From assembly GCF_035987325.1 (NCBI RefSeq), contig NZ_CP108488.1:9424001-9488000 (forward strand): 64,000 bases of DNA. Reading direction: 5' to 3'. Of this stretch, positions 1-64,000 are shown in pieces. Every line of letters begins with the position of its first letter. Positions within the stretch are counted from its first letter, which is position 1. Made by a program: the position numbers and the translations under genes. Source of the stretch: Streptomyces sp. NBC_01244. GTDB lineage: Bacteria > Actinomycetota > Actinomycetes > Streptomycetales > Streptomycetaceae. The notes under the pieces were generated by a model. It did not search any database, was not told the origin of the DNA, and saw only the letters and a program-made list of their open reading frames with translations.

Positions 1-1289
1 TAGAGGTGGTCGGTCATCCAGGCAACGGCCGAGTTCACCGGATCGGCCAGGGACACGGTCCAGGACTCAGGCCACAGGGAGCTGCCGGCGATGCGGCCGG
101 CGACGGCGGCGGCAACCGCCGCGAGGAGGGTGAGCAGGCGGCCGTACCAGCCGGAGAACACCCGGCGGACCAGGTGCTGTTCGTGGGCGCGCACGGGAGC
201 GGCGCCGATCCGGCGGCCCGCGGCGTCGGCGGTGCGGTCCAGCACCACGGCGAGCAGCACGATCGGGATGCCGGCGGCCAGGGCGGCGCCGACGTCCACG
301 GAGGCGAGGGCCTGGTAGACGCGGTCGCCGAGGCCGCCCGCGCCGATCACGGAGGCGATGACGGCCATGGACAGGCCCGTCATGATGGCCTGGTTGACGC
401 CGAGCAGGAGCTGCAGGCGCGCGAGCGGGAGCCGGGCGGTCAGCAGGCGTTGGCGCCCGGTGGCGCCGAGCGAGGCCGCGGCTTCCAGGACGCCCGGGTC
501 GGCGTCGCGCAGGCCGAGGGCGGTGAGCCGGGCCATGGGCGGGGCGGCGTAGACCACGGTGGCGAGGACGGCGGCGGGCACGCCGATGCCGAAGACCAGC
601 ACCATCGGCAGCAGGTACGCGAAGGCGGGCAGGATCTGCATGGTGTCGAGTACGGGGCGCAGGACGCGGTCGGCGCGCGGGGAGAGCCCCGCGGCGAGGC
701 CCAGCAGGGCGCCGAGTACGACGGAGGCGGCGACGGCGACGACCATCAGCGCGAGGGTCTGCATGGTCGGCACCCACATGCCGAGCAGTCCGCAGGCGGC
801 GAAAGCGCCGGCGCAGGTCAGGGCGAGCCGGATGCCGGCGAGGCGCCAAGCGACCAGGGCGGCCAGGGAGGTGACCCCGGTCCAGCCGGCGGCGAGCAGG
901 AGCACGTACACGGCGCGGACGGACACCACGACGGCGTTGCTGACGTGGCCGAAGAAATAGAGGAACAGCGGGTGGCTGTCGCGGTGGTCGATGATCCAGT
1001 CACCGGTGCGGCCGAGCGGGCCGGACAGGTCGACCGCCAGGGCCGCGGGCCAGCTGCCGGCGCCCGGGAAGGCCACGGCGAGCGGGATCAGCAGGGCGAC
1101 GGCGAGGCCCATCGGGAGGAGGACCCCGCGGCGCGCGGCGAGGGCGGCCAGGGGTCCGTGGGGGTGGTCCTGCGGAGCGGACTCGGCGGCGGAGGGACGC
1201 GGGCCGGCGGGCCGTTCGGAGGACTGCGGGGCTTCCGAAGGGGCGGCGGTGCGGGTGTCGGGCGGGGTGTGGGTCGGGGTCGCGGTCAT
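1..1289 (-). CDS. Glycine betaine/proline ABC transporter permease (3' end outside window)
   Basis: Inner-membrane permease that would move glycine betaine or proline with the ATPase encoded just upstream. The first 40 residues are polar and Pro/Ala-rich. Several hydrophobic segments follow, and a typical permease coupling loop (EAASLGATGRQRLL) sits before a VIGAGGLGDRVYQAL stretch that is characteristic of ProW/OpuAB proteins. After this first domain the frame continues into another hydrophobic helix and WTVSLADPVNSAVAWM, which resembles the start of a second permease domain, so the protein may be a double-permease fusion. The ATG at 1289 is chosen because GGAGG lies 8 bases upstream. It starts 52 bases after the ATPase stop, in the same operon. 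The C-terminus is cut by the window edge. Confidence 0.85.
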   Translation of the reverse strand, partial: MTATPTHTPPDTRTAAPSEAPQSSERPAGPRPSAAESAPQDHPHGPLAALAARRGVLLPMGLAVALLIPLAVAFPGAGSWPAALAVDLSGPLGRTGDWIIDHRDSHPLFLYFFGHVSNAVVVSVRAVYVLLLAAGWTGVTSLAALVAWRLAGIRLALTCAGAFAACGLLGMWVPTMQTLALMVVAVAASVVLGALLGLAAGLSPRADRVLRPVLDTMQILPAFAYLLPMVLVFGIGVPAAVLATVVYAAPPMARLTALGLRDADPGVLEAAASLGATGRQRLLTARLPLARLQLLLGVNQAIMTGLSMAVIASVIGAGGLGDRVYQALASVDVGAALAAGIPIVLLAVVLDRTADAAGRRIGAAPVRAHEQHLVRRVFSGWYGRLLTLLAAVAAAVAGRIAGSSLWPESWTVSLADPVNSAVAWMTDHL

Positions 1290-1341
1290 GCGCACCACCT
1301 CCGGGCATCGGGGACGGGGGCCGTGGGACGGGCCGGGCAGG

Positions 1342-2436
1342 TCATGCCGCCACTCCCCGTCCGGTGGCGGCCGGGAGCCCGGCCACGACGGCGAGCAGCC
1401 CGGCGTCGTCCACGACGCCCAGGCAGCGGCCGCGGTCGACGACGCGGGCCGGGCCACCGCTGCGGGCTACGGCCTGGATGGCCTCGACCACGGTGGTCGC
1501 GGGGTGGAGCGCGGGTCCCTGTTCGGCCTCGTCGGCAGTGGCGGGGCGCATCGCGGTGCGGACGGTGAGCACCTGTTCGCGGGGGACGTCGCGGACGAAG
1601 TCCCGTACGTACTCGTCGGCGGGCGAGCCGACGATCTCCTCGGGCGTGCCGAGCTGCACGATGCGGCCGTCGCGCATCAGCGCGATCCGGTCGCCCAGGC
1701 GCAGGGCCTCGGCGAGGTCGTGGGTGATGAAGACCATGGTGCGGCCCTCTTCGTGGTGGAGCCGGGCGACCTCCTCCTGCATCTCGCGGCGGATGAGGGG
1801 GTCGAGTGCGCTGAACGGCTCGTCGAACAGGAGCACTTCGGGGTCGGCGGCGAGGGCGCGGGCGAGACCGACACGCTGCTGCTGGCCGCCCGAGAGCTGG
1901 CCGGGGCGCCGGTCCTCCAGTCCTTCGAGGCCGACCTTGGCGACGAGTTCGCCGGCCTTGTGCCGGCGGTCACCGCGTCCGACGCCCTGGATCTCCAGTC
2001 CGTACGCCACGTTGTCGAGGACGGTGCGGTGCGGGAGCAGGCCGAAGTGCTGGAAGACCATGGCCGTGCGGTGGCGGCGCAGGGCGCGCAGCTGGGTGGT
2101 GTCCATGGCGAGGACGTCCTCGCCGTCGATGGACAGACTTCCGGCGGTGGGCTCGATGAGCCGGGTGAGGCAGCGTACGAGGGTGGACTTGCCGGAGCCG
2201 GACAGGCCCATCACGACGAAGACCTCGCCCTTGCGGACGTCGAAGGTGACGTCGCGGACGGCCGCGGTGCAGCCGGTGCGCTCGCGCAGTTCGGTGGCGG
2301 ACAGGTCGGCGTCGGCGGAGCCGGGGACCTTCGCGGCGGCCTTGTCGGGCCCGAAGACCTTCCAGAGGCCGTCCACGGAGAAGACGGGGGACTCGGCGGG
2401 GCCGGTGACGGGCGCGGCGGGGGTGGTGGTGCTCAT
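1342..2436 (-). CDS. Glycine betaine/proline ABC transporter ATP-binding protein
   Basis: ATPase of a type I osmoprotectant importer, 364 residues. It has Walker A (GLSGSGKST), signature ([16 protein letters not shown]), Walker B with [10 protein letters not shown], and the switch His ([16 protein letters not shown]). The last 90 residues contain a degenerate CBS-like segment ([20 protein letters not shown]), as in ProV/OpuAA, where CBS domains sense ionic strength. The N-terminal extension before the ABC core, with [14 protein letters not shown], is also typical of the family. Its ATG overlaps the TGA of the betA-like gene (ATGA), implying translational coupling. The substrate is inferred from family and from the betaine-synthesis genes in the same operon. 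Confidence 0.92.
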
Positions 2437-3998
2437 CGGGTACCACCTTCCCGGGACAGCAGTTCGGCTGCCTTTTCGCCGACCATGAGCACTCCGATCA
2501 TCGGGTTGACCGCGGGCATCGTCGGGAAGACGGAGGCGTCCGCGATGCGGATGCCTTCGAGCCCGCGGATCTTCAGGTCCGGGCCCACGACGGCCCCGGG
2601 GTCGTCGACGGCGCCCATCCGGCAGGTGCCGGCCGGGTGGTAGACGGTGTGCGCGACGGAGCGGGCGTAGGCGCTCAGCTCCTCGTCGCCGGTGATCTCC
2701 GGGCCGGGGCACACCTCTCGCTTGAGCCAGCCGGCCAGGGGCTGGGTCGCGGCGATCTGCCGCGCGAGCTTGATGCCGTCCACCAGGGTCCGGCCGTCGT
2801 AGTCGTCCTCGTCCGTGAAGTAGCGGAAGTCCAGGGCTGGTTTCACCTCGGGGTCCGCACTTGTCAGGTAGAGGCGGCCGCGGCTGCGCGGCTTGGGGAT
2901 GTTGGGGGTCATCGACACGCCGTGGGCGGGGCGTTCGTAGCCGATGCGCTCAGGGTTGTCGGTGAAGGGGACCTGATAGAAGTGGAACATCAGGTCGGGC
3001 CCCACGGAGTCGGGATCGCGCCGGACGAACAGCCCCGCGTCGCTGTCCATCGCGGAGTTCTCCGGTATCGGGCCGTCGGTTTCCCAGACGATCACCGACT
3101 CGGGGTGGTCGAGCAGGTTCTCCCCGACCCCGGGCAGGTCGTGCACCGGCGGGATGCCGAGGGCTTCCAGGTCCGCGCGCGGGCCGATGCCCGAGTGCAG
3201 CAGCAGCCGCGGGGTGTCCACGGCGCCGGCGCACACCAGCACCTCGCGGCGGGCGGTGACCAGGGATTCCGTGCCGTCCGAGGCGCGTACGTGGACTCCG
3301 CGCGCACGGGTGCCGTCGAGTTCCAGGCGGTGGGCCCAGGTCTCCAGGAGGATCCGGAGGTTGGGGCGTTCGTCCATGACGGGGTGGAGGTAGGCCACCG
3401 ACGCGGAGGAGCGCTTGTTGTCCTCGGGGTGGTAGGCAAGGTCGAAGAAGCCGGCGCCCTCGTGGAAGGGCTTTCGGTTGAAGCCCTCGACGCGCGGGAC
3501 GCCCAGGGCGGTCTGCGCGGAGTCGACGAAGTCGCGCGCGATGGCGTTGCGGTCCTCGTCGGCCACCGGGACGATGTTGTTGAGGAGCCTGTCGAAGTAC
3601 GGGTCCATGGCGGCCGCGTGCCAGCCTTCGGCTCCCGACTGCGCCCACTCGTCCCAGTCCGACGGGAGCGGCTTGAAGGCGATCAGGGTGTTGTGCGAGG
3701 AGCAGCCGCCGAGGACGCGGGCGCGGCTGTGGCGGATGTGCGAGTTGCCGCGGGGCTGCTCGGTGGTGGGGTAGTCGTAGTCGAGCTCGCCGCCGAGCAG
3801 GCCCATCCAGCGGCGCAGGGTGAGCACCTCGGGGCGGTCGACGTCACTGGGGCCGCCCTCGATGACGGCGACGGTGACATCCGGGTCCTCGGTCAGGCGG
3901 GAGGCGATCACCGAGCCGGCGGTGCCGCCGCCGACGACGACGTAGTCGTACTCCTGCTCCGTGGGGATGTGGGTGGGGCTGTGCGTGGGGGTGGTCAT
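2433..3998 (-). CDS. betA: GMC oxidoreductase, choline dehydrogenase-like (BetA)
   Basis: FAD-dependent GMC-family dehydrogenase, 521 residues, expected to oxidise choline to betaine aldehyde at the membrane or in the cytosol. The dinucleotide-binding motif [16 protein letters not shown] lies near residue 16. GMC signature regions are present ([15 protein letters not shown], and [18 protein letters not shown]), and the C-terminal catalytic His region reads [11 protein letters not shown], followed by [14 protein letters not shown]. The start at 3998 is preceded by AAGGAGGAG. It sits between an aldehyde dehydrogenase gene (14-base gap) and the transporter ATPase gene (4-base overlap), which is why choline is the favoured substrate. 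Another alcohol cannot be excluded from sequence alone. Confidence 0.85.
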
Positions 3999-4012
3999 GC
4001 TCTGCTCCTCCT

Positions 4013-5497
<1,485 letters not shown>

Positions 5498-5585
5498 GAC
5501 TCGGTGTACCTCCGATTTCGGCACCGCGGCTTACCCGCAGTGGTGTTGCTTGTTCCCGCTTGCCCCGGTCCCTGGAAGCTATGTC

Positions 5586-5645
5586 CTATCCGTCACTGGA
5601 AGTGACGGGAGTCACCCCCCGTCACTCCGAGGAGGTATCGGATAG
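5586..5645. promoter_or_regulatory. Nested dyad cluster upstream of the betaine operon (putative operator)
   Basis: Three overlapping symmetries are visible. GTCACT-GGA-AGTGAC occupies 5592-5606 (perfect 6-3-6). GTGAC-GGGA-GTCAC occupies 5602-5615 and shares its left half with the first. A further GTCACT copy lies at 5621-5626. The whole is bracketed by CTATCCG at 5586-5592 and CGGATAG at 5639-5645. It lies about 90 bases upstream of the betB start and is a natural candidate for a repressor or osmotic regulator site. No regulator gene is adjacent in the window. Confidence 0.55.
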
Positions 5646-6160
5646 ATAGGGGCATATCGAATGCCCTCGGAGGGTGGGCGGCGCGTTCGGCCGCGACCGG
5701 GGAACGCGGGTTGCGCCGACGGCGCCGTGGTCAAGACGCGGTGGGCCGCGTCAACGAGGCGGCCCGCCAGCGCAGGGGCCGGGACCGTTTTCCAGGAGGC
5801 GTCGGTGCCGAGGAAGACTCGGTGCGCGACGGGGTTCGGTGCCGGAGCGGCCGTTTTGGGTGGGATCGACGGAAGACGCCCGGCTGGGAAGCCCCGGCCG
5901 AGCGTTTTCGCGCGCGTGCTGCCGCTGGTGGCTCAGGGCCAGTGGTGGGTCTGCCAGAAGTTCCAGACGCCGACCGGGCTGCCGTAGCGGGAGTTCCTGT
6001 AGTCCAGGCCCCACTGGCCGGTCTCGTACCGCCTGATCTCCCGGCGCGTCATGGTGTCGCGCCCGGAGACGCTGTTGATCGCGTCTGCCTGTTGGCGTCG
6101 GGGGGCTGCGGGTCCAAAGTAGGTCAGAATCTGTCCTATATGGCCTCTAGCCTGCGGTTT
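5646..6160. other. Intergenic stretch, no convincing gene
   Basis: About 500 bases lie between the betaine operator region and the YdeI-like gene. Open frames exist on both strands but they are Arg/Gly/Pro-rich, lack ribosome sites and resemble no family I know. I see no strong hairpin here. Confidence 0.5.
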
Positions 6161-6742
6161 ATGCAGAAACACGAGGACGGCGTCGAGATTCTTGTCCCCG
6201 CGAGCCCGGCCGAGCTGGAGGCATGGCTCGACGAGCATCACGGGGAGCGGACCGCGCTCTGGGTGAAGATCGCCAAGAAGCATACCGGCATCCCGTCGCT
6301 CACCTGGGAAGAGATGGTCGACACGGTGCTCTGCTTCGGCTGGATCGACGGTCTGCGGCGCGGCTTCGACGACACGTACTTCCTGCAGCGCACGACACCC
6401 CGCCGCCCCCGCTCGCCCTGGTCGCAGGTGAACGTCGACAAGGCCGAGGCCCTGATCGCGGAGGGACGGATGCGCCCCCGCGGCCTCGCCGAGGTCGAGG
6501 CGGCGCGGGCGGACGGTCGCTGGGCGAGGGCATACGCCTCGCAGAAGAACGCCACCGCACCGCCGGATCTCGTCGAGGCACTCGACGCGAACCCGGCGGC
6601 GCGGGCGTTCTACGAGACGCTCGGCAAGTCCGACCAGTTCGCCCTGTATCTCAGCCTGGTCACCGCCCGCACCGAGAAGACCCGGCTGGCCCGCCTGGAG
6701 CGGATGGTGGCGACGATGGCGAGGTCCGAGCGGCCATCATGA
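6161..6742 (+). CDS. YdeI/OmpD-associated (bacteriocin-protection-like) family protein
   Basis: Cytoplasmic protein of about 193 residues. The N-terminal half matches the YdeI-family pattern: an early PASPAELEAWLDEHH, then ALWVKIAKK, LTWEEMVDTVLCFGWIDG, and the Tyr/Phe-Leu-Arg-Thr-Pro-Arg segment (YFLQRTTPRRPRSPWS). The C-terminal part (YASQKNATAPPDLVEAL, then ETLGKSDQFALYLSLVTARTEKTR) is also typical. The family is linked in the literature to stress and peptide tolerance but has no firm biochemical role. An in-frame ATG at 6140 would add seven residues; neither start has a clear ribosome site. The gene stands alone. Confidence 0.85.
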   Translation: MQKHEDGVEILVPASPAELEAWLDEHHGERTALWVKIAKKHTGIPSLTWEEMVDTVLCFGWIDGLRRGFDDTYFLQRTTPRRPRSPWSQVNVDKAEALIAEGRMRPRGLAEVEAARADGRWARAYASQKNATAPPDLVEALDANPAARAFYETLGKSDQFALYLSLVTARTEKTRLARLERMVATMARSERPS

Positions 6743-7012
6743 TCAACGGTACTGGGGGTCAATACACCTAGATCGTTATCGAGTGGACGGTCGTCGTCCC
6801 ATACAGCAGCCCCACCTCCTCGACAACCGCCGACAGACGCTCACCGCCGCCGTCGAAGGCATCACCATGGCGGTGTGGGTGAACACCTTGCCCCGGCTCC
6901 AGCGCGGCGAGCCCTGGTACGAGATCGGCGTCGACGACCCGGGCCAGCGCCGCGCCCGCTACTCCGAAGCGGTCGGCCGCTGATCGGCGCTGAGCAAGCC
7001 CAAGGGGAGCCT

Positions 7013-7042
7013 GGGCAAGCCGCCCCGAACCTGGGCTTGCCC
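7013..7042. repeat. Hairpin with GGGCAAGCC arms, copy 1
   Basis: GGGCAAGCC at 7013-7021 pairs perfectly with GGCTTGCCC at 7034-7042 across a 12-base loop. The same arms recur at 7254-7284, so this is a repeated structural element rather than a chance stem. No T-run follows either copy. Confidence 0.6.
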
Positions 7043-7253
7043 ACCCCGGCCGGGGCTCGCCGCAGGGGCGGCGTCGGTCACGGCCGGCCCGGGCCTCCCG
7101 GTGAGGCCGTGGCTGACCGATAATGGGGCCCGATGACCGGTCACCGTTCGGGCGGGGAGTTGTACGGTTCGGTCACGGCGCTGACGTGCCGTTTGACCGA
7201 GCGCGGGAGACGGATCGTCACGCCCGGCCTGCCGACCGGTCATGGGTCCCGGT

Positions 7254-7284
7254 GGGCAAGCCCCACCGCACGAAGGGCTTGCCC
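7254..7284. repeat. Hairpin with GGGCAAGCC arms, copy 2
   Basis: Arms at 7254-7262 and 7276-7284 are identical to those of the copy at 7013-7042; the loop differs. The copies are about 240 bases apart in a stretch without an intact gene. Confidence 0.6.
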
Positions 7285-8145
7285 AGCGTCCGGTCCGCAG
7301 GGCGGGATGGCTCCCGAGGTCATGGCATCACCGTCTGGAACGCGACGGCCCGGAGCCGACCGACGCCCTCGTGCTGGCCGTACACCGGAGTCATGAGACG
7401 AAACGAGCAGGACAGCCCGGCCGTCCTCGGGCAGAGCGAGCCGGGGGGAAAGTGGATGGCCCTGGCGCGCCTTCACGCATCCCGGTCGGCCGCCTCGTGC
7501 CGTTCGAGCGACCGGATGCGCTGCTATTCCTCACCGATCCGCACGACCCTTACTACACGGCGCGGATGGAGTTGTCCGGGGCCGAGAAGGTAGGCCAACG
7601 TCACGACCTCCTCCACACGCTCACCCGCGGCGTCACCACAGAACTGGGCTACACCGGACCCGGGGTTGCGCTGTAGGTCCACGTCGGCCGAAGGCACGAA
7701 CTCGCGCTGCATCGTGCTCACGTCGATGGCCTCACCCGGCTGCTGGGTCACGCCGTTGGCGCCATCGGGGCGCGCAGCACGCCCGGTCGTCCGGCGGCAA
7801 CGTCGGAGTGGACGGTTGTGGCGGTGAGCCCGCTGATGGTGGCGACCTTGGAGTCGCTCATGAAGTCCTGCCCGTGCGGTTGGGGGGAGGGACGGGGCGG
7901 CCGGCGAGGTGGGCGATGCTCTGGGCGGCGTCGTAGGGCAGCGGCCGGGCCGATCCGGGCAGGGGCTTGACTGCTGCGGTGAAGGCGCAGTGGTGGTGGC
8001 GACGCCTGATGGAGACGGATACACCGGGGCGAAAGATCAGGGGCGAGACGGGGTACGGCTCAAGATGCACCGGTCTGCCGGGAATCCTGCGTCTTCGAGT
8101 TGATGAATTGGCGGTACCACCACATCGTCTCGGATTCGCGGTGAA

Positions 8146-8433
8146 TCAGACTGCAGTAGCGCACCTGGCAGGAGTCCCGGTGGCGTCGGGCAGCAGCTTG
8201 CGCGAGTGCCATCGCTGCTCGGCGACGGGCCCGCTGGGTCGGGGGGATGGCCGCGTGTCGAGGTGAAGGTGGCGACACCACCACAGGGCAGATCGCTCGT
8301 TGTGTTCCGGGAGGCAGTCTGCGTCGGTGCAGCCGCGGATGTGGTGTCTTGCGGCCTGCCAGGCTGTGATCGCGCGCAGTTCCGACAATCGCTTGAGGGA
8401 TGCTCGTAGGAGGACACGCTGATGAGTCTTCAC
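8146..8433 (-). CDS. Possible small protein with paired Cys/His, unrecognised
   Basis: This 95-residue frame starts at GTG 8433. Its first half reads like a real protein: basic amphipathic helices (VLLRASLKRLSELRAITAW), then HHIRGCTDADCLPEHN and WWCRHLHL, which could bind a metal through two Cys and several His. The second half is low in information. There is no good ribosome site and no neighbour to support a role. It could equally be a decayed fragment. Confidence 0.3.
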   Translation of the reverse strand: MKTHQRVLLRASLKRLSELRAITAWQAARHHIRGCTDADCLPEHNERSALWWCRHLHLDTRPSPRPSGPVAEQRWHSRKLLPDATGTPARCATAV

Positions 8434-8995
8434 GTGACCCCGGCCATCTTCTGTGTGGTGATTCTTGTCGACCCGCTTGTGGAGGCCCGGTGATGCCGTG
8501 ATCGACGTGCGCCGGTCGTGCGCAGCCGGGGTGGGACCGGGATAGTCCGGGAAGCGGTTTTTGGTGACTATACGCGCCCCTGTCCAAGAGCATCGGTCTC
8601 GCCGTTTGAACGCTCGCGGGGGCACGGGCGGGGCCTTGTCCAGAGTCGGGGATTCCTCAGATTGTGAGTCCGGCGGCCTGCTACCAGCTTCGCGGGTGGC
8701 GGCTGTTAGATCGCCCGCACCGCTGAGTGCACCTCGGCGGGAAACAAGCCGGTCGTCGCCGGGCCACTTTCGAGACCCCAACGGCTACGACACGTCGCCG
8801 GAACGCCCCTCCCACGCAACACGCCTCGGTGCCCGCGTCCCCGGTCAGCAGTGGCGCCACCGGCCCTCCAGGGGCGTGGTGTGCGTGGGGGCGTGTGGCT
8901 GGCGTTCGGGGAATCCTGGGTGGTGCACGGAATCCTGCCGTGCGGGCGGTTCCGGGCAGCGGGTGGCTGCCCGGAACCGCTGTGTGGCGGGTTGA
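8434..8995. other. Intergenic stretch, nothing recognised
   Basis: About 560 bases between the doubtful small frame and the stop of the FG-GAP protein. Both strands are open in places, but codon content is Arg/Pro/Gly-rich and no family is recognisable. I see no strong terminator-like stem at the 3' end of the FG-GAP gene. Confidence 0.45.
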
Positions 8996-10537
8996 TCAGG
9001 GGTTCACGGGCAGGTTCATGGGCCAGATCTTGTCGCCTGCGGCGAAGACGCCCTTGCCGTCGCCCTTGTAGAAGTGGAGCTCGGTGGTCCACTGGCTGAG
9101 GAGGTCGAGCTTCTTGTCGCCGTCGACGTCGCCGGCGTAAATTTTGGCGCCGTCGGTGGCCCAGCTGTTGTCGGGCCAGATGTTGACGCCGCCGTTGAGG
9201 CCGCCCTGGGCGTTGCCGTCGTAGCGCATGAGGGAGCCGCCAAGGTTTACGGCGATGACGTCATCGCGGGTGTCGCCGTTGGCGTCACCGGTGACCACAT
9301 GCTTCATGGTCTTCCACGAGTTGTCGGGCCACAGCTGGCGGCTCTGCTGGTTCAGCAGGCCGTTGGTGCCGGTGTTGTAGACGTACAGGGCGCCGGTGTT
9401 CCACACGGCGAGGAGTCCGTCGCGGCCGGAGCTGTCGGCCTTGAAGCGGGCCAGGTGGAGCATGCCGGCCCAGTTGGTGTTGTCGGGCCACATCTGCTGG
9501 CCGGAGGCCAGGGTGCCATCAGCCTTGCCCGCGTAGAGGTGGAGGCTGCCGGTGCCGAAGACGGCGGCGATGTCCATGTTGCCGTCGCCGTTGAAGTCGC
9601 CACCGATGATCTCGGCGATCGCCTTCCAGCTGCCGTCGAGCCCCCACAGGGGCCGGCCGTACTGGAAGGTGCCGTCGGTGCGGCCGTAGGCGGCGTGGAG
9701 GTTGCCGTCCTTGGTGACCACCGCGATGTCCGAGCGGCCGTCCTTGTTGAAGTCGGCGGTCGTCATGACCTGGGTGGCATCGGGAAGGATGGTGGCCAGG
9801 CGGACCTGCTGGACCCAGCTGGCGACGTCGTAGGCGCGGGCGGCGATCGCGTCGGTGCGGGTTTCCGTCTCACCGCCGCAGCCACCCTGCCAGGACCGGC
9901 TGGCCACACCGACGACATCACCGGCGGAGTTGAGGAGGGGTGCTCCGGTGTCGCCCTTGCAGATGTTGTCGCTTGCGCTCTTGCCGACGACTTCGATTGT
10001 GGGGTAGGCCACCGAGTTCACCTTGAACGTGGCCTTCCTGGGCTTGGTGGCCGCCAGCCCCCACAGGGTCTTGCTCCGACCCAGCCCGGCGGCGACCAGT
10101 TCGCTGCCCACGGCGGGGGCGGTGGCTGAGACATCGGCCGGGGTGATGGTCGTGACGGGCTTGTCCAGCCGGGCCATGACCAGGTCGCGGGTCGAGCGGG
10201 CCTTCAGATCGGTGATCGTCGCGGTCTGGCCGTTGCCGAAGGTGACGATGGAGGTCCGCTTCGGCTTGCCGTCCGTGAGGGCCGCGCCGGGAGTGTCGGC
10301 GAAACAGCTGGAGGCGGTCAGGACCCAGTTCTGGTCGACCAGCGTGGCGGTGCAGGCCTTCGCGGTGGCCTCGGGGCCGATGGTGACCCGGGCTATGTAG
10401 GCGTGCTCTCCGGCGGCTGAGGGTGCCCCGACGATCGCGGTGGCGGTTCCGGCCAGGAGCAGGGAGGCAGTGATGCCGGCAGTGGCCAGAGTGGCCAGTC
10501 GCATCGGACGTGACCGGGTATGAGACATGTGGGACAT
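8996..10537 (-). CDS. Secreted trypsin-fold pseudoprotease with FG-GAP/VCBS repeats
   Basis: Secreted protein of 513 residues. A signal peptide covers about residues 1-35 (LATAGITASLLLAGTATAI). Residues 36-240 follow the chymotrypsin/S1 fold, but the catalytic positions are altered: the His motif reads VLTASSCF instead of TAAHC, and the Ser motif reads CKGDTGAPLL instead of GDSGGP. Only the central Asp (RDLVMARL) looks retained. Residues 250-513 hold at least four FG-GAP-type repeats with Asp-rich calcium loops (DFNKDGRSD, DFNGDGNMD, DANGDTRDD, DVDGDKKLD). Proteolysis is therefore unlikely; binding is more likely. The start at 10537 has AGGAAAACC upstream. A small secreted protein gene lies 82 bases upstream on the same strand. 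Confidence 0.85.
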   Translation of the reverse strand: MSHMSHTRSRPMRLATLATAGITASLLLAGTATAIVGAPSAAGEHAYIARVTIGPEATAKACTATLVDQNWVLTASSCFADTPGAALTDGKPKRTSIVTFGNGQTATITDLKARSTRDLVMARLDKPVTTITPADVSATAPAVGSELVAAGLGRSKTLWGLAATKPRKATFKVNSVAYPTIEVVGKSASDNICKGDTGAPLLNSAGDVVGVASRSWQGGCGGETETRTDAIAARAYDVASWVQQVRLATILPDATQVMTTADFNKDGRSDIAVVTKDGNLHAAYGRTDGTFQYGRPLWGLDGSWKAIAEIIGGDFNGDGNMDIAAVFGTGSLHLYAGKADGTLASGQQMWPDNTNWAGMLHLARFKADSSGRDGLLAVWNTGALYVYNTGTNGLLNQQSRQLWPDNSWKTMKHVVTGDANGDTRDDVIAVNLGGSLMRYDGNAQGGLNGGVNIWPDNSWATDGAKIYAGDVDGDKKLDLLSQWTTELHFYKGDGKGVFAAGDKIWPMNLPVNP

Positions 10538-10619
10538 GGTTTTCCTAAGGCTCTACTTCGAGAGGGTGGAGGCGGCAGGCCCTGTGGCTGTCACGCCGCA
10601 GTTGGCCTGATGACCGGGC

Positions 10620-11135
10620 TCAGCCGGCGACGCGGAGCTCGATGAGAGCGGAAGGCGTGCCTTCGGCGGTGGCTTCGCCGAAGCTGGTGAAGTCGTTGGC
10701 GGGGGCGTTGATGACGGTCTTGACGCCGTCGGCCTCGATGGTGCTCTTCACCGGGGCGTCGCCGGTCCAGATGCCCCAGGCCTTCGGGACCGACAGGGTG
10801 AGGTAACCGGGCTTCGCCTTGACGTCGAAGCAGTAGTCCTTCTCCCCGGACCGGGTGTTGACGGTGATGTCCACGGTGCCGCCACAGGCGACGAGGACGA
10901 TGTTGCCGTCACCGCGCTTGAGGACGATGCCCCGCTCGGCCTCGATCGTCGCGGCATTCGGATAGCCGAAGTCCTCGATGGCATAGGGCATTTCATCGGC
11001 AGCGACTACGGCTGCGGCTGCGGCAGTGGTGACGGTTCCGGGTACGGCGTAAGCCACGCCGATGGCCGCGGTGGATGCCGTGAGTACCGAAGCGAGGCCC
11101 ACGAACAGGGCCTTGCGCGCACGGGATATAGCCAT
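10620..11135 (-). CDS. Small secreted protein, unknown function
   Basis: 171 residues with a clear signal peptide (ALFVGLASVLTASTAAIGVAYA). The mature part is beta-rich with two Cys that could form a disulfide (VLVACGGTVDITV and EKDYCFDV), followed by GYLTLSVPKAWGIW. I do not recognise the family. It ends 82 bases before the FG-GAP pseudoprotease start on the same strand, so the two may be co-transcribed and act together outside the cell; this is inferred from proximity only. The start at 11135 has GAGGG upstream. Confidence 0.75.
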   Translation of the reverse strand: MAISRARKALFVGLASVLTASTAAIGVAYAVPGTVTTAAAAAVVAADEMPYAIEDFGYPNAATIEAERGIVLKRGDGNIVLVACGGTVDITVNTRSGEKDYCFDVKAKPGYLTLSVPKAWGIWTGDAPVKSTIEADGVKTVINAPANDFTSFGEATAEGTPSALIELRVAG

Positions 11136-11537
11136 TATGGCCCTCTCGATAAAGCAGGGGGACGAGACATAAGGATCACGTCAGAATCCAGCAGATCTAA
11201 TCACACCGACGATCTTTCACTTCAAGCGGTGGATCGTGATCAACATCTCACTTGTTAATTTTCCATGACTCCGTGGATATCTGGATGAAACGTCGAATAT
11301 CGACCTTAAAGAGTGCCGCAAAAGGGTCCTATCGGTTGATTGGTGAAGCGCTAGCGTGCGTCAGTGAACGTTGGCAAGGTCCTGCTGAAGGGCTTCGGTT
11401 GAGTGGTTGTACGATCATGCGGTTCCGGGGTGATCACGTTCGGCCATCATCGGCAGTGGAGTAGCCGATCGGGCGTTCCTGGCTCCTGGCCGAATTCTTT
11501 CCCGGGGCTCAACTTTTTCTATTCTTGAGGGGTTGCC
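11136..11537. other. Divergent promoter region, comparatively AT-rich
   Basis: This 400-base gap lies between the minus-strand secreted protein and the plus-strand ALF toxin. Bases 11160-11350 are noticeably richer in A and T than the surroundings, as expected of promoters for both directions. I cannot assign -10/-35 boxes with confidence. GAGGGGTTGCC precedes the GTG of the toxin gene. Confidence 0.5.
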
Positions 11538-14500
11538 GTGAAACGGCACGTATCCTCCTGGCCATTCGGCTCGGGAGTACGCAGACGCACATTGCACGCA
11601 TTGCTGGCCACCGGTCTTCTGTCGGGGCTGTTGGGTGCGCCCACAGCGCTGGCGGCCGAGACCCAGCCGGATCCGGCGAACCTGCGCCGCCAGATCGTCG
11701 GCTACTGGGAGACCGGTGGGGCGGGTATCAGGGAGGCAGCGGAGCAGGCGCTGCTGGGTGGCGATGACGCGATCCGCAAGTTCTTGGACGAGGCACCGGG
11801 CATCGCGAACGACGACAACCGGGTCGATGCGGCCCGGCTGATGTCGACCAGCGGCCCCGGGGTTCGTGAGGCCATCAAGGCCGCTTGGGGATCCCCTGCC
11901 GAGCTGGAAGAGTTTCTCGACTACGGCCTCATCTACTCGCTTGATGAGGACCGCAAGGTCGACATCGCCCGGATGGTCGGCATGGGAGGGCCTGGGGTTC
12001 GTGATGAGGGCAAGGTCGCCCTGCTCGGCACCATTGCCGATCGCGAGAAGTTCCTCGCGGTGGGCCAGTACGTGGTTCGCAAGGATGACAACCGGGTCGA
12101 CGTCGCCCGGTTGACGAGTACGGGTGGCCCGAACGTGAAGGCGGCCGCGAAGGTCGCGCTCAGGGGAACCCCCGACGACATCGTCGAGTTTCTGGAGGTC
12201 GGGCAGTTCGTCGCCCGGAACCGGGATCAGGAGTACGCGACGATCTCGGAGCTGACGGAGCAGGCGCGGGAGGCTGGCAAGCAGGCCCAGGACGCCACCA
12301 AGCTTGCTGAGGAGTCTTCGAAGAAGGCTGTCGAGGCGTCGGAGAAGGCCAAGGAGCTCGCGAAGAAGGCGGCGGCGGAGACCCAGGCCGCGAAGAACGA
12401 TTCGCAGCTGGCGGCGGTGAAGGCGAAGCAGGCGGCGGATGCGGCGCGTGCAGCGGCTTCGGCGGCGCAGGAGGCGATCGGATCGGCGAACGCGGCAAAC
12501 CGGGCGGCGCGTCGTGCCGCGCTGGCGGCGACGCAGACGGCGTCGGCCGCTGCTGCCGCCGCGCGGGCGGCGAACAACGCCTATACCGCCGCGATCGCGG
12601 CCGCTGGCAATGCGGCTGACGCGGACAAGGCACGCCAGTCGGCCGCCGAAGCCCGCGCCGCAGCACAGGCGGCCACGGAGTCGGCGAAGGCCGCCAATGA
12701 GGCGGGCAAGGCCTCGGCCGCAGCCGGTCTGGCTTCGACCGCGGCGAAGGGCGCCGCGACCAACGCTCGGGCCGCCGCCGACGCGGCGGATGAGGCGAAC
12801 GGGTACTCGGACGCGGCCGGCGGCCACTCAGCCGAGGCACGCCAGGCCGCGGCTGAGGCGCGTCGCCACGCGAACGCCGCAGACGCGGCCGCTGATCGCT
12901 CCGCTGCGCTCGCGCAGCGCGCCGCGACCGCCGCTTACGGGGCCCGGGATGCCGCGAACAAGGCAGCGGAGCACGCCGTCAAGGCAGCCGGATATGCGGA
13001 GGAAGCCGCGACGCAGGCAGGCAACGCCGCTACCTACGCGGCGCAGGCGAAGAAGAACGCTGACGCCGCCAAGCTGGCCGCGGAGGCGGCGGCTGCAGCG
13101 GTGGCGAAGGCGAAGGAGACCTTCGCGATCGCCCGCGAAGGCGAAGCCGAGGACCTGAAGACCCGCACCGACGCCGCCATCGAACGCGCCCGCTCCATCA
13201 AGGACGCGGGCAACGGCCAGATCTCTGCATCGGCGTCCAGCCAGGTAGACGCTCTCGCTCTCAACACCACCGCCACCACGCTGGCGCAGGAGGCCGCACG
13301 GCCGGACGTGGACGTGAAGGCGACTGCCGTAAAGGGCCGCCAGCTCGCCATGCAGGCCATGAAACTCCTCGGCCCCTGGCACAAGGAAGCCGCCGCCCGC
13401 GCCTTGGCCGGCACCGACCAGGACGTCCTGGACTACCTGCGGACCCGCTGGAAGGAAGCTGTCCACTACGATATACGTGAGCGTGTCGTTCAGTTGAGAA
13501 CCCAGAGCCCCTACGCGGCGGTTCGTACCGCAGCGATCGCGGCGCTCAAGGGCACCCCCGCGCAGATCGAGACCTTCTACTTCACCGGCCAGTACACGGC
13601 CGGCCTGGATGACATGAAGGTGGATGTCGCCCGCTTCACCAGCACGGGCGGACCCGGGGTGAAGGAAGCCGCGAAGAAGGCCCTGGCCGACGGGACTCCC
13701 AAGGCCCTGGCCACCTTCCTGAACGTTACCCAGTACGGCGAGCGCGTCACCGATGAGAAGGTCTTCGCCGCCACCCTGACCAACACCGGCGGCCCCGAAG
13801 TCAACGCCGCCGCCAAGATCGCCCTGGCCGGATCCCCGGACCTGCTCCACGAGTTCGTCACCACAGGCCAGTACATGGCCCAGCGCAAGGACGACCTCGC
13901 CACAAACCACGTCAACCTCATCGAACGACTCCTCGCCGAGGGCCAGCAGATCGCCGCCAAGGCCATGGAGAACAGGTGGCGCGCGGCCGAGGCAGCCGCC
14001 AGGGCCCAGCAGGCCTCGGCCGATGCCGACAAGTACGCGCAGGACGCGAAGGACTCCGCCGCCGACGCCGACAAGTACGCGAAGGACGCGAAGACGGCCG
14101 CCGACGCCGCCGGCGTTTCCGCGGCGAACGCGGCGAAATCCGCCACTACCGCACGCAACGCAGCCAACCGCGCTGAACAGGACGCCGCAGCAGCCGAGGA
14201 CTCCGCCGCGGACGCAGCCTTCTCAGCTTCCTACGCCCGCCAGTCCGCACGCGATGCCACCACTTCCGCCAACGCCGCGCGAGACTCGGCTCTCGCAGCA
14301 GGCAAGAGTAAGGAAGCCGCCGAAGGCGAGGCCAGGACAGCCTGGAAGGCCGTCCTGGTTCTGCGGGAGAAGGAAGAAGCCGAAGCCCGCCGCCAGGCCG
14401 AAGAAGCGCGAAAGAAGCAACAGCAGGCCAAGCCCAAGAGGATCTGCACTCCCCACCCGACCCGTGAAACGATGGCGCCGATCATGGCGTGTGCCCAGGA

Positions 14501-15500
14501 CCCGGGCAACTCCATGATCCAAATGCCCCCCATTGACCCCACAATGCGCGCGATCGTGTGGGAGCTCGCCGGGGTAAACGATGTAAAGGAATGCATCGAG
14601 AACCCCACCGGCCTGAACTGCGTCATGGCAGCAGCCAGCTTCCTGCCGGTCGGCAGACTTAAACTCCTCACCAAGGTCGACGATGTTATCGAAGGCGTCC
14701 AGGGCGCGCGCCAGGGACGGCGTGCGGTTGACTGTCTGGCCTCTTCGGGTCCGCACAGTTTCCCAGGTGGTACCAGGGTTCTCATGGCGGGTGGGGCCAG
14801 TAAGCCTATTGAGCAGATCAAGGCCAGCGATCTCGTGATGGCTGCCGATCCTGTCACCGGTGACGCCGGACCGCGTGCCGTCAGCCGCACCATCCGAACC
14901 CCCGATGATCGGAACTTCACCGACGTCACTCTCGCCAACGGATCGGCCATCACCTCCACTGACGGGCACCCGTACTGGGAGGAGGGTAGTCATCGGTGGA
15001 TTGAGGCGAGAGATCTTCGAGCCGGTGACTTCCTGCAGACACGCAGCGACGGTCCCGTCGAGGTCGAGAGAACCAGCTACTGGACCGGTCTGCAAACTGC
15101 TTACGACCTGACTGTCGACGACTTCCACACGTACTATGTGTTCGCTGGCAAGACGCCGGTTCTCGTTCACAACTCGACGCCGTGCGAAATCATCGTGGAC
15201 GACCACGTCACCTATGAACCGGCTCGCAACAAGGCTCTGGAGCTGCTCGGTGAGATCGATCAGTCGACCAGAATGCCGTACGTCAGCCGCATGGAAGCTG
15301 CGACGAGCACCTATGGCAAAGTTGTAGGGTTCACGACTCGTGTAAACGGAGAGTTCAAGAGATTCCGGATGGATTGGGATCCGGAGAAGGGGCCCCATAT
15401 TAACGTGGAAGTCGGCAAGGGAGAAACTCGGCGAAAGTGGGCCGTTACATGGAATGGATCTGAGGCGGATTTCATGAAGCTTCTGGATAGTATCCAATGA
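11538..15500 (+). CDS. Secreted ALF-repeat polymorphic toxin with Hint domain and variable tip
   Basis: 1320 residues. A signal peptide with an RRR basic region ends near residue 38 (TALAAETQ). ALF-type repeats (pattern DDNRVDVARL, TGGPNVKAAAK, then EFLEVGQ) occupy about residues 45-225 and again 635-805. Each block is followed by long Ala/Lys/Glu coiled coil (about 228-557 and 808-967). A Hint autoprocessing-type domain spans about 1070-1211: it begins after VDCLASSG with SFPGGTRVLMAGG, has TSTDGHPYWEE, and ends FAGKTPVLVHNS. The 109-residue tip after VHN is the presumed toxin; it holds FRMDWDPEKGPHINVEVGKG and I cannot place its fold. The tip has lower GC than the repeats. The immunity gene overlaps the stop (ATGA). 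GTG 11538 has GAGGGG upstream. Confidence 0.88.
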   Translation: MKRHVSSWPFGSGVRRRTLHALLATGLLSGLLGAPTALAAETQPDPANLRRQIVGYWETGGAGIREAAEQALLGGDDAIRKFLDEAPGIANDDNRVDAARLMSTSGPGVREAIKAAWGSPAELEEFLDYGLIYSLDEDRKVDIARMVGMGGPGVRDEGKVALLGTIADREKFLAVGQYVVRKDDNRVDVARLTSTGGPNVKAAAKVALRGTPDDIVEFLEVGQFVARNRDQEYATISELTEQAREAGKQAQDATKLAEESSKKAVEASEKAKELAKKAAAETQAAKNDSQLAAVKAKQAADAARAAASAAQEAIGSANAANRAARRAALAATQTASAAAAAARAANNAYTAAIAAAGNAADADKARQSAAEARAAAQAATESAKAANEAGKASAAAGLASTAAKGAATNARAAADAADEANGYSDAAGGHSAEARQAAAEARRHANAADAAADRSAALAQRAATAAYGARDAANKAAEHAVKAAGYAEEAATQAGNAATYAAQAKKNADAAKLAAEAAAAAVAKAKETFAIAREGEAEDLKTRTDAAIERARSIKDAGNGQISASASSQVDALALNTTATTLAQEAARPDVDVKATAVKGRQLAMQAMKLLGPWHKEAAARALAGTDQDVLDYLRTRWKEAVHYDIRERVVQLRTQSPYAAVRTAAIAALKGTPAQIETFYFTGQYTAGLDDMKVDVARFTSTGGPGVKEAAKKALADGTPKALATFLNVTQYGERVTDEKVFAATLTNTGGPEVNAAAKIALAGSPDLLHEFVTTGQYMAQRKDDLATNHVNLIERLLAEGQQIAAKAMENRWRAAEAAARAQQASADADKYAQDAKDSAADADKYAKDAKTAADAAGVSAANAAKSATTARNAANRAEQDAAAAEDSAADAAFSASYARQSARDATTSANAARDSALAAGKSKEAAEGEARTAWKAVLVLREKEEAEARRQAEEARKKQQQAKPKRICTPHPTRETMAPIMACAQDPGNSMIQMPPIDPTMRAIVWELAGVNDVKECIENPTGLNCVMAAASFLPVGRLKLLTKVDDVIEGVQGARQGRRAVDCLASSGPHSFPGGTRVLMAGGASKPIEQIKASDLVMAADPVTGDAGPRAVSRTIRTPDDRNFTDVTLANGSAITSTDGHPYWEEGSHRWIEARDLRAGDFLQTRSDGPVEVERTSYWTGLQTAYDLTVDDFHTYYVFAGKTPVLVHNSTPCEIIVDDHVTYEPARNKALELLGEIDQSTRMPYVSRMEAATSTYGKVVGFTTRVNGEFKRFRMDWDPEKGPHINVEVGKGETRRKWAVTWNGSEADFMKLLDSIQ

Positions 15501-15985
15501 GCCTTCAAGGGTTTTATGGCACGCGTCCCGATCTTCTTCCGAGGTCAATGGTAAAGATTGCCAAGGTTGATAACGGTGATGGCCCGCGCCTGGCATGGGT
15601 GGGCCGGACCGGGGTCGAGTTGCTAGATTTCCACTCCCATCAGAAATGCGAGCAGGAATCCCTAGGACGCTTCCCTCGTGAATCTGATGGGTCCGTCCAC
15701 TGGGCCGGCATGGAGGGTGATATTCTTGCTCGCTCCGCCGAGGCGAACGTCTCTGCAGTGGATGAGGCCATTCGCCTCTTCATGTCAAGTCAAGAGGATC
15801 TCATCTTTATGTGGGGTAACCTTGTCATGCCGAGCCTGAGGATTGGTGCAGAGCTTTCCCTCGCGTGCACTTCCGAAATTATGGAGGTTAGCCCCGAGTT
15901 CTGGGTCTACTCCGTGAAGGGGAAGATCTTGCTTGAGGTCTCGTTCTCTGGTGCACTTACCGTCGCGAAGGTACCGTCAAGGTAG
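15497..15985 (+). CDS. Presumed immunity protein for the ALF/Hint toxin
   Basis: 162 residues with no signal peptide or membrane helix, as expected of a cytoplasmic antidote. Its ATG overlaps the toxin TGA by the ATGA arrangement, so the two are translated together. It is clearly less GC-rich than most genes here, like the toxin tip beside it, which fits exchange of toxin/immunity cassettes. No family is recognised; the middle (DEAIRLFMSSQEDLIFMWG) and beta-rich end (EFWVYSVKGKILLEVSFSG) are the only notable segments. The assignment rests on position and coupling. Confidence 0.72.
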   Translation: MSLQGFYGTRPDLLPRSMVKIAKVDNGDGPRLAWVGRTGVELLDFHSHQKCEQESLGRFPRESDGSVHWAGMEGDILARSAEANVSAVDEAIRLFMSSQEDLIFMWGNLVMPSLRIGAELSLACTSEIMEVSPEFWVYSVKGKILLEVSFSGALTVAKVPSR

Positions 15986-16026
15986 TTGGAAGGACTGCTG
16001 CAGGCTTCGATACGCAGCAGCACCGC

Positions 16027-16080
16027 CACTCCGTTTGGAGTGATGAGACGGGGTGGGTCTTCCTTAAGTCCCACCCCGTC
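16027..16080 (+). terminator. Tandem hairpins downstream of the toxin-immunity pair
   Basis: CACTCC-GTTT-GGAGTG at 16027-16042 is followed at once by a larger stem: GACGGGGTGGG at 16047-16057 pairs with CCCACCCCGTC at 16070-16080. Both stems are perfect. They lie 42-95 bases past the immunity stop and just before the left end of the IS30-type element, and probably end the toxin operon transcript. Confidence 0.75.
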
Positions 16081-16094
16081 ACCTGCTTGGGTTG

Positions 16095-16112
16095 TAGTGG
16101 TCGTCGCAACAC
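16095..16112 (+). repeat. IS30-type element left inverted repeat
   Basis: Its reverse complement differs from the right-end repeat at 17375-17392 by one base. Its outer boundary marks the left end of the element, 15 bases after the toxin operon terminator stem. Confidence 0.8.
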
Positions 16113-16130
16113 CCCAGCTCAGGGGATGCG

Positions 16131-17361
16131 ATGGACTTCCAGATCCGGAAGGTGCGGAGCCCTCAGGGGCCGAAGAAGCTTGCTGCGGAGCGGGCCGCAT
16201 ACTTCCTGCTCATGCAGCAGGGCTTGGGCAACGAGGATGCGTGCCGGCTCGTCGGGATCAACCCGAAGACCGGCAGGCGCTGGCGCAACGGGCGCAAGCC
16301 GTCCGGCGGGAACAAGGCGGCACCACCGGTTCGCCCGGCGGTGCCGCCTTCCGTCTCTTCGCGTTCGCGGTACCTGCGCGAGGCGGACCGGATCTACATA
16401 GCCGACCGGCTGCGGGAGAGGGCCACGGTCCGGGCGATCGCCGCCGAGCTGGGCCGCAGCCCGTCCACGGTCAGCCGGGAGATACGCCGCAACCGCACGG
16501 ACGGGACCCGCGGACAGTGGCACTACCGGCCCTACGCCGCCCAGGCCCGCGCGGACAGCCGCCGTCCACGCCCCAAGCCGGGGAGGATCAGCCAGAACCC
16601 CCGTCTGCGGGATTCCATCCAGGCTGGCCTGGACCAGCGATGGAGCCCGGAACAGATCTGTCAGGCTCTGCGGATGACCTTCCCCGGCCAGGCGGAGATG
16701 CATGTGGTCCACGAGACCGTCTACCAGGCTCTTTACATCCAGGGCCGTGGTGAACTGCGCCGCGAGGTGGCCCTCGCCCTGCGCTCGGGACGCGCCCGCC
16801 GCAAGGCCCAGCCGACAGGCCAACTGCCGTCAGCCGCGCTTCAAGGACCCCATGGTCATGATCAGCGATCGGCCCGCCGAGGCGGCGGACCGGGCGGTGC
16901 CCGGTCACTGGGAGGGCGACCTGATCATCGGCAAGGACGGTGCCTCGGCGATCGGCACTCTCGTCGAACGAGCCACCCGCTACGTGATGCTCCTGCACCT
17001 GCCCGACGGCCGTAGCGCCGAGGATGTCCGCGACGCACTGGTCACCACGGTCAAGACCCTGCCCGGCCACCTGGTCCGCTCGCTGACCTGGGACCAGGGC
17101 AGCGAGATGGCAGAGCGCGCCTCCTTCACCGTCGCGACCGACGTCCCGGTCTACTTCTGCGCCCCGGCCAGTCCCTGGCGGCGCGGCTCGAACGAAAACA
17201 CCAACGGCCTGCTGCGGCAGTACTTCCCCAAGGGCACCGACCTCTCGGTCCACAGCCGTGAACACCGCGACGCCGTCGCCGCCCAGCTCAACGGGCGCCC
17301 ACGCAAAACGCTCGGCTGGGAAACCCCAGCCGAGCGCCTGCATAAACCCATCGCGGCCTGA
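16131..17361 (+). pseudogene. IS30-family transposase, frameshifted
   Basis: The N-terminal part (frame starting at 16131) carries the helix-turn-helix DACRLVGINPKTGRRWRNGR and the IS30-type second HTH RAIAAELGRSPSTVSREIRR, then WSPEQICQAL. The frame shifts at about 16810-16845, after [11 protein letters not shown]. The catalytic part continues in another frame from [13 protein letters not shown] with the DDE motifs [18 protein letters not shown] and [15 protein letters not shown], and stops at 17361. Restoring one reading frame would give about 410 residues. I call it a pseudogene, but programmed frameshifting is known in some IS families and cannot be ruled out by eye. Confidence 0.8.
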
Positions 17362-17374
17362 TCAACACGACCAC

Positions 17375-17392
17375 GTGTTGCGACGACCCCTA
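17375..17392 (+). repeat. IS30-type element right inverted repeat
   Basis: It begins 13 bases past the transposase stop and mirrors the left end at 16095-16112 with one mismatch (A versus C near the outer end). Confidence 0.8.
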
Positions 17393-17440
17393 GAAACCGC
17401 CTTGCCTCCGGGCGGGTCCTGCCTGCTGTAGGGGCGGTCA

Positions 17441-17625
17441 GGACGGCAGGAAGTTCTCAAGGGCTTCACCGTCCTGCCCCGCAGGTGGGTGGTCGAGCGC
17501 ACCCTGGGCTGGCTCATGCACCACCGCCGACTGGCCCGTGACTACGAAGCCCTCCCCCACCCGCTCTACCGCCATGATCTACATCGCGATGATCGCCCTC
17601 ATGGCTCGCCGCATCACCCATGAAT
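17441..17625 (+). pseudogene. IS5-family transposase C-terminal remnant
   Basis: One frame reads [21 protein letters not shown], then [11 protein letters not shown], the conserved C-terminal region of IS5-type transposases with the catalytic Glu in VVERTLGW. Near 17560 the frame shifts, and the expected ending [15 protein letters not shown] continues in a second frame. The N-terminal two thirds are missing. It directly abuts the IS30-type element. Confidence 0.7.
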
Positions 17626-17731
17626 CGACGCAAACATGGCGAGGGGCGTGACCCACATCAAGTACGCAGAAGGGGGCGAAACGACGAGATGAAGCGCCCT
17701 CTCATGCGCACCTCCCCGCGTTCTTCGATTC

Positions 17732-17763
17732 GGGGTCATCCCCGCGCACGCGGGGATGACCCC
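17732..17763. repeat. Solitary 32-bp palindrome resembling a type I-E CRISPR repeat
   Basis: GGGGTCATCCCCGCG at 17732-17746 and CGCGGGGATGACCCC at 17749-17763 are perfect reverse complements around a 2-base centre (CA). The core, CCCCGCGCACGCGGGG followed by ATGACCC, is very close to repeats of actinobacterial type I-E arrays. There is only one copy and no spacer array or cas gene nearby. It may be an array relic or simply a strong terminator-like stem. Confidence 0.5.
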
Positions 17764-17873
17764 ACACGGCCGCCGTCACCGCGCGGTACCCAATGACGCT
17801 GCCCCCGGCCGAGTTCTCTCGACCGGGGGCAGCGGGTCGTGCGTGAGCATCCGCGGAAGGTGAGGCCGCGGGT

Positions 17874-18353
17874 CTACGGTTCCTCTGGGTCGTCGGCCAG
17901 AGCGCCGACGCTGTAGGTGTCGTAGACGTCGAGGAGGTCCTCTTCGGCGTCCAGCAGGATCTCCGGCGGCATCCGGCACACCAGAGCCGTGAGCCGCACC
18001 AGGGCGGTCAGCCCCGGCCCGGCCTCGTGCCCGGCCAACGGCCGGGCATGGGGCCACTCGTCCGCCAGCTGCCGCAGGCCTGCGCGCCGCGCCCGGTCCT
18101 CCGTCGTGCCGGGACGATCGTCCGACACGTGCCACAGGCCTTCGGTGGGAATGGGCCGGCAGGCCCGCACCACGCGTCTGCGCAGTCCGGGATCCGCCCC
18201 TTCCCACGATGCCGGTTGGACGAGACCGCCCAGAGCGGCGGATGCCAGGGCCTCCGCCTCCGCGAGTTGGTCCGGCGCGAACCCGACCGCGGTGAGACCG
18301 TAGGGCGGCTCACCGTGCCAGTCGAGCACGCACACGACCTGGGGGCGGGTCAT
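17874..18353 (-). CDS. Presumed immunity or partner protein of the RHS protein
   Basis: 159 residues, acidic, with no signal peptide. It begins MTRPQVVCVLDWHGEPPYGL; the C-terminus ends in a Glu/Asp-rich helix (PPEILLDAEEDLLDVYDTY). Its ATG at 18353 overlaps the TGA of the RHS gene (ATGA), the same layout as the ALF toxin/immunity pair. I do not recognise the family. An in-frame start nine bases upstream (18362) exists, but the overlap start is favoured. The immunity role is inferred from position. Confidence 0.65.
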   Translation of the reverse strand: MTRPQVVCVLDWHGEPPYGLTAVGFAPDQLAEAEALASAALGGLVQPASWEGADPGLRRRVVRACRPIPTEGLWHVSDDRPGTTEDRARRAGLRQLADEWPHARPLAGHEAGPGLTALVRLTALVCRMPPEILLDAEEDLLDVYDTYSVGALADDPEEP

Positions 18354-21300
18354 CCGACGCACATCTCCGTGCGGCCCTCGAGGTAGCGGGTGTCGTAGTT
18401 GCGCACGGTCGAGCGGATCTTGGTGCCCGAACCGTGGGGACCACTGGCGATCATGAATTCACCCACGCCCACGTAGTAGTGGCAGGCGCCCTTCGGACCC
18501 CAGTTGGCCACGGCACGCGCCTTGTACTTGTTGTTGCCGGACTCGTAACCGGTGGTTCCGATCTTCTCCCATCCGTACCAGCGGGACCGGTAGAGCGTCG
18601 CCCGGATCGAGAAGCTGGGAACCTTCTTCTTGCACTTCAGGTCCGCGTGCACGTTGACCCGGTTGTTGTTCGTGTGCGACTTGTGCGGACGGTCCACGAA
18701 GGCGCCGCAGCCCCATCGGTTGGCACCGTACTCACCGCTCAGGTCGGTGCAGTTGACGCTGTCGGCCGTGCAGTACTCGTACGCGTTGGCGTTGCCGCCG
18801 TACACGGGGTCGACGGACAGGAACCGCCCGGTCGAGGGGTCGTACTGGCGTACGCCCATCAGGATGACACCGGCCGGCGTGTCGGAGCCGCGCTGATAGG
18901 CGGCCAGCCAGTTGTAGCGCGCGGTCGCGGTACCGGCGCGGACGTTGCCGAACTCGTCGGTGTCCGCCACCGAGAGGGGCTTCTGCGGATCCAGCGGCAT
19001 GGCGACACCGGCGTCGCCGTGCAGGTCGGTGAACTGCAGCACTGTGTCCCCGGCGGATCCGGCGGATCCGGCGGATCCGGCGGTTCCGGTGACGGCGGCC
19101 AGCTCGCCCGACAGCGAGGAGACATTTCGGGTCCGCAGGTTCGCGGCGGTGTCCTCCACCGTCCACGACGGGCTGTCCGACGCGTCCCGGTAGTGGTTCA
19201 CCGAGCGCACCGAGGTCAGCACCGCGCCCTGCGCGTCGAGCGTGTCGGCCGTCCACGACGCGAGCCGGCCCTGGGCGTCCAGCTCCCAGGTCTGGCGGTG
19301 GTCACCGGCCGTCTGCGAGCGGACCAGGTCGTTCGCGTAGTAGCCGAACGTGCTGCCGGGCTTGGTGAGCGTGCGGCCGAACGCGTCGTACGTGATGCCC
19401 GCACCGGTCATCCGGTCCGCCGCGTCGTACGTGTAGTCCGTCGTGCTCTGGACCGGGCCGGCGCCCTCGTCCCGCGTGGAGACGAGCTTGGTGCGGTTGG
19501 CGTTGGCGTCGAAGGTGTACGTGCGGTGCTGCTGCCCGTACGCCCCGGACTCCTCGACGTCGGTGAGGCGGCCCGTACGGTCGTAGCCGAACCGCTGGCC
19601 GTTGCCCGCGCCGGCGACGCGGGCGGCGGAGCTCGCCTGACCGTGCACCGTGGGGACGGCGACATCGGTGAGGACGGCGGCGCCGTCCACGTCACGGGTG
19701 TAGACGCGGGAGGTGGTGAAGCCCGTCTCGTCCTTGACGGTGGCCAGCGTGTATCCGCCCGGAAGCGTCTCCCCGGACACCTCGCCCGAGGCGTCGTACG
19801 AGGCCCCGAAGGTACCGGCGGCCGAGTCCGTCATCGATGTGGGCAGCCCGCGCGGCTCCTTGTCCGTGTCGTACGCGTAGGTCACGGTCGAGGGCGCGGA
19901 GTCGGACACCTTGACCGCCCGGCCGAGCGTGTCGAACTCGGTCGTGGTGACGTTGCCCGCACCGTCGTCGTAGCTCACGAGCCGGCCGAGATCGTCGTAG
20001 GAGTAGACGGCCGTCTTGCCGCCCGCGGCGACGGTGGCCGGCTTGCCGCTGACCGGGTCGAACGTGCGGACCGTCTCGGGAACCGCGGTGCCGAGGCCGC
20101 CGGTGACGGCCGTGCGCGTGACGCGGCCGACGTTGTCACGGGTGACCGCGGTGGTGCGGGTCGTGGAGCCCGCCTTCTCCGTGGTCCTGGACACCTGGCC
20201 GAACGCGTCGTACTCGTACACCGACGTGATGCCCGAGGACGCGTCGGCCGGGCCCACCGAGCAGACCAGGTCGGCCCACTCGGGACGGCCCGCGCACGAG
20301 CCCGTGCCACCCGCGGTGTAGTACGTGGTGACCCGGGTGCCGGCGGCCCCGCCCTTGGGCAGGACGGTCGAGGTGACCCGGCCCTGCGCGTCGTAGGCGG
20401 TGCTGGTGACGAGGTTCAGGCCGGCGGGGTCCTCGGCCGTGGTCAGGGTCAGCCCCTTGGCCCAGTCGTACGTGTACTTCGTGACGCGCGTGTCGAGGTC
20501 ACCGGAGCGTCCCGGCACCGTGGCGCCGACCGTGACCGTGGTGGCCCGGCCGCTGACCGCGGCATCGGACGGCCGGCCCTCGTCGTACAGGCTCGCGGAG
20601 TGCAGCCGCGCCGGAACCTCGGTGCCTGCGGGGAGGTCGGCCGCGCCCTGCTGGAGTTCCACGACGTGCAGCGGCCCGTAGGAGTGCAGCTCGCGCAGAC
20701 CGTCCGCGCTGTACTCGGCCGTCTCCGCCAGGAGCGCGGCACGCTCCGCCGCGCTCGCGCCTTCGATGCCCAGGGGGGCCAGCTGCTCCAGGCCCGCACC
20801 GCCGGTGGCCAGAGCCAGATCGCGGTTGGCGGAGGAGAGGGCGTACACGATGGCGCCGTCGGCGTTGTAGCCGGTGGTGGAGATGCGGCCGCCGGGGGCC
20901 GCGGTGTTGACCTCGCGGCCGGATGCATTGACGTAGCTGACCGTCGCGCGCTTGTAGTCGGCCGCGGTCAGCGCCTCGCCGTCGTGTCCGGCGGGAACGG
21001 CGTCCGGCGGGAAGACGGCGGTCGCGTCGGTCGGGGCGTCGCTCTGGCCCCACACCGCCACGTCCGCCGGGCCCAGCTTGTAAGGCGCCTTGGTGCCGGT
21101 CAGCGGGACGTCGTACACCATCGAGGTGGCGATCGAACCGCCGCTGGTCTCCGACTTCGACCCTTGCTTGAGGGAGGGGCGCGAGGCCTTCAGCAGCATG
21201 CCCTCGCCCGCGGTGGCGGCGTCACCGGCCTTGCCGTAGGTGAAGGTCCACGGCAGCTCGGTGCCCGGCATCATCCAGTACACCCGGTTGGCCGAGTCGT

Positions 21301-24300
21301 ACGAGTACTGCACCTGCGTGGCCTGCGACAGGTTCGGGTCCCACTGCTGGCGCAGCCGGCCGTCCTTGTCGTAGCGGTACACGGACACGGAGCGCGCCGT
21401 GGCCGCGGTCGCACCGGGGGCGGTGGACCAGTGCTTGATCTCCCGGACCTGGCCGGCGAAGTCTCCGAAGTCGGCGGCCACGCTGTAGCCGGTGGCCGTG
21501 GTGACCGTCGCGTAGACGAGCTCCAGCCGCTCGCAGCCCGCGGTGGCGGGGTTCGCCTCGCAGGACGCGGCCGTGGCGGCGGTGCTGGGCGCGATCAGGT
21601 ACTTCGGTCGGGCCAGGACCTTGCCGTCGACGGTGACCTTCTCCGACACCACACGGGTCGTGGAGTTGTCGGTGGGCAGGGCCGTCGAAGTGACCTGCCA
21701 GCTCTCCGCCGCCGGGTCGACCTTGGCGAAGGAGGTGACGACGCCCTCGTCGTCCTTGAGGGTGAAGGAGCCGGTGAGCGAACCGGTGAGGGTCAGGTGC
21801 TCCGAGCCCTCCTCGGGCTTCCAGCCGCCGCCGGAGGTGGCGGTGAAGCCGACGGCCCCCTCGGCGAGGACGACCTCGACCGAGGTCGGCGACGTCTTGC
21901 GCAGACCGGTGTAGGAGGATTGGGTGATCTCGGCGTAGATCCCGGACACCCACTCGGGGCCGAAGATCTTCACCTGGCCGTCGTCCTCGGGGTGGTCACC
22001 CCGGGAGTAGGCGGTACGGGTCACCGAGGTGCCCGCGCCGGACGCATCGGTGGCGTCCAGCGTGAAGTCACCGGTGAGGCTGTTGACGGAGCCCGGCCCC
22101 ACGGGGAGCTCCGGGGAGGCACCGGCGGCGCGGTCGACGGTCACGGAGACGCCGGGGGAGGCCTCGGTGGCCGAGCCGGCGCTGAACACGGCCCGTACGT
22201 CGACGGGTCCGTCCTCGGCGAGCGTCTTGGTGATGTCCCAGGTCAGAGGCGCGGGCTTGCCGCCGCTGACGGACACCGGCCAGGAGCCCGGCGCGACGCC
22301 CGTGGAGTTGACCCGCACGTCGGCGACGGGCACGTCCTTCCACGCGTCGGTCTCGCCGCGGCGGTACTGGTAGCGGACGCCGGTGTACGAGGTGTCGCCC
22401 TGGGCCATCAGACCGGCACGGCGGGCCGGACGCTCGCCGTCGGACGGGGCGGTGATGGCCGCTCCCTTGCCGGCGTTGAAGGAGTACACCGTGTCGCCGG
22501 ACACGTTGCCGGCCGCGTCGCGGGTGTGGGCGGTGACGGCGTGCGCGCCGGCCCGGAAGCCGAGCACGGCGCTGACCGGGGTGCCGGCGGTGGCCGAGGT
22601 GACCCATGCGCCGCCGTCCAGCCGGTACTGGATGTCCTTCACGTCCGAGGCGGGCGGGGTGAAGGTGAAGGTGCCCGAGAAGTTCCCGTTCCCGTCAGGG
22701 GTGCCGGACCACGCGCCGGCCGGGAAGGCGCTCGAAGCGACCGCGGTCACGCCCGGCTTCGCGGTGTCGACGGTGAAGCTCTGCCAGGCCGACCAGGTGC
22801 CGTTCCAGGTGGAGCCGTCGTACACGGCCGCGCGCCACTTGTAGCTGCCCGGGGCGAGCGGGGTGGCGGTGGTCCAGGGAGCGGCCGTGCCCGAGGCGGA
22901 GAAGGCGGACTTCCCGGTCTGCAGGGCGGCCGTACCGCTCGCGGTCCAGATCTCGTACGAGAGCTGGACCGTGTTGCCGTCGGCGTCGGTGGCCTTGCCC
23001 GTGAGGGTCGGCGTCGTGTCGGCCGTGGCCGTGCCGGACAGCGGGGAGACGGGGGCGGCCGCACCCGGCTTGGTGTTGTAGCTGACCGTCAGCGACGGCT
23101 CGAGGGAGGCGTTGTGTGATCCGTCGGTCTGGTTCGCCGAGTGGTAGCGGCGCCAGGTCAGGGGGTCCTTCTCGTCCACGGCGGCGATGCGCACACCGTA
23201 GTTCGGCTGGCCGTCCGCCCAGGCCTGGACGATCGCGTCGACGTCCCAGGAGACGTGCCCGGCCGGGCACGTGGTGGCGTTGTACCCCTTGGCGGCGGTG
23301 GTGACGACGGCGCCGGTGGCGGTCGTCGCGGGCTGGTTGGCCCAGGTGATCGCGGAGGGGTCCCAGGCGGCGGTGACCCGGCGCACCTCGTTGCCGGAGT
23401 TGGCCGTCGAGCAGGTCGAGGAGTACTTCGAGTACAGGCGCAGATCCGTGTCGAGGATCTGCTTGCCCTTGTACTTGTCGACATTGAACTGCAGGAACGA
23501 CCGCGCCTTCTCGGCGCCGTCGTACGTACCGGACTTGAGCTCGGTCGAACCGCGCTGGCTGGTCAGGTAGTCGTCGTACTGGATCCAGGTGTCGGTGACC
23601 GGGCCCATGAGCGAGTCGGTGGGATCGATCGTCACGGGATAGGTGAGCTTCGGGTCGTTCAGGAACTCCCGGCTCGGCTTGAGGACCAGGACCTGTCCCT
23701 TGCCGTTCTTGCCCGGTTCGACCTCGACCTCGACGGGCGCGATGTGCTCGGCGTCGCCGGAGGCGCGGTCGTAGGAGGAGTCCCACATGACCGGGGCCGG
23801 GGCGGTGGCCTTGGCCTGCTGGGACGTGTCGTTCCAGCGCAGCCGCTTGTCGGTGGTTTCGGTGAGCTTCAGACCGCTCGCCTCGACCGGAATCCGGTAC
23901 TCCACCGGACCCTTGGGAGCCTCGTGCAGCACGACCGAGTGGGAGAAACCTTCCTTCAGGGCGGTGACGACCAGGTCGCCGCCGCCCTCGACGGCGTTCC
24001 TGTACGTCGCGGTCGAGCCCTTCAGCTCCGGCTGCGGGAGCTTGCCCTGCCAGCCGATGCCGAGCGTGTGCTTCCCGCGCCCCGCCTTGACCAGCGGCTC
24101 GCCCGTACCGCCGTCGGAGAGCGCGATGTCGGCGGCGGCGGCCTTCGGGCGGACGGTGTCACCGGTGTCGACCAGGGTGGTGTCGACCTTCTGCCAGCGG
24201 CCGCGGGCGTCCTTGACGCGCACCGGACCGGTGAAGGACTCCACGCTGGTCACGCCACCGGGCTCGGCGTACGTGGTGCTGGAGTCGGTGCGCTCGCCGG

Positions 24301-24544
24301 TGATTTCGATCCGCCGGTTCTGCAGCCGCGCCATCAGGAAGGCGGAGGCGGCGTCCGCGGCCTCCGCGGGACCCAGTGCGGCGGCGGGTGCGGCCGGGGG
24401 AGCGCTCACAGGGCCGGCGGCGGCAACCGGGCCGCTCAGCATCGACGCGGCGGTGATGACGGAGGCCGCTATCGCGGTCCGTCGTATCCACGCGGGCGGG
24501 GCCGCGAGGTGTCGGCCTGCGGGGACAGGCGACCGTTCTCTCAT
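18350..24544 (-). CDS. Giant secreted RHS-repeat protein with DNRLRE domain and cysteine-containing tip
   Basis: 2064 residues with a signal peptide in the first 45 (TAIAASVITAASMLSGPVAAA). A DNRLRE-type stalk domain covers about 300-480 (TWIQYDDYLTSQRG, KARSFLQFNVD, ITWANQPATT), followed by Ig-like/FN3-like segments. RHS/YD repeats run from about 1050 to 1850 (YDAFGQVSRTTEKAG, YTYDAADRMTGAGITYDAFG). The RHS core lies at about 1850-1925, ending VRQYDPSTGRFLSVDPVYGG and NAYEYC. The tip of about 128 residues starts after LSGEYGANRWGC, has four Cys and aromatic beta strands (LYRSRWYGWEKIGTTGYES), and does not look like a standard nuclease toxin. A Gly-Ser-Ala linker is encoded by tandem 9-base repeats at 19052-19087. 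A putative immunity gene is coupled at the stop. Confidence 0.9.
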   Translation of the reverse strand: MRERSPVPAGRHLAAPPAWIRRTAIAASVITAASMLSGPVAAAGPVSAPPAAPAAALGPAEAADAASAFLMARLQNRRIEITGERTDSSTTYAEPGGVTSVESFTGPVRVKDARGRWQKVDTTLVDTGDTVRPKAAAADIALSDGGTGEPLVKAGRGKHTLGIGWQGKLPQPELKGSTATYRNAVEGGGDLVVTALKEGFSHSVVLHEAPKGPVEYRIPVEASGLKLTETTDKRLRWNDTSQQAKATAPAPVMWDSSYDRASGDAEHIAPVEVEVEPGKNGKGQVLVLKPSREFLNDPKLTYPVTIDPTDSLMGPVTDTWIQYDDYLTSQRGSTELKSGTYDGAEKARSFLQFNVDKYKGKQILDTDLRLYSKYSSTCSTANSGNEVRRVTAAWDPSAITWANQPATTATGAVVTTAAKGYNATTCPAGHVSWDVDAIVQAWADGQPNYGVRIAAVDEKDPLTWRRYHSANQTDGSHNASLEPSLTVSYNTKPGAAAPVSPLSGTATADTTPTLTGKATDADGNTVQLSYEIWTASGTAALQTGKSAFSASGTAAPWTTATPLAPGSYKWRAAVYDGSTWNGTWSAWQSFTVDTAKPGVTAVASSAFPAGAWSGTPDGNGNFSGTFTFTPPASDVKDIQYRLDGGAWVTSATAGTPVSAVLGFRAGAHAVTAHTRDAAGNVSGDTVYSFNAGKGAAITAPSDGERPARRAGLMAQGDTSYTGVRYQYRRGETDAWKDVPVADVRVNSTGVAPGSWPVSVSGGKPAPLTWDITKTLAEDGPVDVRAVFSAGSATEASPGVSVTVDRAAGASPELPVGPGSVNSLTGDFTLDATDASGAGTSVTRTAYSRGDHPEDDGQVKIFGPEWVSGIYAEITQSSYTGLRKTSPTSVEVVLAEGAVGFTATSGGGWKPEEGSEHLTLTGSLTGSFTLKDDEGVVTSFAKVDPAAESWQVTSTALPTDNSTTRVVSEKVTVDGKVLARPKYLIAPSTAATAASCEANPATAGCERLELVYATVTTATGYSVAADFGDFAGQVREIKHWSTAPGATAATARSVSVYRYDKDGRLRQQWDPNLSQATQVQYSYDSANRVYWMMPGTELPWTFTYGKAGDAATAGEGMLLKASRPSLKQGSKSETSGGSIATSMVYDVPLTGTKAPYKLGPADVAVWGQSDAPTDATAVFPPDAVPAGHDGEALTAADYKRATVSYVNASGREVNTAAPGGRISTTGYNADGAIVYALSSANRDLALATGGAGLEQLAPLGIEGASAAERAALLAETAEYSADGLRELHSYGPLHVVELQQGAADLPAGTEVPARLHSASLYDEGRPSDAAVSGRATTVTVGATVPGRSGDLDTRVTKYTYDWAKGLTLTTAEDPAGLNLVTSTAYDAQGRVTSTVLPKGGAAGTRVTTYYTAGGTGSCAGRPEWADLVCSVGPADASSGITSVYEYDAFGQVSRTTEKAGSTTRTTAVTRDNVGRVTRTAVTGGLGTAVPETVRTFDPVSGKPATVAAGGKTAVYSYDDLGRLVSYDDGAGNVTTTEFDTLGRAVKVSDSAPSTVTYAYDTDKEPRGLPTSMTDSAAGTFGASYDASGEVSGETLPGGYTLATVKDETGFTTSRVYTRDVDGAAVLTDVAVPTVHGQASSAARVAGAGNGQRFGYDRTGRLTDVEESGAYGQQHRTYTFDANANRTKLVSTRDEGAGPVQSTTDYTYDAADRMTGAGITYDAFGRTLTKPGSTFGYYANDLVRSQTAGDHRQTWELDAQGRLASWTADTLDAQGAVLTSVRSVNHYRDASDSPSWTVEDTAANLRTRNVSSLSGELAAVTGTAGSAGSAGSAGDTVLQFTDLHGDAGVAMPLDPQKPLSVADTDEFGNVRAGTATARYNWLAAYQRGSDTPAGVILMGVRQYDPSTGRFLSVDPVYGGNANAYEYCTADSVNCTDLSGEYGANRWGCGAFVDRPHKSHTNNNRVNVHADLKCKKKVPSFSIRATLYRSRWYGWEKIGTTGYESGNNKYKARAVANWGPKGACHYYVGVGEFMIASGPHGSGTKIRSTVRNYDTRYLEGRTEMCVG
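19052..19087 (-). repeat. Four tandem 9-bp repeats inside the RHS gene
   Basis: The unit GGCGGATCC occurs three times exactly and a fourth time as GGCGGTTCC. On the coding strand it gives the linker TAGSAGSAGSAG. Because the unit is a multiple of three, slippage would lengthen or shorten the linker without breaking the frame. Confidence 0.8.
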
Positions 24545-25002
24545 CTGTTCAGTACTCCTCGGTAATAAAGCGAACCAGGAGAACCTAATGTCTTGTCAGC
24601 ACGCCCAACCGTGATGGTTCGGACAGAGCGGGTTGATTAGGTCAGGCTGTGATCAAACTGTGAGGGTCCGGTGTGCGCAGGGTTCGGTGTGCCTCCTTGG
24701 GCCCCCCAGCTGGTTGGGGGCTGATGGCCGCCGGCACCACTGACAACGGCCGCATGTGCCACCTCACCCGAGCCGGTAGGCCACGCGCCGACCGGCCCGG
24801 CAGCCGGGCAGCTGCCGACCAGGTATGTACGTCAGCCACCGGCAGCGGGTCCTGACATGCAGGCCGTCGGCATGGGTAGCGGCATGGACTCAGACAAGGG
24901 CCTGGCCCGGCTCTTGGGCCGAGCCGATCCGGCAGGACCGGCCGGTGCTGCGCCGTCGATGGAGACACGGCCGGAGCAGGCGACCCGCACCCTCAAAGGC
25001 CT
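24545..25002. other. Intergenic region upstream of the RHS gene
   Basis: About 460 bases. The first 80 (24545-24640) are less GC-rich and probably carry the RHS promoter. A short stem, GCCCCC at 24701-24706 with GGGGGC at 24716-24721, may be a weak terminator. The rest shows no supportable gene, although frames are open. Confidence 0.45.
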
Positions 25003-25860
25003 CTAGCTGCGGGTTCGGATGCCGGTTTCGTCGCAGGGCAGGGTGCGGCCCGGGTGGTCGTCCGAGAAGTCCTCGGCGATGTCCTCGGCCGTGGCCGCCA
25101 TCGCCTCACTGGTGATCTTGATCGGTCCGGAGAACGGCCTGTCGATGTCCTCGATCAGCAGCAGCGACCCTGTGAACAGCCCCGCCAACACCAACAGCAG
25201 TACGAAGTGCGCCGGCCCGCGCTTGCGTGGCAGCCCGAAGGCGAAGGCGCCGATGGTCGCGGCGAGGGACAGGACCATGAACCAGTACACGACCGCAGGG
25301 ATCGCCGGACTCGCCTCGGACAGTCGGGCCTGGCGGGCCACGGAGCGCTGGTCGTCCGCCTCCACCAGCAGCGCGAAGCTGCTGTCGTCCTTGTGGGCCA
25401 GTTCCTTGAAGTGCCTGCGGAAGTCGGTGGACCAGACGGACACTTGGGGGGCCTTGGCCCCCGTCGTCTCCATCAACGGCCACTCGTACGTCATGATCGC
25501 GCGTGAGTAGCAGACCGCGGCTCCCTGCATCCGCTCGCGTTGGGGTTCGGGTGCGTAGTCCGCCACCTCGTACAGCTGGTCCACCCGGTGCGCCTCCGCG
25601 CCCACGGCGTTGCCGGCCTCGCCGTACGACTCGGCCGCGACGACGATCACGAACGCGACCAGCAGCACGGCCAGCGTTTCGAGCGGGCTGACCAGATCGC
25701 TGACGGACGCTTCATCGGCGTCCCCGCCCGGCTCCACGGCATGATGACGGCGCCGGACATGGTTCGCCAGCAGGCCGCAGACGAGGGCGACTGCGATCAG
25801 TGCGATGGTGATGGCTGTCGACATGGGCGGCCCCGCGGCGGCGGTGGTGGTTCTGTTCAT
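25003..25860 (-). CDS. DUF4239 (bestrophin-like) membrane protein
   Basis: 285 residues with four hydrophobic segments: ITIALIAVALVCGLLANHV, TLAVLLVAFVIVVAAESYG, VVYWFMVLSLAATIGAFAFG and FVLLLVLAGLFTGSLLLIEDIDRPF. The LEDIDRPF-like ending of the last helix and the EAHRVDQLYEVADYAPEPQR region are characteristic of DUF4239 proteins, which have no proven function. Its ATG overlaps the ferredoxin stop (ATGA), so it is the last gene of the aminotransferase/P450 operon. The GGAGG before the ATG is only one base away, so an ATG 35 bases downstream is possible. Related proteins occur at 31356-32165 and 35565-36365, with a broken copy at 32576-32900. Confidence 0.8.
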   Translation of the reverse strand: MNRTTTAAAGPPMSTAITIALIAVALVCGLLANHVRRRHHAVEPGGDADEASVSDLVSPLETLAVLLVAFVIVVAAESYGEAGNAVGAEAHRVDQLYEVADYAPEPQRERMQGAAVCYSRAIMTYEWPLMETTGAKAPQVSVWSTDFRRHFKELAHKDDSSFALLVEADDQRSVARQARLSEASPAIPAVVYWFMVLSLAATIGAFAFGLPRKRGPAHFVLLLVLAGLFTGSLLLIEDIDRPFSGPIKITSEAMAATAEDIAEDFSDDHPGRTLPCDETGIRTRS

Positions 25861-26066
25861 TCCTCCACCACCTGGAAGGCCCGCTCGGGGCAGTTCGCCA
25901 CCGCCTGCCGCAGAGCGTCGGTCATCTCGGCATGGCGGCTCTTCGCCTCGGGGACCTGCGCGTAGCCCTCGTCGTCGAAGTCGACGGTCTCCGGGAGGAA
26001 GGAGAGACAGCGGGCGTGCCCCTGACAGTGATGGGAGTCGATCCGGATCCGGTACATCGCACTCAC
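25857..26066 (-). CDS. Ferredoxin of the [3Fe-4S] P450-partner type
   Basis: 69 residues. The pattern CQGHARC near the N-terminus with a late Cys (ANCPERAF) gives the three-Cys set with a non-Cys residue at the second position, typical of actinobacterial 3Fe-4S ferredoxins that donate electrons to P450s. The acidic middle (VDFDDEGYAQV) is also usual. GTG 26066 overlaps the P450 stop (GTGA); an internal ATG at 26057 is an alternative. It probably serves the P450 immediately upstream; no ferredoxin reductase is encoded nearby. Confidence 0.88.
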   Translation of the reverse strand: MSAMYRIRIDSHHCQGHARCLSFLPETVDFDDEGYAQVPEAKSRHAEMTDALRQAVANCPERAFQVVEE

Positions 26067-27226
26067 CGTCCGATCCGCAGGGTGAGCGGGCCCAGACCGT
26101 GCCAGGGATCGGTCGGGTCGGTGCGGGAGAAGTCCGGCACGACGGCCAGGAACTCCTGTAGGGCGACGACCAGTTCCCGCCGCCCGAGGTTGGAAGCGGC
26201 ACACCGGTGGAGGCCGACGCCGAACGCGAGGTGCCGGTTGTCCCGGCGATCCAGGACGATGTCGTCGGGGTTGCCGTAGGCCTTCGGATCGCGGTTGCCG
26301 GCGCCGAAGACGAGCACGACCCGGTCACCGGCCTTGATCTTCTGGCCGGCCACTTCGGTGTCCTGCACGCAGGTGCGTGCCATCGCCTGTACGGGAGACA
26401 GCGTGCGCAGGAACTCCTCCGCCGCCGCCGGTATCTCATCGGGATGCTCCCGCAACCGCGCCTGGGCCTTCGGGTGCTGTGCGAGAAACCACAAGCTGGA
26501 CCGAATGGCCCAGGCCGTCGTGTCCAGGCCGGCGAGGAACAGCAGGTAGCAGAAGGAGAGCAGCTCGTCGTGCGTCAGCTTGCGGCCGTCGATCTCGGCG
26601 ATCGAAAGGCGATGGATCAGGTCGTCTCCGCCAGGGTCCTCACCCCGGGAGCCGAGCAATGCGTCGAAGTAGTCCATCACCTCGCGGCCCGCGGCGCGGG
26701 CGCGCTGCGGGTCGGCCGAGCGCTCGTAGACGATGTCGTCGATCCATCGGTCGAACAGGGGCCAGTCCTTCTCGGGGAACCCGGCCAGACGACTGAAGAC
26801 CATCGTCGACATCGGCCTGGCGAACTCGTGCGAGACGTCCGCCACCTCCTGGGCGGCAACCTCCGTCGCAAGGTGCCGCGCACTTCGGCGCATGTCCTCG
26901 TCCAGGCGCTCGACGGCCTTCGGCGTGAACAGGGGCAGGAGGATCTTGCGATAGCCGGCGTGGTCCGGGGGATCGATGTCGACCGGGATGAGCGGCACAT
27001 CGGTGCCGAACGGGGGGAGCAGCATCGACGGTGCGACGGAGAAGGTCTGCGGGTCGTGCTCGACGGTAGAGATGTCCTCGGCCCGTGTGAGGAACCAGAA
27101 CCCCCCGTGCCGGTCACTGCGTCCCACGGGGCACTGTTCGCGCAGGTCCCTGTAGGTGTCGAACACGGTGTCCAGCGCGGGACCGTGGAAGTCGAAGTCC
27201 TGCTCGGTGGTCCGGTGTTCTGGCAT
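26063..27226 (-). CDS. Cytochrome P450
   Basis: 387 residues, a soluble bacterial P450. The I-helix oxygen-binding motif is LFLAGLDTTAWAI, the ExxR is in AAEEFLRTLSP, and the heme-thiolate loop is FGVGLHRCAAS. It has no membrane anchor. AAGGA lies upstream of ATG 27226. It is coupled to the ferredoxin by a GTGA overlap and follows the glutamine amidotransferase gene after 63 bases that contain a strong stem (27254-27284). The substrate is unknown; context suggests a gamma-glutamylated amine made by the upstream enzymes. Confidence 0.92.
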   Translation of the reverse strand: MPEHRTTEQDFDFHGPALDTVFDTYRDLREQCPVGRSDRHGGFWFLTRAEDISTVEHDPQTFSVAPSMLLPPFGTDVPLIPVDIDPPDHAGYRKILLPLFTPKAVERLDEDMRRSARHLATEVAAQEVADVSHEFARPMSTMVFSRLAGFPEKDWPLFDRWIDDIVYERSADPQRARAAGREVMDYFDALLGSRGEDPGGDDLIHRLSIAEIDGRKLTHDELLSFCYLLFLAGLDTTAWAIRSSLWFLAQHPKAQARLREHPDEIPAAAEEFLRTLSPVQAMARTCVQDTEVAGQKIKAGDRVVLVFGAGNRDPKAYGNPDDIVLDRRDNRHLAFGVGLHRCAASNLGRRELVVALQEFLAVVPDFSRTDPTDPWHGLGPLTLRIGR

Positions 27227-27253
27227 GGAAGGGTCCTTCCGGATGGTCAGCGG

Positions 27254-27284
27254 GCGGCGGCGGCCTGCAGGAGGCCGCCGCCGC
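27254..27284 (-). terminator. Strong stem between the amidotransferase and P450 genes
   Basis: GCGGCGGCGGCC at 27254-27265 pairs perfectly with GGCCGCCGCCGC at 27273-27284 across a 7-base loop. It lies just after the amidotransferase stop, inside the operon, so it may attenuate or stabilise rather than fully end transcription. There is no T-run. Confidence 0.5.
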
Positions 27285-27289
27285 GTCCG

Positions 27290-28165
27290 TCAGAGGTCCT
27301 CGTCGCGGAAGTCGGCGCTGACCTCGACGCCTCGCAGGTCGTCCAGGGTGAGGTGGTGGGCGGGCGGGCCGAAGGGGTACTGGGAGACGGCCTTGCCATC
27401 GGCGATGACCAGCAGTTCCCCGGGGTCGAGCAGCCGCCAGTCGGGGTCGGCGTCCAGCCGCTCGCTCGCGACGACCCAGGCAGGGATCTCCTCATCCCCG
27501 TCGGCGACCCAGCTGGCATCCGCGCGCTGGTCGAGCGGGCGGGCGCCCCGTCGGCGGCTGCCGAAGCCCCCGCCGTCGGGGCTGAGCACCCAGAGCTCGC
27601 AGTTGGCCGGGTAGCGCAGCGCCCACAGGCGGCGCGGCTCGGCGAGCACGAAGTTGAGCGAGAAGATCGGGATCTCGGCCGCCATCCGCCGCACCGCCGA
27701 GATGATGCCCTCGGTGGTGTCGCCCACCCGCAGGATCTCCGCGGAGATGAAGGCGAACGCCGTCTCGGAGTCGGTCGCACCCTCGACGTGTGCACGGTCC
27801 ACGTCCGTCAGCCAGGAGTCGATGGTGTCCACACCTCGGATGCACCCGTTGTGCGCAAAGAGCCGGTCGTGGATGTCGAACGGGTGGCAGTTGTGCACGT
27901 CCACCTCGCCGGTCGTGCCGTAACGGACATGGCTGACGATGGTGTGCGACACGACCTGGCCGGCGGCTTCGGCGAAGTCCTCGTTCTTGAAGGCGCCGAT
28001 CGGAGAACGGTCCCGGACGGGCTCGTCACCGAGCGAGAACCAGCCGAAGCCGGTTCCGTCCGGCTGCTTCCGGCTCTGCTCACTGAAGCTGAACAGCGAG
28101 TCGAGCAGCCAGTGGGATCCCTGGACGCGCGGGCCGCCGGTGGTCAGGGCGAAGAGTCTGCACAT
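27290..28165 (-). CDS. Class II glutamine amidotransferase (GATase-2, Cys nucleophile)
   Basis: 291 residues starting MCRLFAL, with Cys2 as the N-terminal nucleophile after Met removal, as in YafJ, EgtC and GlxB-like proteins. Conserved pieces include DGTGFGWF, SHTIVSHVRYGTTG, NCHPFDIHDRLFAHNG and TDSETAFAFI. Such stand-alone domains hydrolyse a gamma-glutamyl amide or supply nascent ammonia to a partner. The ATG is well supported (GGAGG, 7 bases). It sits directly downstream of a glutamine-synthetase-like gene, so removal of a gamma-glutamyl group is an attractive role, but this is inference. Confidence 0.88.
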   Translation of the reverse strand: MCRLFALTTGGPRVQGSHWLLDSLFSFSEQSRKQPDGTGFGWFSLGDEPVRDRSPIGAFKNEDFAEAAGQVVSHTIVSHVRYGTTGEVDVHNCHPFDIHDRLFAHNGCIRGVDTIDSWLTDVDRAHVEGATDSETAFAFISAEILRVGDTTEGIISAVRRMAAEIPIFSLNFVLAEPRRLWALRYPANCELWVLSPDGGGFGSRRRGARPLDQRADASWVADGDEEIPAWVVASERLDADPDWRLLDPGELLVIADGKAVSQYPFGPPAHHLTLDDLRGVEVSADFRDEDL

Positions 28166-28249
28166 GAGAGGTCCTCCTTGAACGGAACAGTGGAGCGAGC
28201 GGTGGAGTGGTCGGTGGAGCGGTGGGGTTGCCGGGATGCCGCCGGCCGG

Positions 28250-29647
28250 TCAGTAGCGGTCGCGGACGGCAGCCACGACGGCGTCCGGGCCGGCGCCCTC
28301 GAAGAGTTCGACCTCTGCCCGGCGAACGGCTGCGATCGCCTCGAACAACGGGTCGCCCATGGCTTCGCGGAGCACGGCCGAGTCCTGGAAGTGCTTGACG
28401 GACTCCTGGAGCGACTGCGGCAGCCGCGGCTGACCGCCGCCGAGAGCGGGATCGCCTGACACAGGGGCCGGAAGCTCCAGGCGGTCGCGGATCCCGGCCA
28501 GCCCGGCGGCGATCACCGCGCCGGTCACAAGATAGGGATTGGCCGCCGGGTCGAAGCACTTGAGCTCGGCGTTCGCACTGTGGGGCTCGTTCGGCGGACC
28601 CGGGACGAAGCGCAGCGCCGCCTCCCGGTTCTCCACCCCCCAGCACTGGAACGCTCCGGCCCAGTGGCCCGGCTGCAGCCGGAGGTAGCTGGCCACCGAC
28701 GGTGCTCCGACGGCCAGCAGCGCGGGCAGCTCGCGCAGGACGCCGGCCAGGAAGGCGGAGCTCTGCCTGGTCATCCCGGCGGCGGCATCGCCGCCCTGGC
28801 ACAGGTTCCGGCCCCTCTCCCACAGGCTCAGATGGAGATGGCCGCCGTTTCCGACCCCGTCGGCCGTGACCACCGGGGCGAAGACGGGAGTGAGTCCGTT
28901 GCGCAGGGAGACCCCTCGAATGGTCTCGCGTACCAGCACGGACAGATCGGCGGCGCCGATCGGGTCGCTCGGGGCGACCGACACCTCGAACTGGCCGGGG
29001 GCGTACTCCGGATGCAGCTGCAGCACCTCCACATCCTGTGCGGAGAAGGCCGCGAGCAGCTCGGCCAGATATTCGGACAGGTCGATCAGCCGGCTCATCC
29101 CGTAGGCGGGGCCAAGGGTCGCGTACGCCGGATCCGGGTCGGCCGGTTGGCTGTCGCGCAGCACCACCCACTCCGTCTCGAACCCCATCAGTAGTTCCAG
29201 GCCCGCCTCTGCGGCCCGGCCCGTCATCCGGCGGGTGAACTGGCGCTGGCAGGCGGGGTGCGGCAGGCCCTGCTGGTCGTACCGGTCCGCCGGGGCCCAG
29301 GCCCAGCCCGGCTGTGCGGCCAGCACGGTCAACCGGTCCAGGTCGGGGAAGAGCCGGAGGTCTCCGACAGGTCCGCCGATGTGCGTGCTGGTGGTGACCG
29401 AGTCGTCCAGCAGGAACACGTCGAAAACGGGGGACATGCCGACGCCCTGCTCCGCGGCCTGCCCGAGGCGGCCGGCGGGCACGGCCTTGACCCGGGTGAT
29501 GCCGCTGTTGTCGACCCAGGTCAGCGCGACACCACGGACGTCCTGAGCGGTGAGCCGGGCGGCCTCGCGCCGGGCCCTGCTGCTGTCGCCCCGCGGCACG
29601 GAAGTCTCCGTCACCGCAGCGTCTTCTTCCCTCGCGTTCATGATCAT
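28250..29647 (-). CDS. Glutamine-synthetase-like amine ligase (gamma-glutamylation type)
   Basis: 465 residues of the GlnA fold. Visible motifs are the catalytic Glu strand GFETEWVVL, HPEYAPGQFEVSVAP, the ATP-site GNGGHLHLSLW, and FQCWGVENREAALRFV near the C-terminus. The N-terminal VRGVALTWVDNSGITRVKAV is typical of FluG/PuuA/GlnA3-like paralogues, not of true GlnA, and the adenylylation loop of GlnA is not seen. Such enzymes usually join glutamate to an amine. ATG 29647 overlaps the aminotransferase TGA by one base; an ATG six bases later has better spacing to GGAAGG. Confidence 0.86.
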   Translation of the reverse strand: MIMNAREEDAAVTETSVPRGDSSRARREAARLTAQDVRGVALTWVDNSGITRVKAVPAGRLGQAAEQGVGMSPVFDVFLLDDSVTTSTHIGGPVGDLRLFPDLDRLTVLAAQPGWAWAPADRYDQQGLPHPACQRQFTRRMTGRAAEAGLELLMGFETEWVVLRDSQPADPDPAYATLGPAYGMSRLIDLSEYLAELLAAFSAQDVEVLQLHPEYAPGQFEVSVAPSDPIGAADLSVLVRETIRGVSLRNGLTPVFAPVVTADGVGNGGHLHLSLWERGRNLCQGGDAAAGMTRQSSAFLAGVLRELPALLAVGAPSVASYLRLQPGHWAGAFQCWGVENREAALRFVPGPPNEPHSANAELKCFDPAANPYLVTGAVIAAGLAGIRDRLELPAPVSGDPALGGGQPRLPQSLQESVKHFQDSAVLREAMGDPLFEAIAAVRRAEVELFEGAGPDAVVAAVRDRY

Positions 29648-30819
29648 CACGCCTTCCTTCCCATCGCTCCAGTCGCGAAGTCCCGGACCGCGAGAGCGAC
29701 TCTCTCCACCTCGCCGTCGCTGAGTTCCGCGTAGGCCGGCAGGCACAGTCGGCGAGCGGCGCCCGCCGACCGGCTGGTGACCCTGCTGCGGTACTCCATG
29801 TGCTGGAAGGCAGGCTGGTCCGGGAGCAGATAGGGGTAGACCTGCTCGGTCTCGATGCCACGACCCGCCAGAAATTCGCCGAGCCCGACCGGGTCCGGGC
29901 AGGCCACCGCGAACTTGTAGTAGGCGTGTTGGTACCCGGGCAGCACCTGCGGCGCCGCCACCGGCAGGTCGGCGAAGGCCTCGGAGTAGTGCGAGGCGAT
30001 GGCGGAGCGGCGTGCCAGCCACGCCGGTTGGCGCTCCAGCTCCAGGGCGATCAAGCCGGCGTCGAGCTCCCCGAGCCGGGCCCGGGCGCCCCGGTCGCGG
30101 TGGACGTGCCGCTGACCCCTTTCGCGTCCCATGTCGGTGAGCCGGCGCAGCCGGGTGGCGCGCTCGGCGGAGTCCGTGACGACGGCGCCGCCGTCGGCGA
30201 GGCCGCCGACGCACTTGCCGACCCAGAACGAGAAGCAGCCGAAGTCGCCCCAGGTACCGGCCGCTCGACCGTCGAGGGCCGCACCGGCGGCCTGGGCGCA
30301 GTCCTCCACCACGGCCAGGCCGTGTTCGCGGCCGACGGCCAGGATTTGGGGCATGTCGGCCATGTGGCCGTGCAGATGGACGGCGATCACCGCCCGGGTC
30401 CGAGGGGTGATCGCAGCGCGCAGCGCCTGCGGGCACAGGGTGAGCGAAGGTTCGGCCACATCCACGACCACGGGCACGGCCCCGGCTTCACAGACCGCGA
30501 ACGCCGTCGCGGCGAACGTGGCGGCAGGCAGCACGACTTCGTCCCCGGGCCGCACCCCGGCCACGCGCAGGGCGAGCGTCAAAGCCTGCGTGCAGGAGGT
30601 GGTGGCCACGGCCGCCCCGCCCCAGTGCGCGGCGATCCGCTGCTCCAGGCGCGCGGTCTGCGGCCCGAAGTGGAATGTCCCGGCGTCGATCACCTCGTCG
30701 GCTATTCGATGCACCTCCCGCCGGAGGGCGCGTACCCGGCGGGCATGGCCCTCGGCCGGGATGCTCCAGCTCCGGGACGGCACCGCGGGTGCGGCAAGGG
30801 TGGGTTGAAGGAGCGCCAT
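29647..30819 (-). CDS. DegT/DnrJ/EryC1/StrS-family PLP aminotransferase
   Basis: 390 residues. The pattern matches sugar/aminocyclitol and AHBA-type aminotransferases: ALTLALRVAGVRPGDEVVLPAATFAATA, VVVDVAEPSLTLCP, VIAVHLHGHMADMP, VVEDCAQAAGA, and the PLP-lysine segment GCFSFWVGKCVGGLADGGAVVT. Residues after that (MGRERGQRHVH, then LGELDAGLIALELE) fit as well. ATG 30819 is preceded by GAGGAG; upstream in-frame codons would add 40 residues without a ribosome site. It is the first gene of the operon and probably installs the amine that the ligase then glutamylates. The substrate is unknown. Confidence 0.9.
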   Translation of the reverse strand: MALLQPTLAAPAVPSRSWSIPAEGHARRVRALRREVHRIADEVIDAGTFHFGPQTARLEQRIAAHWGGAAVATTSCTQALTLALRVAGVRPGDEVVLPAATFAATAFAVCEAGAVPVVVDVAEPSLTLCPQALRAAITPRTRAVIAVHLHGHMADMPQILAVGREHGLAVVEDCAQAAGAALDGRAAGTWGDFGCFSFWVGKCVGGLADGGAVVTDSAERATRLRRLTDMGRERGQRHVHRDRGARARLGELDAGLIALELERQPAWLARRSAIASHYSEAFADLPVAAPQVLPGYQHAYYKFAVACPDPVGLGEFLAGRGIETEQVYPYLLPDQPAFQHMEYRSRVTSRSAGAARRLCLPAYAELSDGEVERVALAVRDFATGAMGRKA

Positions 30820-30986
30820 TGGTGACTCCTCATAGCGTCGGGTCGTTGCGAACAGATCGGGTTCCCCGAGCAAACACAGGCCGCGGCTACGTTCTTCGTC
30901 GGCCTCAGCCAGCATCAACTGGCCTGAAAGCGTGCGCAACCGGGAGCGTTCGACCGAACGTGCTGGGCGATGTCCGGCCCGGGCGA

Positions 30987-31006
30987 TGTCCGGCCCGGGC
31001 CGGACA
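30987..31006. repeat. 20-bp perfect palindrome after a 16-bp tandem duplication
   Basis: TGTCCGGCCCGGGCCGGACA is fully self-complementary. It overlaps the second of two tandem copies of GGGCGATGTCCGGCCC (30965-30980 and 30981-30996). It lies about 170 bases upstream of the aminotransferase start and may be an operator for that operon. Confidence 0.55.
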
Positions 31007-31145
31007 CACGGTCACCCGCGGGTGCGGCGCGTTCGGGTGAACCGGTTCCCCCTGACGCCTCGGCGCTCCGTTCCGCGCTGGCAGACAGCAGAAGGGCGGG
31101 AGAGGGGGCGTCAGCAGCCGTACGGCTCCCACCATCAGGCCGTGC

Positions 31146-31275
31146 CGACGATGAACGGAGAACGTGGCCAGGGGTGATGGAAGCCCCCTGGGTGGCCCGA
31201 TCACCGGACCGCGTCCACGATGAACGGGAAGCACGGCCAGGACCCATGCTTGCCCGATCAGCGGAACCACGCTCC
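31146..31275. repeat. Imperfect tandem repeat of about 65 bp
   Basis: Two consecutive blocks share CGATGAACG, then GGCCAGG and GCCCGATCA followed by CGGA. The first runs about 31146-31212 and the second about 31213-31275. They lie in the divergent gap between the aminotransferase operon and the DUF4239 gene. Confidence 0.45.
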
Positions 31276-31301
31276 TCCGAACAGGCCCGGCCTGTTCGGA
31301 G
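31275..31301. promoter_or_regulatory. 27-bp perfect dyad upstream of a DUF4239 gene
   Basis: CTCCGAACAGGCC (31275-31287) and GGCCTGTTCGGAG (31289-31301) are exact reverse complements around a single C. It is 54 bases before the GTG at 31356. With so small a loop, a repressor-binding site is likelier than an RNA hairpin. Confidence 0.55.
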
Positions 31302-31355
31302 CTGCCACCCAGCACATCGGGCAGCGTTCGGTAACTCATCTCCAGGAGGCCACTT

Positions 31356-32165
31356 GTGGCGCTGTGGCTGCTCGACCACCTGAGCACGTTCGCGCTGGCG
31401 CTGCTCATGGTCGGTGCGATCGTGCTCGTTGCCGTGGCGGGCAGCGCGCTCGCCCGCCGCCGGTCTCCCCGCCTGGCCGAGGGCGAGCACAACGAGATGG
31501 TCGGCGTCGTGCTGGGCATGTTCGGCGCGATCTACGGGATCATCCTCGCTTTCGTGGTCGTCACCCTGTGGACCCAGCTGGACCACACCCGGGCCGTGGT
31601 CTCGCAGGAAGCCACCGACATCTCCCCGGTCGTCCGCGACACCCGGTCCTTCCCGCCCGCGGAGCGGGCGCGGATCGACAGGGCGGTGAGCGACTACGTT
31701 CACGCCGTGGTCGAGGTGCAGTGGCCGAAGATGCGTGCCGGCCGGCCGAGTTTCGACATCACCTCCCAACAGGTCGGAGAGATGTACGACGCACTGCAGG
31801 CCTACGATCCGAAGACGGCGCGCGACCAGGCCTTCTACGAGCAAGCCGTCACGCGGCTCAACGACGCGGCCGCCATGCGGCGGGAACGGATCAACATCGC
31901 CACGATCGAGCTGCCGGTGCTGCTCCAGGTCCTGGTCTACGGCGGCGCGCTGGTCATCATCCTGCTGACCTCCCTCTACGGCCTGCGAAGCCTGAAGATG
32001 CAATTCCTCTTCGTGGCGAGCGTCGCCGGACTGATCGGCTTCAGCCTGCTCCTGGTCCTGGTCCTCGACCGGCCCTTCGTAGGCGATCTCACCGTGAGCC
32101 CCGAGCCGTTCAAGGAGTCGTCCTTGTCCCCGTTCTGGCCACAGGACCGGGCCGGCCCACCGTGA
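31356..32165 (+). CDS. DUF4239 (bestrophin-like) membrane protein
   Basis: 269 residues with hydrophobic segments near the N-terminus (FALALLMVGAIVLVAVAGSAL and VGVVLGMFGAIYGIILAFVVVTLW) and near the C-terminus (LLQVLVYGGALVIILLTSLYG and FLFVASVAGLIGFSLLLVLVLDRPF). The central soluble part (VSQEATDISPVVRDTRSFPP) and the LDRPF ending identify DUF4239. It is more diverged from the other copies here than they are from one another. AGGAGG lies 6 bases before GTG 31356. It stands alone on the plus strand behind a perfect dyad. No function is established for the family. Confidence 0.85.
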   Translation: MALWLLDHLSTFALALLMVGAIVLVAVAGSALARRRSPRLAEGEHNEMVGVVLGMFGAIYGIILAFVVVTLWTQLDHTRAVVSQEATDISPVVRDTRSFPPAERARIDRAVSDYVHAVVEVQWPKMRAGRPSFDITSQQVGEMYDALQAYDPKTARDQAFYEQAVTRLNDAAAMRRERINIATIELPVLLQVLVYGGALVIILLTSLYGLRSLKMQFLFVASVAGLIGFSLLLVLVLDRPFVGDLTVSPEPFKESSLSPFWPQDRAGPP

Positions 32166-32379
32166 CGCCGCGGTCACCGGTCCCCCGACCAGCCCCGGAC
32201 GACCTCGCCTCCGCCCGTCCCCGCCACCGGCCGCGGTCGTGGCGCTGTCACCGAGCACGGCGCCCAACTGGACCTGTGCACGTTCGAAGCGGCCACAATT
32301 TTGGAAATGGGGCCGCGGACTGTTGCTTGCCGAGCACGGCTTCCGGATGGGCGAGCTGGCCAAACCTGGCCTGCCCGTC
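32166..32379. other. Gap without recognisable gene
   Basis: Open frames on both strands between the DUF4239 stop and the fragment at 32380-32567 are compositional. I see no clear terminator stem. Confidence 0.4.
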
Positions 32380-32567
32380 CTACGGCTGGATCCAGCCGAG
32401 CCCGCCGCGTCCCACGTGAAAGGGGTGCCGTCGTAGGGGTCGAGTCCGGCCCTGCGCAGGAACTCCAAGACGTCGTGCAGATCGCGGGCGCGTCCGAGGC
32501 CCACCCCGTCGACGCAGATGCGACCCCGGCCCGTCCGTGTCAGCGGGACCGGGCCCGCGGCGGGCAT
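32380..32567 (-). pseudogene. Possible N-terminal gene fragment, unrecognised
   Basis: From ATG 32567 the frame reads like protein for about 58 residues (GRICVDGVGLGRARDLHDVL, FLRRAGLDPYDGTPFTWD) and then becomes low-information sequence. It looks like the start of a gene whose remainder has been lost. It lies eight bases after the stop of the broken DUF4239 copy on the same strand. Confidence 0.35.
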
Positions 32568-32575
32568 GGGTGTGC

Positions 32576-32900
32576 TCAGGCGGTCTTGCGCTTGCCCTGC
32601 TCATCGCAGGGCAGCTCTGAGACGGGGTGGTTGGTGGTGAAGTCGCGGATGGCCTGGCGTTCGGCTTCGGTGATCGCTGTGGGCTCGACGTTGATGATGC
32701 CGCCGAAGGGGCGGTCGACGTCCCGGATGATGCATAGGGCCGTGGTGAGCAGTGCGGTGATCACGATGAGCGTGATGAGCTGGCCGCGGTTGTCGCGGCG
32801 GGGCAGACTGATACCGAGGGCCACCACGGTGATGGCCAGGGTGGCGAGCAGGAACCACAGGATCGCGGAGGGAATGCTGGCGCTGGCCTGGGTGAGGCGC
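32576..32900 (-). pseudogene. Truncated DUF4239 gene (3' half only)
   Basis: The last 105 or so codons of a DUF4239 gene remain (SIPSAILWFLLATLAITVVA, then ALCIIRDVDRPFGGIINVEP and TNHPVSELPCDEQG). They are nearly identical in layout and residues to the end of the intact gene at 35565-36365, so the two are recent paralogues. The resemblance stops abruptly near 32900, just before an IS256-type transposase remnant, so an IS event or recombination removed the 5' half. Confidence 0.75.
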
Positions 32901-32964
32901 CGGAGGACATGGCGGTGGGAGTGACCCAGGCCATCGCCGTGAACGTGGCACCGGGCCGGTGCAG

Positions 32965-33308
32965 GCCGCAGTAAGGAGACCGAGTTCTGCGAGGAATGGG
33001 GCCAGAAGTACCCGGCAATCGTGCGGTTGTGGGAGAACGCCTGGGCCGAGTTCGTCCCGTTCCTGCGGTTCGACGCCGACCGCCGGATCGTCTGCACGAC
33101 GAACGCGATCGAGTCCGTCAACGCGAGGATCCGCCGGGCGGTCCGCGCCCGCGGCCACTTCCCCTCCGAGCACGCCGCCCTGAAGTGCGTCTACCTCGCA
33201 GTGATGTCCCTCGACCCGACCGGAGCCGGCCGCAAACGCTGGACCACCCGCTGGAAGCGATCCCTCCAAGCCTTCGACATCGCCTTCGACGGACGCCTCA
33301 TCAACTGA
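32965..33308 (+). pseudogene. IS256 (mutator)-family transposase, 3' remnant
   Basis: Translation from about 32970 gives EFCEEWGQKYPAIVRLWENA, then FVPFLRFDADRRIVCTTNAI, ESVNARIRRAVRARGHFP and ALKCVYLAVMSLDPTG, with a stop at 33308. This is the conserved C-terminus of IS256-type transposases, including the Glu of the DDE triad in NAIESVN. The N-terminal two thirds are missing. The less GC-rich bases 33309-33345 after the stop probably hold the right end of the element. Confidence 0.8.
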
Positions 33309-33443
33309 CCTACAAACCAACCCAGTTAAACCCAAAACTTTACAGACCCGCGCCCAGCACGCGCATGGCTGGCGGCCATGGGCGTGCCTGTTCCCAGGGG
33401 CGCCGGGCCGGGGCCGGAGGCCCTGCCCGGGTGTCGCTCTGTG

Positions 33444-34217
33444 TCAGTCGATGGTTTCCTTGGCTTCCGCCGTCACCTGGGCGATGTCGGGGTAGGGCCG
33501 CGGGTAGGGCGTGCCGATGCCGAAGCCGGATGCCATGACGTCGGCGAAGGCAGCGGCGATGCGGATCTCGCCGTTGGGGTTGGGGTGGGTGCCGTCCCAG
33601 GTGTGCTTGGCGGCAACGAACTCGGCGGCCGTCTCCGCGATGTACAGCGGGGACTGTTCGGTGGAGAGTTCCTTGACCACGGTGCGCAGCCGTTCGTTGG
33701 CCCCGGCCACCTTCAGTGCGAACTCGGGTTCCTGGACGGCGCGGGTGGTCTCCAGGACGGTGCCGAAGGCGGCGGCGAGGCGAGCGTTGCCGCGGCGGGC
33801 GTTGGTGATGAACTCGCGCAGGTTCGTCTCGAACTTGGGCGGGTCGGCGTCGTACCAGACGAGGTCGTTGATGCCGAGGAGGACCAGCAGGTAGTCGGGC
33901 TTGTGTTCGGCGACCTTGGCCTCGATCTCCTCCTTCTCACTCACGTAGGGGCGGCCCCACTGGGCGTCGTGGTCGGTGTCGAACTCGGGATCGGCGTAGG
34001 TGTGGTCCCCGTCCCCGACTTCCTGGGTACGGATGTTGTCGAGGGTGTTCTTCGGGCCGACCAGGTCGAGCTCGACGTGCTGGGCGCGCAGGTGCTTCCA
34101 GAGGCGGTAGCGCCAGGTCCAGTCGCCGCTGCTGCCGTGGCTGATGGAGTCGCCGACGATCATGATCGGGATTTCGCGGCCGGAGCTCGGAGCGTCTGTC
34201 GGTGAGAGTTCGGACAT
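33444..34217 (-). CDS. SGNH/GDSL-family hydrolase
   Basis: 257 residues with no signal peptide. The blocks of SGNH esterases are present: block I MIVGDSISHGSSGDW (Ser nucleophile), block III LLVLLGINDLVWYD (Asn), and block V TWDGTHPNPNGEIRIA (Asp and His). It may deacylate a small ester or carbohydrate; the substrate is unknown. ATG 34217 is chosen because GAGGTG lies upstream and the conserved fold begins soon after; longer in-frame starts would add about 40 residues of unlikely sequence. The gene diverges from the methyltransferase gene. Confidence 0.87.
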   Translation of the reverse strand: MSELSPTDAPSSGREIPIMIVGDSISHGSSGDWTWRYRLWKHLRAQHVELDLVGPKNTLDNIRTQEVGDGDHTYADPEFDTDHDAQWGRPYVSEKEEIEAKVAEHKPDYLLVLLGINDLVWYDADPPKFETNLREFITNARRGNARLAAAFGTVLETTRAVQEPEFALKVAGANERLRTVVKELSTEQSPLYIAETAAEFVAAKHTWDGTHPNPNGEIRIAAAFADVMASGFGIGTPYPRPYPDIAQVTAEAKETID

Positions 34218-34488
34218 CGGGGTGGCACCTCTTCGCGTGATGTTGGACAAGGGTGTGTCGCCTGTACAACTCCTGCGGTCACCGGGCGGCACGGGCTGTC
34301 CACCGGAAGAGGAATCTCTCCCAGCCTCACGGGACATGGGACCCTTTGGCAGCTCGGGCCGCCTGGCCGGCTTCGCGCAGCCGGTGCATTCGTGCGCCGC
34401 CGGGTGCGCCTGTGGCCGGTGGCGGATCCTGGGCAGGGTGGGGACGCGTGTGGCCGGTGGCGGCCGGAGTGATGCGCGAGGGGGGCGT
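34218..34488. other. Divergent spacer between SGNH hydrolase and methyltransferase
   Basis: About 270 bases that must hold both promoters. Frames are open towards the methyltransferase, but codons before GTG 34489 do not look like protein. I see no clear operator. Confidence 0.4.
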
Positions 34489-35247
34489 GTGGTGGAAGAG
34501 CGTTTACAGAATCTGCTGTACCGGAATCCGGAGCTCTACGACCAGGTCTACGGTGGCAGTCACCACCAGGATGTCCTGCTGTGTGAGCGTGCCGTCGACC
34601 GCCATCTGGGCGGCATGCCGGCTTCGCTGCTGGATGTCGGCTGCGGTACGGGTGAGGACGTCGCCTACTTCACGGCCCGGGGTGTGGATGCGGTGGGCGT
34701 GGATCTGCAGCCGCGGATGCTGGAACACGCGGCCCGGAAGTTTCCTCACGCCGTGTTCATCGAGGCGGACATGCGCCACCTGCAGCTGGACCGCTGTTTT
34801 GAGGCGATCGTCAGCTTCGGGTACGCGGTCTCCAACCTCCACAGCGACCGTGACGTCACCGCCGCCCTGGACTCCCTGGCCCGGCACGCCCGTCCGGGAA
34901 CACTGCTGCTCCTGGAGGCGCTCACCTTCCAGCCCGAGATGCCGGTCGCGCTCCCGACACGGTTCACCATCGAGACGGCCGCCCTGCACGCGACGGCGGA
35001 GGCCGACTACGAGGTCGATCCCGTCAGCCGCCTCCTGCACCGCCGACGTGTTTGGCGCGACGAGGCGGGGGAGCCTGCGGCGGAGGACTTCGCCCGCTTC
35101 AGGATGTTCTCGCCCGAGGAGGCCGGGCGCCTGCTGGGAGCGGCGGGCTTCGAACTTCTGGAACTCCATGACCGTCACTCCCCGGACGCCGAGGGCCTGT
35201 CCAGCGGGATCATGGTGACGACCAGCCGGTACACCGGCATCCGGTAA
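34489..35247 (+). CDS. SAM-dependent class I methyltransferase
   Basis: 252 residues. Motif I is SLLDVGCGTGEDVAYF, followed by the acidic strand VDAVGVDLQPRML and motif II-like AIVSFGYAVSNLHSD. The N-terminus (LLYRNPELYDQVYGG) resembles dTDP-sugar or small-molecule methyltransferases. The start is placed at GTG 34489 with GAGGGGG upstream; GTG 34492 is equally possible. The substrate is unknown. The nearest same-strand genes are the terpene cyclase and phosphatase 1.5 kb downstream, with a minus-strand DUF4239 gene between. Confidence 0.83.
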   Translation: MVEERLQNLLYRNPELYDQVYGGSHHQDVLLCERAVDRHLGGMPASLLDVGCGTGEDVAYFTARGVDAVGVDLQPRMLEHAARKFPHAVFIEADMRHLQLDRCFEAIVSFGYAVSNLHSDRDVTAALDSLARHARPGTLLLLEALTFQPEMPVALPTRFTIETAALHATAEADYEVDPVSRLLHRRRVWRDEAGEPAAEDFARFRMFSPEEAGRLLGAAGFELLELHDRHSPDAEGLSSGIMVTTSRYTGIR

Positions 35248-35564
35248 CGACAGCGGGCCTGCCGGCTCGCCACGATGCATCGTCCGCACACGCACCAGAA
35301 GACCGGCTGAGCCCGGTGCCGGCCCGGTGCCGGCCCGGCGCCGCCCGTGGCCCGCCGCCGCCCAGCGTTGGCGTCTCCCGGGGGACTGGCCGCTCCCGCT
35401 CGCTCATGGTGGAGTCGGCCCTCCCCGTTCGGGTGGCCCCGGCGCGGCAGGGAATGCCTTTCACATGCAGGCACCCTGTGGACCTCTGACGGTAGGAGTC
35501 CGGGGTTGGTGCTGCGGCAGAAGGCTGAAGGGGCTGTTGCATGGGGTGGGGGCTTGTTCGTGTG
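35248..35564. other. Convergent gap, no gene seen
   Basis: About 315 bases between the methyltransferase stop and the DUF4239 stop. It includes short GC-rich iterations (GGTGCCGGCCC-like) near 35314-35341. No stem with a T-run is evident. Confidence 0.4.
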
Positions 35565-36365
35565 TTAGGTGGTGCGGCGGTTTCCGTGGTCGTCGCAGGG
35601 CAGTTCGGCGGCTGGGTGGTTGGTGGTGAAGTCGCGGGTTGCCTGCCGTTCGGCCTCGCTGATCGCCGTCGGTTGCACGTCGATGATGCCGCCGTAGGGG
35701 CGGTCGACGTCCCGGATGATGCACAGTGCTGTGGTCAGCAGCGCGGTGATCACGACGAGGGTGATCAGTTGGCCGCGGTTGTTGCGGCGGGGCAGGCAGA
35801 TGCCGAGCGCGATGACGGTGATGACCAGGGTGGCGAGCAGGAACCAGAGGATCGCGCTGGGGATGCTGGCGGTGGCCTGGGTGAGGCGCTCCTCGCGTTC
35901 TTCCGAGCGTTTGTTGTCCGCGGTCACCATCATGCCGAAGACCGGCTTGCCTTCCAGCTCACGGAAGACCCGGCGGAAGTCGGTGGACCAGACGCTGGGC
36001 GCCGGCGAGCCGTTGCCATCGGCCATGGCGGGCCATTCCTGGACGCGGACGGCGCGCGCGTAGCAGACGGCGTCCGCCTGAACCTCGGTCCGCTGCGCGG
36101 CGGGTGCGTATTCGGCGGACTCGACGAGCTGGTCGAGCGCGCGGGCCTCACCGCGGGATGCGGTCTCGGCCTTGCCGTAGGAGCCGTTGGCGGTGACCAG
36201 GACGAAGGCGAGCAGGAGCACGGTCAGCGTCAGCAAGGGCCCGACCAGGTCTTTCACCGCCATGCCGGTGTCGTCGTCCTCGGTCAGGAGCCGGGGGCGC
36301 AGGTAGCGGTTGGCGGCAAGGCCGGCGAGCAGGGCCAGTGCGGCGACGACGATGACGAGGGTCAC
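35565..36365 (-). CDS. DUF4239 (bestrophin-like) membrane protein
   Basis: 266 residues with hydrophobic segments TLVIVVAALALLAGLAANRY, LLTLTVLLLAFVLVTANGSYG, IPSAILWFLLATLVITVIAL and LITLVVITALLTTALCIIRDVDRPYG. The architecture is the same as at 25003-25860 (YGKAETASRGEARALDQL and SVWSTDFRRVFRELE match there too), so these two are clear paralogues. The GTG at 36365 is favoured because GGAGG lies 9 bases upstream; an ATG at 36425 has no ribosome site. The truncated copy at 32576-32900 is closest to this gene. Confidence 0.85.
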   Translation of the reverse strand: MTLVIVVAALALLAGLAANRYLRPRLLTEDDDTGMAVKDLVGPLLTLTVLLLAFVLVTANGSYGKAETASRGEARALDQLVESAEYAPAAQRTEVQADAVCYARAVRVQEWPAMADGNGSPAPSVWSTDFRRVFRELEGKPVFGMMVTADNKRSEEREERLTQATASIPSAILWFLLATLVITVIALGICLPRRNNRGQLITLVVITALLTTALCIIRDVDRPYGGIIDVQPTAISEAERQATRDFTTNHPAAELPCDDHGNRRTT

Positions 36366-36674
36366 GGGCGGATGCCTCCGAGGGGCGGCTTGGGGATTCC
36401 GGGTACGGGCAGGCGTCGCGATCATGGCTGGCCGGGTGAGGCGACCGGAACAGCGGAAACGTCTCGTCGCCCCCGCACGGGGGACACCCTTGCGCCAGCA
36501 GGAGCAGCCGCATCGGCGCTACGGCGGTACGGAGAGACCGGATCGTGTACGCCGTCGGGGAACGTGTCGTTTCGTACGGCGGGCCCGGGGGCAGCATCGC
36601 CCGGTGCAGAAAAAGATCTTCGCGAACCACGGTGACACAGCGGGCATGAGATCCGCCGGAGTGCTGGCCGACGA

Positions 36675-36709
36675 GCGGGTACCGGGTACCGGGTACCCGG
36701 CCCGCTCCG
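36675..36709. promoter_or_regulatory. Iterated GGGTACC motif upstream of the terpene cyclase gene
   Basis: CGGGTAC occurs three times in a row, each overlapping the palindrome GGGTACC, and the group is bracketed by GAGCGGG and CCCGCTC. It is 15-45 bases before the cyclase start. It could be an operator covering the promoter. Confidence 0.45.
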
Positions 36710-36721
36710 GCCGCTACCGCG

Positions 36722-38221
36722 GTGATGGTGGAGGCCGGACGTTGTCTGGGCAGGGCGGTGGAGTTCGCCCTCGGGATCCAGGCCGGTGACGGCGCCTGGT
36801 CTGTCCCCTCCGAGCCACGCATCCTGGAGAACGCCGTCGTGGCCGGCTCCCTGGCCGGGCTGGAGCGGGCGCGGCCCGCGCGGGAGAGGGCGCTGCGGTG
36901 GCTCGAAGGCGCCTGCCCGCAGCAGCACGACCCGTTCGCGGCCGCCGCCGACCAGTGGCTCGCCGCCCTGCACCGCACGCATGACCTCACGGCGTTCAGC
37001 CCGGGGGTTTCACCGGGAGGGCCACATGCCCGGCGGGCGCTGTACCTCGACACCCTGGGCTGTGCGGTCGGCGCCCCCGGGGCCGATCCGCACCGATTGC
37101 TCCGCCAGGCCAGAGCCGCGCTCGGGCCCGATCGCGGGCGGCGGATCAAACCGTGGCAGCGGGCCATGCTCCTCGCCTTCGAGGCCATCGCGGGTGTCGC
37201 TCTGGGCATGCCGCTGCCCCACCACACCCTTCAGGAGTGGGAGCGGGCGCAGTCACCGGACGGCTCGTTCTACGGGATGCCGCTGGTGACGGGGATGCTG
37301 CACCTCGCCCTGACCCGGACGGCCCCGGACCACCACATGACCAGGCGGTGCAGAGAGGGCTTGCTCGCGGCCCAACAACCCGACGGCACATGGCGGTTCC
37401 TCGTCAGTGACGTGTGGGACACCGGCCTGATGGTCCGCGCGCTGCGTGGGCACGCCCGCTTTGGCGCGGTCGCCCTCCCCGCCGCTCTGGACTTCCTCGC
37501 CTCGGCGCAGAAGCAGGACGGCGGCTGGGCCTGCGCGGCTGCGCTCGACTCCGACAACGACACCACCGGCAACACCCTGCTCGCACTGGCCGGAACCGAC
37601 CGGGCGGACCAAACCCTCAATGCCGCCGCCCGCTACGCGCGCAGGCACCAGACACCCGAAGGCCTGTGGACCACCTGGCATTCCAGCGACGACACCCCGG
37701 CCCCCGACGTGGTCGCCCACATGGCCGCCGGCATCCGCGCGGCCGCGCTGCCCGGAGTCGACCTCGCCCCCGCCCGCCGCTGGCTGGCCTCACACGCCAC
37801 CGTCGAAGGCTGGACCTCGGACTGGTACCTCCCGCCGGCCTACGGCGCCGCCGAAATCGGGCCGGCGCTCGCCCCGCACCCCGTCAGCCGCACCGCCACG
37901 CCGGGGCTCCTGGCCTCCCAGCGGGCCGACGGCGGCTGGTCCCGGATCCCGGGCGAGCCCTACTCCAGCCCGACGGCCACCGGCCTTGCCCTCACCGCCC
38001 TCACCTCCGGCGGACTCGGCCCGCAGGACACCGCCGTCGCGCGCGGGCTGCGCTTCCTCATCGACTCCCAGAACCCCGAAGGTAGCTGGACCGACCGCCC
38101 GGTCATGTACGGCCCCAGGCCCTTCCTCACCGTCACCACCACTCAGGTCCACGCCCTGGCCGCCCGCGGACTCCGTGACGCGCTGACCGCCGCCCCACAC
38201 CGTGACGGAGCCCGCCCGTGA
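36722..38221 (+). CDS. Class II (protonation-type) terpene cyclase with DxDTT motif, drimenyl-diphosphate-synthase-like
   Basis: 499 residues built of alpha-barrel repeats of the squalene-hopene/class II diterpene cyclase type. QW-like motifs recur (QSPDGSFYG, QQPDGTWRF, QKQDGGWAC, QRADGGWSRI, QNPEGSWTD). The acid motif is DSDNDTTGN at about residues 276-284, which contains D-N-D-T-T, i.e. DxDTT rather than the DxDD of hopene or copalyl cyclases. To my knowledge DxDTT marks bacterial drimenyl-type sesquiterpene cyclases acting on farnesyl diphosphate. There is no class I DDxxD motif. It is coupled by GTGA to a HAD phosphatase gene. The start (GTG 36722 or ATG 36725) has no clear ribosome site. 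The product is predicted, not proven. Confidence 0.8.
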   Translation: MMVEAGRCLGRAVEFALGIQAGDGAWSVPSEPRILENAVVAGSLAGLERARPARERALRWLEGACPQQHDPFAAAADQWLAALHRTHDLTAFSPGVSPGGPHARRALYLDTLGCAVGAPGADPHRLLRQARAALGPDRGRRIKPWQRAMLLAFEAIAGVALGMPLPHHTLQEWERAQSPDGSFYGMPLVTGMLHLALTRTAPDHHMTRRCREGLLAAQQPDGTWRFLVSDVWDTGLMVRALRGHARFGAVALPAALDFLASAQKQDGGWACAAALDSDNDTTGNTLLALAGTDRADQTLNAAARYARRHQTPEGLWTTWHSSDDTPAPDVVAHMAAGIRAAALPGVDLAPARRWLASHATVEGWTSDWYLPPAYGAAEIGPALAPHPVSRTATPGLLASQRADGGWSRIPGEPYSSPTATGLALTALTSGGLGPQDTAVARGLRFLIDSQNPEGSWTDRPVMYGPRPFLTVTTTQVHALAARGLRDALTAAPHRDGARP

Positions 38222-38877
38222 CCTCACTCCCCGCCGCAGCGCCCGACGAGGACGCCACTCCGACCGAGGTGCGCGATTTCCATACAGCTCATCAGCCGGC
38301 AGCGTGCGTCTTCGACTTCGACGGCACGCTCGTCGACACCAGCACGATCAACATCGACGCCATCCGCGCGACCCTCACCGCTCTCGGACTGACCGTCCCC
38401 GAGCCGTGGCTGCGCGAGGCGCCCCTGGCCGACCTCACCGCCCTGCGCGACCGGCTCCGCATCGACCTGGGCCTGTCACTGCCCTGCACCGACCGGGAGT
38501 TCGTCGACCGGACCCGGTCCCACTGGCTCACCCGCACCCACCTCGCACAGCCGGTGCCCCGGGTGGCGGCCCTCGCCCGACACCTGGCCACGACCATTCC
38601 CGTGGCGGTGGCCTCGGCCAATGACGGGCAGGTCGTCCGCGCCGGCCTCACCGCCGTCGGACTCGCCGACCTCTTCGGCGTCATCGTCGCCCGCGAGCAC
38701 GTCACCCGCCTCAAACCCGCCCCCGACGCCTACCTCCAGGCCACCGCGCAGCTCGACCTCCCACCCGGCCGGTGCCTCGCCTTCGAGAACACCGACGAAG
38801 GAATCGCCGCCGCTCTCACCGCCGGCATGCCCGTGATCGACGTCCGCCGCGCGAGCTGGACCATCCGCCTCCCCTGA
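38218..38877 (+). CDS. HAD-family phosphatase coupled to the terpene cyclase
   Basis: 219 residues. Motif I is VFDFDGTLVDTS (nucleophile and acid Asp), motif II VASAND, motif III RLKPAPD (Lys), and the metal loop FENTDEGIAAA. This is a beta-phosphoglucomutase/phosphatase-like subfamily I protein with an alpha-helical cap. GTG 38218 overlaps the cyclase TGA (GTGA). In known HAD-terpene-synthase-beta fusion enzymes the HAD domain removes diphosphate from the cyclised product to release drimenol or albicanol. Here the two activities appear to be split onto coupled genes. The first 25 residues are a disordered leader. Confidence 0.85.
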   Translation: MTSLPAAAPDEDATPTEVRDFHTAHQPAACVFDFDGTLVDTSTINIDAIRATLTALGLTVPEPWLREAPLADLTALRDRLRIDLGLSLPCTDREFVDRTRSHWLTRTHLAQPVPRVAALARHLATTIPVAVASANDGQVVRAGLTAVGLADLFGVIVAREHVTRLKPAPDAYLQATAQLDLPPGRCLAFENTDEGIAAALTAGMPVIDVRRASWTIRLP

Positions 38878-38996
38878 CCCGCGCCCATCGTGCCGGTCAG
38901 TGCCTGGCATCAGCGCTGGCGGAGCCCCGACCACACGTCTCTGGTCGGGGCTCTCGCGGACGGAGGGCCCGGTGGGCGTGCTGAAGGGGGGATCTG

Positions 38997-39243
38997 TCAG
39001 CGGCCGGAGTGGTCGATGACGTTGCCGTTGGAGCAGTTGTTGGCGTGGTCGCCGACCCAGTCGCCAAGGACGGGCACGACGGCGGCTTCCTGGAGGCAGA
39101 CGGCGGGGGCGGTGAAGTTCCAGTTGTTCGCGGCGTTGAGGCCGCCGCCGAAGTCGGAGTCGTTGTCGGCGTGGGCCACGGGGGCGGCGAGGGACAGGGG
39201 ACAGGGCGAGCACGGGCAGTACCGCGAGCATGATCTTCTTCAT
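38997..39243 (-). pseudogene. Small secreted protein, frameshifted in its signal peptide
   Basis: From ATG 39243 the frame reads MKKIMLAVLPVLALS, a signal-peptide start, and then goes wrong. A second frame supplies LSLAAPVAHADNDSDFGGG, the expected cleavage region and mature protein, continuing to CSNGNVIDHSGR and a stop at 38997. The break coincides with two exact tandem copies of a 7-base unit at 39191-39204 (GGGACAG on the plus strand). Deleting one copy would restore about 80 codons. Mature part: two Cys, Asn/Asp-rich, family unknown. Confidence 0.65.
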
Positions 39244-39466
39244 GGCCTGGGGAACGATCAAGACCCTGGAAGGATGCGGCAACACGCGGTCTCGTGGCGT
39301 GAACACAGGCGCACCCGGCCCGGGCCCTGGACACGGCTGCTCGGCGCCCTTCTTGAGAGACGTACGCAGGCACGTCCAAGCCGCAGCGAGCCCGGCCTTG
39401 CCGGGACATCTTCCGGGCATTCGGCTGGCTCTCTGCTGAGGTGGGGCCGCCCTGACCGGATGGCGC
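39244..39466. other. Short gap without gene
   Basis: About 220 bases before the dioxygenase stop. No supportable reading frame or strong stem. Confidence 0.4.
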
Positions 39467-40141
39467 TCAGTCGTAGAGGAGAGAAGCAGAGGAGGTTGTC
39501 GCCTCTTGGCGGCCGGGCGTGGTGTACGCGAAGTTGAGCACGGTGCGCCGCAGCCCCGGACGCCGGAGCGGGGTGACGCGGTGGGCGGTGAGGTCGCTCC
39601 GCAGGAGGTAGCCGTCGGCCGGCCGGTGATGGATACGGCGGGCGCCGGGCGCGTCGAGGGCCGCGAGGTCGCTACGGCCGGGGTGGAATTCCAGGAGTCC
39701 GCCGTCGGTGTGGTGTGGCGGGGCCTCGAGGAAGAGGACCAGGGCGAGCGGGTAGTCGTCGGTGTGCGCGCCATGGGTGTCGCCGGGGCGGTGCAGGACG
39801 TTCAGGACGTGGCGTTCGACGGGGTCGTGGACGGCGACGACGGCCTCGCCCAGGAGCGAGGAGAGCAGCTGCAACATGTCCTGGTCCGCGTAGAGGCGCG
39901 TGATCACTGGAGATGTACGGGCGATCCGGTCTCCGCCGAGGGTGGTCATGTGCCGGGGGCTGTCGTCCATGCACGGCATGCGGAAGTCGCGCCGCACCGC
40001 GTCGGCCTCCAGCCTCCGCGCCTCCCATGAGAGGTCGGCGAGCCCGGCGGGGCTGATCAGCCCGGGCAGGGCGACGTAGCCATCGGCGGCGAACCGCCGG
40101 CGCAGATGCTCCCAGCTCGAGGGCGCGGGCAACGAGATCAC
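39467..40141 (-). CDS. Fe(II)/2-oxoglutarate-dependent dioxygenase-like protein
   Basis: 224 residues. The metal-binding motif is HGAHTDDYPLALVLFLE, giving His-x-Asp, so a hydroxylase-type facial triad rather than a halogenase Gly/Ala variant. The distal His and the oxoglutarate Arg fit LTAHRVTPLRRPGLRRTVLN. Upstream segments (GYVALPGLISPAGLADL, RLYADQDMLQLLSSLLGE) match a subgroup near the HalD/ArpA-like enzymes that modify free amino acids. GTG 40141 has GAGGG 11 bases upstream. An ATG with a better ribosome site (GGGGAGG) begins about 50 bases further up in another frame, so the N-terminus may be damaged. Substrate unknown. Confidence 0.7.
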   Translation of the reverse strand: MISLPAPSSWEHLRRRFAADGYVALPGLISPAGLADLSWEARRLEADAVRRDFRMPCMDDSPRHMTTLGGDRIARTSPVITRLYADQDMLQLLSSLLGEAVVAVHDPVERHVLNVLHRPGDTHGAHTDDYPLALVLFLEAPPHHTDGGLLEFHPGRSDLAALDAPGARRIHHRPADGYLLRSDLTAHRVTPLRRPGLRRTVLNFAYTTPGRQEATTSSASLLYD

Positions 40142-40227
40142 GGCCGATGCATCCCTCAGACCCCCGCAGGACAAACCCGGCCTCGACCATCTGGACCTCC
40201 CCTTTCGGACACGGAGGCCAAGAGGAG

Positions 40228-40516
40228 CGGTGACCCGAGGTGGCAGGCTTTCGCCGCCCGCAACAGCTTCGACCCCGCCCGCCCCGTCCAGTGGGAGGTG
40301 GAGCCACTGGAACCGGACGAGCTCCAGCGCCCGCTCCTCGCCGCCGTCGCCCCGTACATCCACCGCGACGTCCTCGACCGCCAGGCGGCCCGCGAGGATC
40401 GACCATGTCAACAGCAACAAGTCCTGAACGCGGCGGAGGGCGCCAAGCTGAAACGCTTGGTCAAGCTCGATGTCCTCACCAAGGTTGACGCCGGCAGCTT
40501 CACCAGGAAGCAGTAG
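40228..40516 (+). pseudogene. 3' remnant of an unidentified gene
   Basis: The plus-strand frame DPRWQAFAARNSFDPARPVQ, then VEPLEPDELQRPLLAAVAPY and IHRDVLDRQAARED looks like the C-terminal part of a conserved actinomycete protein, after which the sequence degenerates to a stop at 40516. No start or N-terminal half is present. A further short tail at about 40600-40677 (SKEEFDKKRASAFDRAVSVL and a stop) may be another scrap. Confidence 0.45.
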
Positions 40517-40784
40517 TCGACCGACCGCCACGACCAGCGCCCTGCCCCAGCCTCTCCCGGGAATGGACCTCAACCCGCGAATCGCCCTCTCAGCAAGGAG
40601 GAGTTCGACAAGAAGAGGGCCTCGGCCTTCGACAGGGCCGTGAGCGTCCTGCAGAACCACGGCGGTACCACGAGCTGACGCGGGAGCAGCCGGACTGGGG
40701 ACTGGGGGAGGGGGCGGGCCCCGGGCCGCGCGTGGCCGGATGAGAGCATGACGGCTTGATCGTCACAGCTCGGAAGGGGAGTAC

Positions 40785-41444
40785 ATGAGTCGGGGGCCGA
40801 TGACTTACGACGTCGAGTACAGCGGGTCCGCGACGCCGCTCGTCATGCGCAAGGTCGGGAACGGCGGGGAGAGCGGGATGGGTTGGCTCCGGCGCGACGC
40901 CTACGGGCCCGAGCACGACCAGCACGCGGAGACGCGCTCCTTCACCGTCCTGGCGGACGGCGGGATCCCGCTCGCGTTCGTACGCGCCGAGCAGTACGGC
41001 TCGCGCACGAGCGGCCAGCCGACCGCCTACCGCGTCCTGGACCACTCCGGAGCGTCCTTGGGGCGGATAACGTACAGGCGCCGCCCCGCGTTCCGGATCT
41101 GCCGGACCAGGTGGACCCTGGAGCCGGCGGCCGGCCCGGCCCTGCGCGGCTTCGCGGGCCGCCCGGTGTGGTGGGCCGTGTGGTGGCCCACGGGGATGCT
41201 GCTCAGGTGGATCTGCATCGTCATGGCCCTCCTCGCCGCCGACGACGGCGGCTTCCGCCCGCCCCGCCGGGTGACCTGGCGCGACGGCTCGGGCCGGGCC
41301 GCGCTCGTATTCCGCGGCATGGCCGAGGACTACCGGGTCTGGACCGGCGACCTGGACCCCCGCCTGATCACCGCGCTCGTGGCACTGCATCAGTCCTTCG
41401 ACTGGCCCGAGGAAGCAGGCGCCTTCGGCTGGTACGGAGCCTGA
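40785..41444 (+). CDS. Conserved hypothetical protein, possibly LURP-one/scramblase-like
   Basis: 219 residues with no signal peptide. GGAAGGGGAG precedes ATG 40785. The sequence is beta-rich with a regular strand pattern (YRVLDHSGASLGRITYRRRP, RTRWTLEPAAGPALRGFAG), one hydrophobic stretch (VWWAVWWPTGMLLRWICIVM) and the ending WPEEAGAFGWYGA. The 'tag, then Leu-Gly-x-Ile' arrangement loosely resembles LURP-one-related folds, but I cannot assign it. The gene is isolated. Confidence 0.65.
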   Translation: MSRGPMTYDVEYSGSATPLVMRKVGNGGESGMGWLRRDAYGPEHDQHAETRSFTVLADGGIPLAFVRAEQYGSRTSGQPTAYRVLDHSGASLGRITYRRRPAFRICRTRWTLEPAAGPALRGFAGRPVWWAVWWPTGMLLRWICIVMALLAADDGGFRPPRRVTWRDGSGRAALVFRGMAEDYRVWTGDLDPRLITALVALHQSFDWPEEAGAFGWYGA

Positions 41445-41984
41445 GCGCCGGGGACAGCGTCCCGGAAGGCACGAACCTCCCACCCGGCCTTTCGACCGGA
41501 CGAGACCTGCATCGTCCGTACGCGAAGCGGTGGGGAATCAGCGAATCAGCGGGCGTCTCTTCGCCCGGGGGACCTACGCTGTCGGCGCCCCGACCGTCGT
41601 CTTGAAGACACCTCCCATGCACCCCGCATCGGGTGCGCCGGCTTGCTCTGACACGGCCCGTTCCCCCGGTTGACCCCGCCGGAAGGTCCCCCGCCTGAGT
41701 CCTGACCAGCCGCTCTGGGCGCGGAGGGTGCAGTCGGCGCCGTGCGGCTGGGCTGCGGGCTGCGGGGAGCCGTGCACTTCGGGTCTGGTCCGGGCCGAAG
41801 CGTCATCTGTCGGCCCGGGGTGCGGTCGAGGAAGGGGAGCAGGCGGTCCCAGGGGCGCTGTAGGGCGGAGGGGTTGAAGGCATCGGTGCCGGCGATGGTG
41901 AAGCCGTATCTGGTGCCCGGGAAGCCCCCGAAGTTCCCGACCTTTACAGTTGCAGTGATCATGTTTAGTGCGAAGGGCGGGGTT
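41445..41984. other. Gap with a probable hydrolase gene scrap on the minus strand
   Basis: Minus-strand bases about 41950-41790 translate as VGNFGGFPGTRYGFTIAGTD, AFNPSALQRPWDRLLPFLDR, which resembles the C-terminus of dienelactone-hydrolase-type enzymes. Nothing upstream or downstream continues it. The remainder of the gap is not interpretable. Confidence 0.4.
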
Positions 41985-42761
41985 GTGGTGACGAGCGGGG
42001 CAAGACGTCTGGCGGTATTGGGCGCGGCGGGTATGGCACTGGCGCTGACTGCGTGCGAGGGCGGGGCGAGCAGCTCGGGCAGCACCAAGCAGGGCACCGA
42101 CGGTGAGCTGTTGGCCCAGTCCATCCAGCTGTTCAGGGACACACCGTCGGTACGGGTCACGGCCAAGGCCGCGGTCGCCATGGGGAGCGGAGTCGAGATA
42201 TCCGTCGACCGTGACAAGAACTGCCGCGTCGACGCACAGGGCGGGTTCTTCCACGTCGCCGTCGAACGCGGCGGCCGCACCTGGATGAGCTGGAGCGACG
42301 ACTACCTCCAGAGGGCGGCAACCAGCCCGGACGGTGAGCGGCTGGACAAGGAACTGCGCGGCAAATGGCTGGAGCTCGGCCAGGATGGCCGGATCCGCAA
42401 GAGCATGGTAGACCTGTGCGCCCTGACCGCCCTGCGCAGTGCCACGGACCAACTGGCAGAACCCCGCCAGAGCGCCACCCGTGAGCCCGAGACCACCGAG
42501 GACGGCGAGCGCCTCGTCCCCTTGCGCCGGGGTGAGGACGGCAATTCGGTGACCGCGTACGTCGACGCCGGCGAGAAGCCCTACCCGCGCAAGCTCGTCG
42601 TGGACGTAGCGACGTTCGCCCCCACGCCGGTCGAGTTCTGGCTCGGCGCCTACGGCGAGGCGGTCACCGTGGAACCGCCGGCCGCCTTGCAGACCGTCCG
42701 TTCGGCAGCCATCGAGGCACTGGCGGAGAAGAACCTCGCGGCCGGCCTGCCCGGTAGCTAG
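41985..42761 (+). CDS. Secreted lipoprotein, LprG/LppX-like
   Basis: 258 residues from GTG 41985 (AAGG upstream); an ATG at 41961 would add eight. The signal ends in the lipobox ALTAC. The mature part has the pattern of LolA-fold actinobacterial lipoproteins: ELLAQSIQLFRDTPSVRVTA, then DKNCRVDAQGGFFHVAVERG, then a KWLELGQD segment and a late VDAGEKPYPRKLVVDV. Such proteins bind lipids or sense surfactants at the membrane face. A second lipoprotein start follows after 14 bases. Confidence 0.8.
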   Translation: MVTSGARRLAVLGAAGMALALTACEGGASSSGSTKQGTDGELLAQSIQLFRDTPSVRVTAKAAVAMGSGVEISVDRDKNCRVDAQGGFFHVAVERGGRTWMSWSDDYLQRAATSPDGERLDKELRGKWLELGQDGRIRKSMVDLCALTALRSATDQLAEPRQSATREPETTEDGERLVPLRRGEDGNSVTAYVDAGEKPYPRKLVVDVATFAPTPVEFWLGAYGEAVTVEPPAALQTVRSAAIEALAEKNLAAGLPGS

Positions 42762-42775
42762 TGGAAGGTGGCTCG

Positions 42776-43030
42776 ATGCGCATACGCACGGTGATCCGTC
42801 CCGCGGTGGCCGTCGCCATGGCGGGAGTCCTGCTGGCCGGGTGCGGCGCCTCCCGGCAGGAGGTGCTGGACATGTTCGGGCTGCAGCTGCCGGCCTGCGA
42901 GACCGAGAACCTGCGCTACTCGGTGGCGGAACTGGATGATGTCCCAGGTGACGGGGGCGACGGGCTGCTGACAGCGGGGACAGCGGTCGAGAGTGGTGCC
43001 GTTGTATGCGAAGTACGGGCTGAGCTGTAG
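42776..43030 (+). pseudogene. Lipoprotein gene truncated by recombination
   Basis: ATG 42776 with GGAAGG upstream begins a typical lipoprotein: MRIRTVIRPAVAVAMAGVLL then AGCGAS lipobox, and about 35 mature residues (RQEVLDMFGLQLPACETENL). From about 42930 the reading frame enters unrelated DNA, coding on the opposite strand for the remnant listed next, and stops at 43030. The 84-codon frame may still be translated but is probably not the original protein. Confidence 0.6.
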
Positions 43031-43210
43031 GGGCTCGGCGGGCCGGTCCTGGTCAACCGCCACTTGGCGGTGCTTCTTGCGCCAGGCTTGGGCGGTGCGC
43101 TCGCGTTGCTGCCGCAACTCCTGCCAGCGATGCGGGAACGGTGCGCCGAGCAGGTGCGCTCGCCAGCTCTGCGGCTGAGCGGAGTCGTTGTTGCGGGTCG
43201 CGTATCGTCC
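42930..43210 (-). pseudogene. Remnant of a zinc-ribbon protein
   Basis: A continuous minus-strand frame reads HLLGAPFPHRWQELRQQRER, then AWRKKHRQVAVDQDRPAEPL, LSPYFAYNGTTLDRCPRCQQ and PVAPVTWDII. The CPRC pair suggests a zinc ribbon. It has no start upstream and runs into the lipoprotein signal region downstream, so both ends are lost. The style resembles plasmid or integrative-element proteins of Streptomyces. Confidence 0.5.
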
Positions 43211-43315
43211 TGATCTGTGCCGACGGCTGAGTTACGGGGCCTGCCGTTCGGAAGCCGGAAGGCCCCGTGGCGGCATCGGTTCGGCACCCGTGTCCGCCTG
43301 TACAAAGGATTCCGC

Positions 43316-43864
43316 ATGTCCCGCATACGCCTGCTCGCCGTCCCCGTCCTGACCGCCGCGCTGGGCACGCTCATGATTCAGCCCGTCGCGGCCGCCCCGG
43401 CCGCGGCCATTACCAAGGCGGAGTACGCCAAGGTCAAGCTCGGCGGCAGTATCACCGCCCTGCACACCGCCGCGGGCAAGGGCGCCTGCAAGCTGGTCTT
43501 TACCCACCGCGAGGACGGGCACGTCTCCAAGTCCTACGACTGCAAGGGCGACAAGCCCGACAGCATGGGCTCCTTCAACTTCACCGACGGCAGGCTCGGG
43601 ATGAAGTCGTACCGGGGCCTGGATGGCCTCACGTCCAACGGCAAGATGACCAAAGCCAAGTTCGACAAGACCAAGAAGCGCCAGACCCTCGCCCAGCTGA
43701 CCGCTGTCACGGGCAAGGGCGTGTGCGTTCTCGTCAGCGGGTTCGAGATCAAGAGCTACAAGGAAGACACCTACATCTGCACTCAGAGCAGCAGCTCCGG
43801 CCAGGCGAAGTTCAGGATGAAGAACGGCGAGCTCTCCACGCGGAGCCAGTACCGCCTCATGTGA
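43316..43864 (+). CDS. Secreted BLIP-like protein with two tandem repeats
   Basis: 182 residues. AAAGGA lies before ATG 43316. The signal peptide (LLAVPVLTAALGTLMIQPVAAA) is followed by two similar halves: ITKAEYAKVKLGGSITALHT with KGACKLVF, KSYDCKG, and FTDGRLGMKSYRGL; then MTKAKFDKTKKRQTLAQLTA with KGVCVLVS, DTYICTQ, and MKNGELSTRSQYRL. Each half has a Cys pair. This tandem layout is that of beta-lactamase inhibitory protein (BLIP) of Streptomyces. Binding to a beta-lactamase or other target is a family-based guess, since the interface residues are not obviously conserved. Confidence 0.72.
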   Translation: MSRIRLLAVPVLTAALGTLMIQPVAAAPAAAITKAEYAKVKLGGSITALHTAAGKGACKLVFTHREDGHVSKSYDCKGDKPDSMGSFNFTDGRLGMKSYRGLDGLTSNGKMTKAKFDKTKKRQTLAQLTAVTGKGVCVLVSGFEIKSYKEDTYICTQSSSSGQAKFRMKNGELSTRSQYRLM

Positions 43865-44248
43865 CCGAACCGCGTCCCAGGGCGCGCCTGTGCCCGGGGA
43901 CGCGCACCGCGGGTGGGGTCGGTTGCTATTGGCCAGAGGTCGCGAACATGCCTGAACAGCTCCTCGGCCAGATGCTGGCCAAGGTCGGAGCTGGACTCAC
44001 CCGGCCACGCGCCAGTCAGTGACGCCTCGCGGGTGCTGCTACTTCGCATGAACATTCACGGGCATCAAGATCCGCAACTGCTGCCCAAACCGGCGGACAA
44101 ACGCTGCCCCTAGAAGTGAACCAAGCCACTGGAAGAACTCACAACCCGCCTGAACACCCCCTACGGCCACGAGGTACTCGGCAGTCCCACCCCGACAGCA
44201 CGGACGACCGCTACCCGTCTGAGCAGCAGCGGCCTGACCACATAGACA
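43865..44248. other. Gap with possible scraps, no intact gene
   Basis: A plus-strand piece at 43949-44023 (MPEQLLGQMLAKVGAGLTRP, soon a stop) and other short frames are too small to assign. The interval ends at the strong stem at 44249-44286. Confidence 0.4.
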
Positions 44249-44286
44249 CCGCCGGGGCCAACGCATTTCAGCGTTGGCCCCGGCGG
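44249..44286 (-). terminator. Strong 16-bp stem downstream of the Nudix gene
   Basis: CCGCCGGGGCCAACGC (44249-44264) pairs perfectly with GCGTTGGCCCCGGCGG (44271-44286) over a 6-base loop. It lies 14 bases past the Nudix stop on the minus strand and probably terminates the SDR-Nudix transcript. Confidence 0.75.
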
Positions 44287-44300
44287 CATGTAGGCGTGTC

Positions 44301-44738
44301 CTAGACCACGACCCCAGCCCCGAGTCCGCCGGCGCCGATGGCGCCCCGCAGGACGTGGACGATCTCCTCGGGCTTGAGGTCGATGCTGTCGAGCCCCTCC
44401 ACGGTCAGCGGGATCTCTTCCAGTGTGTATTCGCCGCGTCCCTCGGCGCTGAACTCGGGTCCGGTGCGGTCTTCGAAGGACCATGTCGCGATGCGGGCGA
44501 GGTAGAAGAGGTGACGCTCCTTGTCGGACTCCATGGTGTGGAGGAGGCGGATGATGTCGGCCTTCCCTGCGATCTCCTCGTGGATCTCGCGGTGGAGGGC
44601 GGCCTCCCGGGACTCGTCGCTGGCCTCGACCCCGCCGCCGGGCAGCACCCAGTACTCGGGGACGTCCGGCTTGGTGCGGCGGATGACCAGCATCGTGTCG
44701 TCCGCGGTGACGAGGACGGCTCGGACTCGTTCGATCAT
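44301..44738 (-). CDS. Nudix hydrolase
   Basis: 145 residues. The Nudix box is complete: G-VEASD-E-SREAALHREIHEEIAG gives GX5EX7REUXEEXG. MIERVRAVLVTADDTMLVIR and WVLPGGGVE are typical flanks. It would hydrolyse a nucleoside diphosphate linked to another group; specificity is unknown. AAGGAG lies 10 bases before ATG 44738. It is 29 bases downstream of the SDR stop, so the two form a small operon. Confidence 0.9.
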   Translation of the reverse strand: MIERVRAVLVTADDTMLVIRRTKPDVPEYWVLPGGGVEASDESREAALHREIHEEIAGKADIIRLLHTMESDKERHLFYLARIATWSFEDRTGPEFSAEGRGEYTLEEIPLTVEGLDSIDLKPEEIVHVLRGAIGAGGLGAGVVV

Positions 44739-44767
44739 TTCGCTTTGTCTCCTTGCTTGTTGACGTC

Positions 44768-45505
44768 TTAGTGCAGCAGCCTGCCGCCGTCGACGTGGAC
44801 GGATTGCCCAGTGATGAACGACGCGGAGGGGCCGACGAGGAATGCGACCAGGGCCGCGACGTCTTCGGGGCGTCCGCGTCGCGGGACGCACTGGCGGTTG
44901 ATCTGGTCCTCCGGACGGGCCCGGTGCTGGGCGGGTATGACGGTCTCGGCGTCGACCTGGATGGCGGCGGGCAGGACCGTGTTCACGCAGATGCCGTGCG
45001 GGCCGAGTTCGCGAGCAAGGGAACGGGACAGGCCCAGGAGGCCTGCCTTGGCCGTGCTGTAGGCGACGAGGTTGGTGCGGCGGGCGCGGGCGTTGACGCT
45101 GCCGATGTTCACGATCCGGCCCCAGCGGCGTTCGATCATGCCGGGGGTCAGGGCGTAGCAGGTGCGGTAGTGGGCGGTGAGGTTCACGTCGAGGGAGTAG
45201 TTCCAGGCGGCTTCGTCGGTGTCCTGCCAGGGGACGCGGGGGTAGGAGCCGGCGTTGTTGACGAGGATGTCGACGGGGCCGATCTCGGCGCGGACGAGGT
45301 CGGCCCTGGTTTGCACGGCGGTGGGGTCGGTCAGGTCGGCGTTCACTGCGATGCCGGGGCTGCCGTCGCGCTCGAGGGCGGCGAGGAGGGCGCGGGCGTC
45401 GGGGTCCTGGCCGAGGTGGTTGACGGCGACGGTGGCTCCGGCGGCCGCGAGGGCCCGTCCGATCTCGGCGCCGATGCCGGTGGACCTGCCGGTGACTCCC
45501 GCCAC
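44768..45505 (-). CDS. Short-chain dehydrogenase/reductase
   Basis: 245 residues of the classical SDR type: cofactor loop [16 protein letters not shown] motif [14 protein letters not shown], catalytic Ser in [10 protein letters not shown], and YSTAK. The ending [16 protein letters not shown] is typical of 3-oxoacyl-reductase-like members. The N-terminus at GTG 45505 is unusually short: the expected strand before TGxxxGIG is nearly absent. Just upstream an out-of-frame DGRV suggests a 2-base insertion (GTGTG) that cost the original start. The protein may still fold. Confidence 0.8.
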
Positions 45506-45660
45506 ACCCGGCCGTCCGCCGCCTGTCCTCCGTTCTGGACGCGGGCCCCACTGGGCCGTCGGTCAGTGTTTGCGTGCGCCCTGGTCGGGTCACGTCGGCG
45601 CGTCGACGGTGGTCGTCGGGGCGAGCACGACCAAGCCGACAACGACGTCGCCGCACCAGA

Positions 45661-46384
45661 GTGCCATTGCTGACCGGCGCGCAGGCCCGCGCGGTCCCGG
45701 TTGGGCTCCGCGAGGCGATGGGCGACGTCCGGCGCACGGTCGGGGTGCTCGCCCACCGGGTCGGTGGCGCGCACGCCGCCCCGTCTGGCTCGCTCTCTCG
45801 CACCCTTCGTGGCAAACGTACGGGGCGGGTGAGTTCGGGATCAGCCGCGCGCAGGCCACCGGTTCCTCGAAGTCGCCCGCGGTCTGGGCGCAATCCAGGC
45901 CGCGGTCACCGCCGGCACCTTGGTTCCCGCACGCGAGACAACCGCCCCGGGCGCTGCCGGCGGCGCGCTGGACTGCGGGCTCTCCCAGCGGGACCTGATC
46001 TGCGTCGTCGCCCGAAGCGGTGACATCACGGGACTGATCACCGGCCGCCGCGCCGCGCTCACCCGCGATGGCGCCCAGGTCCTCGACGGTGCGCTGCGTG
46101 GTCCACCGGGCCGTCCGCGAAACTCCACTGGAACCGCCGGATCCTTCGCCGGCGGACCCGGGATCCGCCGAGCTGCGCCGGGTTGTCGACGATCTGACGG
46201 CCAACGCACTCATGACGGGTGAGCTGTTCCTCGAAGTCGCCCCGGCCTACCTCTCCGACACCGCCGCCGCCGACGTCCTGGGGCCGCTTGCGACGTGATC
46301 GGCGAGGGCCTCGGCATGGGCCTCGCCGTTCACCGCTATGCCTTCACGGGAGACTGCCGCGCTCTGCACGGCACCGTCCTGTAG
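45661..46384 (+). pseudogene. Decayed conserved Streptomyces gene with at least four frameshifts
   Basis: Pieces in successive frames join into one protein: LTGAQARAVPVGLREAMGDV, then LALSHPSWQTYGAGEFGISR with AQA, then RFLEVARGLGAIQAAVTAGT, ALDCGLSQRDLICVVARSGD, then LRRVVDDLTANALMTGELFL with EVAPAYLSDTAAADVLG, and finally VIGEGLGMGLAVHRYAFTGD to a stop at 46384. The EFGISRAQAYRLL-like part is a helix-turn-helix. I know the family as a common hypothetical in streptomycetes; its role is unknown. Confidence 0.65.
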
Positions 46385-46394
46385 CCGGAAATAT

Positions 46395-46464
46395 GGGGGG
46401 AAGGGTGGGGGGAAGTATCGGGGGAGGGGTGGGGGGAAGGGGCCGGGGAGGTATGGGGGGAAGG
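46395..46464 (+). repeat. G-tract cluster, potential G-quadruplex
   Basis: The plus strand carries about ten runs of four to six G within 70 bases, including the near-repeated unit TATGGGGGGAAGG at both ends. It lies just past the pseudogene end. The G-rich bias continues weakly to about 46800. Confidence 0.65.
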
Positions 46465-46927
46465 TGTACGGGCGGCGGGTGTGCATTTTGCCTGCTGAGG
46501 GCCTGTTTTCCGGCTGGTGAGTGTCCGGACTCTCTTGTGTGGGTGTGTGGGTGTGAGGGTTGGTTCGGGAGTGGGTGGCTGGGTCTGCGGGGGTGCAGGC
46601 CTGGGCGGCGAGCTGGCTGTATGTGGCTTTCGGCGTATGTGTGGGTGGGGGGTTAATCGTCTGGGCGGTCGGGGTTTTGGGGTGGGCGGGCTCTTGGGCG
46701 GTGACACGGCTCGCTGGTGGGGCTGGCGGTTGCTTGAACGAGGTCTGGGGTCGGGCTTTGATGGGCGGGCACTGTGGGGATGTGCGCTGAGCTGGTGACT
46801 CGTCTCGTCAGAGGTCGACGCGAGTGCCCGCCGGGTTCCCCGCGGACGCCATCGCACCGCGGCAGGGGTGCCACCGGGAACGGTTAGGGTGCGTCGGGAA
46901 CGTGATCGCGCACCCGTGGGGGATGGA
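46465..46927. other. Strongly G-skewed gap
   Basis: The plus strand is rich in GGG and TGTG iterations. A frame ending at 46790 encodes one hydrophobic helix (VAFGVCVGGGLIVWAVGVLG) but has no ribosome site and is probably a product of the skew. No other gene is seen. Confidence 0.4.
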
Positions 46928-47584
46928 ATGACAGTGCACCGGCCCGGACTGCCGCAGGACCTGCCCGCGCCGGGGGTCCTGTGGGCCCGGTGGAGCGCGG
47001 TCGCCGTGCTGGAGGCGACGACCGAGGCGGAGCAGAAGCCGCCGGTCCACCGCACGGGCTGCTGGATCGACGACCGTGGGCTGCACCTCGACGACTGCGG
47101 CTGCACCTGGTGGACGCTGAAGCCGCTGGGCGGGGACCGGTTCGTGCTCTTCGGTGAGGACGAGTCCAGCGGGGTCAAGTGGCACGAGCCGCCGGTCGAC
47201 ATGCTGGCCGGGTCTCCGCACTGGCTCCCCCACGACGAGCTCCGTGAGCTGATCGCGGGGAACGAGCTGGGGTGCGTGTACTGGTCCGAGAACGGGTCCT
47301 GGGCACGGGCTCCGTACCCGGCGGACCTCGATGACGACGGTCTCGACTGCGGGTTGAGCCGTTTCGTCAACGAGGACGAGCTGCTACGGGAACTCGACGG
47401 CGGGGCGGTCCTCGGGGAGGGCCTCGCGGAGCTGGTGCGCCGCGCCGAGCGGTACGAGCTGACGCCGGAGCTGCTGGAGACCCTCGTCCGCGATACGGGC
47501 GGCGAGCCCGCTGACCTGCCGGCCATGCTGCGCGCCCTGCGGCGCTCGGGCCTGTCTCACGGGAGCCCGCAGCCGGCCGCGTGA
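46928..47584 (+). CDS. Conserved hypothetical protein
   Basis: 218 residues from ATG 46928 with GGGGGA upstream. It is acidic and Trp-rich, with CWIDDRGLHLDDCGCTWWTL, DRFVLFGEDESSGVKWHEPP and VYWSENGSWARAPYPADL, then helical C-terminal segments (RRAERYELTPELLETLVRDT). No signal peptide or membrane helix is seen. The fold is unknown; the spacing of Trp and acidic residues suggests a compact cytoplasmic domain, perhaps an immunity-like protein, but nothing in the context proves it. Confidence 0.7.
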   Translation: MTVHRPGLPQDLPAPGVLWARWSAVAVLEATTEAEQKPPVHRTGCWIDDRGLHLDDCGCTWWTLKPLGGDRFVLFGEDESSGVKWHEPPVDMLAGSPHWLPHDELRELIAGNELGCVYWSENGSWARAPYPADLDDDGLDCGLSRFVNEDELLRELDGGAVLGEGLAELVRRAERYELTPELLETLVRDTGGEPADLPAMLRALRRSGLSHGSPQPAA

Positions 47585-47599
47585 CGTCGGGGGCTTCCC

Positions 47600-47732
47600 C
47601 CGGCGAAGGGGAGTCGGTGAGCGCTTGCCGATCACGGTCACGGCGGGCGGAGAGCGTGATGAGGTGCTGCAGAGCGCCCGCCGTCAGAGCACCGACCAGG
47701 GTGCCCGGCACGGCGATTATCGCAATTGCCAC
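47600..47732 (-). pseudogene. 5' remnant of a small membrane protein gene
   Basis: GTG 47732 with AGGGGGA upstream begins VAIAIIAVPGTLVGALTAGA, LQHLITLSARRDRDRQALT, a membrane anchor followed by a basic stretch, as in small plasmid-spread-type proteins of Streptomyces. After about 40 residues the frame runs antisense into the neighbouring gene and loses character. Confidence 0.45.
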
Positions 47733-48658
47733 AAGATCCCCCTCTGCTGGCGTTCGGGCGTGTTCCACGGCTCCGAACGAAGGGTTCGACCATTCCGCCC
47801 CAGCAACTCAAGGCCAACTATCGATCAACACTCTGGCCAGGTTGGCATCAACGAAGGACCGTGACCTGCTGCGTTTCGCGGACAAGGGTGGCCGCCTACC
47901 CCTCAACGTCACAACCGGCTCCTCAAGGGGGCTTGCCGGGCCCCCTTGACCGGGGGCCCGCTCGATGGCGGCCGCGGCTGTGCCCCCTTGACCAGCCCCG
48001 CCCACGCGGGCGTGGGCGCCGTGTCTCCCCTTGACACGCCCTGCTGACCTTGATCCTTAACATTGCGACTATCCAGACCTTGCGAGGGTCAAATTCAGGG
48101 GCGTGATCCTAGGGGGCCTCAGATCCGCGAGTGCTTAGCGCCATGTCGCCCACCTCGCCCAGGGCCAGGTTGAAGTACACCCACCAGCTGCTCGGAACCC
48201 TTCGCCCACTTGAGCAGCGCAGCGAGCTGCTCCTCAAGGGTGTCTGGTACCGGCCGTGTGTACAGCAGCTTCTCCAGCTCCGCCCCGATCAACCTGACCC
48301 TCCGCCCGCCGACCCAGTCGTTGCAGCAGGGCTCTCACGTGCCGGAGAGCCAGACGCCCGGAATCCTGATCTATCCGCTCGGGATGCCGAGATGCGGTAG
48401 AGAGGTTGGCCGGTCCATGCCTGCTCGGCCGGGGCGAGGTTCGGCCGTGATCATCGCCCCGGTCTATTGCGTCAGCGGAGTGACAGCCAGGTGCTGGCGT
48501 AGATCACGAGGGTGCCGCCGATGGCGGCTGCTGCTCCTCTGACGAGGTGGATGCCGGCCTTCTTGCGAATCCGGCGTACAACCTTCGGCATGCCTCGCAG
48601 GTCAGAGTCCCCGAAGGTTCCAGCAGGCAGCAGTCGAGCAGGTTGTACAGGGGGATGT
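47733..48658. other. Long gap with decayed fragments
   Basis: About 925 bases. The GC-rich block 47930-48030 and the more AT-rich block 48040-48120 hold no gene I can support. One protein-like minus-strand piece is listed at 48120-48346. The last 180 bases must contain the promoter of the secreted protein gene at 48659. Confidence 0.45.
48120..48346 (-). pseudogene. Possible gene fragment, unrecognised
   Basis: The minus-strand frame NDWVGGRRVRLIGAELEKLL, YTRPVPDTLEEQLAALLKWA, KGSEQLVGV reads as protein. A one-base shift then gives VYFNLALGEVGDMAL. The start is missing and the end is shifted. Confidence 0.35.
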
Positions 48659-50341
48659 GTGAAGGGGTTCAGAACGGCGATGACCGTCATCGGTGCGGCG
48701 GTCGCACTCGGGATCGTGGGGACCGCCGTGGCTCCGGAAGCTGCCATCGCCGCGCCGGCCGCGCGGGCGGCTGTCGTCGCGGGCGCGGTGCCGGATGCCT
48801 GGGTGGAGGTGTCCAACGGCACCCATTTCCGGGTGATGGTGGGCGACCACAACGTCGCGCCGACGCGGGTGGACGTGCGGCCCGTGGGCAGTGACGTGGT
48901 CGTCGCCACGCTGGACAAGTTCTGGTACGAATCCGACACGGTCGGCTCCGAGGAGCCGGACATCGGCTGGTACGAGGCCCACGACGAGCTTCGGCTCGAC
49001 GGGATGGGCGACTACGAGCTGGACGTGTACGTGCCCTCGGACGGCGGCGGCGTTGCCGGCCGCAAGGGTGCGGGCCGGTTCACCTACGCCCTCGATCCGA
49101 AGCTCGACGTGGCTTCCGATCAGAAGCAGTTCTCCCTCGACGACCTCGACGCGACCGCCACCGGATCGGTGACCGCCGTGCACCCGCGGACCGGAGAACG
49201 CGGTCCGCTGGCCGGCGCCCTCGTCAGCGTCCAGCTCGGGTGGGGCCGATCGGACGTGGTCTCCGACAGCGAAGGCAAGTTCACGACGCTGGTCGCCGCG
49301 CAGGGCAAGGAGTCCTCGCTGAGCCTCAGCGCACGCCTGGAAGAGGGCGTCCAGACTCCCTCGGCCGCACAGCCCGTGCGGATCCGGCCCCAGCAAGCGG
49401 CGTTGACACTGAGCGGGCCGTCGAAGGGACTGATCGTGCGGTACGGGGCCGAGGCCTCCTTCCGAGGCGCCATCACCCGCGTGACGGACGACGGCCGGAC
49501 CGTGGCGGCGGCAGGCCGAACCGCGATCGCCGAACCCCTGAAGCCCGGAGGGCTGTCGGCGAGTTCGGTATCCGGAGCCGACGGTACGTTCGCCGTCGGC
49601 CCCAGGGTCACCGCCGCCGGGTCCTGGAAGGTGTCCGGTCAGGACCCGTGGCTGATTAAGACTCCCGCGCACACCGCGACCGTCGTCAAGGTCACCCACA
49701 CCACCGATGTCGTCGAGGAGAAGGTCCTCTCCACCGACCGGTACCGGAAGATGACCATCTCGGGGAAGATCGTCGTTGACGGCGTGACCACACAGAAGGC
49801 GCCCGTCGAGATCCAGGCCAAGGCCGGGGACGGCCGGTGGGTCACTCAGAAAACTCTGACCGTTGACTACAACAAGACCTTCACCACCACCGTGGAGGTC
49901 TTTGCGGAGTTTCCCTCGAGCCCTTGGCGGATCTACAACCCCGGGACGCAGAACATCGGCCCGAGCACCGGCGCCGATCTCCAGCCCGGACGCCTGCAAA
50001 CCCGCTTCGAGCTCGTACGGGTGGGTCCCAAGCCGGTGTGCATGGGGGAGACCATGTTCGTCGCAGGGACCCTGAAGGCCTATGGACCCAGCGGCTATTC
50101 CCACAACTATCCGGGGCGAAAGGTCCGCTACTACTTCAAGCCCACCGTTGGGACGGTCTGGAAAGAAATGGGCAGCTCCATCACCCGGGCCGACGGAACG
50201 TTCGGCGCGAAGTTCAAGGCCGTGAGCGACGGGACCTGGCGCGTACGCCACATCGACACCGACGCCCAGCACTTCGCTTCCACCAGCCACACGGTCTACC
50301 TGGACGTCAGGGGAGGGACTGCACCATGCGCAGCAAAGTGA
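48659..50341 (+). CDS. Large secreted beta-rich protein, unknown function
   Basis: 560 residues. GTG 48659 has AGGGGGA upstream. A signal peptide (TVIGAAVALGIVGTAVAPEA) ends near residue 35. The rest looks like successive Ig-like or carboxypeptidase-regulatory-like beta domains: LAGALVSVQLGWGRSDVVSD with SEGKFTTLV, TLSGPSKGLIVRYGAEASFR, KMTISGKIVVDGVTTQKAPV and KVRYYFKPTVGTVWKEMGSS. There is no catalytic motif or sorting signal. It ends 16 bases inside the penicillin-binding protein gene, so the two are co-translated and may work together at the cell wall. Confidence 0.78.
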   Translation: MKGFRTAMTVIGAAVALGIVGTAVAPEAAIAAPAARAAVVAGAVPDAWVEVSNGTHFRVMVGDHNVAPTRVDVRPVGSDVVVATLDKFWYESDTVGSEEPDIGWYEAHDELRLDGMGDYELDVYVPSDGGGVAGRKGAGRFTYALDPKLDVASDQKQFSLDDLDATATGSVTAVHPRTGERGPLAGALVSVQLGWGRSDVVSDSEGKFTTLVAAQGKESSLSLSARLEEGVQTPSAAQPVRIRPQQAALTLSGPSKGLIVRYGAEASFRGAITRVTDDGRTVAAAGRTAIAEPLKPGGLSASSVSGADGTFAVGPRVTAAGSWKVSGQDPWLIKTPAHTATVVKVTHTTDVVEEKVLSTDRYRKMTISGKIVVDGVTTQKAPVEIQAKAGDGRWVTQKTLTVDYNKTFTTTVEVFAEFPSSPWRIYNPGTQNIGPSTGADLQPGRLQTRFELVRVGPKPVCMGETMFVAGTLKAYGPSGYSHNYPGRKVRYYFKPTVGTVWKEMGSSITRADGTFGAKFKAVSDGTWRVRHIDTDAQHFASTSHTVYLDVRGGTAPCAAK

Positions 50342-51948
50342 AGACCGCCTTCCTCGGCGGCGTGTTCGTCCTGGTGGCGGGCGGGGTGGGGTTCGCGGGT
50401 TACGAGATGCTGGGCGGGGACTCGGACGCCGCGCAGCTGAACGCGTCCGGGTCCGGGGAGATTACGGCCGAGGAGGTCGAGCGGACATCGCGGGACTTCC
50501 TGGCGGCGTGGGCCCGCGGGGACGCGGACGCGGCGGGGACGCTGACCGACCACCCTGCGGCGGCCGCGGAGGCGCTGCGCGGCTTCCGGGAGACCGGGCA
50601 CGTGGAGAACGCCGTGGTCACGCCGGGCGCGGCGAGCGGCGCCACGGTGCCGTACACGGTGAAGGCGACCATCAATTTCGAGGGGCACGAGAAGGAGCTG
50701 GCGTACGCCTCGGAGCTGACCGTGGTGCGGGGCAAGAGCAGTGGGCGGGCGCTGGTGGACTGGCGGCCTGCGGTGCTGCACCCGAAGCTGATCGAGGGCG
50801 CGACCCTGCGGACCGGTAAGGCGAAGAGGGACTCGATCCAGGCGATGGACCGCGAGGGCCGGGAGCTGACCGCCGAGAAGTACCCGTCGCTGGCCCCCGT
50901 GCTGGACACCCTGCGCACCCGGTACGCGGACGGGGCCGCGGGCGAGCCCGGCGTCGAGACCTGGATCGAGCCTGCCGACGCCGACGCGCCGAACCAGACG
51001 CTGCTCACCCTGGTCAAGGGAAAGACGAAGAAGGTCCAGACGACGCTGGACGCCGACGTACAGGCGGCCGCCGAGCGGGCGGTGAAGAAGTACGACCGGG
51101 CCTCGGTGGTCGCCGTCCGGCCCAGCACCGGCGAGATCAGCGCGGTCGCCAACAGCCCGGTCGGCGGGTTCAATGTGGCGATGGAGGGGGCGCAGGCCCC
51201 CGGCTCCACGATGAAGGTCGTGACCGCGGCGATGATGCTGGAGCACGGACTGGTCGGCGGACCGACCTCCCCGGTCGAGTGTCCGAAGGAGGTGACCTGG
51301 TCGGGCACGACCTTCCACAACAACAAGAACTTCTTCATCGAGAACGGCACCTTCCGGGACAGCTTCCGCCGCTCCTGCAACACCTTCTTCATGAAGGCGC
51401 TGGGCCCGCTGAACGCCAAGGGCGTGGAGGACACCGCCCTGAGCCAGACGGCCCGCAAGTATTTCGGCCTGGGCGGGGTGTGGTCCATCGGGATCGTCTC
51501 CACCGACGCGCGCATCCCGGTCTCGAAGGGCCCCGAGACGGCCGCCTCCTACATCGGCCAGGGCAAGGTCACCATGAACGCCCTCAGCGTCGCCTCCCTC
51601 TCGGCGACCGTGAAAAACGGTGCGTTCCGCCAGCCGGTGATCGTGCCCAGGGAGATGATCAAGGGCAAGTTGACCACCGCCCAGCCGCTGCCCGGGAACA
51701 TGGCCGCCACCCTGCGCAGCGTGATGGGCGCCGCCGCGACCGACGGTACCGCCGCCAAGGCGATGTCCGCGGTCAGCGGCGACAAGGGAGCCAAGACCGG
51801 GTCGGCCGAGGTCGATGGGCAGAGCGACTCCAACAGCTGGTTCACCGGCTACGCGGACGACCTGGCCGCCGGCTCGGTCGTCCAGTCCGGCGGCTACGGC
51901 AGCGGGCCGGCGGGCGACGTCGTCGCGACCGTGCTGAACGCACGGTAG
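50326..51948 (+). CDS. Penicillin-binding protein with MecA-N/NTF2-like domain (class B transpeptidase)
   Basis: 540 residues. An N-terminal membrane anchor (TAFLGGVFVLVAGGVGFAGY) is followed by an NTF2-like domain (residues about 45-160: EVERTSRDFLAAWARGDADA), then the transpeptidase. Active-site motifs are SxxK in APGSTMKV (near residue 295), SxN in RRSCNTFFM and KTG in GAKTGSAEV. It would cross-link peptidoglycan outside the membrane; the MecA-N domain is seen in class B PBPs of low beta-lactam affinity. GGGAGGG precedes ATG 50326, and it overlaps the secreted protein gene by 16 bases. Confidence 0.9.
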   Translation: MRSKVKTAFLGGVFVLVAGGVGFAGYEMLGGDSDAAQLNASGSGEITAEEVERTSRDFLAAWARGDADAAGTLTDHPAAAAEALRGFRETGHVENAVVTPGAASGATVPYTVKATINFEGHEKELAYASELTVVRGKSSGRALVDWRPAVLHPKLIEGATLRTGKAKRDSIQAMDREGRELTAEKYPSLAPVLDTLRTRYADGAAGEPGVETWIEPADADAPNQTLLTLVKGKTKKVQTTLDADVQAAAERAVKKYDRASVVAVRPSTGEISAVANSPVGGFNVAMEGAQAPGSTMKVVTAAMMLEHGLVGGPTSPVECPKEVTWSGTTFHNNKNFFIENGTFRDSFRRSCNTFFMKALGPLNAKGVEDTALSQTARKYFGLGGVWSIGIVSTDARIPVSKGPETAASYIGQGKVTMNALSVASLSATVKNGAFRQPVIVPREMIKGKLTTAQPLPGNMAATLRSVMGAAATDGTAAKAMSAVSGDKGAKTGSAEVDGQSDSNSWFTGYADDLAAGSVVQSGGYGSGPAGDVVATVLNAR

Positions 51949-52056
51949 GGCGGAGACGGTCCGGCCGACAGCACGGAGACGGCCGGACGGGCCGAGGCGC
52001 ACGATACGGCGGGAGGCTGTCGACGCCGTGGTGTGACTGCGCAGGTTGGTTGATTG

Positions 52057-52440
52057 TGATCTTCGGTCGACGTCGCCTTTTTCGAGGACTCGCACGACGC
52101 CTGCGCTCGCACGATCCTCCAGTCCGGACTGCTCCTGGTCCGCGGGATTATCGAGCGCCGCGGCAGCAGGCGCACCGTCGTCGGTGAGAGGGCCTGGAAC
52201 CTGGAAGACGTCGCGCTCGCACGCCGTGACCACGGTCCCCAGGCCGCCCTCGACCTCCTCGGCCGCACCACACCCGCACCCACCCCAGCCCAGAATCCCA
52301 GCCCGCGCCCCGGCCGAACCCTGCTCGACGGAACCGCGGGGGCTCGCACCCACGCGTTCGCTGATCTCCAGCCCGCGGGGACCAGGTCGGCAGATCTGCG
52401 GCGTCTCGGGCACCGGAGCCCGGGATCGGCGGAGGTGATC
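52057..52440 (+). pseudogene. dnaE2: dnaE2 (error-prone DNA polymerase) 3' remnant
   Basis: After a TGA near 52054 the frame reads VDVAFFEDSHDACARTILQS, GLLLVRGIIERRGSRRTVVG, ERAWNLEDVALARRDHGPQA, and ends ADLQPAGTRSADLRRLGHRS PGSA, which is the usual C-terminus of actinobacterial DnaE2. The other ~1000 codons are missing; the penicillin-binding protein gene lies upstream instead. The frame has no stop of its own and runs straight into the Y-family gene at 52444. DnaE2 works with ImuB-type Y-family proteins in mutagenic repair, which explains the neighbourhood. Confidence 0.75.
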
Positions 52441-52443
52441 GCG

Positions 52444-52711
52444 ATGACCACCACGGCCCGGAGCATCCTCCACATCCACCTGCACGGCCGCACCCCCGCC
52501 GACACCGACCGGTACGAGCAGGTCCTCGCCCTGCTGCGCGACATCACCCCGGCCGTACAGGCGCTGCCGCCCGATGCCGTCGTCATCGACATCACCGGCG
52601 CCCGCCGCTACTTCGACCAGAGCACCGAAGGCCTCGCCCACCTCGTCCGCCTCCGCATCACCGCGCACACGGGACTCCACACCACGATCGGAACCGGCCC
52701 CAACCGAACCC
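52444..52711 (+). pseudogene. ImuB/DinB-like Y-family gene, 5' fragment (interrupted)
   Basis: ATG 52444 with GGAGG 8 bases upstream. Residues 1-89 (RSILHIHLHGRTPADTDRYE, VVIDITGARRYF, TTIGTGPNRT) match the N-terminus of the intact homologue at 52842-53816. At 52711 homology stops inside GTGPNRT; the frame continues 44 codons through foreign DNA to a stop at 52845. The missing part resumes exactly in register at 60109. The gene is therefore split by the 7.4 kb element. Confidence 0.8.
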
Positions 52712-52841
52712 AGTGGGTTCGACGATTCCCGGATGGCTCCACCAGGGAACCCGTCGCTCGATGTGCGTTGCGGCCCTTGGAGGGCGGCAGGTTCGGCGGA
52801 GGCAGTTTCTGCCGGGCGATCAGTCAGAGGGGGTGGTGGAC

Positions 52842-53816
52842 ATGAAGCAGCCGGTGTTCTTCCACATCCGGCTCCTCCGTAGTGACGGCGGCCGCGGGCT
52901 GCCCGAGCTTATGGAGGTCCTCCGCCGGTTCACCCCGGTCGCTCAAGCGTTGCCGCCTTCGGCCGCGATCGCGCAGATGTCCGGCGCTCTTCGTCTGTTC
53001 GCCGTGGACCCCGTGGGCCTCGCGAACCGGCTCCGTCTTCAGGTTCTCGCGCTGTACGGGCTCGGCATGTCGGTGGGGGTCGGCCCGTCGTGGTCGGTGG
53101 CGGCCATGGCGTCCGCCCGTGCCGGGGAGAGGGGGCTGCTGCTGGTCATGCCGTCCGAGACCAGCTCGTTCCTCAGGCCGCTGCCCATCGAGGACCTCTA
53201 CGGGATCCAGCGCACCGCGGCGGCGCAAATCCGGACGCTCGGGGTCAACACCATCGGGCAGCTCGCGGATCTGCCCGCCGTCACGGCAGCGCGGGTTCTC
53301 GGCAGGCCCGGGCCGGCTCTGCTGGAGCAGGCGCGGGGAATCGACCGCCGTGCCGTCGCCCCCGGGCGGGGGCCGCTGTCGGTCAGCCTCCGGGCAGACT
53401 TCCCCGGCGACGTCCTCGACGGGCCGCAGGTACGCGCCACCGCGCTTCGGCTCACCACGGAGCTCGGGGCACTCCTGCGCTCACGCGGACAGGCCGCGCG
53501 TACCGTCACCGTGACCGTCCGCATGGCCGACCGGAGTGAACTGGCGAAGACCCGGACCCTGCCGATGGCCTCCGCTCACACCGATGACGTGCGCCGGGTG
53601 GTGTACGAGGTGCTGGACGGTTTCGGGCTGCAGCGTGCCCGGATCCGCCGGATCGCCCTGACGGCCCAGACCGTCGACGGCGCGCAGGCGCCGACGCAGT
53701 TGACCTTTGATCCCGTCCGTGAAGCGCGTGTGCGTGCTGAGCCGGTCATCGACGCCCTCAACCGCCGCTACGGGCCGGGTACGGTCGGCCCGGCGGCCGC
53801 CATCACGGCGGCCTGA
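52842..53816 (+). CDS. Y-family DNA polymerase-like protein (ImuB/DinB-like), element-borne
   Basis: 324 residues. AGAGGGGG precedes ATG 52842. The palm-like N-terminus (FFHIRLLRSDGGRGLPELME, AIAQMSGALRLF) lacks the Asp-x-Asp metal site of true polymerases. The middle has a helix-hairpin-helix (AAAQIRTLGVNTIGQLADLP) and the little-finger part follows (LRADFPGDVLDGPQVRATAL, VTVRMADRSELAKTRTLP), ending with QLTFDPV. It is thus ImuB-like and probably non-catalytic. It is homologous along its length to the split gene at 52444/60843. It converges with and overlaps the regulator gene by 49 bases. Confidence 0.8.
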   Translation: MKQPVFFHIRLLRSDGGRGLPELMEVLRRFTPVAQALPPSAAIAQMSGALRLFAVDPVGLANRLRLQVLALYGLGMSVGVGPSWSVAAMASARAGERGLLLVMPSETSSFLRPLPIEDLYGIQRTAAAQIRTLGVNTIGQLADLPAVTAARVLGRPGPALLEQARGIDRRAVAPGRGPLSVSLRADFPGDVLDGPQVRATALRLTTELGALLRSRGQAARTVTVTVRMADRSELAKTRTLPMASAHTDDVRRVVYEVLDGFGLQRARIRRIALTAQTVDGAQAPTQLTFDPVREARVRAEPVIDALNRRYGPGTVGPAAAITAA

Positions 53817-54775
53817 GGATCAGCTTTGTGACCTTCGACGATGGAAGTCAAGCCGTCGAGAAGTGCCTTGAGACCGAATTCGAAGAGCGCGTCGAGACGC
53901 AGGTCATAGCCGTCCCCGAAGGCTCCGACCACCTTGGTGAAGGTCGGGAAGCGGCCGGATTCCACCAGGTCCCGGAGGGCGGGGGCACGGCTGTCCATCC
54001 ACTGGTCCTCCGACTGACCCGTGGCGGCTTCGGCGTGCGCTTCCATCTCCAGGTGCACCGCCAGGCCCTGGACATGGCTGTAGAGCAGGACGTGGATGTC
54101 GAACAGCGTCGTGGGGTCGAGACCGTGGCCGTCGAGGGCGCCCAGCATCCACTCGCCGTGGACCATCAGATTGGGCACGAGCAACGGGCGCGTGAGGGAG
54201 CCGAGCTGGGCCAGCCAGGGGTGCTTCCGGTACAGGCTCCACAGAGTCCGGGCTCCCAGCTCGATGCGGGTACGCCAGCCCTCGGGGGCGTCCGCGCCGT
54301 AGGACTCCTCGCCGAACGCGGCGTCGGCCATGTGCAGGACGAGGTCTTCCTTGCTCGGGACGTACCGGTAGGTGGACATCGCCGCGACGCCGAGCCGGGC
54401 CGCGACGCCGCGCATGGAGAGCGCCGAGAGCCCTTCGGCGTCGGCGATCTCGATGGCGGTACGGACGATCCGGTCGAGGCTCAGCTCCTGCTCGGTGTCC
54501 GGGGCGGGTGACGGGCGCCTGCGGGCCGGCGCGGCGACGGCGGTTCCGGCGACGACCGTGCCGATCCGGGGCCGGGCCTCGACGAGTCCCTCCAGACGCA
54601 GGGTGGTCAGGGCCTTGGTGGCGGTGGCGAGTGCGACGCCCCATTCCCGGGCGATCTGCCGGGTCGAGGGAACTCGGTCCCCGGGGGCGAGTTCACCGTC
54701 CGCGATGCGCTGCCGGATCCCGGCGACGATGCGCAGATAGGGCGGATCACTGGCTGGGCCTGTGGTCTTCGTCAC
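53768..54775 (-). CDS. Chimeric transcriptional regulator: GntR DNA-binding plus TetR domain
   Basis: 335 residues. Residues 10-75 are a GntR winged helix (LRIVAGIRQRIADGELAPGD, RVPSTRQIAREWGVALATAT, LEGLVEARPRIGTVV). After a Pro-rich linker, residues 95-150 form a TetR helix-turn-helix (RIVRTAIEIADAEGLSALSM, RGVAARLGVAAMSTYRYV), and the rest is a TetR C-terminal ligand domain. Such fusions are frequent in actinomycetes beside FAD monooxygenases. It is divergent from the monooxygenase gene with an inverted repeat between them, so it probably represses that gene and itself and responds to a small-molecule ligand. Confidence 0.88.
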   Translation of the reverse strand: MTKTTGPASDPPYLRIVAGIRQRIADGELAPGDRVPSTRQIAREWGVALATATKALTTLRLEGLVEARPRIGTVVAGTAVAAPARRRPSPAPDTEQELSLDRIVRTAIEIADAEGLSALSMRGVAARLGVAAMSTYRYVPSKEDLVLHMADAAFGEESYGADAPEGWRTRIELGARTLWSLYRKHPWLAQLGSLTRPLLVPNLMVHGEWMLGALDGHGLDPTTLFDIHVLLYSHVQGLAVHLEMEAHAEAATGQSEDQWMDSRAPALRDLVESGRFPTFTKVVGAFGDGYDLRLDALFEFGLKALLDGLTSIVEGHKADPQAAVMAAAGPTVPGP

Positions 54776-54795
54776 GTCCTGCCACCTTCCTCTCT

Positions 54796-54854
54796 TGTAC
54801 TAGTGCAGAGGGTAGCAGCGGCAACATCGAGTGGAAGGCGCCTGCTCTAGTACA
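54796..54854. promoter_or_regulatory. Inverted TGTACTAG/CTAGTACA pair in the divergent promoter region
   Basis: TGTACTAG at 54796-54803 and CTAGTACA at 54847-54854 are exact reverse complements 43 bases apart; both also contain the near-palindrome GTACTAG. They lie just upstream of the regulator start and 90-150 bases upstream of the monooxygenase, so they are likely operator halves. GTACG iterations follow at 54893-54906. Confidence 0.6.
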
Positions 54855-54942
54855 GGCCTTGCATCTGGCCAGTTGAGCGGGGCTGTGCGTACGACGTACG
54901 TTCAGAGCGCGTACACCGTACAAGCCACTAGAGGGGCTTCTC

Positions 54943-56052
54943 ATGCAGACCGTACTCATCTCCGGTGGCGGCATCGCCGGGCCCGTCCTCGCCTACTGGC
55001 TGCGCCGCCACGGCTTCGCGCCCACCGTCGTCGAACGCGCTCCGGGCCGACGCCCCGGCGGCCAGGCCGTGGACATCCGCGGCGTCGCGCTCCAAGTCGT
55101 GGAGCGGATGGACCTGCTGGAGCAGGCGAGCAGGGTACGGACCCGCATGCGCGGCATGTCGATCCTCGACCCCGACGGCCACGAGGTCGACCGCTCCACC
55201 GAGGCGACCTTCAGCAGCGGCCGGCTCGACAGCGAAGACATCGAGGTGCTGCGCGAGGACCTGGTCCGGATGGTGCACGAGCACGCGAGCGCAGGCGTCG
55301 AGTACCTCTTCGGCGACAGCATCACCGCGCTCGACGAAGACGAGACCGGGGTACGCGTCGACTTCGCGCACGGGCCGTCCCGAGTCTTCGACCTCGTGGT
55401 CGGGGCCGACGGCCTCCACTCCACCGTACGGCGCCTGGCCTTCGGTCCGGAGGAGCGTTACGCCCATCACCTGGGCAGCTACCTCTCGGTGTTCAGCGCG
55501 GACAACTTCCTCGCCCTGGACCACTGGCAGGTGTGGCTGCGGGACGGCGACGCGGGCTTCGGCATCATGCCTGTACGCGGCAACACCGAACTCAGGATCG
55601 CCTTCGGCTTCGAGTCCGCCCCTCTAGCCCACGACCTCCGCGACGGCGCCGCCCTCCGGCAACTCGTCGTCGACAAGCTCGCGTCGATGCGGTGGGAAGG
55701 GACCCGCCTGGCCGAGGCCGCCCGGCAGGCGCCCGACTTCTACTGCGACGCCATGGCCCAGATCCGCATGGACCAGTGGTCGCGGGGCCGGGTGACTCTG
55801 CTGGGAGACGCCGGCTACTGCCCTTCCCCCCTCTCCGGGCAGGGCACCAGCCTCGCCCTCGTGGGCGCCCACGTGCTGGCCGACTGCCTGGCCCAGGGCA
55901 TGGGCGACCACCGCACCGCGTATGCCCGCTACGAGCAGCGGATGCGCCCCTTCGGCACCCTCAACCAGGCCCTGGCCACCGAGAATCCCGGCGGACCCGC
56001 CTCCGAGGCATCCCTCGGGCACGCCAAGAACGCACTCTCCCTGGACAGCTGA
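54943..56052 (+). CDS. FAD-dependent monooxygenase (TetX/aromatic hydroxylase class)
   Basis: 369 residues, single-component flavoprotein monooxygenase. The N-terminal Rossmann motif is ISGGGIAGPVLAYWLRRHGF; the middle motif GADGLHSTVRRLAFGPE and the FAD motif LLGDAGYCPSPLSGQGTSLA are intact. There is no C-terminal thioredoxin-like domain. Relatives hydroxylate aromatic compounds or inactivate antibiotics such as tetracyclines and rifamycins. It is divergent from the GntR-TetR regulator and carried by the mobile element, so a resistance or detoxification role is plausible but unproven. GAGGGG precedes ATG 54943. Confidence 0.87.
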   Translation: MQTVLISGGGIAGPVLAYWLRRHGFAPTVVERAPGRRPGGQAVDIRGVALQVVERMDLLEQASRVRTRMRGMSILDPDGHEVDRSTEATFSSGRLDSEDIEVLREDLVRMVHEHASAGVEYLFGDSITALDEDETGVRVDFAHGPSRVFDLVVGADGLHSTVRRLAFGPEERYAHHLGSYLSVFSADNFLALDHWQVWLRDGDAGFGIMPVRGNTELRIAFGFESAPLAHDLRDGAALRQLVVDKLASMRWEGTRLAEAARQAPDFYCDAMAQIRMDQWSRGRVTLLGDAGYCPSPLSGQGTSLALVGAHVLADCLAQGMGDHRTAYARYEQRMRPFGTLNQALATENPGGPASEASLGHAKNALSLDS

Positions 56053-56093
56053 TGTCCTGTCCCGAACGGACACCAAAGCACGCAGGAGCAGCG

Positions 56094-58433
56094 CTACGGG
56101 GCGATAGGCAGAGGACGGGAGCGTTCGGGGTGGGCGGCGTTCAGGTAGCGCATCGCGGTGATGGGAGCGAGTCCGAAGAGGCGGATGAGGTGGACGGGGT
56201 CTTCGGTGTGCCGGGCCTCGTCGAGGATGCGGTCGGCGCGCAGACGGCCGGTCTGGAGACCGATACGCCGCAGCGGTGTGTTGATGGCGCTGCTGCTGAT
56301 GCGTGGGTGGGTGTCGTCGTCGCAGGTTTGTGCGGTGACCAGGAGGTGGGGGTTGGTGCCGGCGGGCCAGCGCCGGTGCCGCTCGGCGAGCCAGGCGGTG
56401 ATGAGCTGGTGGGTGAGTTCGTCGAGGTAGACGATGTGATCGAGGCGCCCGGTCCTGCGTACGGTCAGCTGTCCGCGGCTGCGGTGGAGATCGTCAAGGA
56501 GGAGACCGCGCTGGTCGTGGACGCTCAGGGCGTGGACTGCGGCCAGGGCAAGGCTGAGCTTGTTGCGGACCTGGGGCAGCCGGTCCAGGGCTCCGGCGAG
56601 CTGTTGATCCGGCATGGGTCGGGGCAGCGGCCGGGCGGTGGTGAGGCTGATGTTGCGGGCCGGGTCCCGGAAGATCAACTTTTCGCGTTTCAGTGCGCGG
56701 AAGAACGAGTGGATGGCGACGCCGGTGCCCTTCCTTGGCTCGCCGGTGAGTCCCGCGAGCGCGTTCTGGACGTGGTCGCGGGTGATGGCGCGGAGGTCGT
56801 CGATGCCAGCCTCGTGCCAGGACTGTAGGCAGGAACGGACGCGGCGCACGTAGCCGCAGACGGTGGAGGGTGCCAGGGGCAGGCTGGGCTGTGACCCGGT
56901 ATTGCACAGAACGTCGATCCAGCGGTGGACCCCGTCACGGAAGGGAGCCGGCACGTCGTCGGCGTGGCGGCGGGCGGAGGCGAGGAAGGCGTCGGACTTC
57001 GCGTCGGGGACCAGGAGGCCAACCGAGCGGAGGTAGTTGATCACTCTTGGAGCACAGCAGCCCTCGCGGCGGGCGAGGAGGCGGATGTCAGCTTCGTGGA
57101 TCGGGGCGTCCACACCGAGGTGTGAAAGGAGGAGCCGTAGGGCGTTCAGGCTCGGCTGGCCGCTGATCACGCTCCAGCCACGTGCCCGGATGTAGGTGGA
57201 GAACCCTTCCACGAGCCGTTGTGCGGCCGGGGTGAGCGGAGGCCGGGGACGGCCGTCGAGGCGGGTCCAGTCTCTGGGCAGGTGAAACATCATGAGCTGG
57301 CCGGGCAGGCCCAGGTGCTCGGAGACCGGGCGGGCAGCCGTGCGGGAGCCACCGACCACGCTGCGTCGCTTGCTCTGTAGGCGGCGGTGCCCGTAGAGGC
57401 CGGTCTGTTCGCCGGCCCGGTTCACGGTTGTCCGCTGACGCGGCGCGTAGGGGCCGCCGAACCACAGCTGGTCGGCGCCTTCCAGGGCAATCCCGTCGAT
57501 GTCGTACGCGGTCTCGGCGAGGAAGCGCACACAGCGTCGGCAGTAGCCGTCGTGTAGCGGCAGCTCACGCTCGCAGCGGTGGCAGCAGCCGGTCGGGTGC
57601 CGGTAACGCCACATCTCGCATTCCGTGCACCGCTGGACGTTCTCGTTCGTCCAGGCCAGGCAGTCGTGGCAGCTGCCCTGGCCCTTGGACCACCAGGCCG
57701 GAACAAGACGCGGCCTGGCACGGTCCAGGAGCCCGGCTCGCTTCAGGGCTTCGTGAAGGGTGGGGCGCATCTGCGGGAGGTCGGCGAGCGTTTCGGGAGC
57801 GACGAGGTGGTCGGTGGGAGGGCGGGAGGCGAGCGCGAGGCGGGCGCCGTCTCCGGTGTGGAACAGCCACGTCGGGCTGACGCCGCGCTCGGCGGCCATC
57901 GCGGTGAGGGCGGTGAGGACGAGGCCGAGGCCGGGGATGTCGCGGCCGCCGATCCGTCGTCCGTGGTCCCGGGTGAAGGCTCGCGGCCAGGGCGCGAAGA
58001 GGCCGAGCTGGCCGGGGACCTCTTCGACGCAGACGCCCGGATCATCCTGCCGCTCGGCGTGCTGGCCCCGGGCCCATACGGGCCGGTGGGCGGCCGGGCC
58101 TGTTGCTGCATACCGGGGTGGGAAGCTCCTCAGGGGTAGACCCACGATTTCCAGGGCCAGTTGCCGAGGCCGCCCAGGCGCCAAATCCTGGCGCTGGATT
58201 TCGGCCTGCAGCCAGTCCTCGTCCTCACCGAGGCGGACGGAGGTCCGGCATCCCCGGCACGTTCCGTCGACACCGACGATCGCCGGCCAGCCGCAGCGTC
58301 GGCACGCGGCCTGCCGCAATCTTCCCGTCTTCATCCGGTACGTCTCCGCCCGGCAGTCCACGCACAGGCCCATGCTTGTGACCCGGCCCCACAGCCCACA
58401 CAGCCCGCACGACCCAGCCTTCCTCGCGGTCAT
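56094..58433 (-). CDS. Zinc-ribbon, tyrosine-recombinase-like element protein (TnpB-like position)
   Basis: 779 residues. The N-terminus has three Cys clusters (CGLCGLWGRVTSMGLCVDC, CRRCGWPAIVGVDGTCRGC) and the middle has another dense set (CHDCLAW, CTECEMW, CCHRCERELP, CRRC), so several zinc ribbons. Residues about 450-770 resemble a phage-integrase core: an SAM-like helical domain (FRDGVHRWIDVLCNTGSQPS), then RTGRLDHIVYLDELTHQLIT and the end LRADRILDEARHTEDPVHLI with FGLAPITAMRYLNAAHPE, where MRYL holds a candidate Tyr. The usual Arg and HxxR residues are not clear, so catalysis may depend on the other recombinase. It starts 3 bases after the XRE gene. Confidence 0.72.
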   Translation of the reverse strand: MTARKAGSCGLCGLWGRVTSMGLCVDCRAETYRMKTGRLRQAACRRCGWPAIVGVDGTCRGCRTSVRLGEDEDWLQAEIQRQDLAPGRPRQLALEIVGLPLRSFPPRYAATGPAAHRPVWARGQHAERQDDPGVCVEEVPGQLGLFAPWPRAFTRDHGRRIGGRDIPGLGLVLTALTAMAAERGVSPTWLFHTGDGARLALASRPPTDHLVAPETLADLPQMRPTLHEALKRAGLLDRARPRLVPAWWSKGQGSCHDCLAWTNENVQRCTECEMWRYRHPTGCCHRCERELPLHDGYCRRCVRFLAETAYDIDGIALEGADQLWFGGPYAPRQRTTVNRAGEQTGLYGHRRLQSKRRSVVGGSRTAARPVSEHLGLPGQLMMFHLPRDWTRLDGRPRPPLTPAAQRLVEGFSTYIRARGWSVISGQPSLNALRLLLSHLGVDAPIHEADIRLLARREGCCAPRVINYLRSVGLLVPDAKSDAFLASARRHADDVPAPFRDGVHRWIDVLCNTGSQPSLPLAPSTVCGYVRRVRSCLQSWHEAGIDDLRAITRDHVQNALAGLTGEPRKGTGVAIHSFFRALKREKLIFRDPARNISLTTARPLPRPMPDQQLAGALDRLPQVRNKLSLALAAVHALSVHDQRGLLLDDLHRSRGQLTVRRTGRLDHIVYLDELTHQLITAWLAERHRRWPAGTNPHLLVTAQTCDDDTHPRISSSAINTPLRRIGLQTGRLRADRILDEARHTEDPVHLIRLFGLAPITAMRYLNAAHPERSRPLPIAP

Positions 58434-58436
58434 GGG

Positions 58437-58784
58437 TCAGTTCGGCGGGAGGCCGCAGGGCGCGCCGCGGCCACCTGGCTGCCTCGGTACCGGCCTTCCG
58501 CCGCTTCCGGCCCGCGGACGCTCGCCGGCCGCCGCCCTGAGATCGGGCTCCGCCGTCCCGGTGGCGGCGACGGGCTCGGCCTCCATCAGGTCCGCGACCG
58601 TACAGCCGAGTGCGGCGCAGATCATGTCGAGGTCTTCCAGCCGGACTGTCACCGGCTTGCCTGACCACAACGCGGCCACCTTGCTCAGCGACGGGGTGAA
58701 CCCGACCTCTTCGAACGCGGCCTTGAGGTGACTGGGTCGCCAGATGTCCCGCTTCGCGGCCGCCCACCGCAGGTTCCACTTCAC
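58437..58784 (-). CDS. XRE-family helix-turn-helix protein of the element
   Basis: 115 residues. GTG 58784 overlaps the integrase TGA (GTGA), with GGAGG 9 bases upstream. Residues 10-60 form an XRE-type HTH of the kind with an LWSGKPVTVRLEDLDMICAA helix pair (KAAFEEVGFTPSLSKVAALW before it). The C-terminal half is disordered and Arg/Pro/Gly-rich. Its place between the two recombinase-type genes suggests it controls or assists recombination, as the small third protein does in Tn554-like elements; this comparison is by layout only. Confidence 0.8.
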   Translation of the reverse strand: MKWNLRWAAAKRDIWRPSHLKAAFEEVGFTPSLSKVAALWSGKPVTVRLEDLDMICAALGCTVADLMEAEPVAATGTAEPDLRAAAGERPRAGSGGRPVPRQPGGRGAPCGLPPN

Positions 58785-59950
58785 CGTGTCACGCCTCCCC
58801 ACTCCAGCCGGCGAACAGCACGCCGGGACGATTCCAGACTGGACCGCTCGGGGTCGCCCTTCGCGGTGGCCAGGTAGCCGACCGTCGTGGTTGGCCACTC
58901 GTGCCCGAGCAGTACCTGCACATCCCACAACGGCATCCCCGACTCGTAGTTGTGGGTCGCGCACGCGTGCCGCAGCAAATGCGGGAAGAGCACCGTCACC
59001 GTGCCCGACAGATGTGCAAGCGACGCGGCGCGCAGCGCCCGGCGGAAGGTGTCCGCGTGGACCGGTTCCGCCCCCGCCACGTCCGACGCGAGGGAGGTCG
59101 GCAGCCGCTCGGAGGGGAAAAGCGGTGCGTACGGGTCGAGGGGATCATCGTGGAACAGGCCCCGGATCTCCTCGACGTACCACCACAGCAGCTCACGACC
59201 CTCGGCGAACATGAACGCCTCGCGCTCCCGGGCACCGGAGCCGCGGGCGCCTTTGCCCCGTACGAGGAAGCGGCCCCATTGGCCGTTGTCCCAGTGCAGG
59301 TCCCCGAGCCGGACCAGGCACAGCTCGGTCGCCCGCACCCCGGAGAGGTAGGCGACCTTCGCCATGACGTAGTTCCGGACCGCGACCGGGTACTTCCGTG
59401 AGTCCGCGAGGACACCGCGCCAGGCGGTGAAGAACACCTTCATCTCCGCCTGGGACGGCGGGATCCTCAGCCCGAAATCACCCCGGTGCCGGGGCCGGTT
59501 GAACGCGTCCACCGGTGAGGCGACCGCCGCCCCGAACCGGCGCAGGATCTCGCCGGCGTAGCGCTGCTCCAGGAACGCGAAGTAGTGGTCGATCTTCGTG
59601 ATCTTCTGCCGGTTCGTCGAGTGAGCGCGTTTACCCGGCCCGGAGAAGTACTGGTCCAGGGCCCGCGGGCTCAGCTCCCACGGCACGATGTCGTAGAAGC
59701 CGCACACCTCGATCACCGGCTGGATCAGCTGATTCAGCGTGCTCCCGGCGAGACCGGCGACGTCCCGCGCCCAGCAGTACTCCGCCAAGGTGTCCTGGAA
59801 CAGAGCCCGCTCGTCGTCCCGCGACGCCCCCGTCGCAGCGCGGCGCTGCAGCGTCACCACATCGGCCAGACCGTCCTGCGGCCCAGCCGATTCTGTCGTC
59901 GTACCGCTCCCGCCGATCAGCGTGAAACGGCGGGTACCGGAATCCACCAC
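58781..59950 (-). CDS. Tyrosine recombinase/phage-type integrase
   Basis: 389 residues. The N-terminal SAM-like core-binding domain (LAEYCWARDVAGLAGSTLNQ, FSGPGKRAHSTNRQKITKID) is followed by the catalytic domain with Arg I in YLSGVRATELCLVRLGDL, the box II HLLRHACATHNYESGM, GH in VLLGHEWPTTTVGYLA, and Tyr in VGYL. All catalytic positions look intact. It is the first gene of the minus-strand recombination operon and begins about 160 bases from the right end of the element. The start is GTG 59950 without a strong ribosome site. Confidence 0.9.
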   Translation of the reverse strand: MVDSGTRRFTLIGGSGTTTESAGPQDGLADVVTLQRRAATGASRDDERALFQDTLAEYCWARDVAGLAGSTLNQLIQPVIEVCGFYDIVPWELSPRALDQYFSGPGKRAHSTNRQKITKIDHYFAFLEQRYAGEILRRFGAAVASPVDAFNRPRHRGDFGLRIPPSQAEMKVFFTAWRGVLADSRKYPVAVRNYVMAKVAYLSGVRATELCLVRLGDLHWDNGQWGRFLVRGKGARGSGAREREAFMFAEGRELLWWYVEEIRGLFHDDPLDPYAPLFPSERLPTSLASDVAGAEPVHADTFRRALRAASLAHLSGTVTVLFPHLLRHACATHNYESGMPLWDVQVLLGHEWPTTTVGYLATAKGDPERSSLESSRRAVRRLEWGGVTR

Positions 59951-60106
59951 AAGTAGGAAAATTACGGTGGGAACTCCTGAAATCCTGGAGAAAGCAGCAA
60001 ATTTTCACACGTTCGCGTGGAACTTCCGCCACCCCTCTTGACCAGTGCGAACAGGACCAACGAAGCATCCAGGGCTCGACCGGAACCCGTCGGAACTCCA
60101 GTTGCG

Positions 60107-60843
60107 CCCTGGCCGCGATGGCCGCCGCCGTCACCCCACCCGGTGAACTGCGCACGATCCCCGACGATCCCGCCGCGATCCGTGCCTTCCTGCGGCCCCG
60201 CCCAGTAGGCCTGCTCCTCGGGGTCGGGCCGGCCACCGCCAAAACCCTGGCCCTCCACGGCCTGCACACCATCGGCAACCTCGCCGACGTCCCCCTGCTC
60301 ACCCTCCAACGCCTCCTCGGTATCGCCCTCGGAAGAGCCCTCCACGAAGCCGCCCACGGCCACGACCACCGGCCCGTCCTCGCCGAACCGATCGCCCAGT
60401 CCATCAGCGCCGAGCACCGCTTCCCCACCGACGAACTCGACCCCGTCGAGCACCACCGAGCCCTCCTCACACTGACCGGGCACCTCGGCGCCATCCTGCG
60501 CGCTGACCACAAGGCCGCGTCAGCCGTGGCCCTGACCGTGCGCTACGCGGACGGCTCCACCACCACCCGCAGCCGCACCCTCCCGGAAGCCACCGCCCAC
60601 ACCTTCCTCCTCACCCGCACCGCCTACGACCTGTACGCCACGCTCTCCCTGCAACGTGCGCGCGTACGAGCGATCTCCTTGCGAGCACAGGGCCTGCGTG
60701 CGGCCGACGAGGCGCCGCGCCAGCTCACCTTCGACCCCGACGTCGACAAGTTGCTGGCCATCGAGGCCGTCGCGGACCGGGCCCGAAACCGCTACGGGGA
60801 TGGCGCAATCAAGCCCGCCAGCCTGGCGCACGCTGCGCGCTGA
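60107..60843 (+). pseudogene. ImuB/DinB-like Y-family gene, 3' fragment (interrupted)
   Basis: The frame from 60109 reads LAAMAAAVTPPGELRTIPDD, FLRPRPVGLLLGVGPATAKT, LALHGLHTIGNLADVPLLTL, and ends APRQLTFDPDVDKL through a stop at 60843, about 244 codons. It lacks the N-terminal 89 residues, which are found at 52444-52711. The two together would give 333 residues, close to the 324 of the intact homologue inside the element. An ATG at 60118 could allow translation of a partial protein. Confidence 0.8.
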
Positions 60844-60852
60844 ACCTCTTGG

Positions 60853-61389
60853 TCACCTGTATGTGCCGTGGCAGAGCTGGGTGATGGCCGGACTGGTGAC
60901 CCCGTGCGAGGAGCGGCACAGTTCGGCCATGGAGACACGACCCGGAGCCGGGACCGCAGCCGGGCGGGAGCGCTGAGGAACCGCGGGCTTCGACGTCCGC
61001 ACCTTGCGCGGCTTCGCCTTCACTTTGGCCTTCACCTTGGCTTTCGAGGCCGGGCGCTGCGGGCTGGACTGCTTCGCTTTCACCCGCTGCCGTACCGTCC
61101 GCGCTCCCGTGCCCGATCCGTCGGCCTTCGTCGTGCGGGGCTGTTCCCGGCGAGGGGGTACGGCCGACGGGTTCTCCTCGGGCGCGATCACCACGGCAGG
61201 AGCGGGCGGCCGGCTGTCGGGCAACGGCGTCAGCGGCAGCGCCCCACCGGTCTCCCGCTGGGCAGCGGGGGCCGGGACCGAGGCTTTCGTCCGGTCCTGC
61301 GGGGGCTTGTTGTCGACGGGGGCGACGGAGACGCACCCCGCCGTGGCCAGGAGGACAGCGAGGAGCAGGGGGAGGGTCCGGCGGTTCAC
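60853..61389 (-). CDS. Lys/Pro-rich lipoprotein
   Basis: 178 residues from GTG 61389. The signal (RRTLPLLLAVLLATAGC) ends in a lipobox. The mature part is disordered, Pro- and Lys-rich, with alternating KAK/KVKAK units (PASKAKVKAKVKAKPRKVRT) and a small C-terminal domain with two Cys (SMAELCRSSHGVTSPAITQL, then CHGTYR). It may bridge membrane and cell wall or bind nucleic acid or teichoic acid through the basic region. The ribosome site is weak. Confidence 0.7.
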   Translation of the reverse strand: MNRRTLPLLLAVLLATAGCVSVAPVDNKPPQDRTKASVPAPAAQRETGGALPLTPLPDSRPPAPAVVIAPEENPSAVPPRREQPRTTKADGSGTGARTVRQRVKAKQSSPQRPASKAKVKAKVKAKPRKVRTSKPAVPQRSRPAAVPAPGRVSMAELCRSSHGVTSPAITQLCHGTYR

Positions 61390-61505
61390 ATGATCACTGT
61401 CGCGCACACCTGACCCGGTACCACCGAAGGCACGCCCGGCCCCACCGCCCGCGACGGCCGCCAACAGCAGCACACTGTCACCATGCCCGCGAACCGTCTG
61501 CCCGC

Positions 61506-62320
61506 TCAGGCCGAGGCCCGGGTGGGCAGGGCGATCACGGCGGCGGCGGACGCCCGGTCCAGGGCGGTGGAGAAGGCCTTCGCGACGATGACGGCCTCCG
61601 TGCCCATGGCCTCGATCTCCGCGACAGCCAGAGCGTCGGCCGCGGCACGGGCCAGAAGGTCGAGTGCTTCGGCAATGCCCTCGACCAGGCGCTGGATCTG
61701 CTGGAGTTCCCGGTAGCGCAGGTCGGCCTCGCAGACCTGCGCGGCGTACTCCTCCAGAACCGCGATGCACTGCTCGATGCCGTCCCGGCTGACGCGCAGA
61801 GCCTGCCAGCGGGCCGATTGCAGGGCGACGACCTCCACGCGGGAGCTGTCCGCCGCCGTGCCGTCGGACAGCCGGCTGTACTCGCGCAGAACGCTCGCGA
61901 TCTCCCACACCTGCACCGGGAGGACGACCTCGTTGCGCTGGCGGTCGATCAGATCGAGCCGGTGGACCTGAGAGGCGAGCCGGTGCTCTGGGCCTTCTGT
62001 GCGCGGGTGAGGAGCGCCCGGGTGCCTTCGATGAGGTCCCGGTCCTGCACGTAGTGCTCGGCTGCCGCGTCCAGGGTGCGGAGCTCGCGGCTGTACATGA
62101 CGCCCTGGAAGGCCCGTGCGCCGGCAAGCAGTACGGCGGCGGCTCCGGCGTACGGCCACAGGCCTGCGATCCAGTGCAGGGTCGCGGCCGCGTGAGCCAC
62201 CCCGGCGGAGACGGTGCCGGGGACCGGTTCCACGTCAGGCGGGGTGGTCAGGAACCACAGCGGCATCATCGCGGCGAGCCCGAGGCAGCGCTTGAGGACG
62301 ATGGGACCCGCCGCTGCCAC
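61506..62320 (-). pseudogene. Membrane-anchored helical protein gene with one frameshift
   Basis: The N-terminal frame from 62320 has two membrane helices (VLKRCLGLAAMMPLWFLTTP; GLWPYAGAAAVLLAGARAF) and continues DAAAEHYVQDRDLIEGTRAL LTRAQKAQ. The next residues HRLASQVHRLDLIDRQRNEV, VVLPVQVWEIASVLREYSRL and a long helical C-terminus occur in another frame, ending at 61506. The switch is near 61985. One base change restores about 270 codons. It could be a recent pseudogene or a sequencing error. Confidence 0.65.
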
Positions 62321-62392
62321 GGGGTGAACTTCCGGACCGGCGGCGAGGATCGCGTTGCGGTTGCTGCGGATTTAGTCTCTCAAGGAGGGGTG

Positions 62393-62475
62393 CCTAGCGC
62401 ACCACTTGTGTGGTGCGCTAGGCGTCAATCCGAGATGTTGTCTGGCGAAGGTGACGGCAACGAGCCGTCACCTTC
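62393..62475 (-). terminator. Two strong stems downstream of the third toxin module
   Basis: CCTAGCGCACCAC (62393-62405) pairs with GTGGTGCGCTAGG (62410-62422) over a 4-base loop. GAAGGTGACGG (62447-62457) pairs with CCGTCACCTTC (62465-62475). Both are perfect and lie 60-145 bases past the immunity stop on the minus strand. Confidence 0.75.
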
Positions 62476-62536
62476 TCCGTCTTCTTTGATGACGTTGCGT
62501 CTCGACCACGTGGCCAGAGTGGGGCCTCAAATCTGA

Positions 62537-62959
62537 CTACTGCCAGTATCTGAACTCGCCAAACCCGCTTGTTGAAGAGTCTTCGAAATTATGGGCCACG
62601 AGTTGCTCGTCATCGTGGAGCAAGAGCAAGTCCAGATCTTGCCGGCGATCAAGCTCGGCGTACAAGAATTGCGCCAACTCTAGATTGTCGCCCCATTTAG
62701 GATTTGCACCCGTCAGGTGGATTGTAATTCCGATTGGTGTTCTGTGGGGTGTGGTGGGATCTTCTTGACACTCCTCTCTGCGGTCGTAAATGTGCACCTT
62801 TACAGAATCGCCTGAAGTTACAGTGGCTGCTGCTCCGGCGGGGTGTTGATCTTGTTTTCCGCAGAGGATCGACGACAGGGTGTCGGTCAGCTGCTCGATT
62901 TCGTCAATGTCAGTGGGCCGGCGGTAGCCCACCTCGAGCTCAAAATCTCCGTTGGCCAT
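62537..62959 (-). CDS. Presumed immunity protein of the RHS/CdiA-type nuclease toxin
   Basis: 140 residues, acidic, of clearly lower GC than the neighbourhood. It begins MANGDFELEVGYRRPTDIDE and ends with the aromatic GFGEFRYWQ; the middle has GITIHLTGANPKWGDNLELA. No signal peptide. It starts 3 bases after the toxin stop, with AGGA upstream. The family is not recognised; the role is inferred from position and shared base composition with the toxin tip. Confidence 0.7.
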   Translation of the reverse strand: MANGDFELEVGYRRPTDIDEIEQLTDTLSSILCGKQDQHPAGAAATVTSGDSVKVHIYDRREECQEDPTTPHRTPIGITIHLTGANPKWGDNLELAQFLYAELDRRQDLDLLLLHDDEQLVAHNFEDSSTSGFGEFRYWQ

Positions 62960-62962
62960 GCT

Positions 62963-64000
62963 TCAATCCTGGTTTTGGTAGACCCTGGTTACGTTCATTG
63001 TTCCATGGATCAGGTAGACCTCTTCGACCGTCGAGCCGCGGGTCCACTGTCGAATCCGATTGTTTACCTTGTCCTCCGCCTTCCCGAAGTCCAGGTCGGC
63101 CCCCCGGATGTCGAGGTAGACGGCCTTCACGTGCTGCTCATGTGCTTTCTTGAGCCTTTTGTCGACGGCATTATAGGTCGTGGGCGCCTTGAACTCCGAG
63201 CGCACGCCATCGACGTAAGCGTCACCGTATCCGTCGGTGTCATCCCGGGACATCACCTTACGCCCATCGAGGGCAAGCGCGAACGCGATGGCATATTCAG
63301 CGTTGTCGAATCCCTTTCCACCGTTCTTCATCTTCATCTCCTTGGTGGCCCAAGATTCATCAATTTGCCCAGCCGCTTTCGCTACCAGCGTGGAAGCGTA
63401 TAGTTCCGTACCCCCTTCGTATGCATTGCAGAACGATTGGTCTCCACCGCGTGAGCGGCACTGGTACTCGAAGCCGTCGCCCACTGCGTCGACCCATTCT
63501 GATGCATAGTGCATTCCAGCCAGGATCTGTGCAATGCGTTCACGCTTGAATTTCTCATTGAGGTCGGGGTCCCTGTTATCTTTCTCTTCATCGTACGTCG
63601 GAGGCTTCTTTCCGGTGTTCCGGTCACTTCCACTGCCGCCGCCGCCAGTACCGCCGCGGGGGACGCCTCGGCCCTGGCTGGAATTGGGGTCTGTGCTCTC
63701 CGTGTGGCCGGTGCCGTCGTCGAGGCCCATGCCCGTCGGGTCGGAGAACGCGAGGGGGTTGTTGGCTCCGTAGGTGTAGCCGTTGAGGGTTTGGTGCCTG
63801 CCGAGTTCCAGAAGCGGGTCGACGCTGAGGAACTGGCCAGCGTAGGGGTCGTACTCGCGGGCACCGATGTGGGTGAGCCCGGTGCTGGTGTCGGCGGACT
63901 TACTGAGGAAGCGCTTGTCGTCCGGCCAGGTGCCGACGGTGTCGCCGCGGGGGGCGCCGAAGGGGGTGATGTAGCGCTTGCTGACGGTCTGCTCGTCGCC
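62963..64000 (-). CDS. RHS-family polymorphic toxin, C-terminal part with PD-(D/E)XK-type nuclease tip (5' end outside window)
   Basis: The visible 345 codons enter from the window edge with the RHS core (GLTHIGAREYDPYAGQFLSV, DPLLELGRHQTLNGYTYGAN, NPLAFSDPTGMG). A Gly/Ser linker follows (near codon 110), then a low-GC toxin domain: NAEYAIAFALALDGRKVMSR, GYGDAYVDGVRSEFKAPTTY, HEQHVKAVYLDIRG, and VEEVYLIHG. The Glu in the first helix, Asp in GDAYVDG and the ExK of SEFK match a PD-(D/E)XK nuclease, most like the tRNA-nuclease CdiA C-terminal family. The product would cleave nucleic acid in a target cell. An immunity gene follows. Confidence 0.82.
   Translation of the reverse strand, partial: GDEQTVSKRYITPFGAPRGDTVGTWPDDKRFLSKSADTSTGLTHIGAREYDPYAGQFLSVDPLLELGRHQTLNGYTYGANNPLAFSDPTGMGLDDGTGHTESTDPNSSQGRGVPRGGTGGGGSGSDRNTGKKPPTYDEEKDNRDPDLNEKFKRERIAQILAGMHYASEWVDAVGDGFEYQCRSRGGDQSFCNAYEGGTELYASTLVAKAAGQIDESWATKEMKMKNGGKGFDNAEYAIAFALALDGRKVMSRDDTDGYGDAYVDGVRSEFKAPTTYNAVDKRLKKAHEQHVKAVYLDIRGADLDFGKAEDKVNNRIRQWTRGSTVEEVYLIHGTMNVTRVYQNQD

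Follow-up and report, generated by a model that had tools for sequence, protein, structure and literature searches.

A cyclase gene and a HAD phosphatase gene overlapping by four nucleotides were found in the window, i.e., the whole 64,000-nucleotide stretch of Streptomyces sp. NBC_01244 DNA analyzed here, and they very probably encode a class II prenyl-diphosphate cyclase and a terpenyl phosphatase dedicated to it. We lean towards a C15 drimane-type product of these two enzymes, and to the same degree towards a two-gene terpene alcohol module that would lead from farnesyl diphosphate (FPP) via a drimane-type diphosphate to a free bicyclic alcohol. The overlap and the pairing were confirmed to be real and beyond chance. 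The genome comprises 10.0 Mb in three contigs; the window spans bases 9,424,001–9,488,000 of contig 1, and the pair is located approximately 53 kb from the end of this contig of 9,513,468 bases. The first-pass annotation had described both reading frames, the DNDTT motif, the GTGA overlap and the route from FPP to a free alcohol; the genes, the motif, the overlap and the combination of a class II cyclase with a HAD partner were all recovered, and the route was supported as an inference. Two of its other statements, that the pair is a split form of known fused enzymes and that DxDTT marks bacterial drimenyl diphosphate cyclases, were not supported.

The cyclase gene (36722–38221, + strand) encodes a protein of 499 aa from a GTG start, the position of which is uncertain: an alternative GTG at 36728 gives the 497-aa protein of database entry P0003, and the open frame extends to a maximum of 523 aa. 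Its Pfam domains are SQHop_cyclase_C/N, and an AF2 model and fold searches showed the beta-gamma alpha-barrel fold. The DNDTT motif (residues 278–282; 37553–37567, + strand) was shown to be at the canonical DxDD place, since D280 falls, in a full-length profile alignment, in the column of the Asp changed in the D303 mutant structures of the drimenyl diphosphate synthase SsDMS; it thus takes the place of the central catalytic Asp of class II enzymes. A pairwise phmmer alignment with SsDMS had put SDVWDT on the catalytic motif, which was overturned by the full-length profile alignment. In a cyclase alignment of 48 rows, D278 was invariant and D280 and T281 were present in at least 90% of the rows, as was H333 of DVVAH (residues 329–333; 37706–37720, + strand), the D329 of which was invariant; D329 and H333 presumably correspond to D447 and H451 of squalene-hopene cyclase. 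The database search with the cyclase yielded 138 proteins at E ≤ 0.001, of which 120 were listed. Among the matches listed, a pattern search of entries P0003–P0073 found DxDTT in 60 of 71, including the window's own entry, DxD[TS] with a different fifth residue in eight, and neither in three (P0041, P0069, and P0072); DxDD strings occurred only in P0020 and P0072, elsewhere in the chain. These features support a class II-type terpene cyclase, for which cyclization of a prenyl diphosphate is predicted.

The HAD gene (38218–38877, + strand) starts with a GTG within the GTGA (38218–38221, + strand) that also contains the cyclase stop codon, and encodes a HAD-IA phosphatase of 219 aa (Pfam HAD_2) with a CbbY/beta-phosphoglucomutase-like fold. 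Its sequence matches in PDB were CbbY, MtlD phosphatase and beta-phosphoglucomutase-like proteins. The HAD core with motifs I–III is present, including motif I, DFDGT (residues 33–37; 38314–38328, + strand); D33, D35, and K166 were invariant and S133 was found in at least 90% of 40 rows. The motif IV region reads FENTDEG, i.e., E-N with another D two residues further, while motif IV of beta-phosphoglucomutase is E-D. This motif and the fold, which is that of sugar phosphatases, speak against the proposed module. The substrate may be a terpenyl (di)phosphate, a candidate role drawn from the gene context.

Directly downstream of the cyclase, a HAD gene was found in all nine loci whose cyclase shares 60% identity or more with that of the window, a count that leaves out the short remnants L003 and L040, both without HAD. 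Besides the window, these are L005 (Streptomyces sp. WM4235), L030 and L031 (judged to be S. chumphonensis and Kitasatospora aureofaciens), L036 and L037 (both S. atratus), L038 (NBC_01591), L039 (NBC_00376), and L032, with a truncated cyclase. No HAD was found in any of the 12 loci with a cyclase below 50% identity (L021–L029 and L033–L035). The 4-nt overlap is possible in seven of the eight intact close pairs (two of the eight being both S. atratus; one of the seven also having an earlier open start), and is 7 nt in the eighth. In a comparison based on the best 120 HAD matches, in which a shared contig is not adjacency, cyclase and HAD clusters agreed in the length of their longest contig in 22 of 33 cases where the cyclase was 58% identical or more, in one of two at 51–57%, and in one of 36 below 51%. 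The gene surroundings differ between strains, several with transposases, so that it is the pair as such that is conserved.

At E ≤ 1e-40, window-family cyclases were found in 10/392 and 7/324 Streptomyces genomes (overlapping draws), in 9/394 genomes of the family and in 1/70 genomes of the genus of G557 (G557 itself), and at E ≤ 1e-25 in 1/394 genomes of the class; all of these counts except 1/70 include the window's own genome. A scan of genome contigs gave one relative. In L032 (9331–10879, + strand), the cyclase match breaks off near residue 315, immediately ahead of a HAD that is still in place; the module has thus decayed in a different genus of the family. L003 (1339–1832; contig 1 of the window genome, near 5.149 Mb) contains cyclase pieces corresponding to residues 246–297 and 366–421, and a piece of a HalD-like protein on the same strand, and is a second, decayed copy of the window locus.

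The window HAD family was also found attached to SsDMS-like cyclases (L051–L054 and P0247), i.e., one HAD family serves two cyclase families. A cyclase tree, made by a short search with squalene-hopene cyclases as the sole outgroup and with PtmT2, Rv3377c, Tpn2, and AsDMS left out, separated the window family from the SsDMS clade with SH-aLRT 99 on each side. On plasmids of NBC_01362 and NBC_01650, cyclase (motif DTDTA) and HAD have an annotated 4-nt overlap, and the same pair is present but unannotated in NBC_00046. L053 and L054 have the order cyclase (DVDAS and DVDTS, respectively), P450, HAD. In L052 (G149; P0246, Streptomyces sp. NBC_00654), cyclase and HAD are in one 745-aa chain, and entry P0247 of NPDC006482 likewise combines both in a single chain; the two strains are sisters in the tree, so this C-terminal fusion is perhaps one event. 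The difference between the L052 gene and the overlapping genes of NBC_01362 is a 2-nt gap immediately ahead of the overlap, which fits a fusion of two genes better than a split; a sequencing slip as the source of the fusion in one of the two strains is less likely. Nine more cyclase–HAD pairs had longest contigs of equal length.

The HAD was detected at E ≤ 1e-35 in 4/295 Streptomyces genomes, in each of them adjacent to a class II cyclase or fused with it. Matches were present in 26 plasmid records, 13 at 57% identity or more and 13 at or below about 41%, and 12 of the former 13 abut a class II cyclase. The thirteenth, of NBC_00984 (L063; 4926–5573, + strand), is an open frame 73% identical to the window HAD; no cyclase was listed beside it, transposases are nearby, and this HAD counts against the module. 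A short cyclase remnant (L040) was seen elsewhere on that plasmid. Searches of the open-licence literature met no report on the L051–L054 and P0247 systems, no beta-gamma DxDTT family with an overlapping HAD, no sharing of one HAD family between such cyclases and SsDMS-like ones, and no beta-gamma–HAD fusions.

Other arrangements were observed among the relatives. L056 (3972–6221, + strand; NBC_01445) encodes one chain with an N-terminal HAD of PF12710, a different HAD subfamily, and a DTDTT SsDMS-like cyclase, and is unlike the other cyclase–HAD fusions. P0296 (Streptomyces violascens, 847 aa) has class I (PF19086) and class II domains in one chain, with DVEG in the motif column. In L057, L061, and L062, DTDCT SsDMS-like cyclases are beside a wax-ester-synthase-like acyltransferase (Pfam for L057 only), with a class I synthase in front of the cyclase in L057 and, by sequence start, in L061; the class I label of L062 in the tree is a guess.

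The idea that DxDTT is a mark of bacterial drimenyl diphosphate cyclases found no support: the two Streptomyces drimenyl diphosphate synthases inspected, SsDMS and CavC (PMC11035983), have DxDD, and DxDTT is termed a class II diterpene synthase motif in PMC9128629. Within the window family, DxDTT persists next to a HAD as well as next to a class I terpene synthase, and it therefore tells neither partner nor substrate. Among 121 SsDMS-like sequences, the fourth motif residue was Asp in 0/13 HAD-linked members compared to 50/108 others (the remainder having 34 Cys, 13 Thr, 6 Ser, 4 Ala, and 1 Gly), where HAD not seen is not HAD absent; Fisher's test gave p 0.0007, which ignores kinship. On this basis, replacement of DxDD by DxDT may accompany hand-over of the diphosphate to a HAD. 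The tie is only a lead, because of the kinship ignored, because 12 of the 13 HAD-linked members belong to one clade, which holds one Asp member (P0257), because no HAD was seen for the 13 Thr members, and because the window family keeps DxDTT without HAD.

Since DxDTT does not identify drimenyl diphosphate cyclases, the substrate has to be inferred. For C15, the solved structure nearest to the window cyclase in fold and profile searches was a drimenyl diphosphate synthase, and the HAD family is shared with a group holding the proven drimenyl diphosphate synthases SsDMS and CavC. In addition, no polyprenyl synthase was found nearer than about 1.35 Mb to the pair in the window genome, an argument weakened by the fact that no prenyl synthase was noticed in the clusters of class I-linked relatives either. 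The same two-step module could instead act on GGPP and yield a bicyclic diterpene alcohol of the labdane, halimane or clerodane type, which we regard as possible but rather unlikely. The naming of DxDTT in PMC9128629 agrees with it, and supply of GGPP is possible, as the window genome contains five polyprenyl synthase homologues, some of them GGPP-synthase-like; in a comparison aimed at chain length, these five and the L033 synthase were below the NCBIfam cut-offs, except for one that passes a family 2 encapsulin cargo model, and thus did not discriminate between chain lengths. Besides, seven relatives of about 40% identity (L022, L025–L029, and L034) are found in gene clusters that also encode a P450, an SDR and a class I synthase (Pfam for L022 only). 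The only terpene synthase matches of the L022 class I synthase in PDB were Stt4548 (E 2e-19) and Sat1646, which accept copalyl diphosphate (PMC9814573), so that GGPP is possibly the substrate of the family. Downstream of L021, a 49% identical cyclase, comes a selinadiene-synthase-like class I enzyme, and the HAD of L031 has a prenyl synthase and a class I synthase about 1.5–3.6 kb downstream. No characterized member of the window cyclase family was found. Against GGPP, the bacterial class II diterpene cyclases PtmT2, Rv3377c, and Tpn2 gave lower structural and profile scores than SsDMS, and the HAD family is shared with SsDMS-like cyclases.

A further reading, in which the substrate of the cyclase is not a plain prenyl diphosphate (but, e.g., meroterpenoid or squalene-like) and the HAD serves a different reaction, is improbable. 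Pfam does file the cyclase with squalene-hopene cyclases, and a HalD-family oxygenase, akin to lysine halogenases/hydroxylases, adjoins in two strains; on the other hand, the nearest fold is that of a 500-residue prenyl-diphosphate cyclase, a phosphorylated product fits the strict phosphatase partner, and the L033 cyclase is behind a prenyl synthase and IspH, with DXS- and IspG-like genes recognized by eye. At L033 (9689–13223, + strand), this window-family cyclase, with DNDTT, is in tandem with an SsDMS-like one that has DVDDT.

The convergent HalD-family Fe/2OG oxygenase gene (39467–40141, − strand) is kept in Streptomyces sp. WM4235, with 82% identity. It has His-Thr-Asp where Halogenase B has His-Trp-Gly, and thereby resembles a hydroxylase more than a halogenase. 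Whether it belongs to the module is uncertain, and it was left outside the mechanism because it occurs in two loci only, plus the remnant piece in the window's own genome. A row of P450, glutamine-amidotransferase-like (by eye), glutamylputrescine-synthetase-like and DegT-type aminotransferase genes (26063–30783, − strand) is possibly another small pathway, and a very long open frame of 1994 aa is present at 18350–24334 (− strand).

In the FPP module that we favor, D280 would act as the acid that protonates the terminal double bond of the prenyl diphosphate, the chain would close to a decalin, and a base would terminate the cascade, leaving the diphosphate in place. D280 may be held by D329 and H333 in the way that the catalytic Asp of squalene-hopene cyclase is held by the corresponding residues. 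The HAD would then hydrolyze the bicyclic drimane-type diphosphate, perhaps via the monophosphate, to the free bicyclic alcohol. It may act in two steps, the phosphates being removed in two steps by AstI and AstK between them (PMC5024094), or stop at the monophosphate like AacA (PMC13244436). The gene overlap would keep cyclase and HAD in step, and the pair recurs as a unit.

Bacterial class II sesquiterpene cyclases are few. According to PMC12453296, Streptomyces olindensis makes rearranged drimanes, the cyclase gene for which is still unidentified, and no gene like that of the Streptomyces drimenol producer was found. The two cyclase families with a dedicated phosphatase provide a concrete test set for rearranged drimanes. 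We tentatively suggest that class II cyclases acquired HAD partners repeatedly and with all geometries realized (gene overlap in two cyclase families, fusion at the C-terminus in NBC_00654 and NPDC006482 and at the N-terminus in L056, and HAD-TCbeta), the window family being a further route to drimane alcohols; if so, the HAD-linked families would be candidates for orphan rearranged drimanes, e.g., olindenones. The series of overlapping genes, operon and fusion illustrates that a minimal change where two genes overlap by 4 nt can yield a fused terpene alcohol synthase.

Class II cyclases with HADs, both separate and fused, are already known from AstC/AstI/AstK and AsDMS. The HAD-TCbeta enzymes of the AsDMS type are bifunctional drimenol synthases (PMC9128629; PMC12365925), and in AsDMS the HAD domain precedes a single beta domain (PMC9128629). 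They share with the window pair class II cyclization coupled to a HAD phosphatase, and DxDTT, which is unspecific. That the pair is a genuine split of such an enzyme, as first proposed, is very improbable, even with fused cyclase–HAD chains occurring in the SsDMS-like family: the window cyclase is a complete beta-gamma protein, to which AsDMS aligned over 277 residues of the shared domain with 13% identity, the order of the parts is reversed, with the cyclase first, and the HAD is CbbY/beta-phosphoglucomutase-like. The AsDMS HAD was not among the 50 rows listed for the window HAD fold search, which excludes nothing. PtmT2, Rv3377c, and Tpn2 are likewise class II enzymes with the beta-gamma fold. 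A mainly actinobacterial class II family without characterized members, close to squalene-hopene cyclases, has been described (PMC9814783). AstC of Aspergillus oryzae also forms a diphosphate from which separate HAD phosphatases, AstI and AstK, remove the phosphates sequentially (PMC5024094; PMC13244436), but this system is fungal, the HAD domain of AstC itself is inactive, and two phosphatases take the place of one. SsDMS (7xq4, 7xr7, and 8zg5) matches the window cyclase over its full length (451 residues aligned, about 22% identity) and is nearest in fold, whereas the window cyclase falls outside the SsDMS clade. SsDMS and CavC are, like it, Streptomyces beta-gamma class II enzymes with a diphosphate product and a separate hydrolase gene, but they have DxDD and a Nudix partner (PMC11035983; L050). 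The SsDMS-like cyclases of L051–L054 and P0247, with DxDT[AS] or DxDAS, belong to the other cyclase family and form one chain with the HAD in L052 and P0247; they share with the window pair the same HAD family and, in L051, a 4-nt overlap, which is annotated there.
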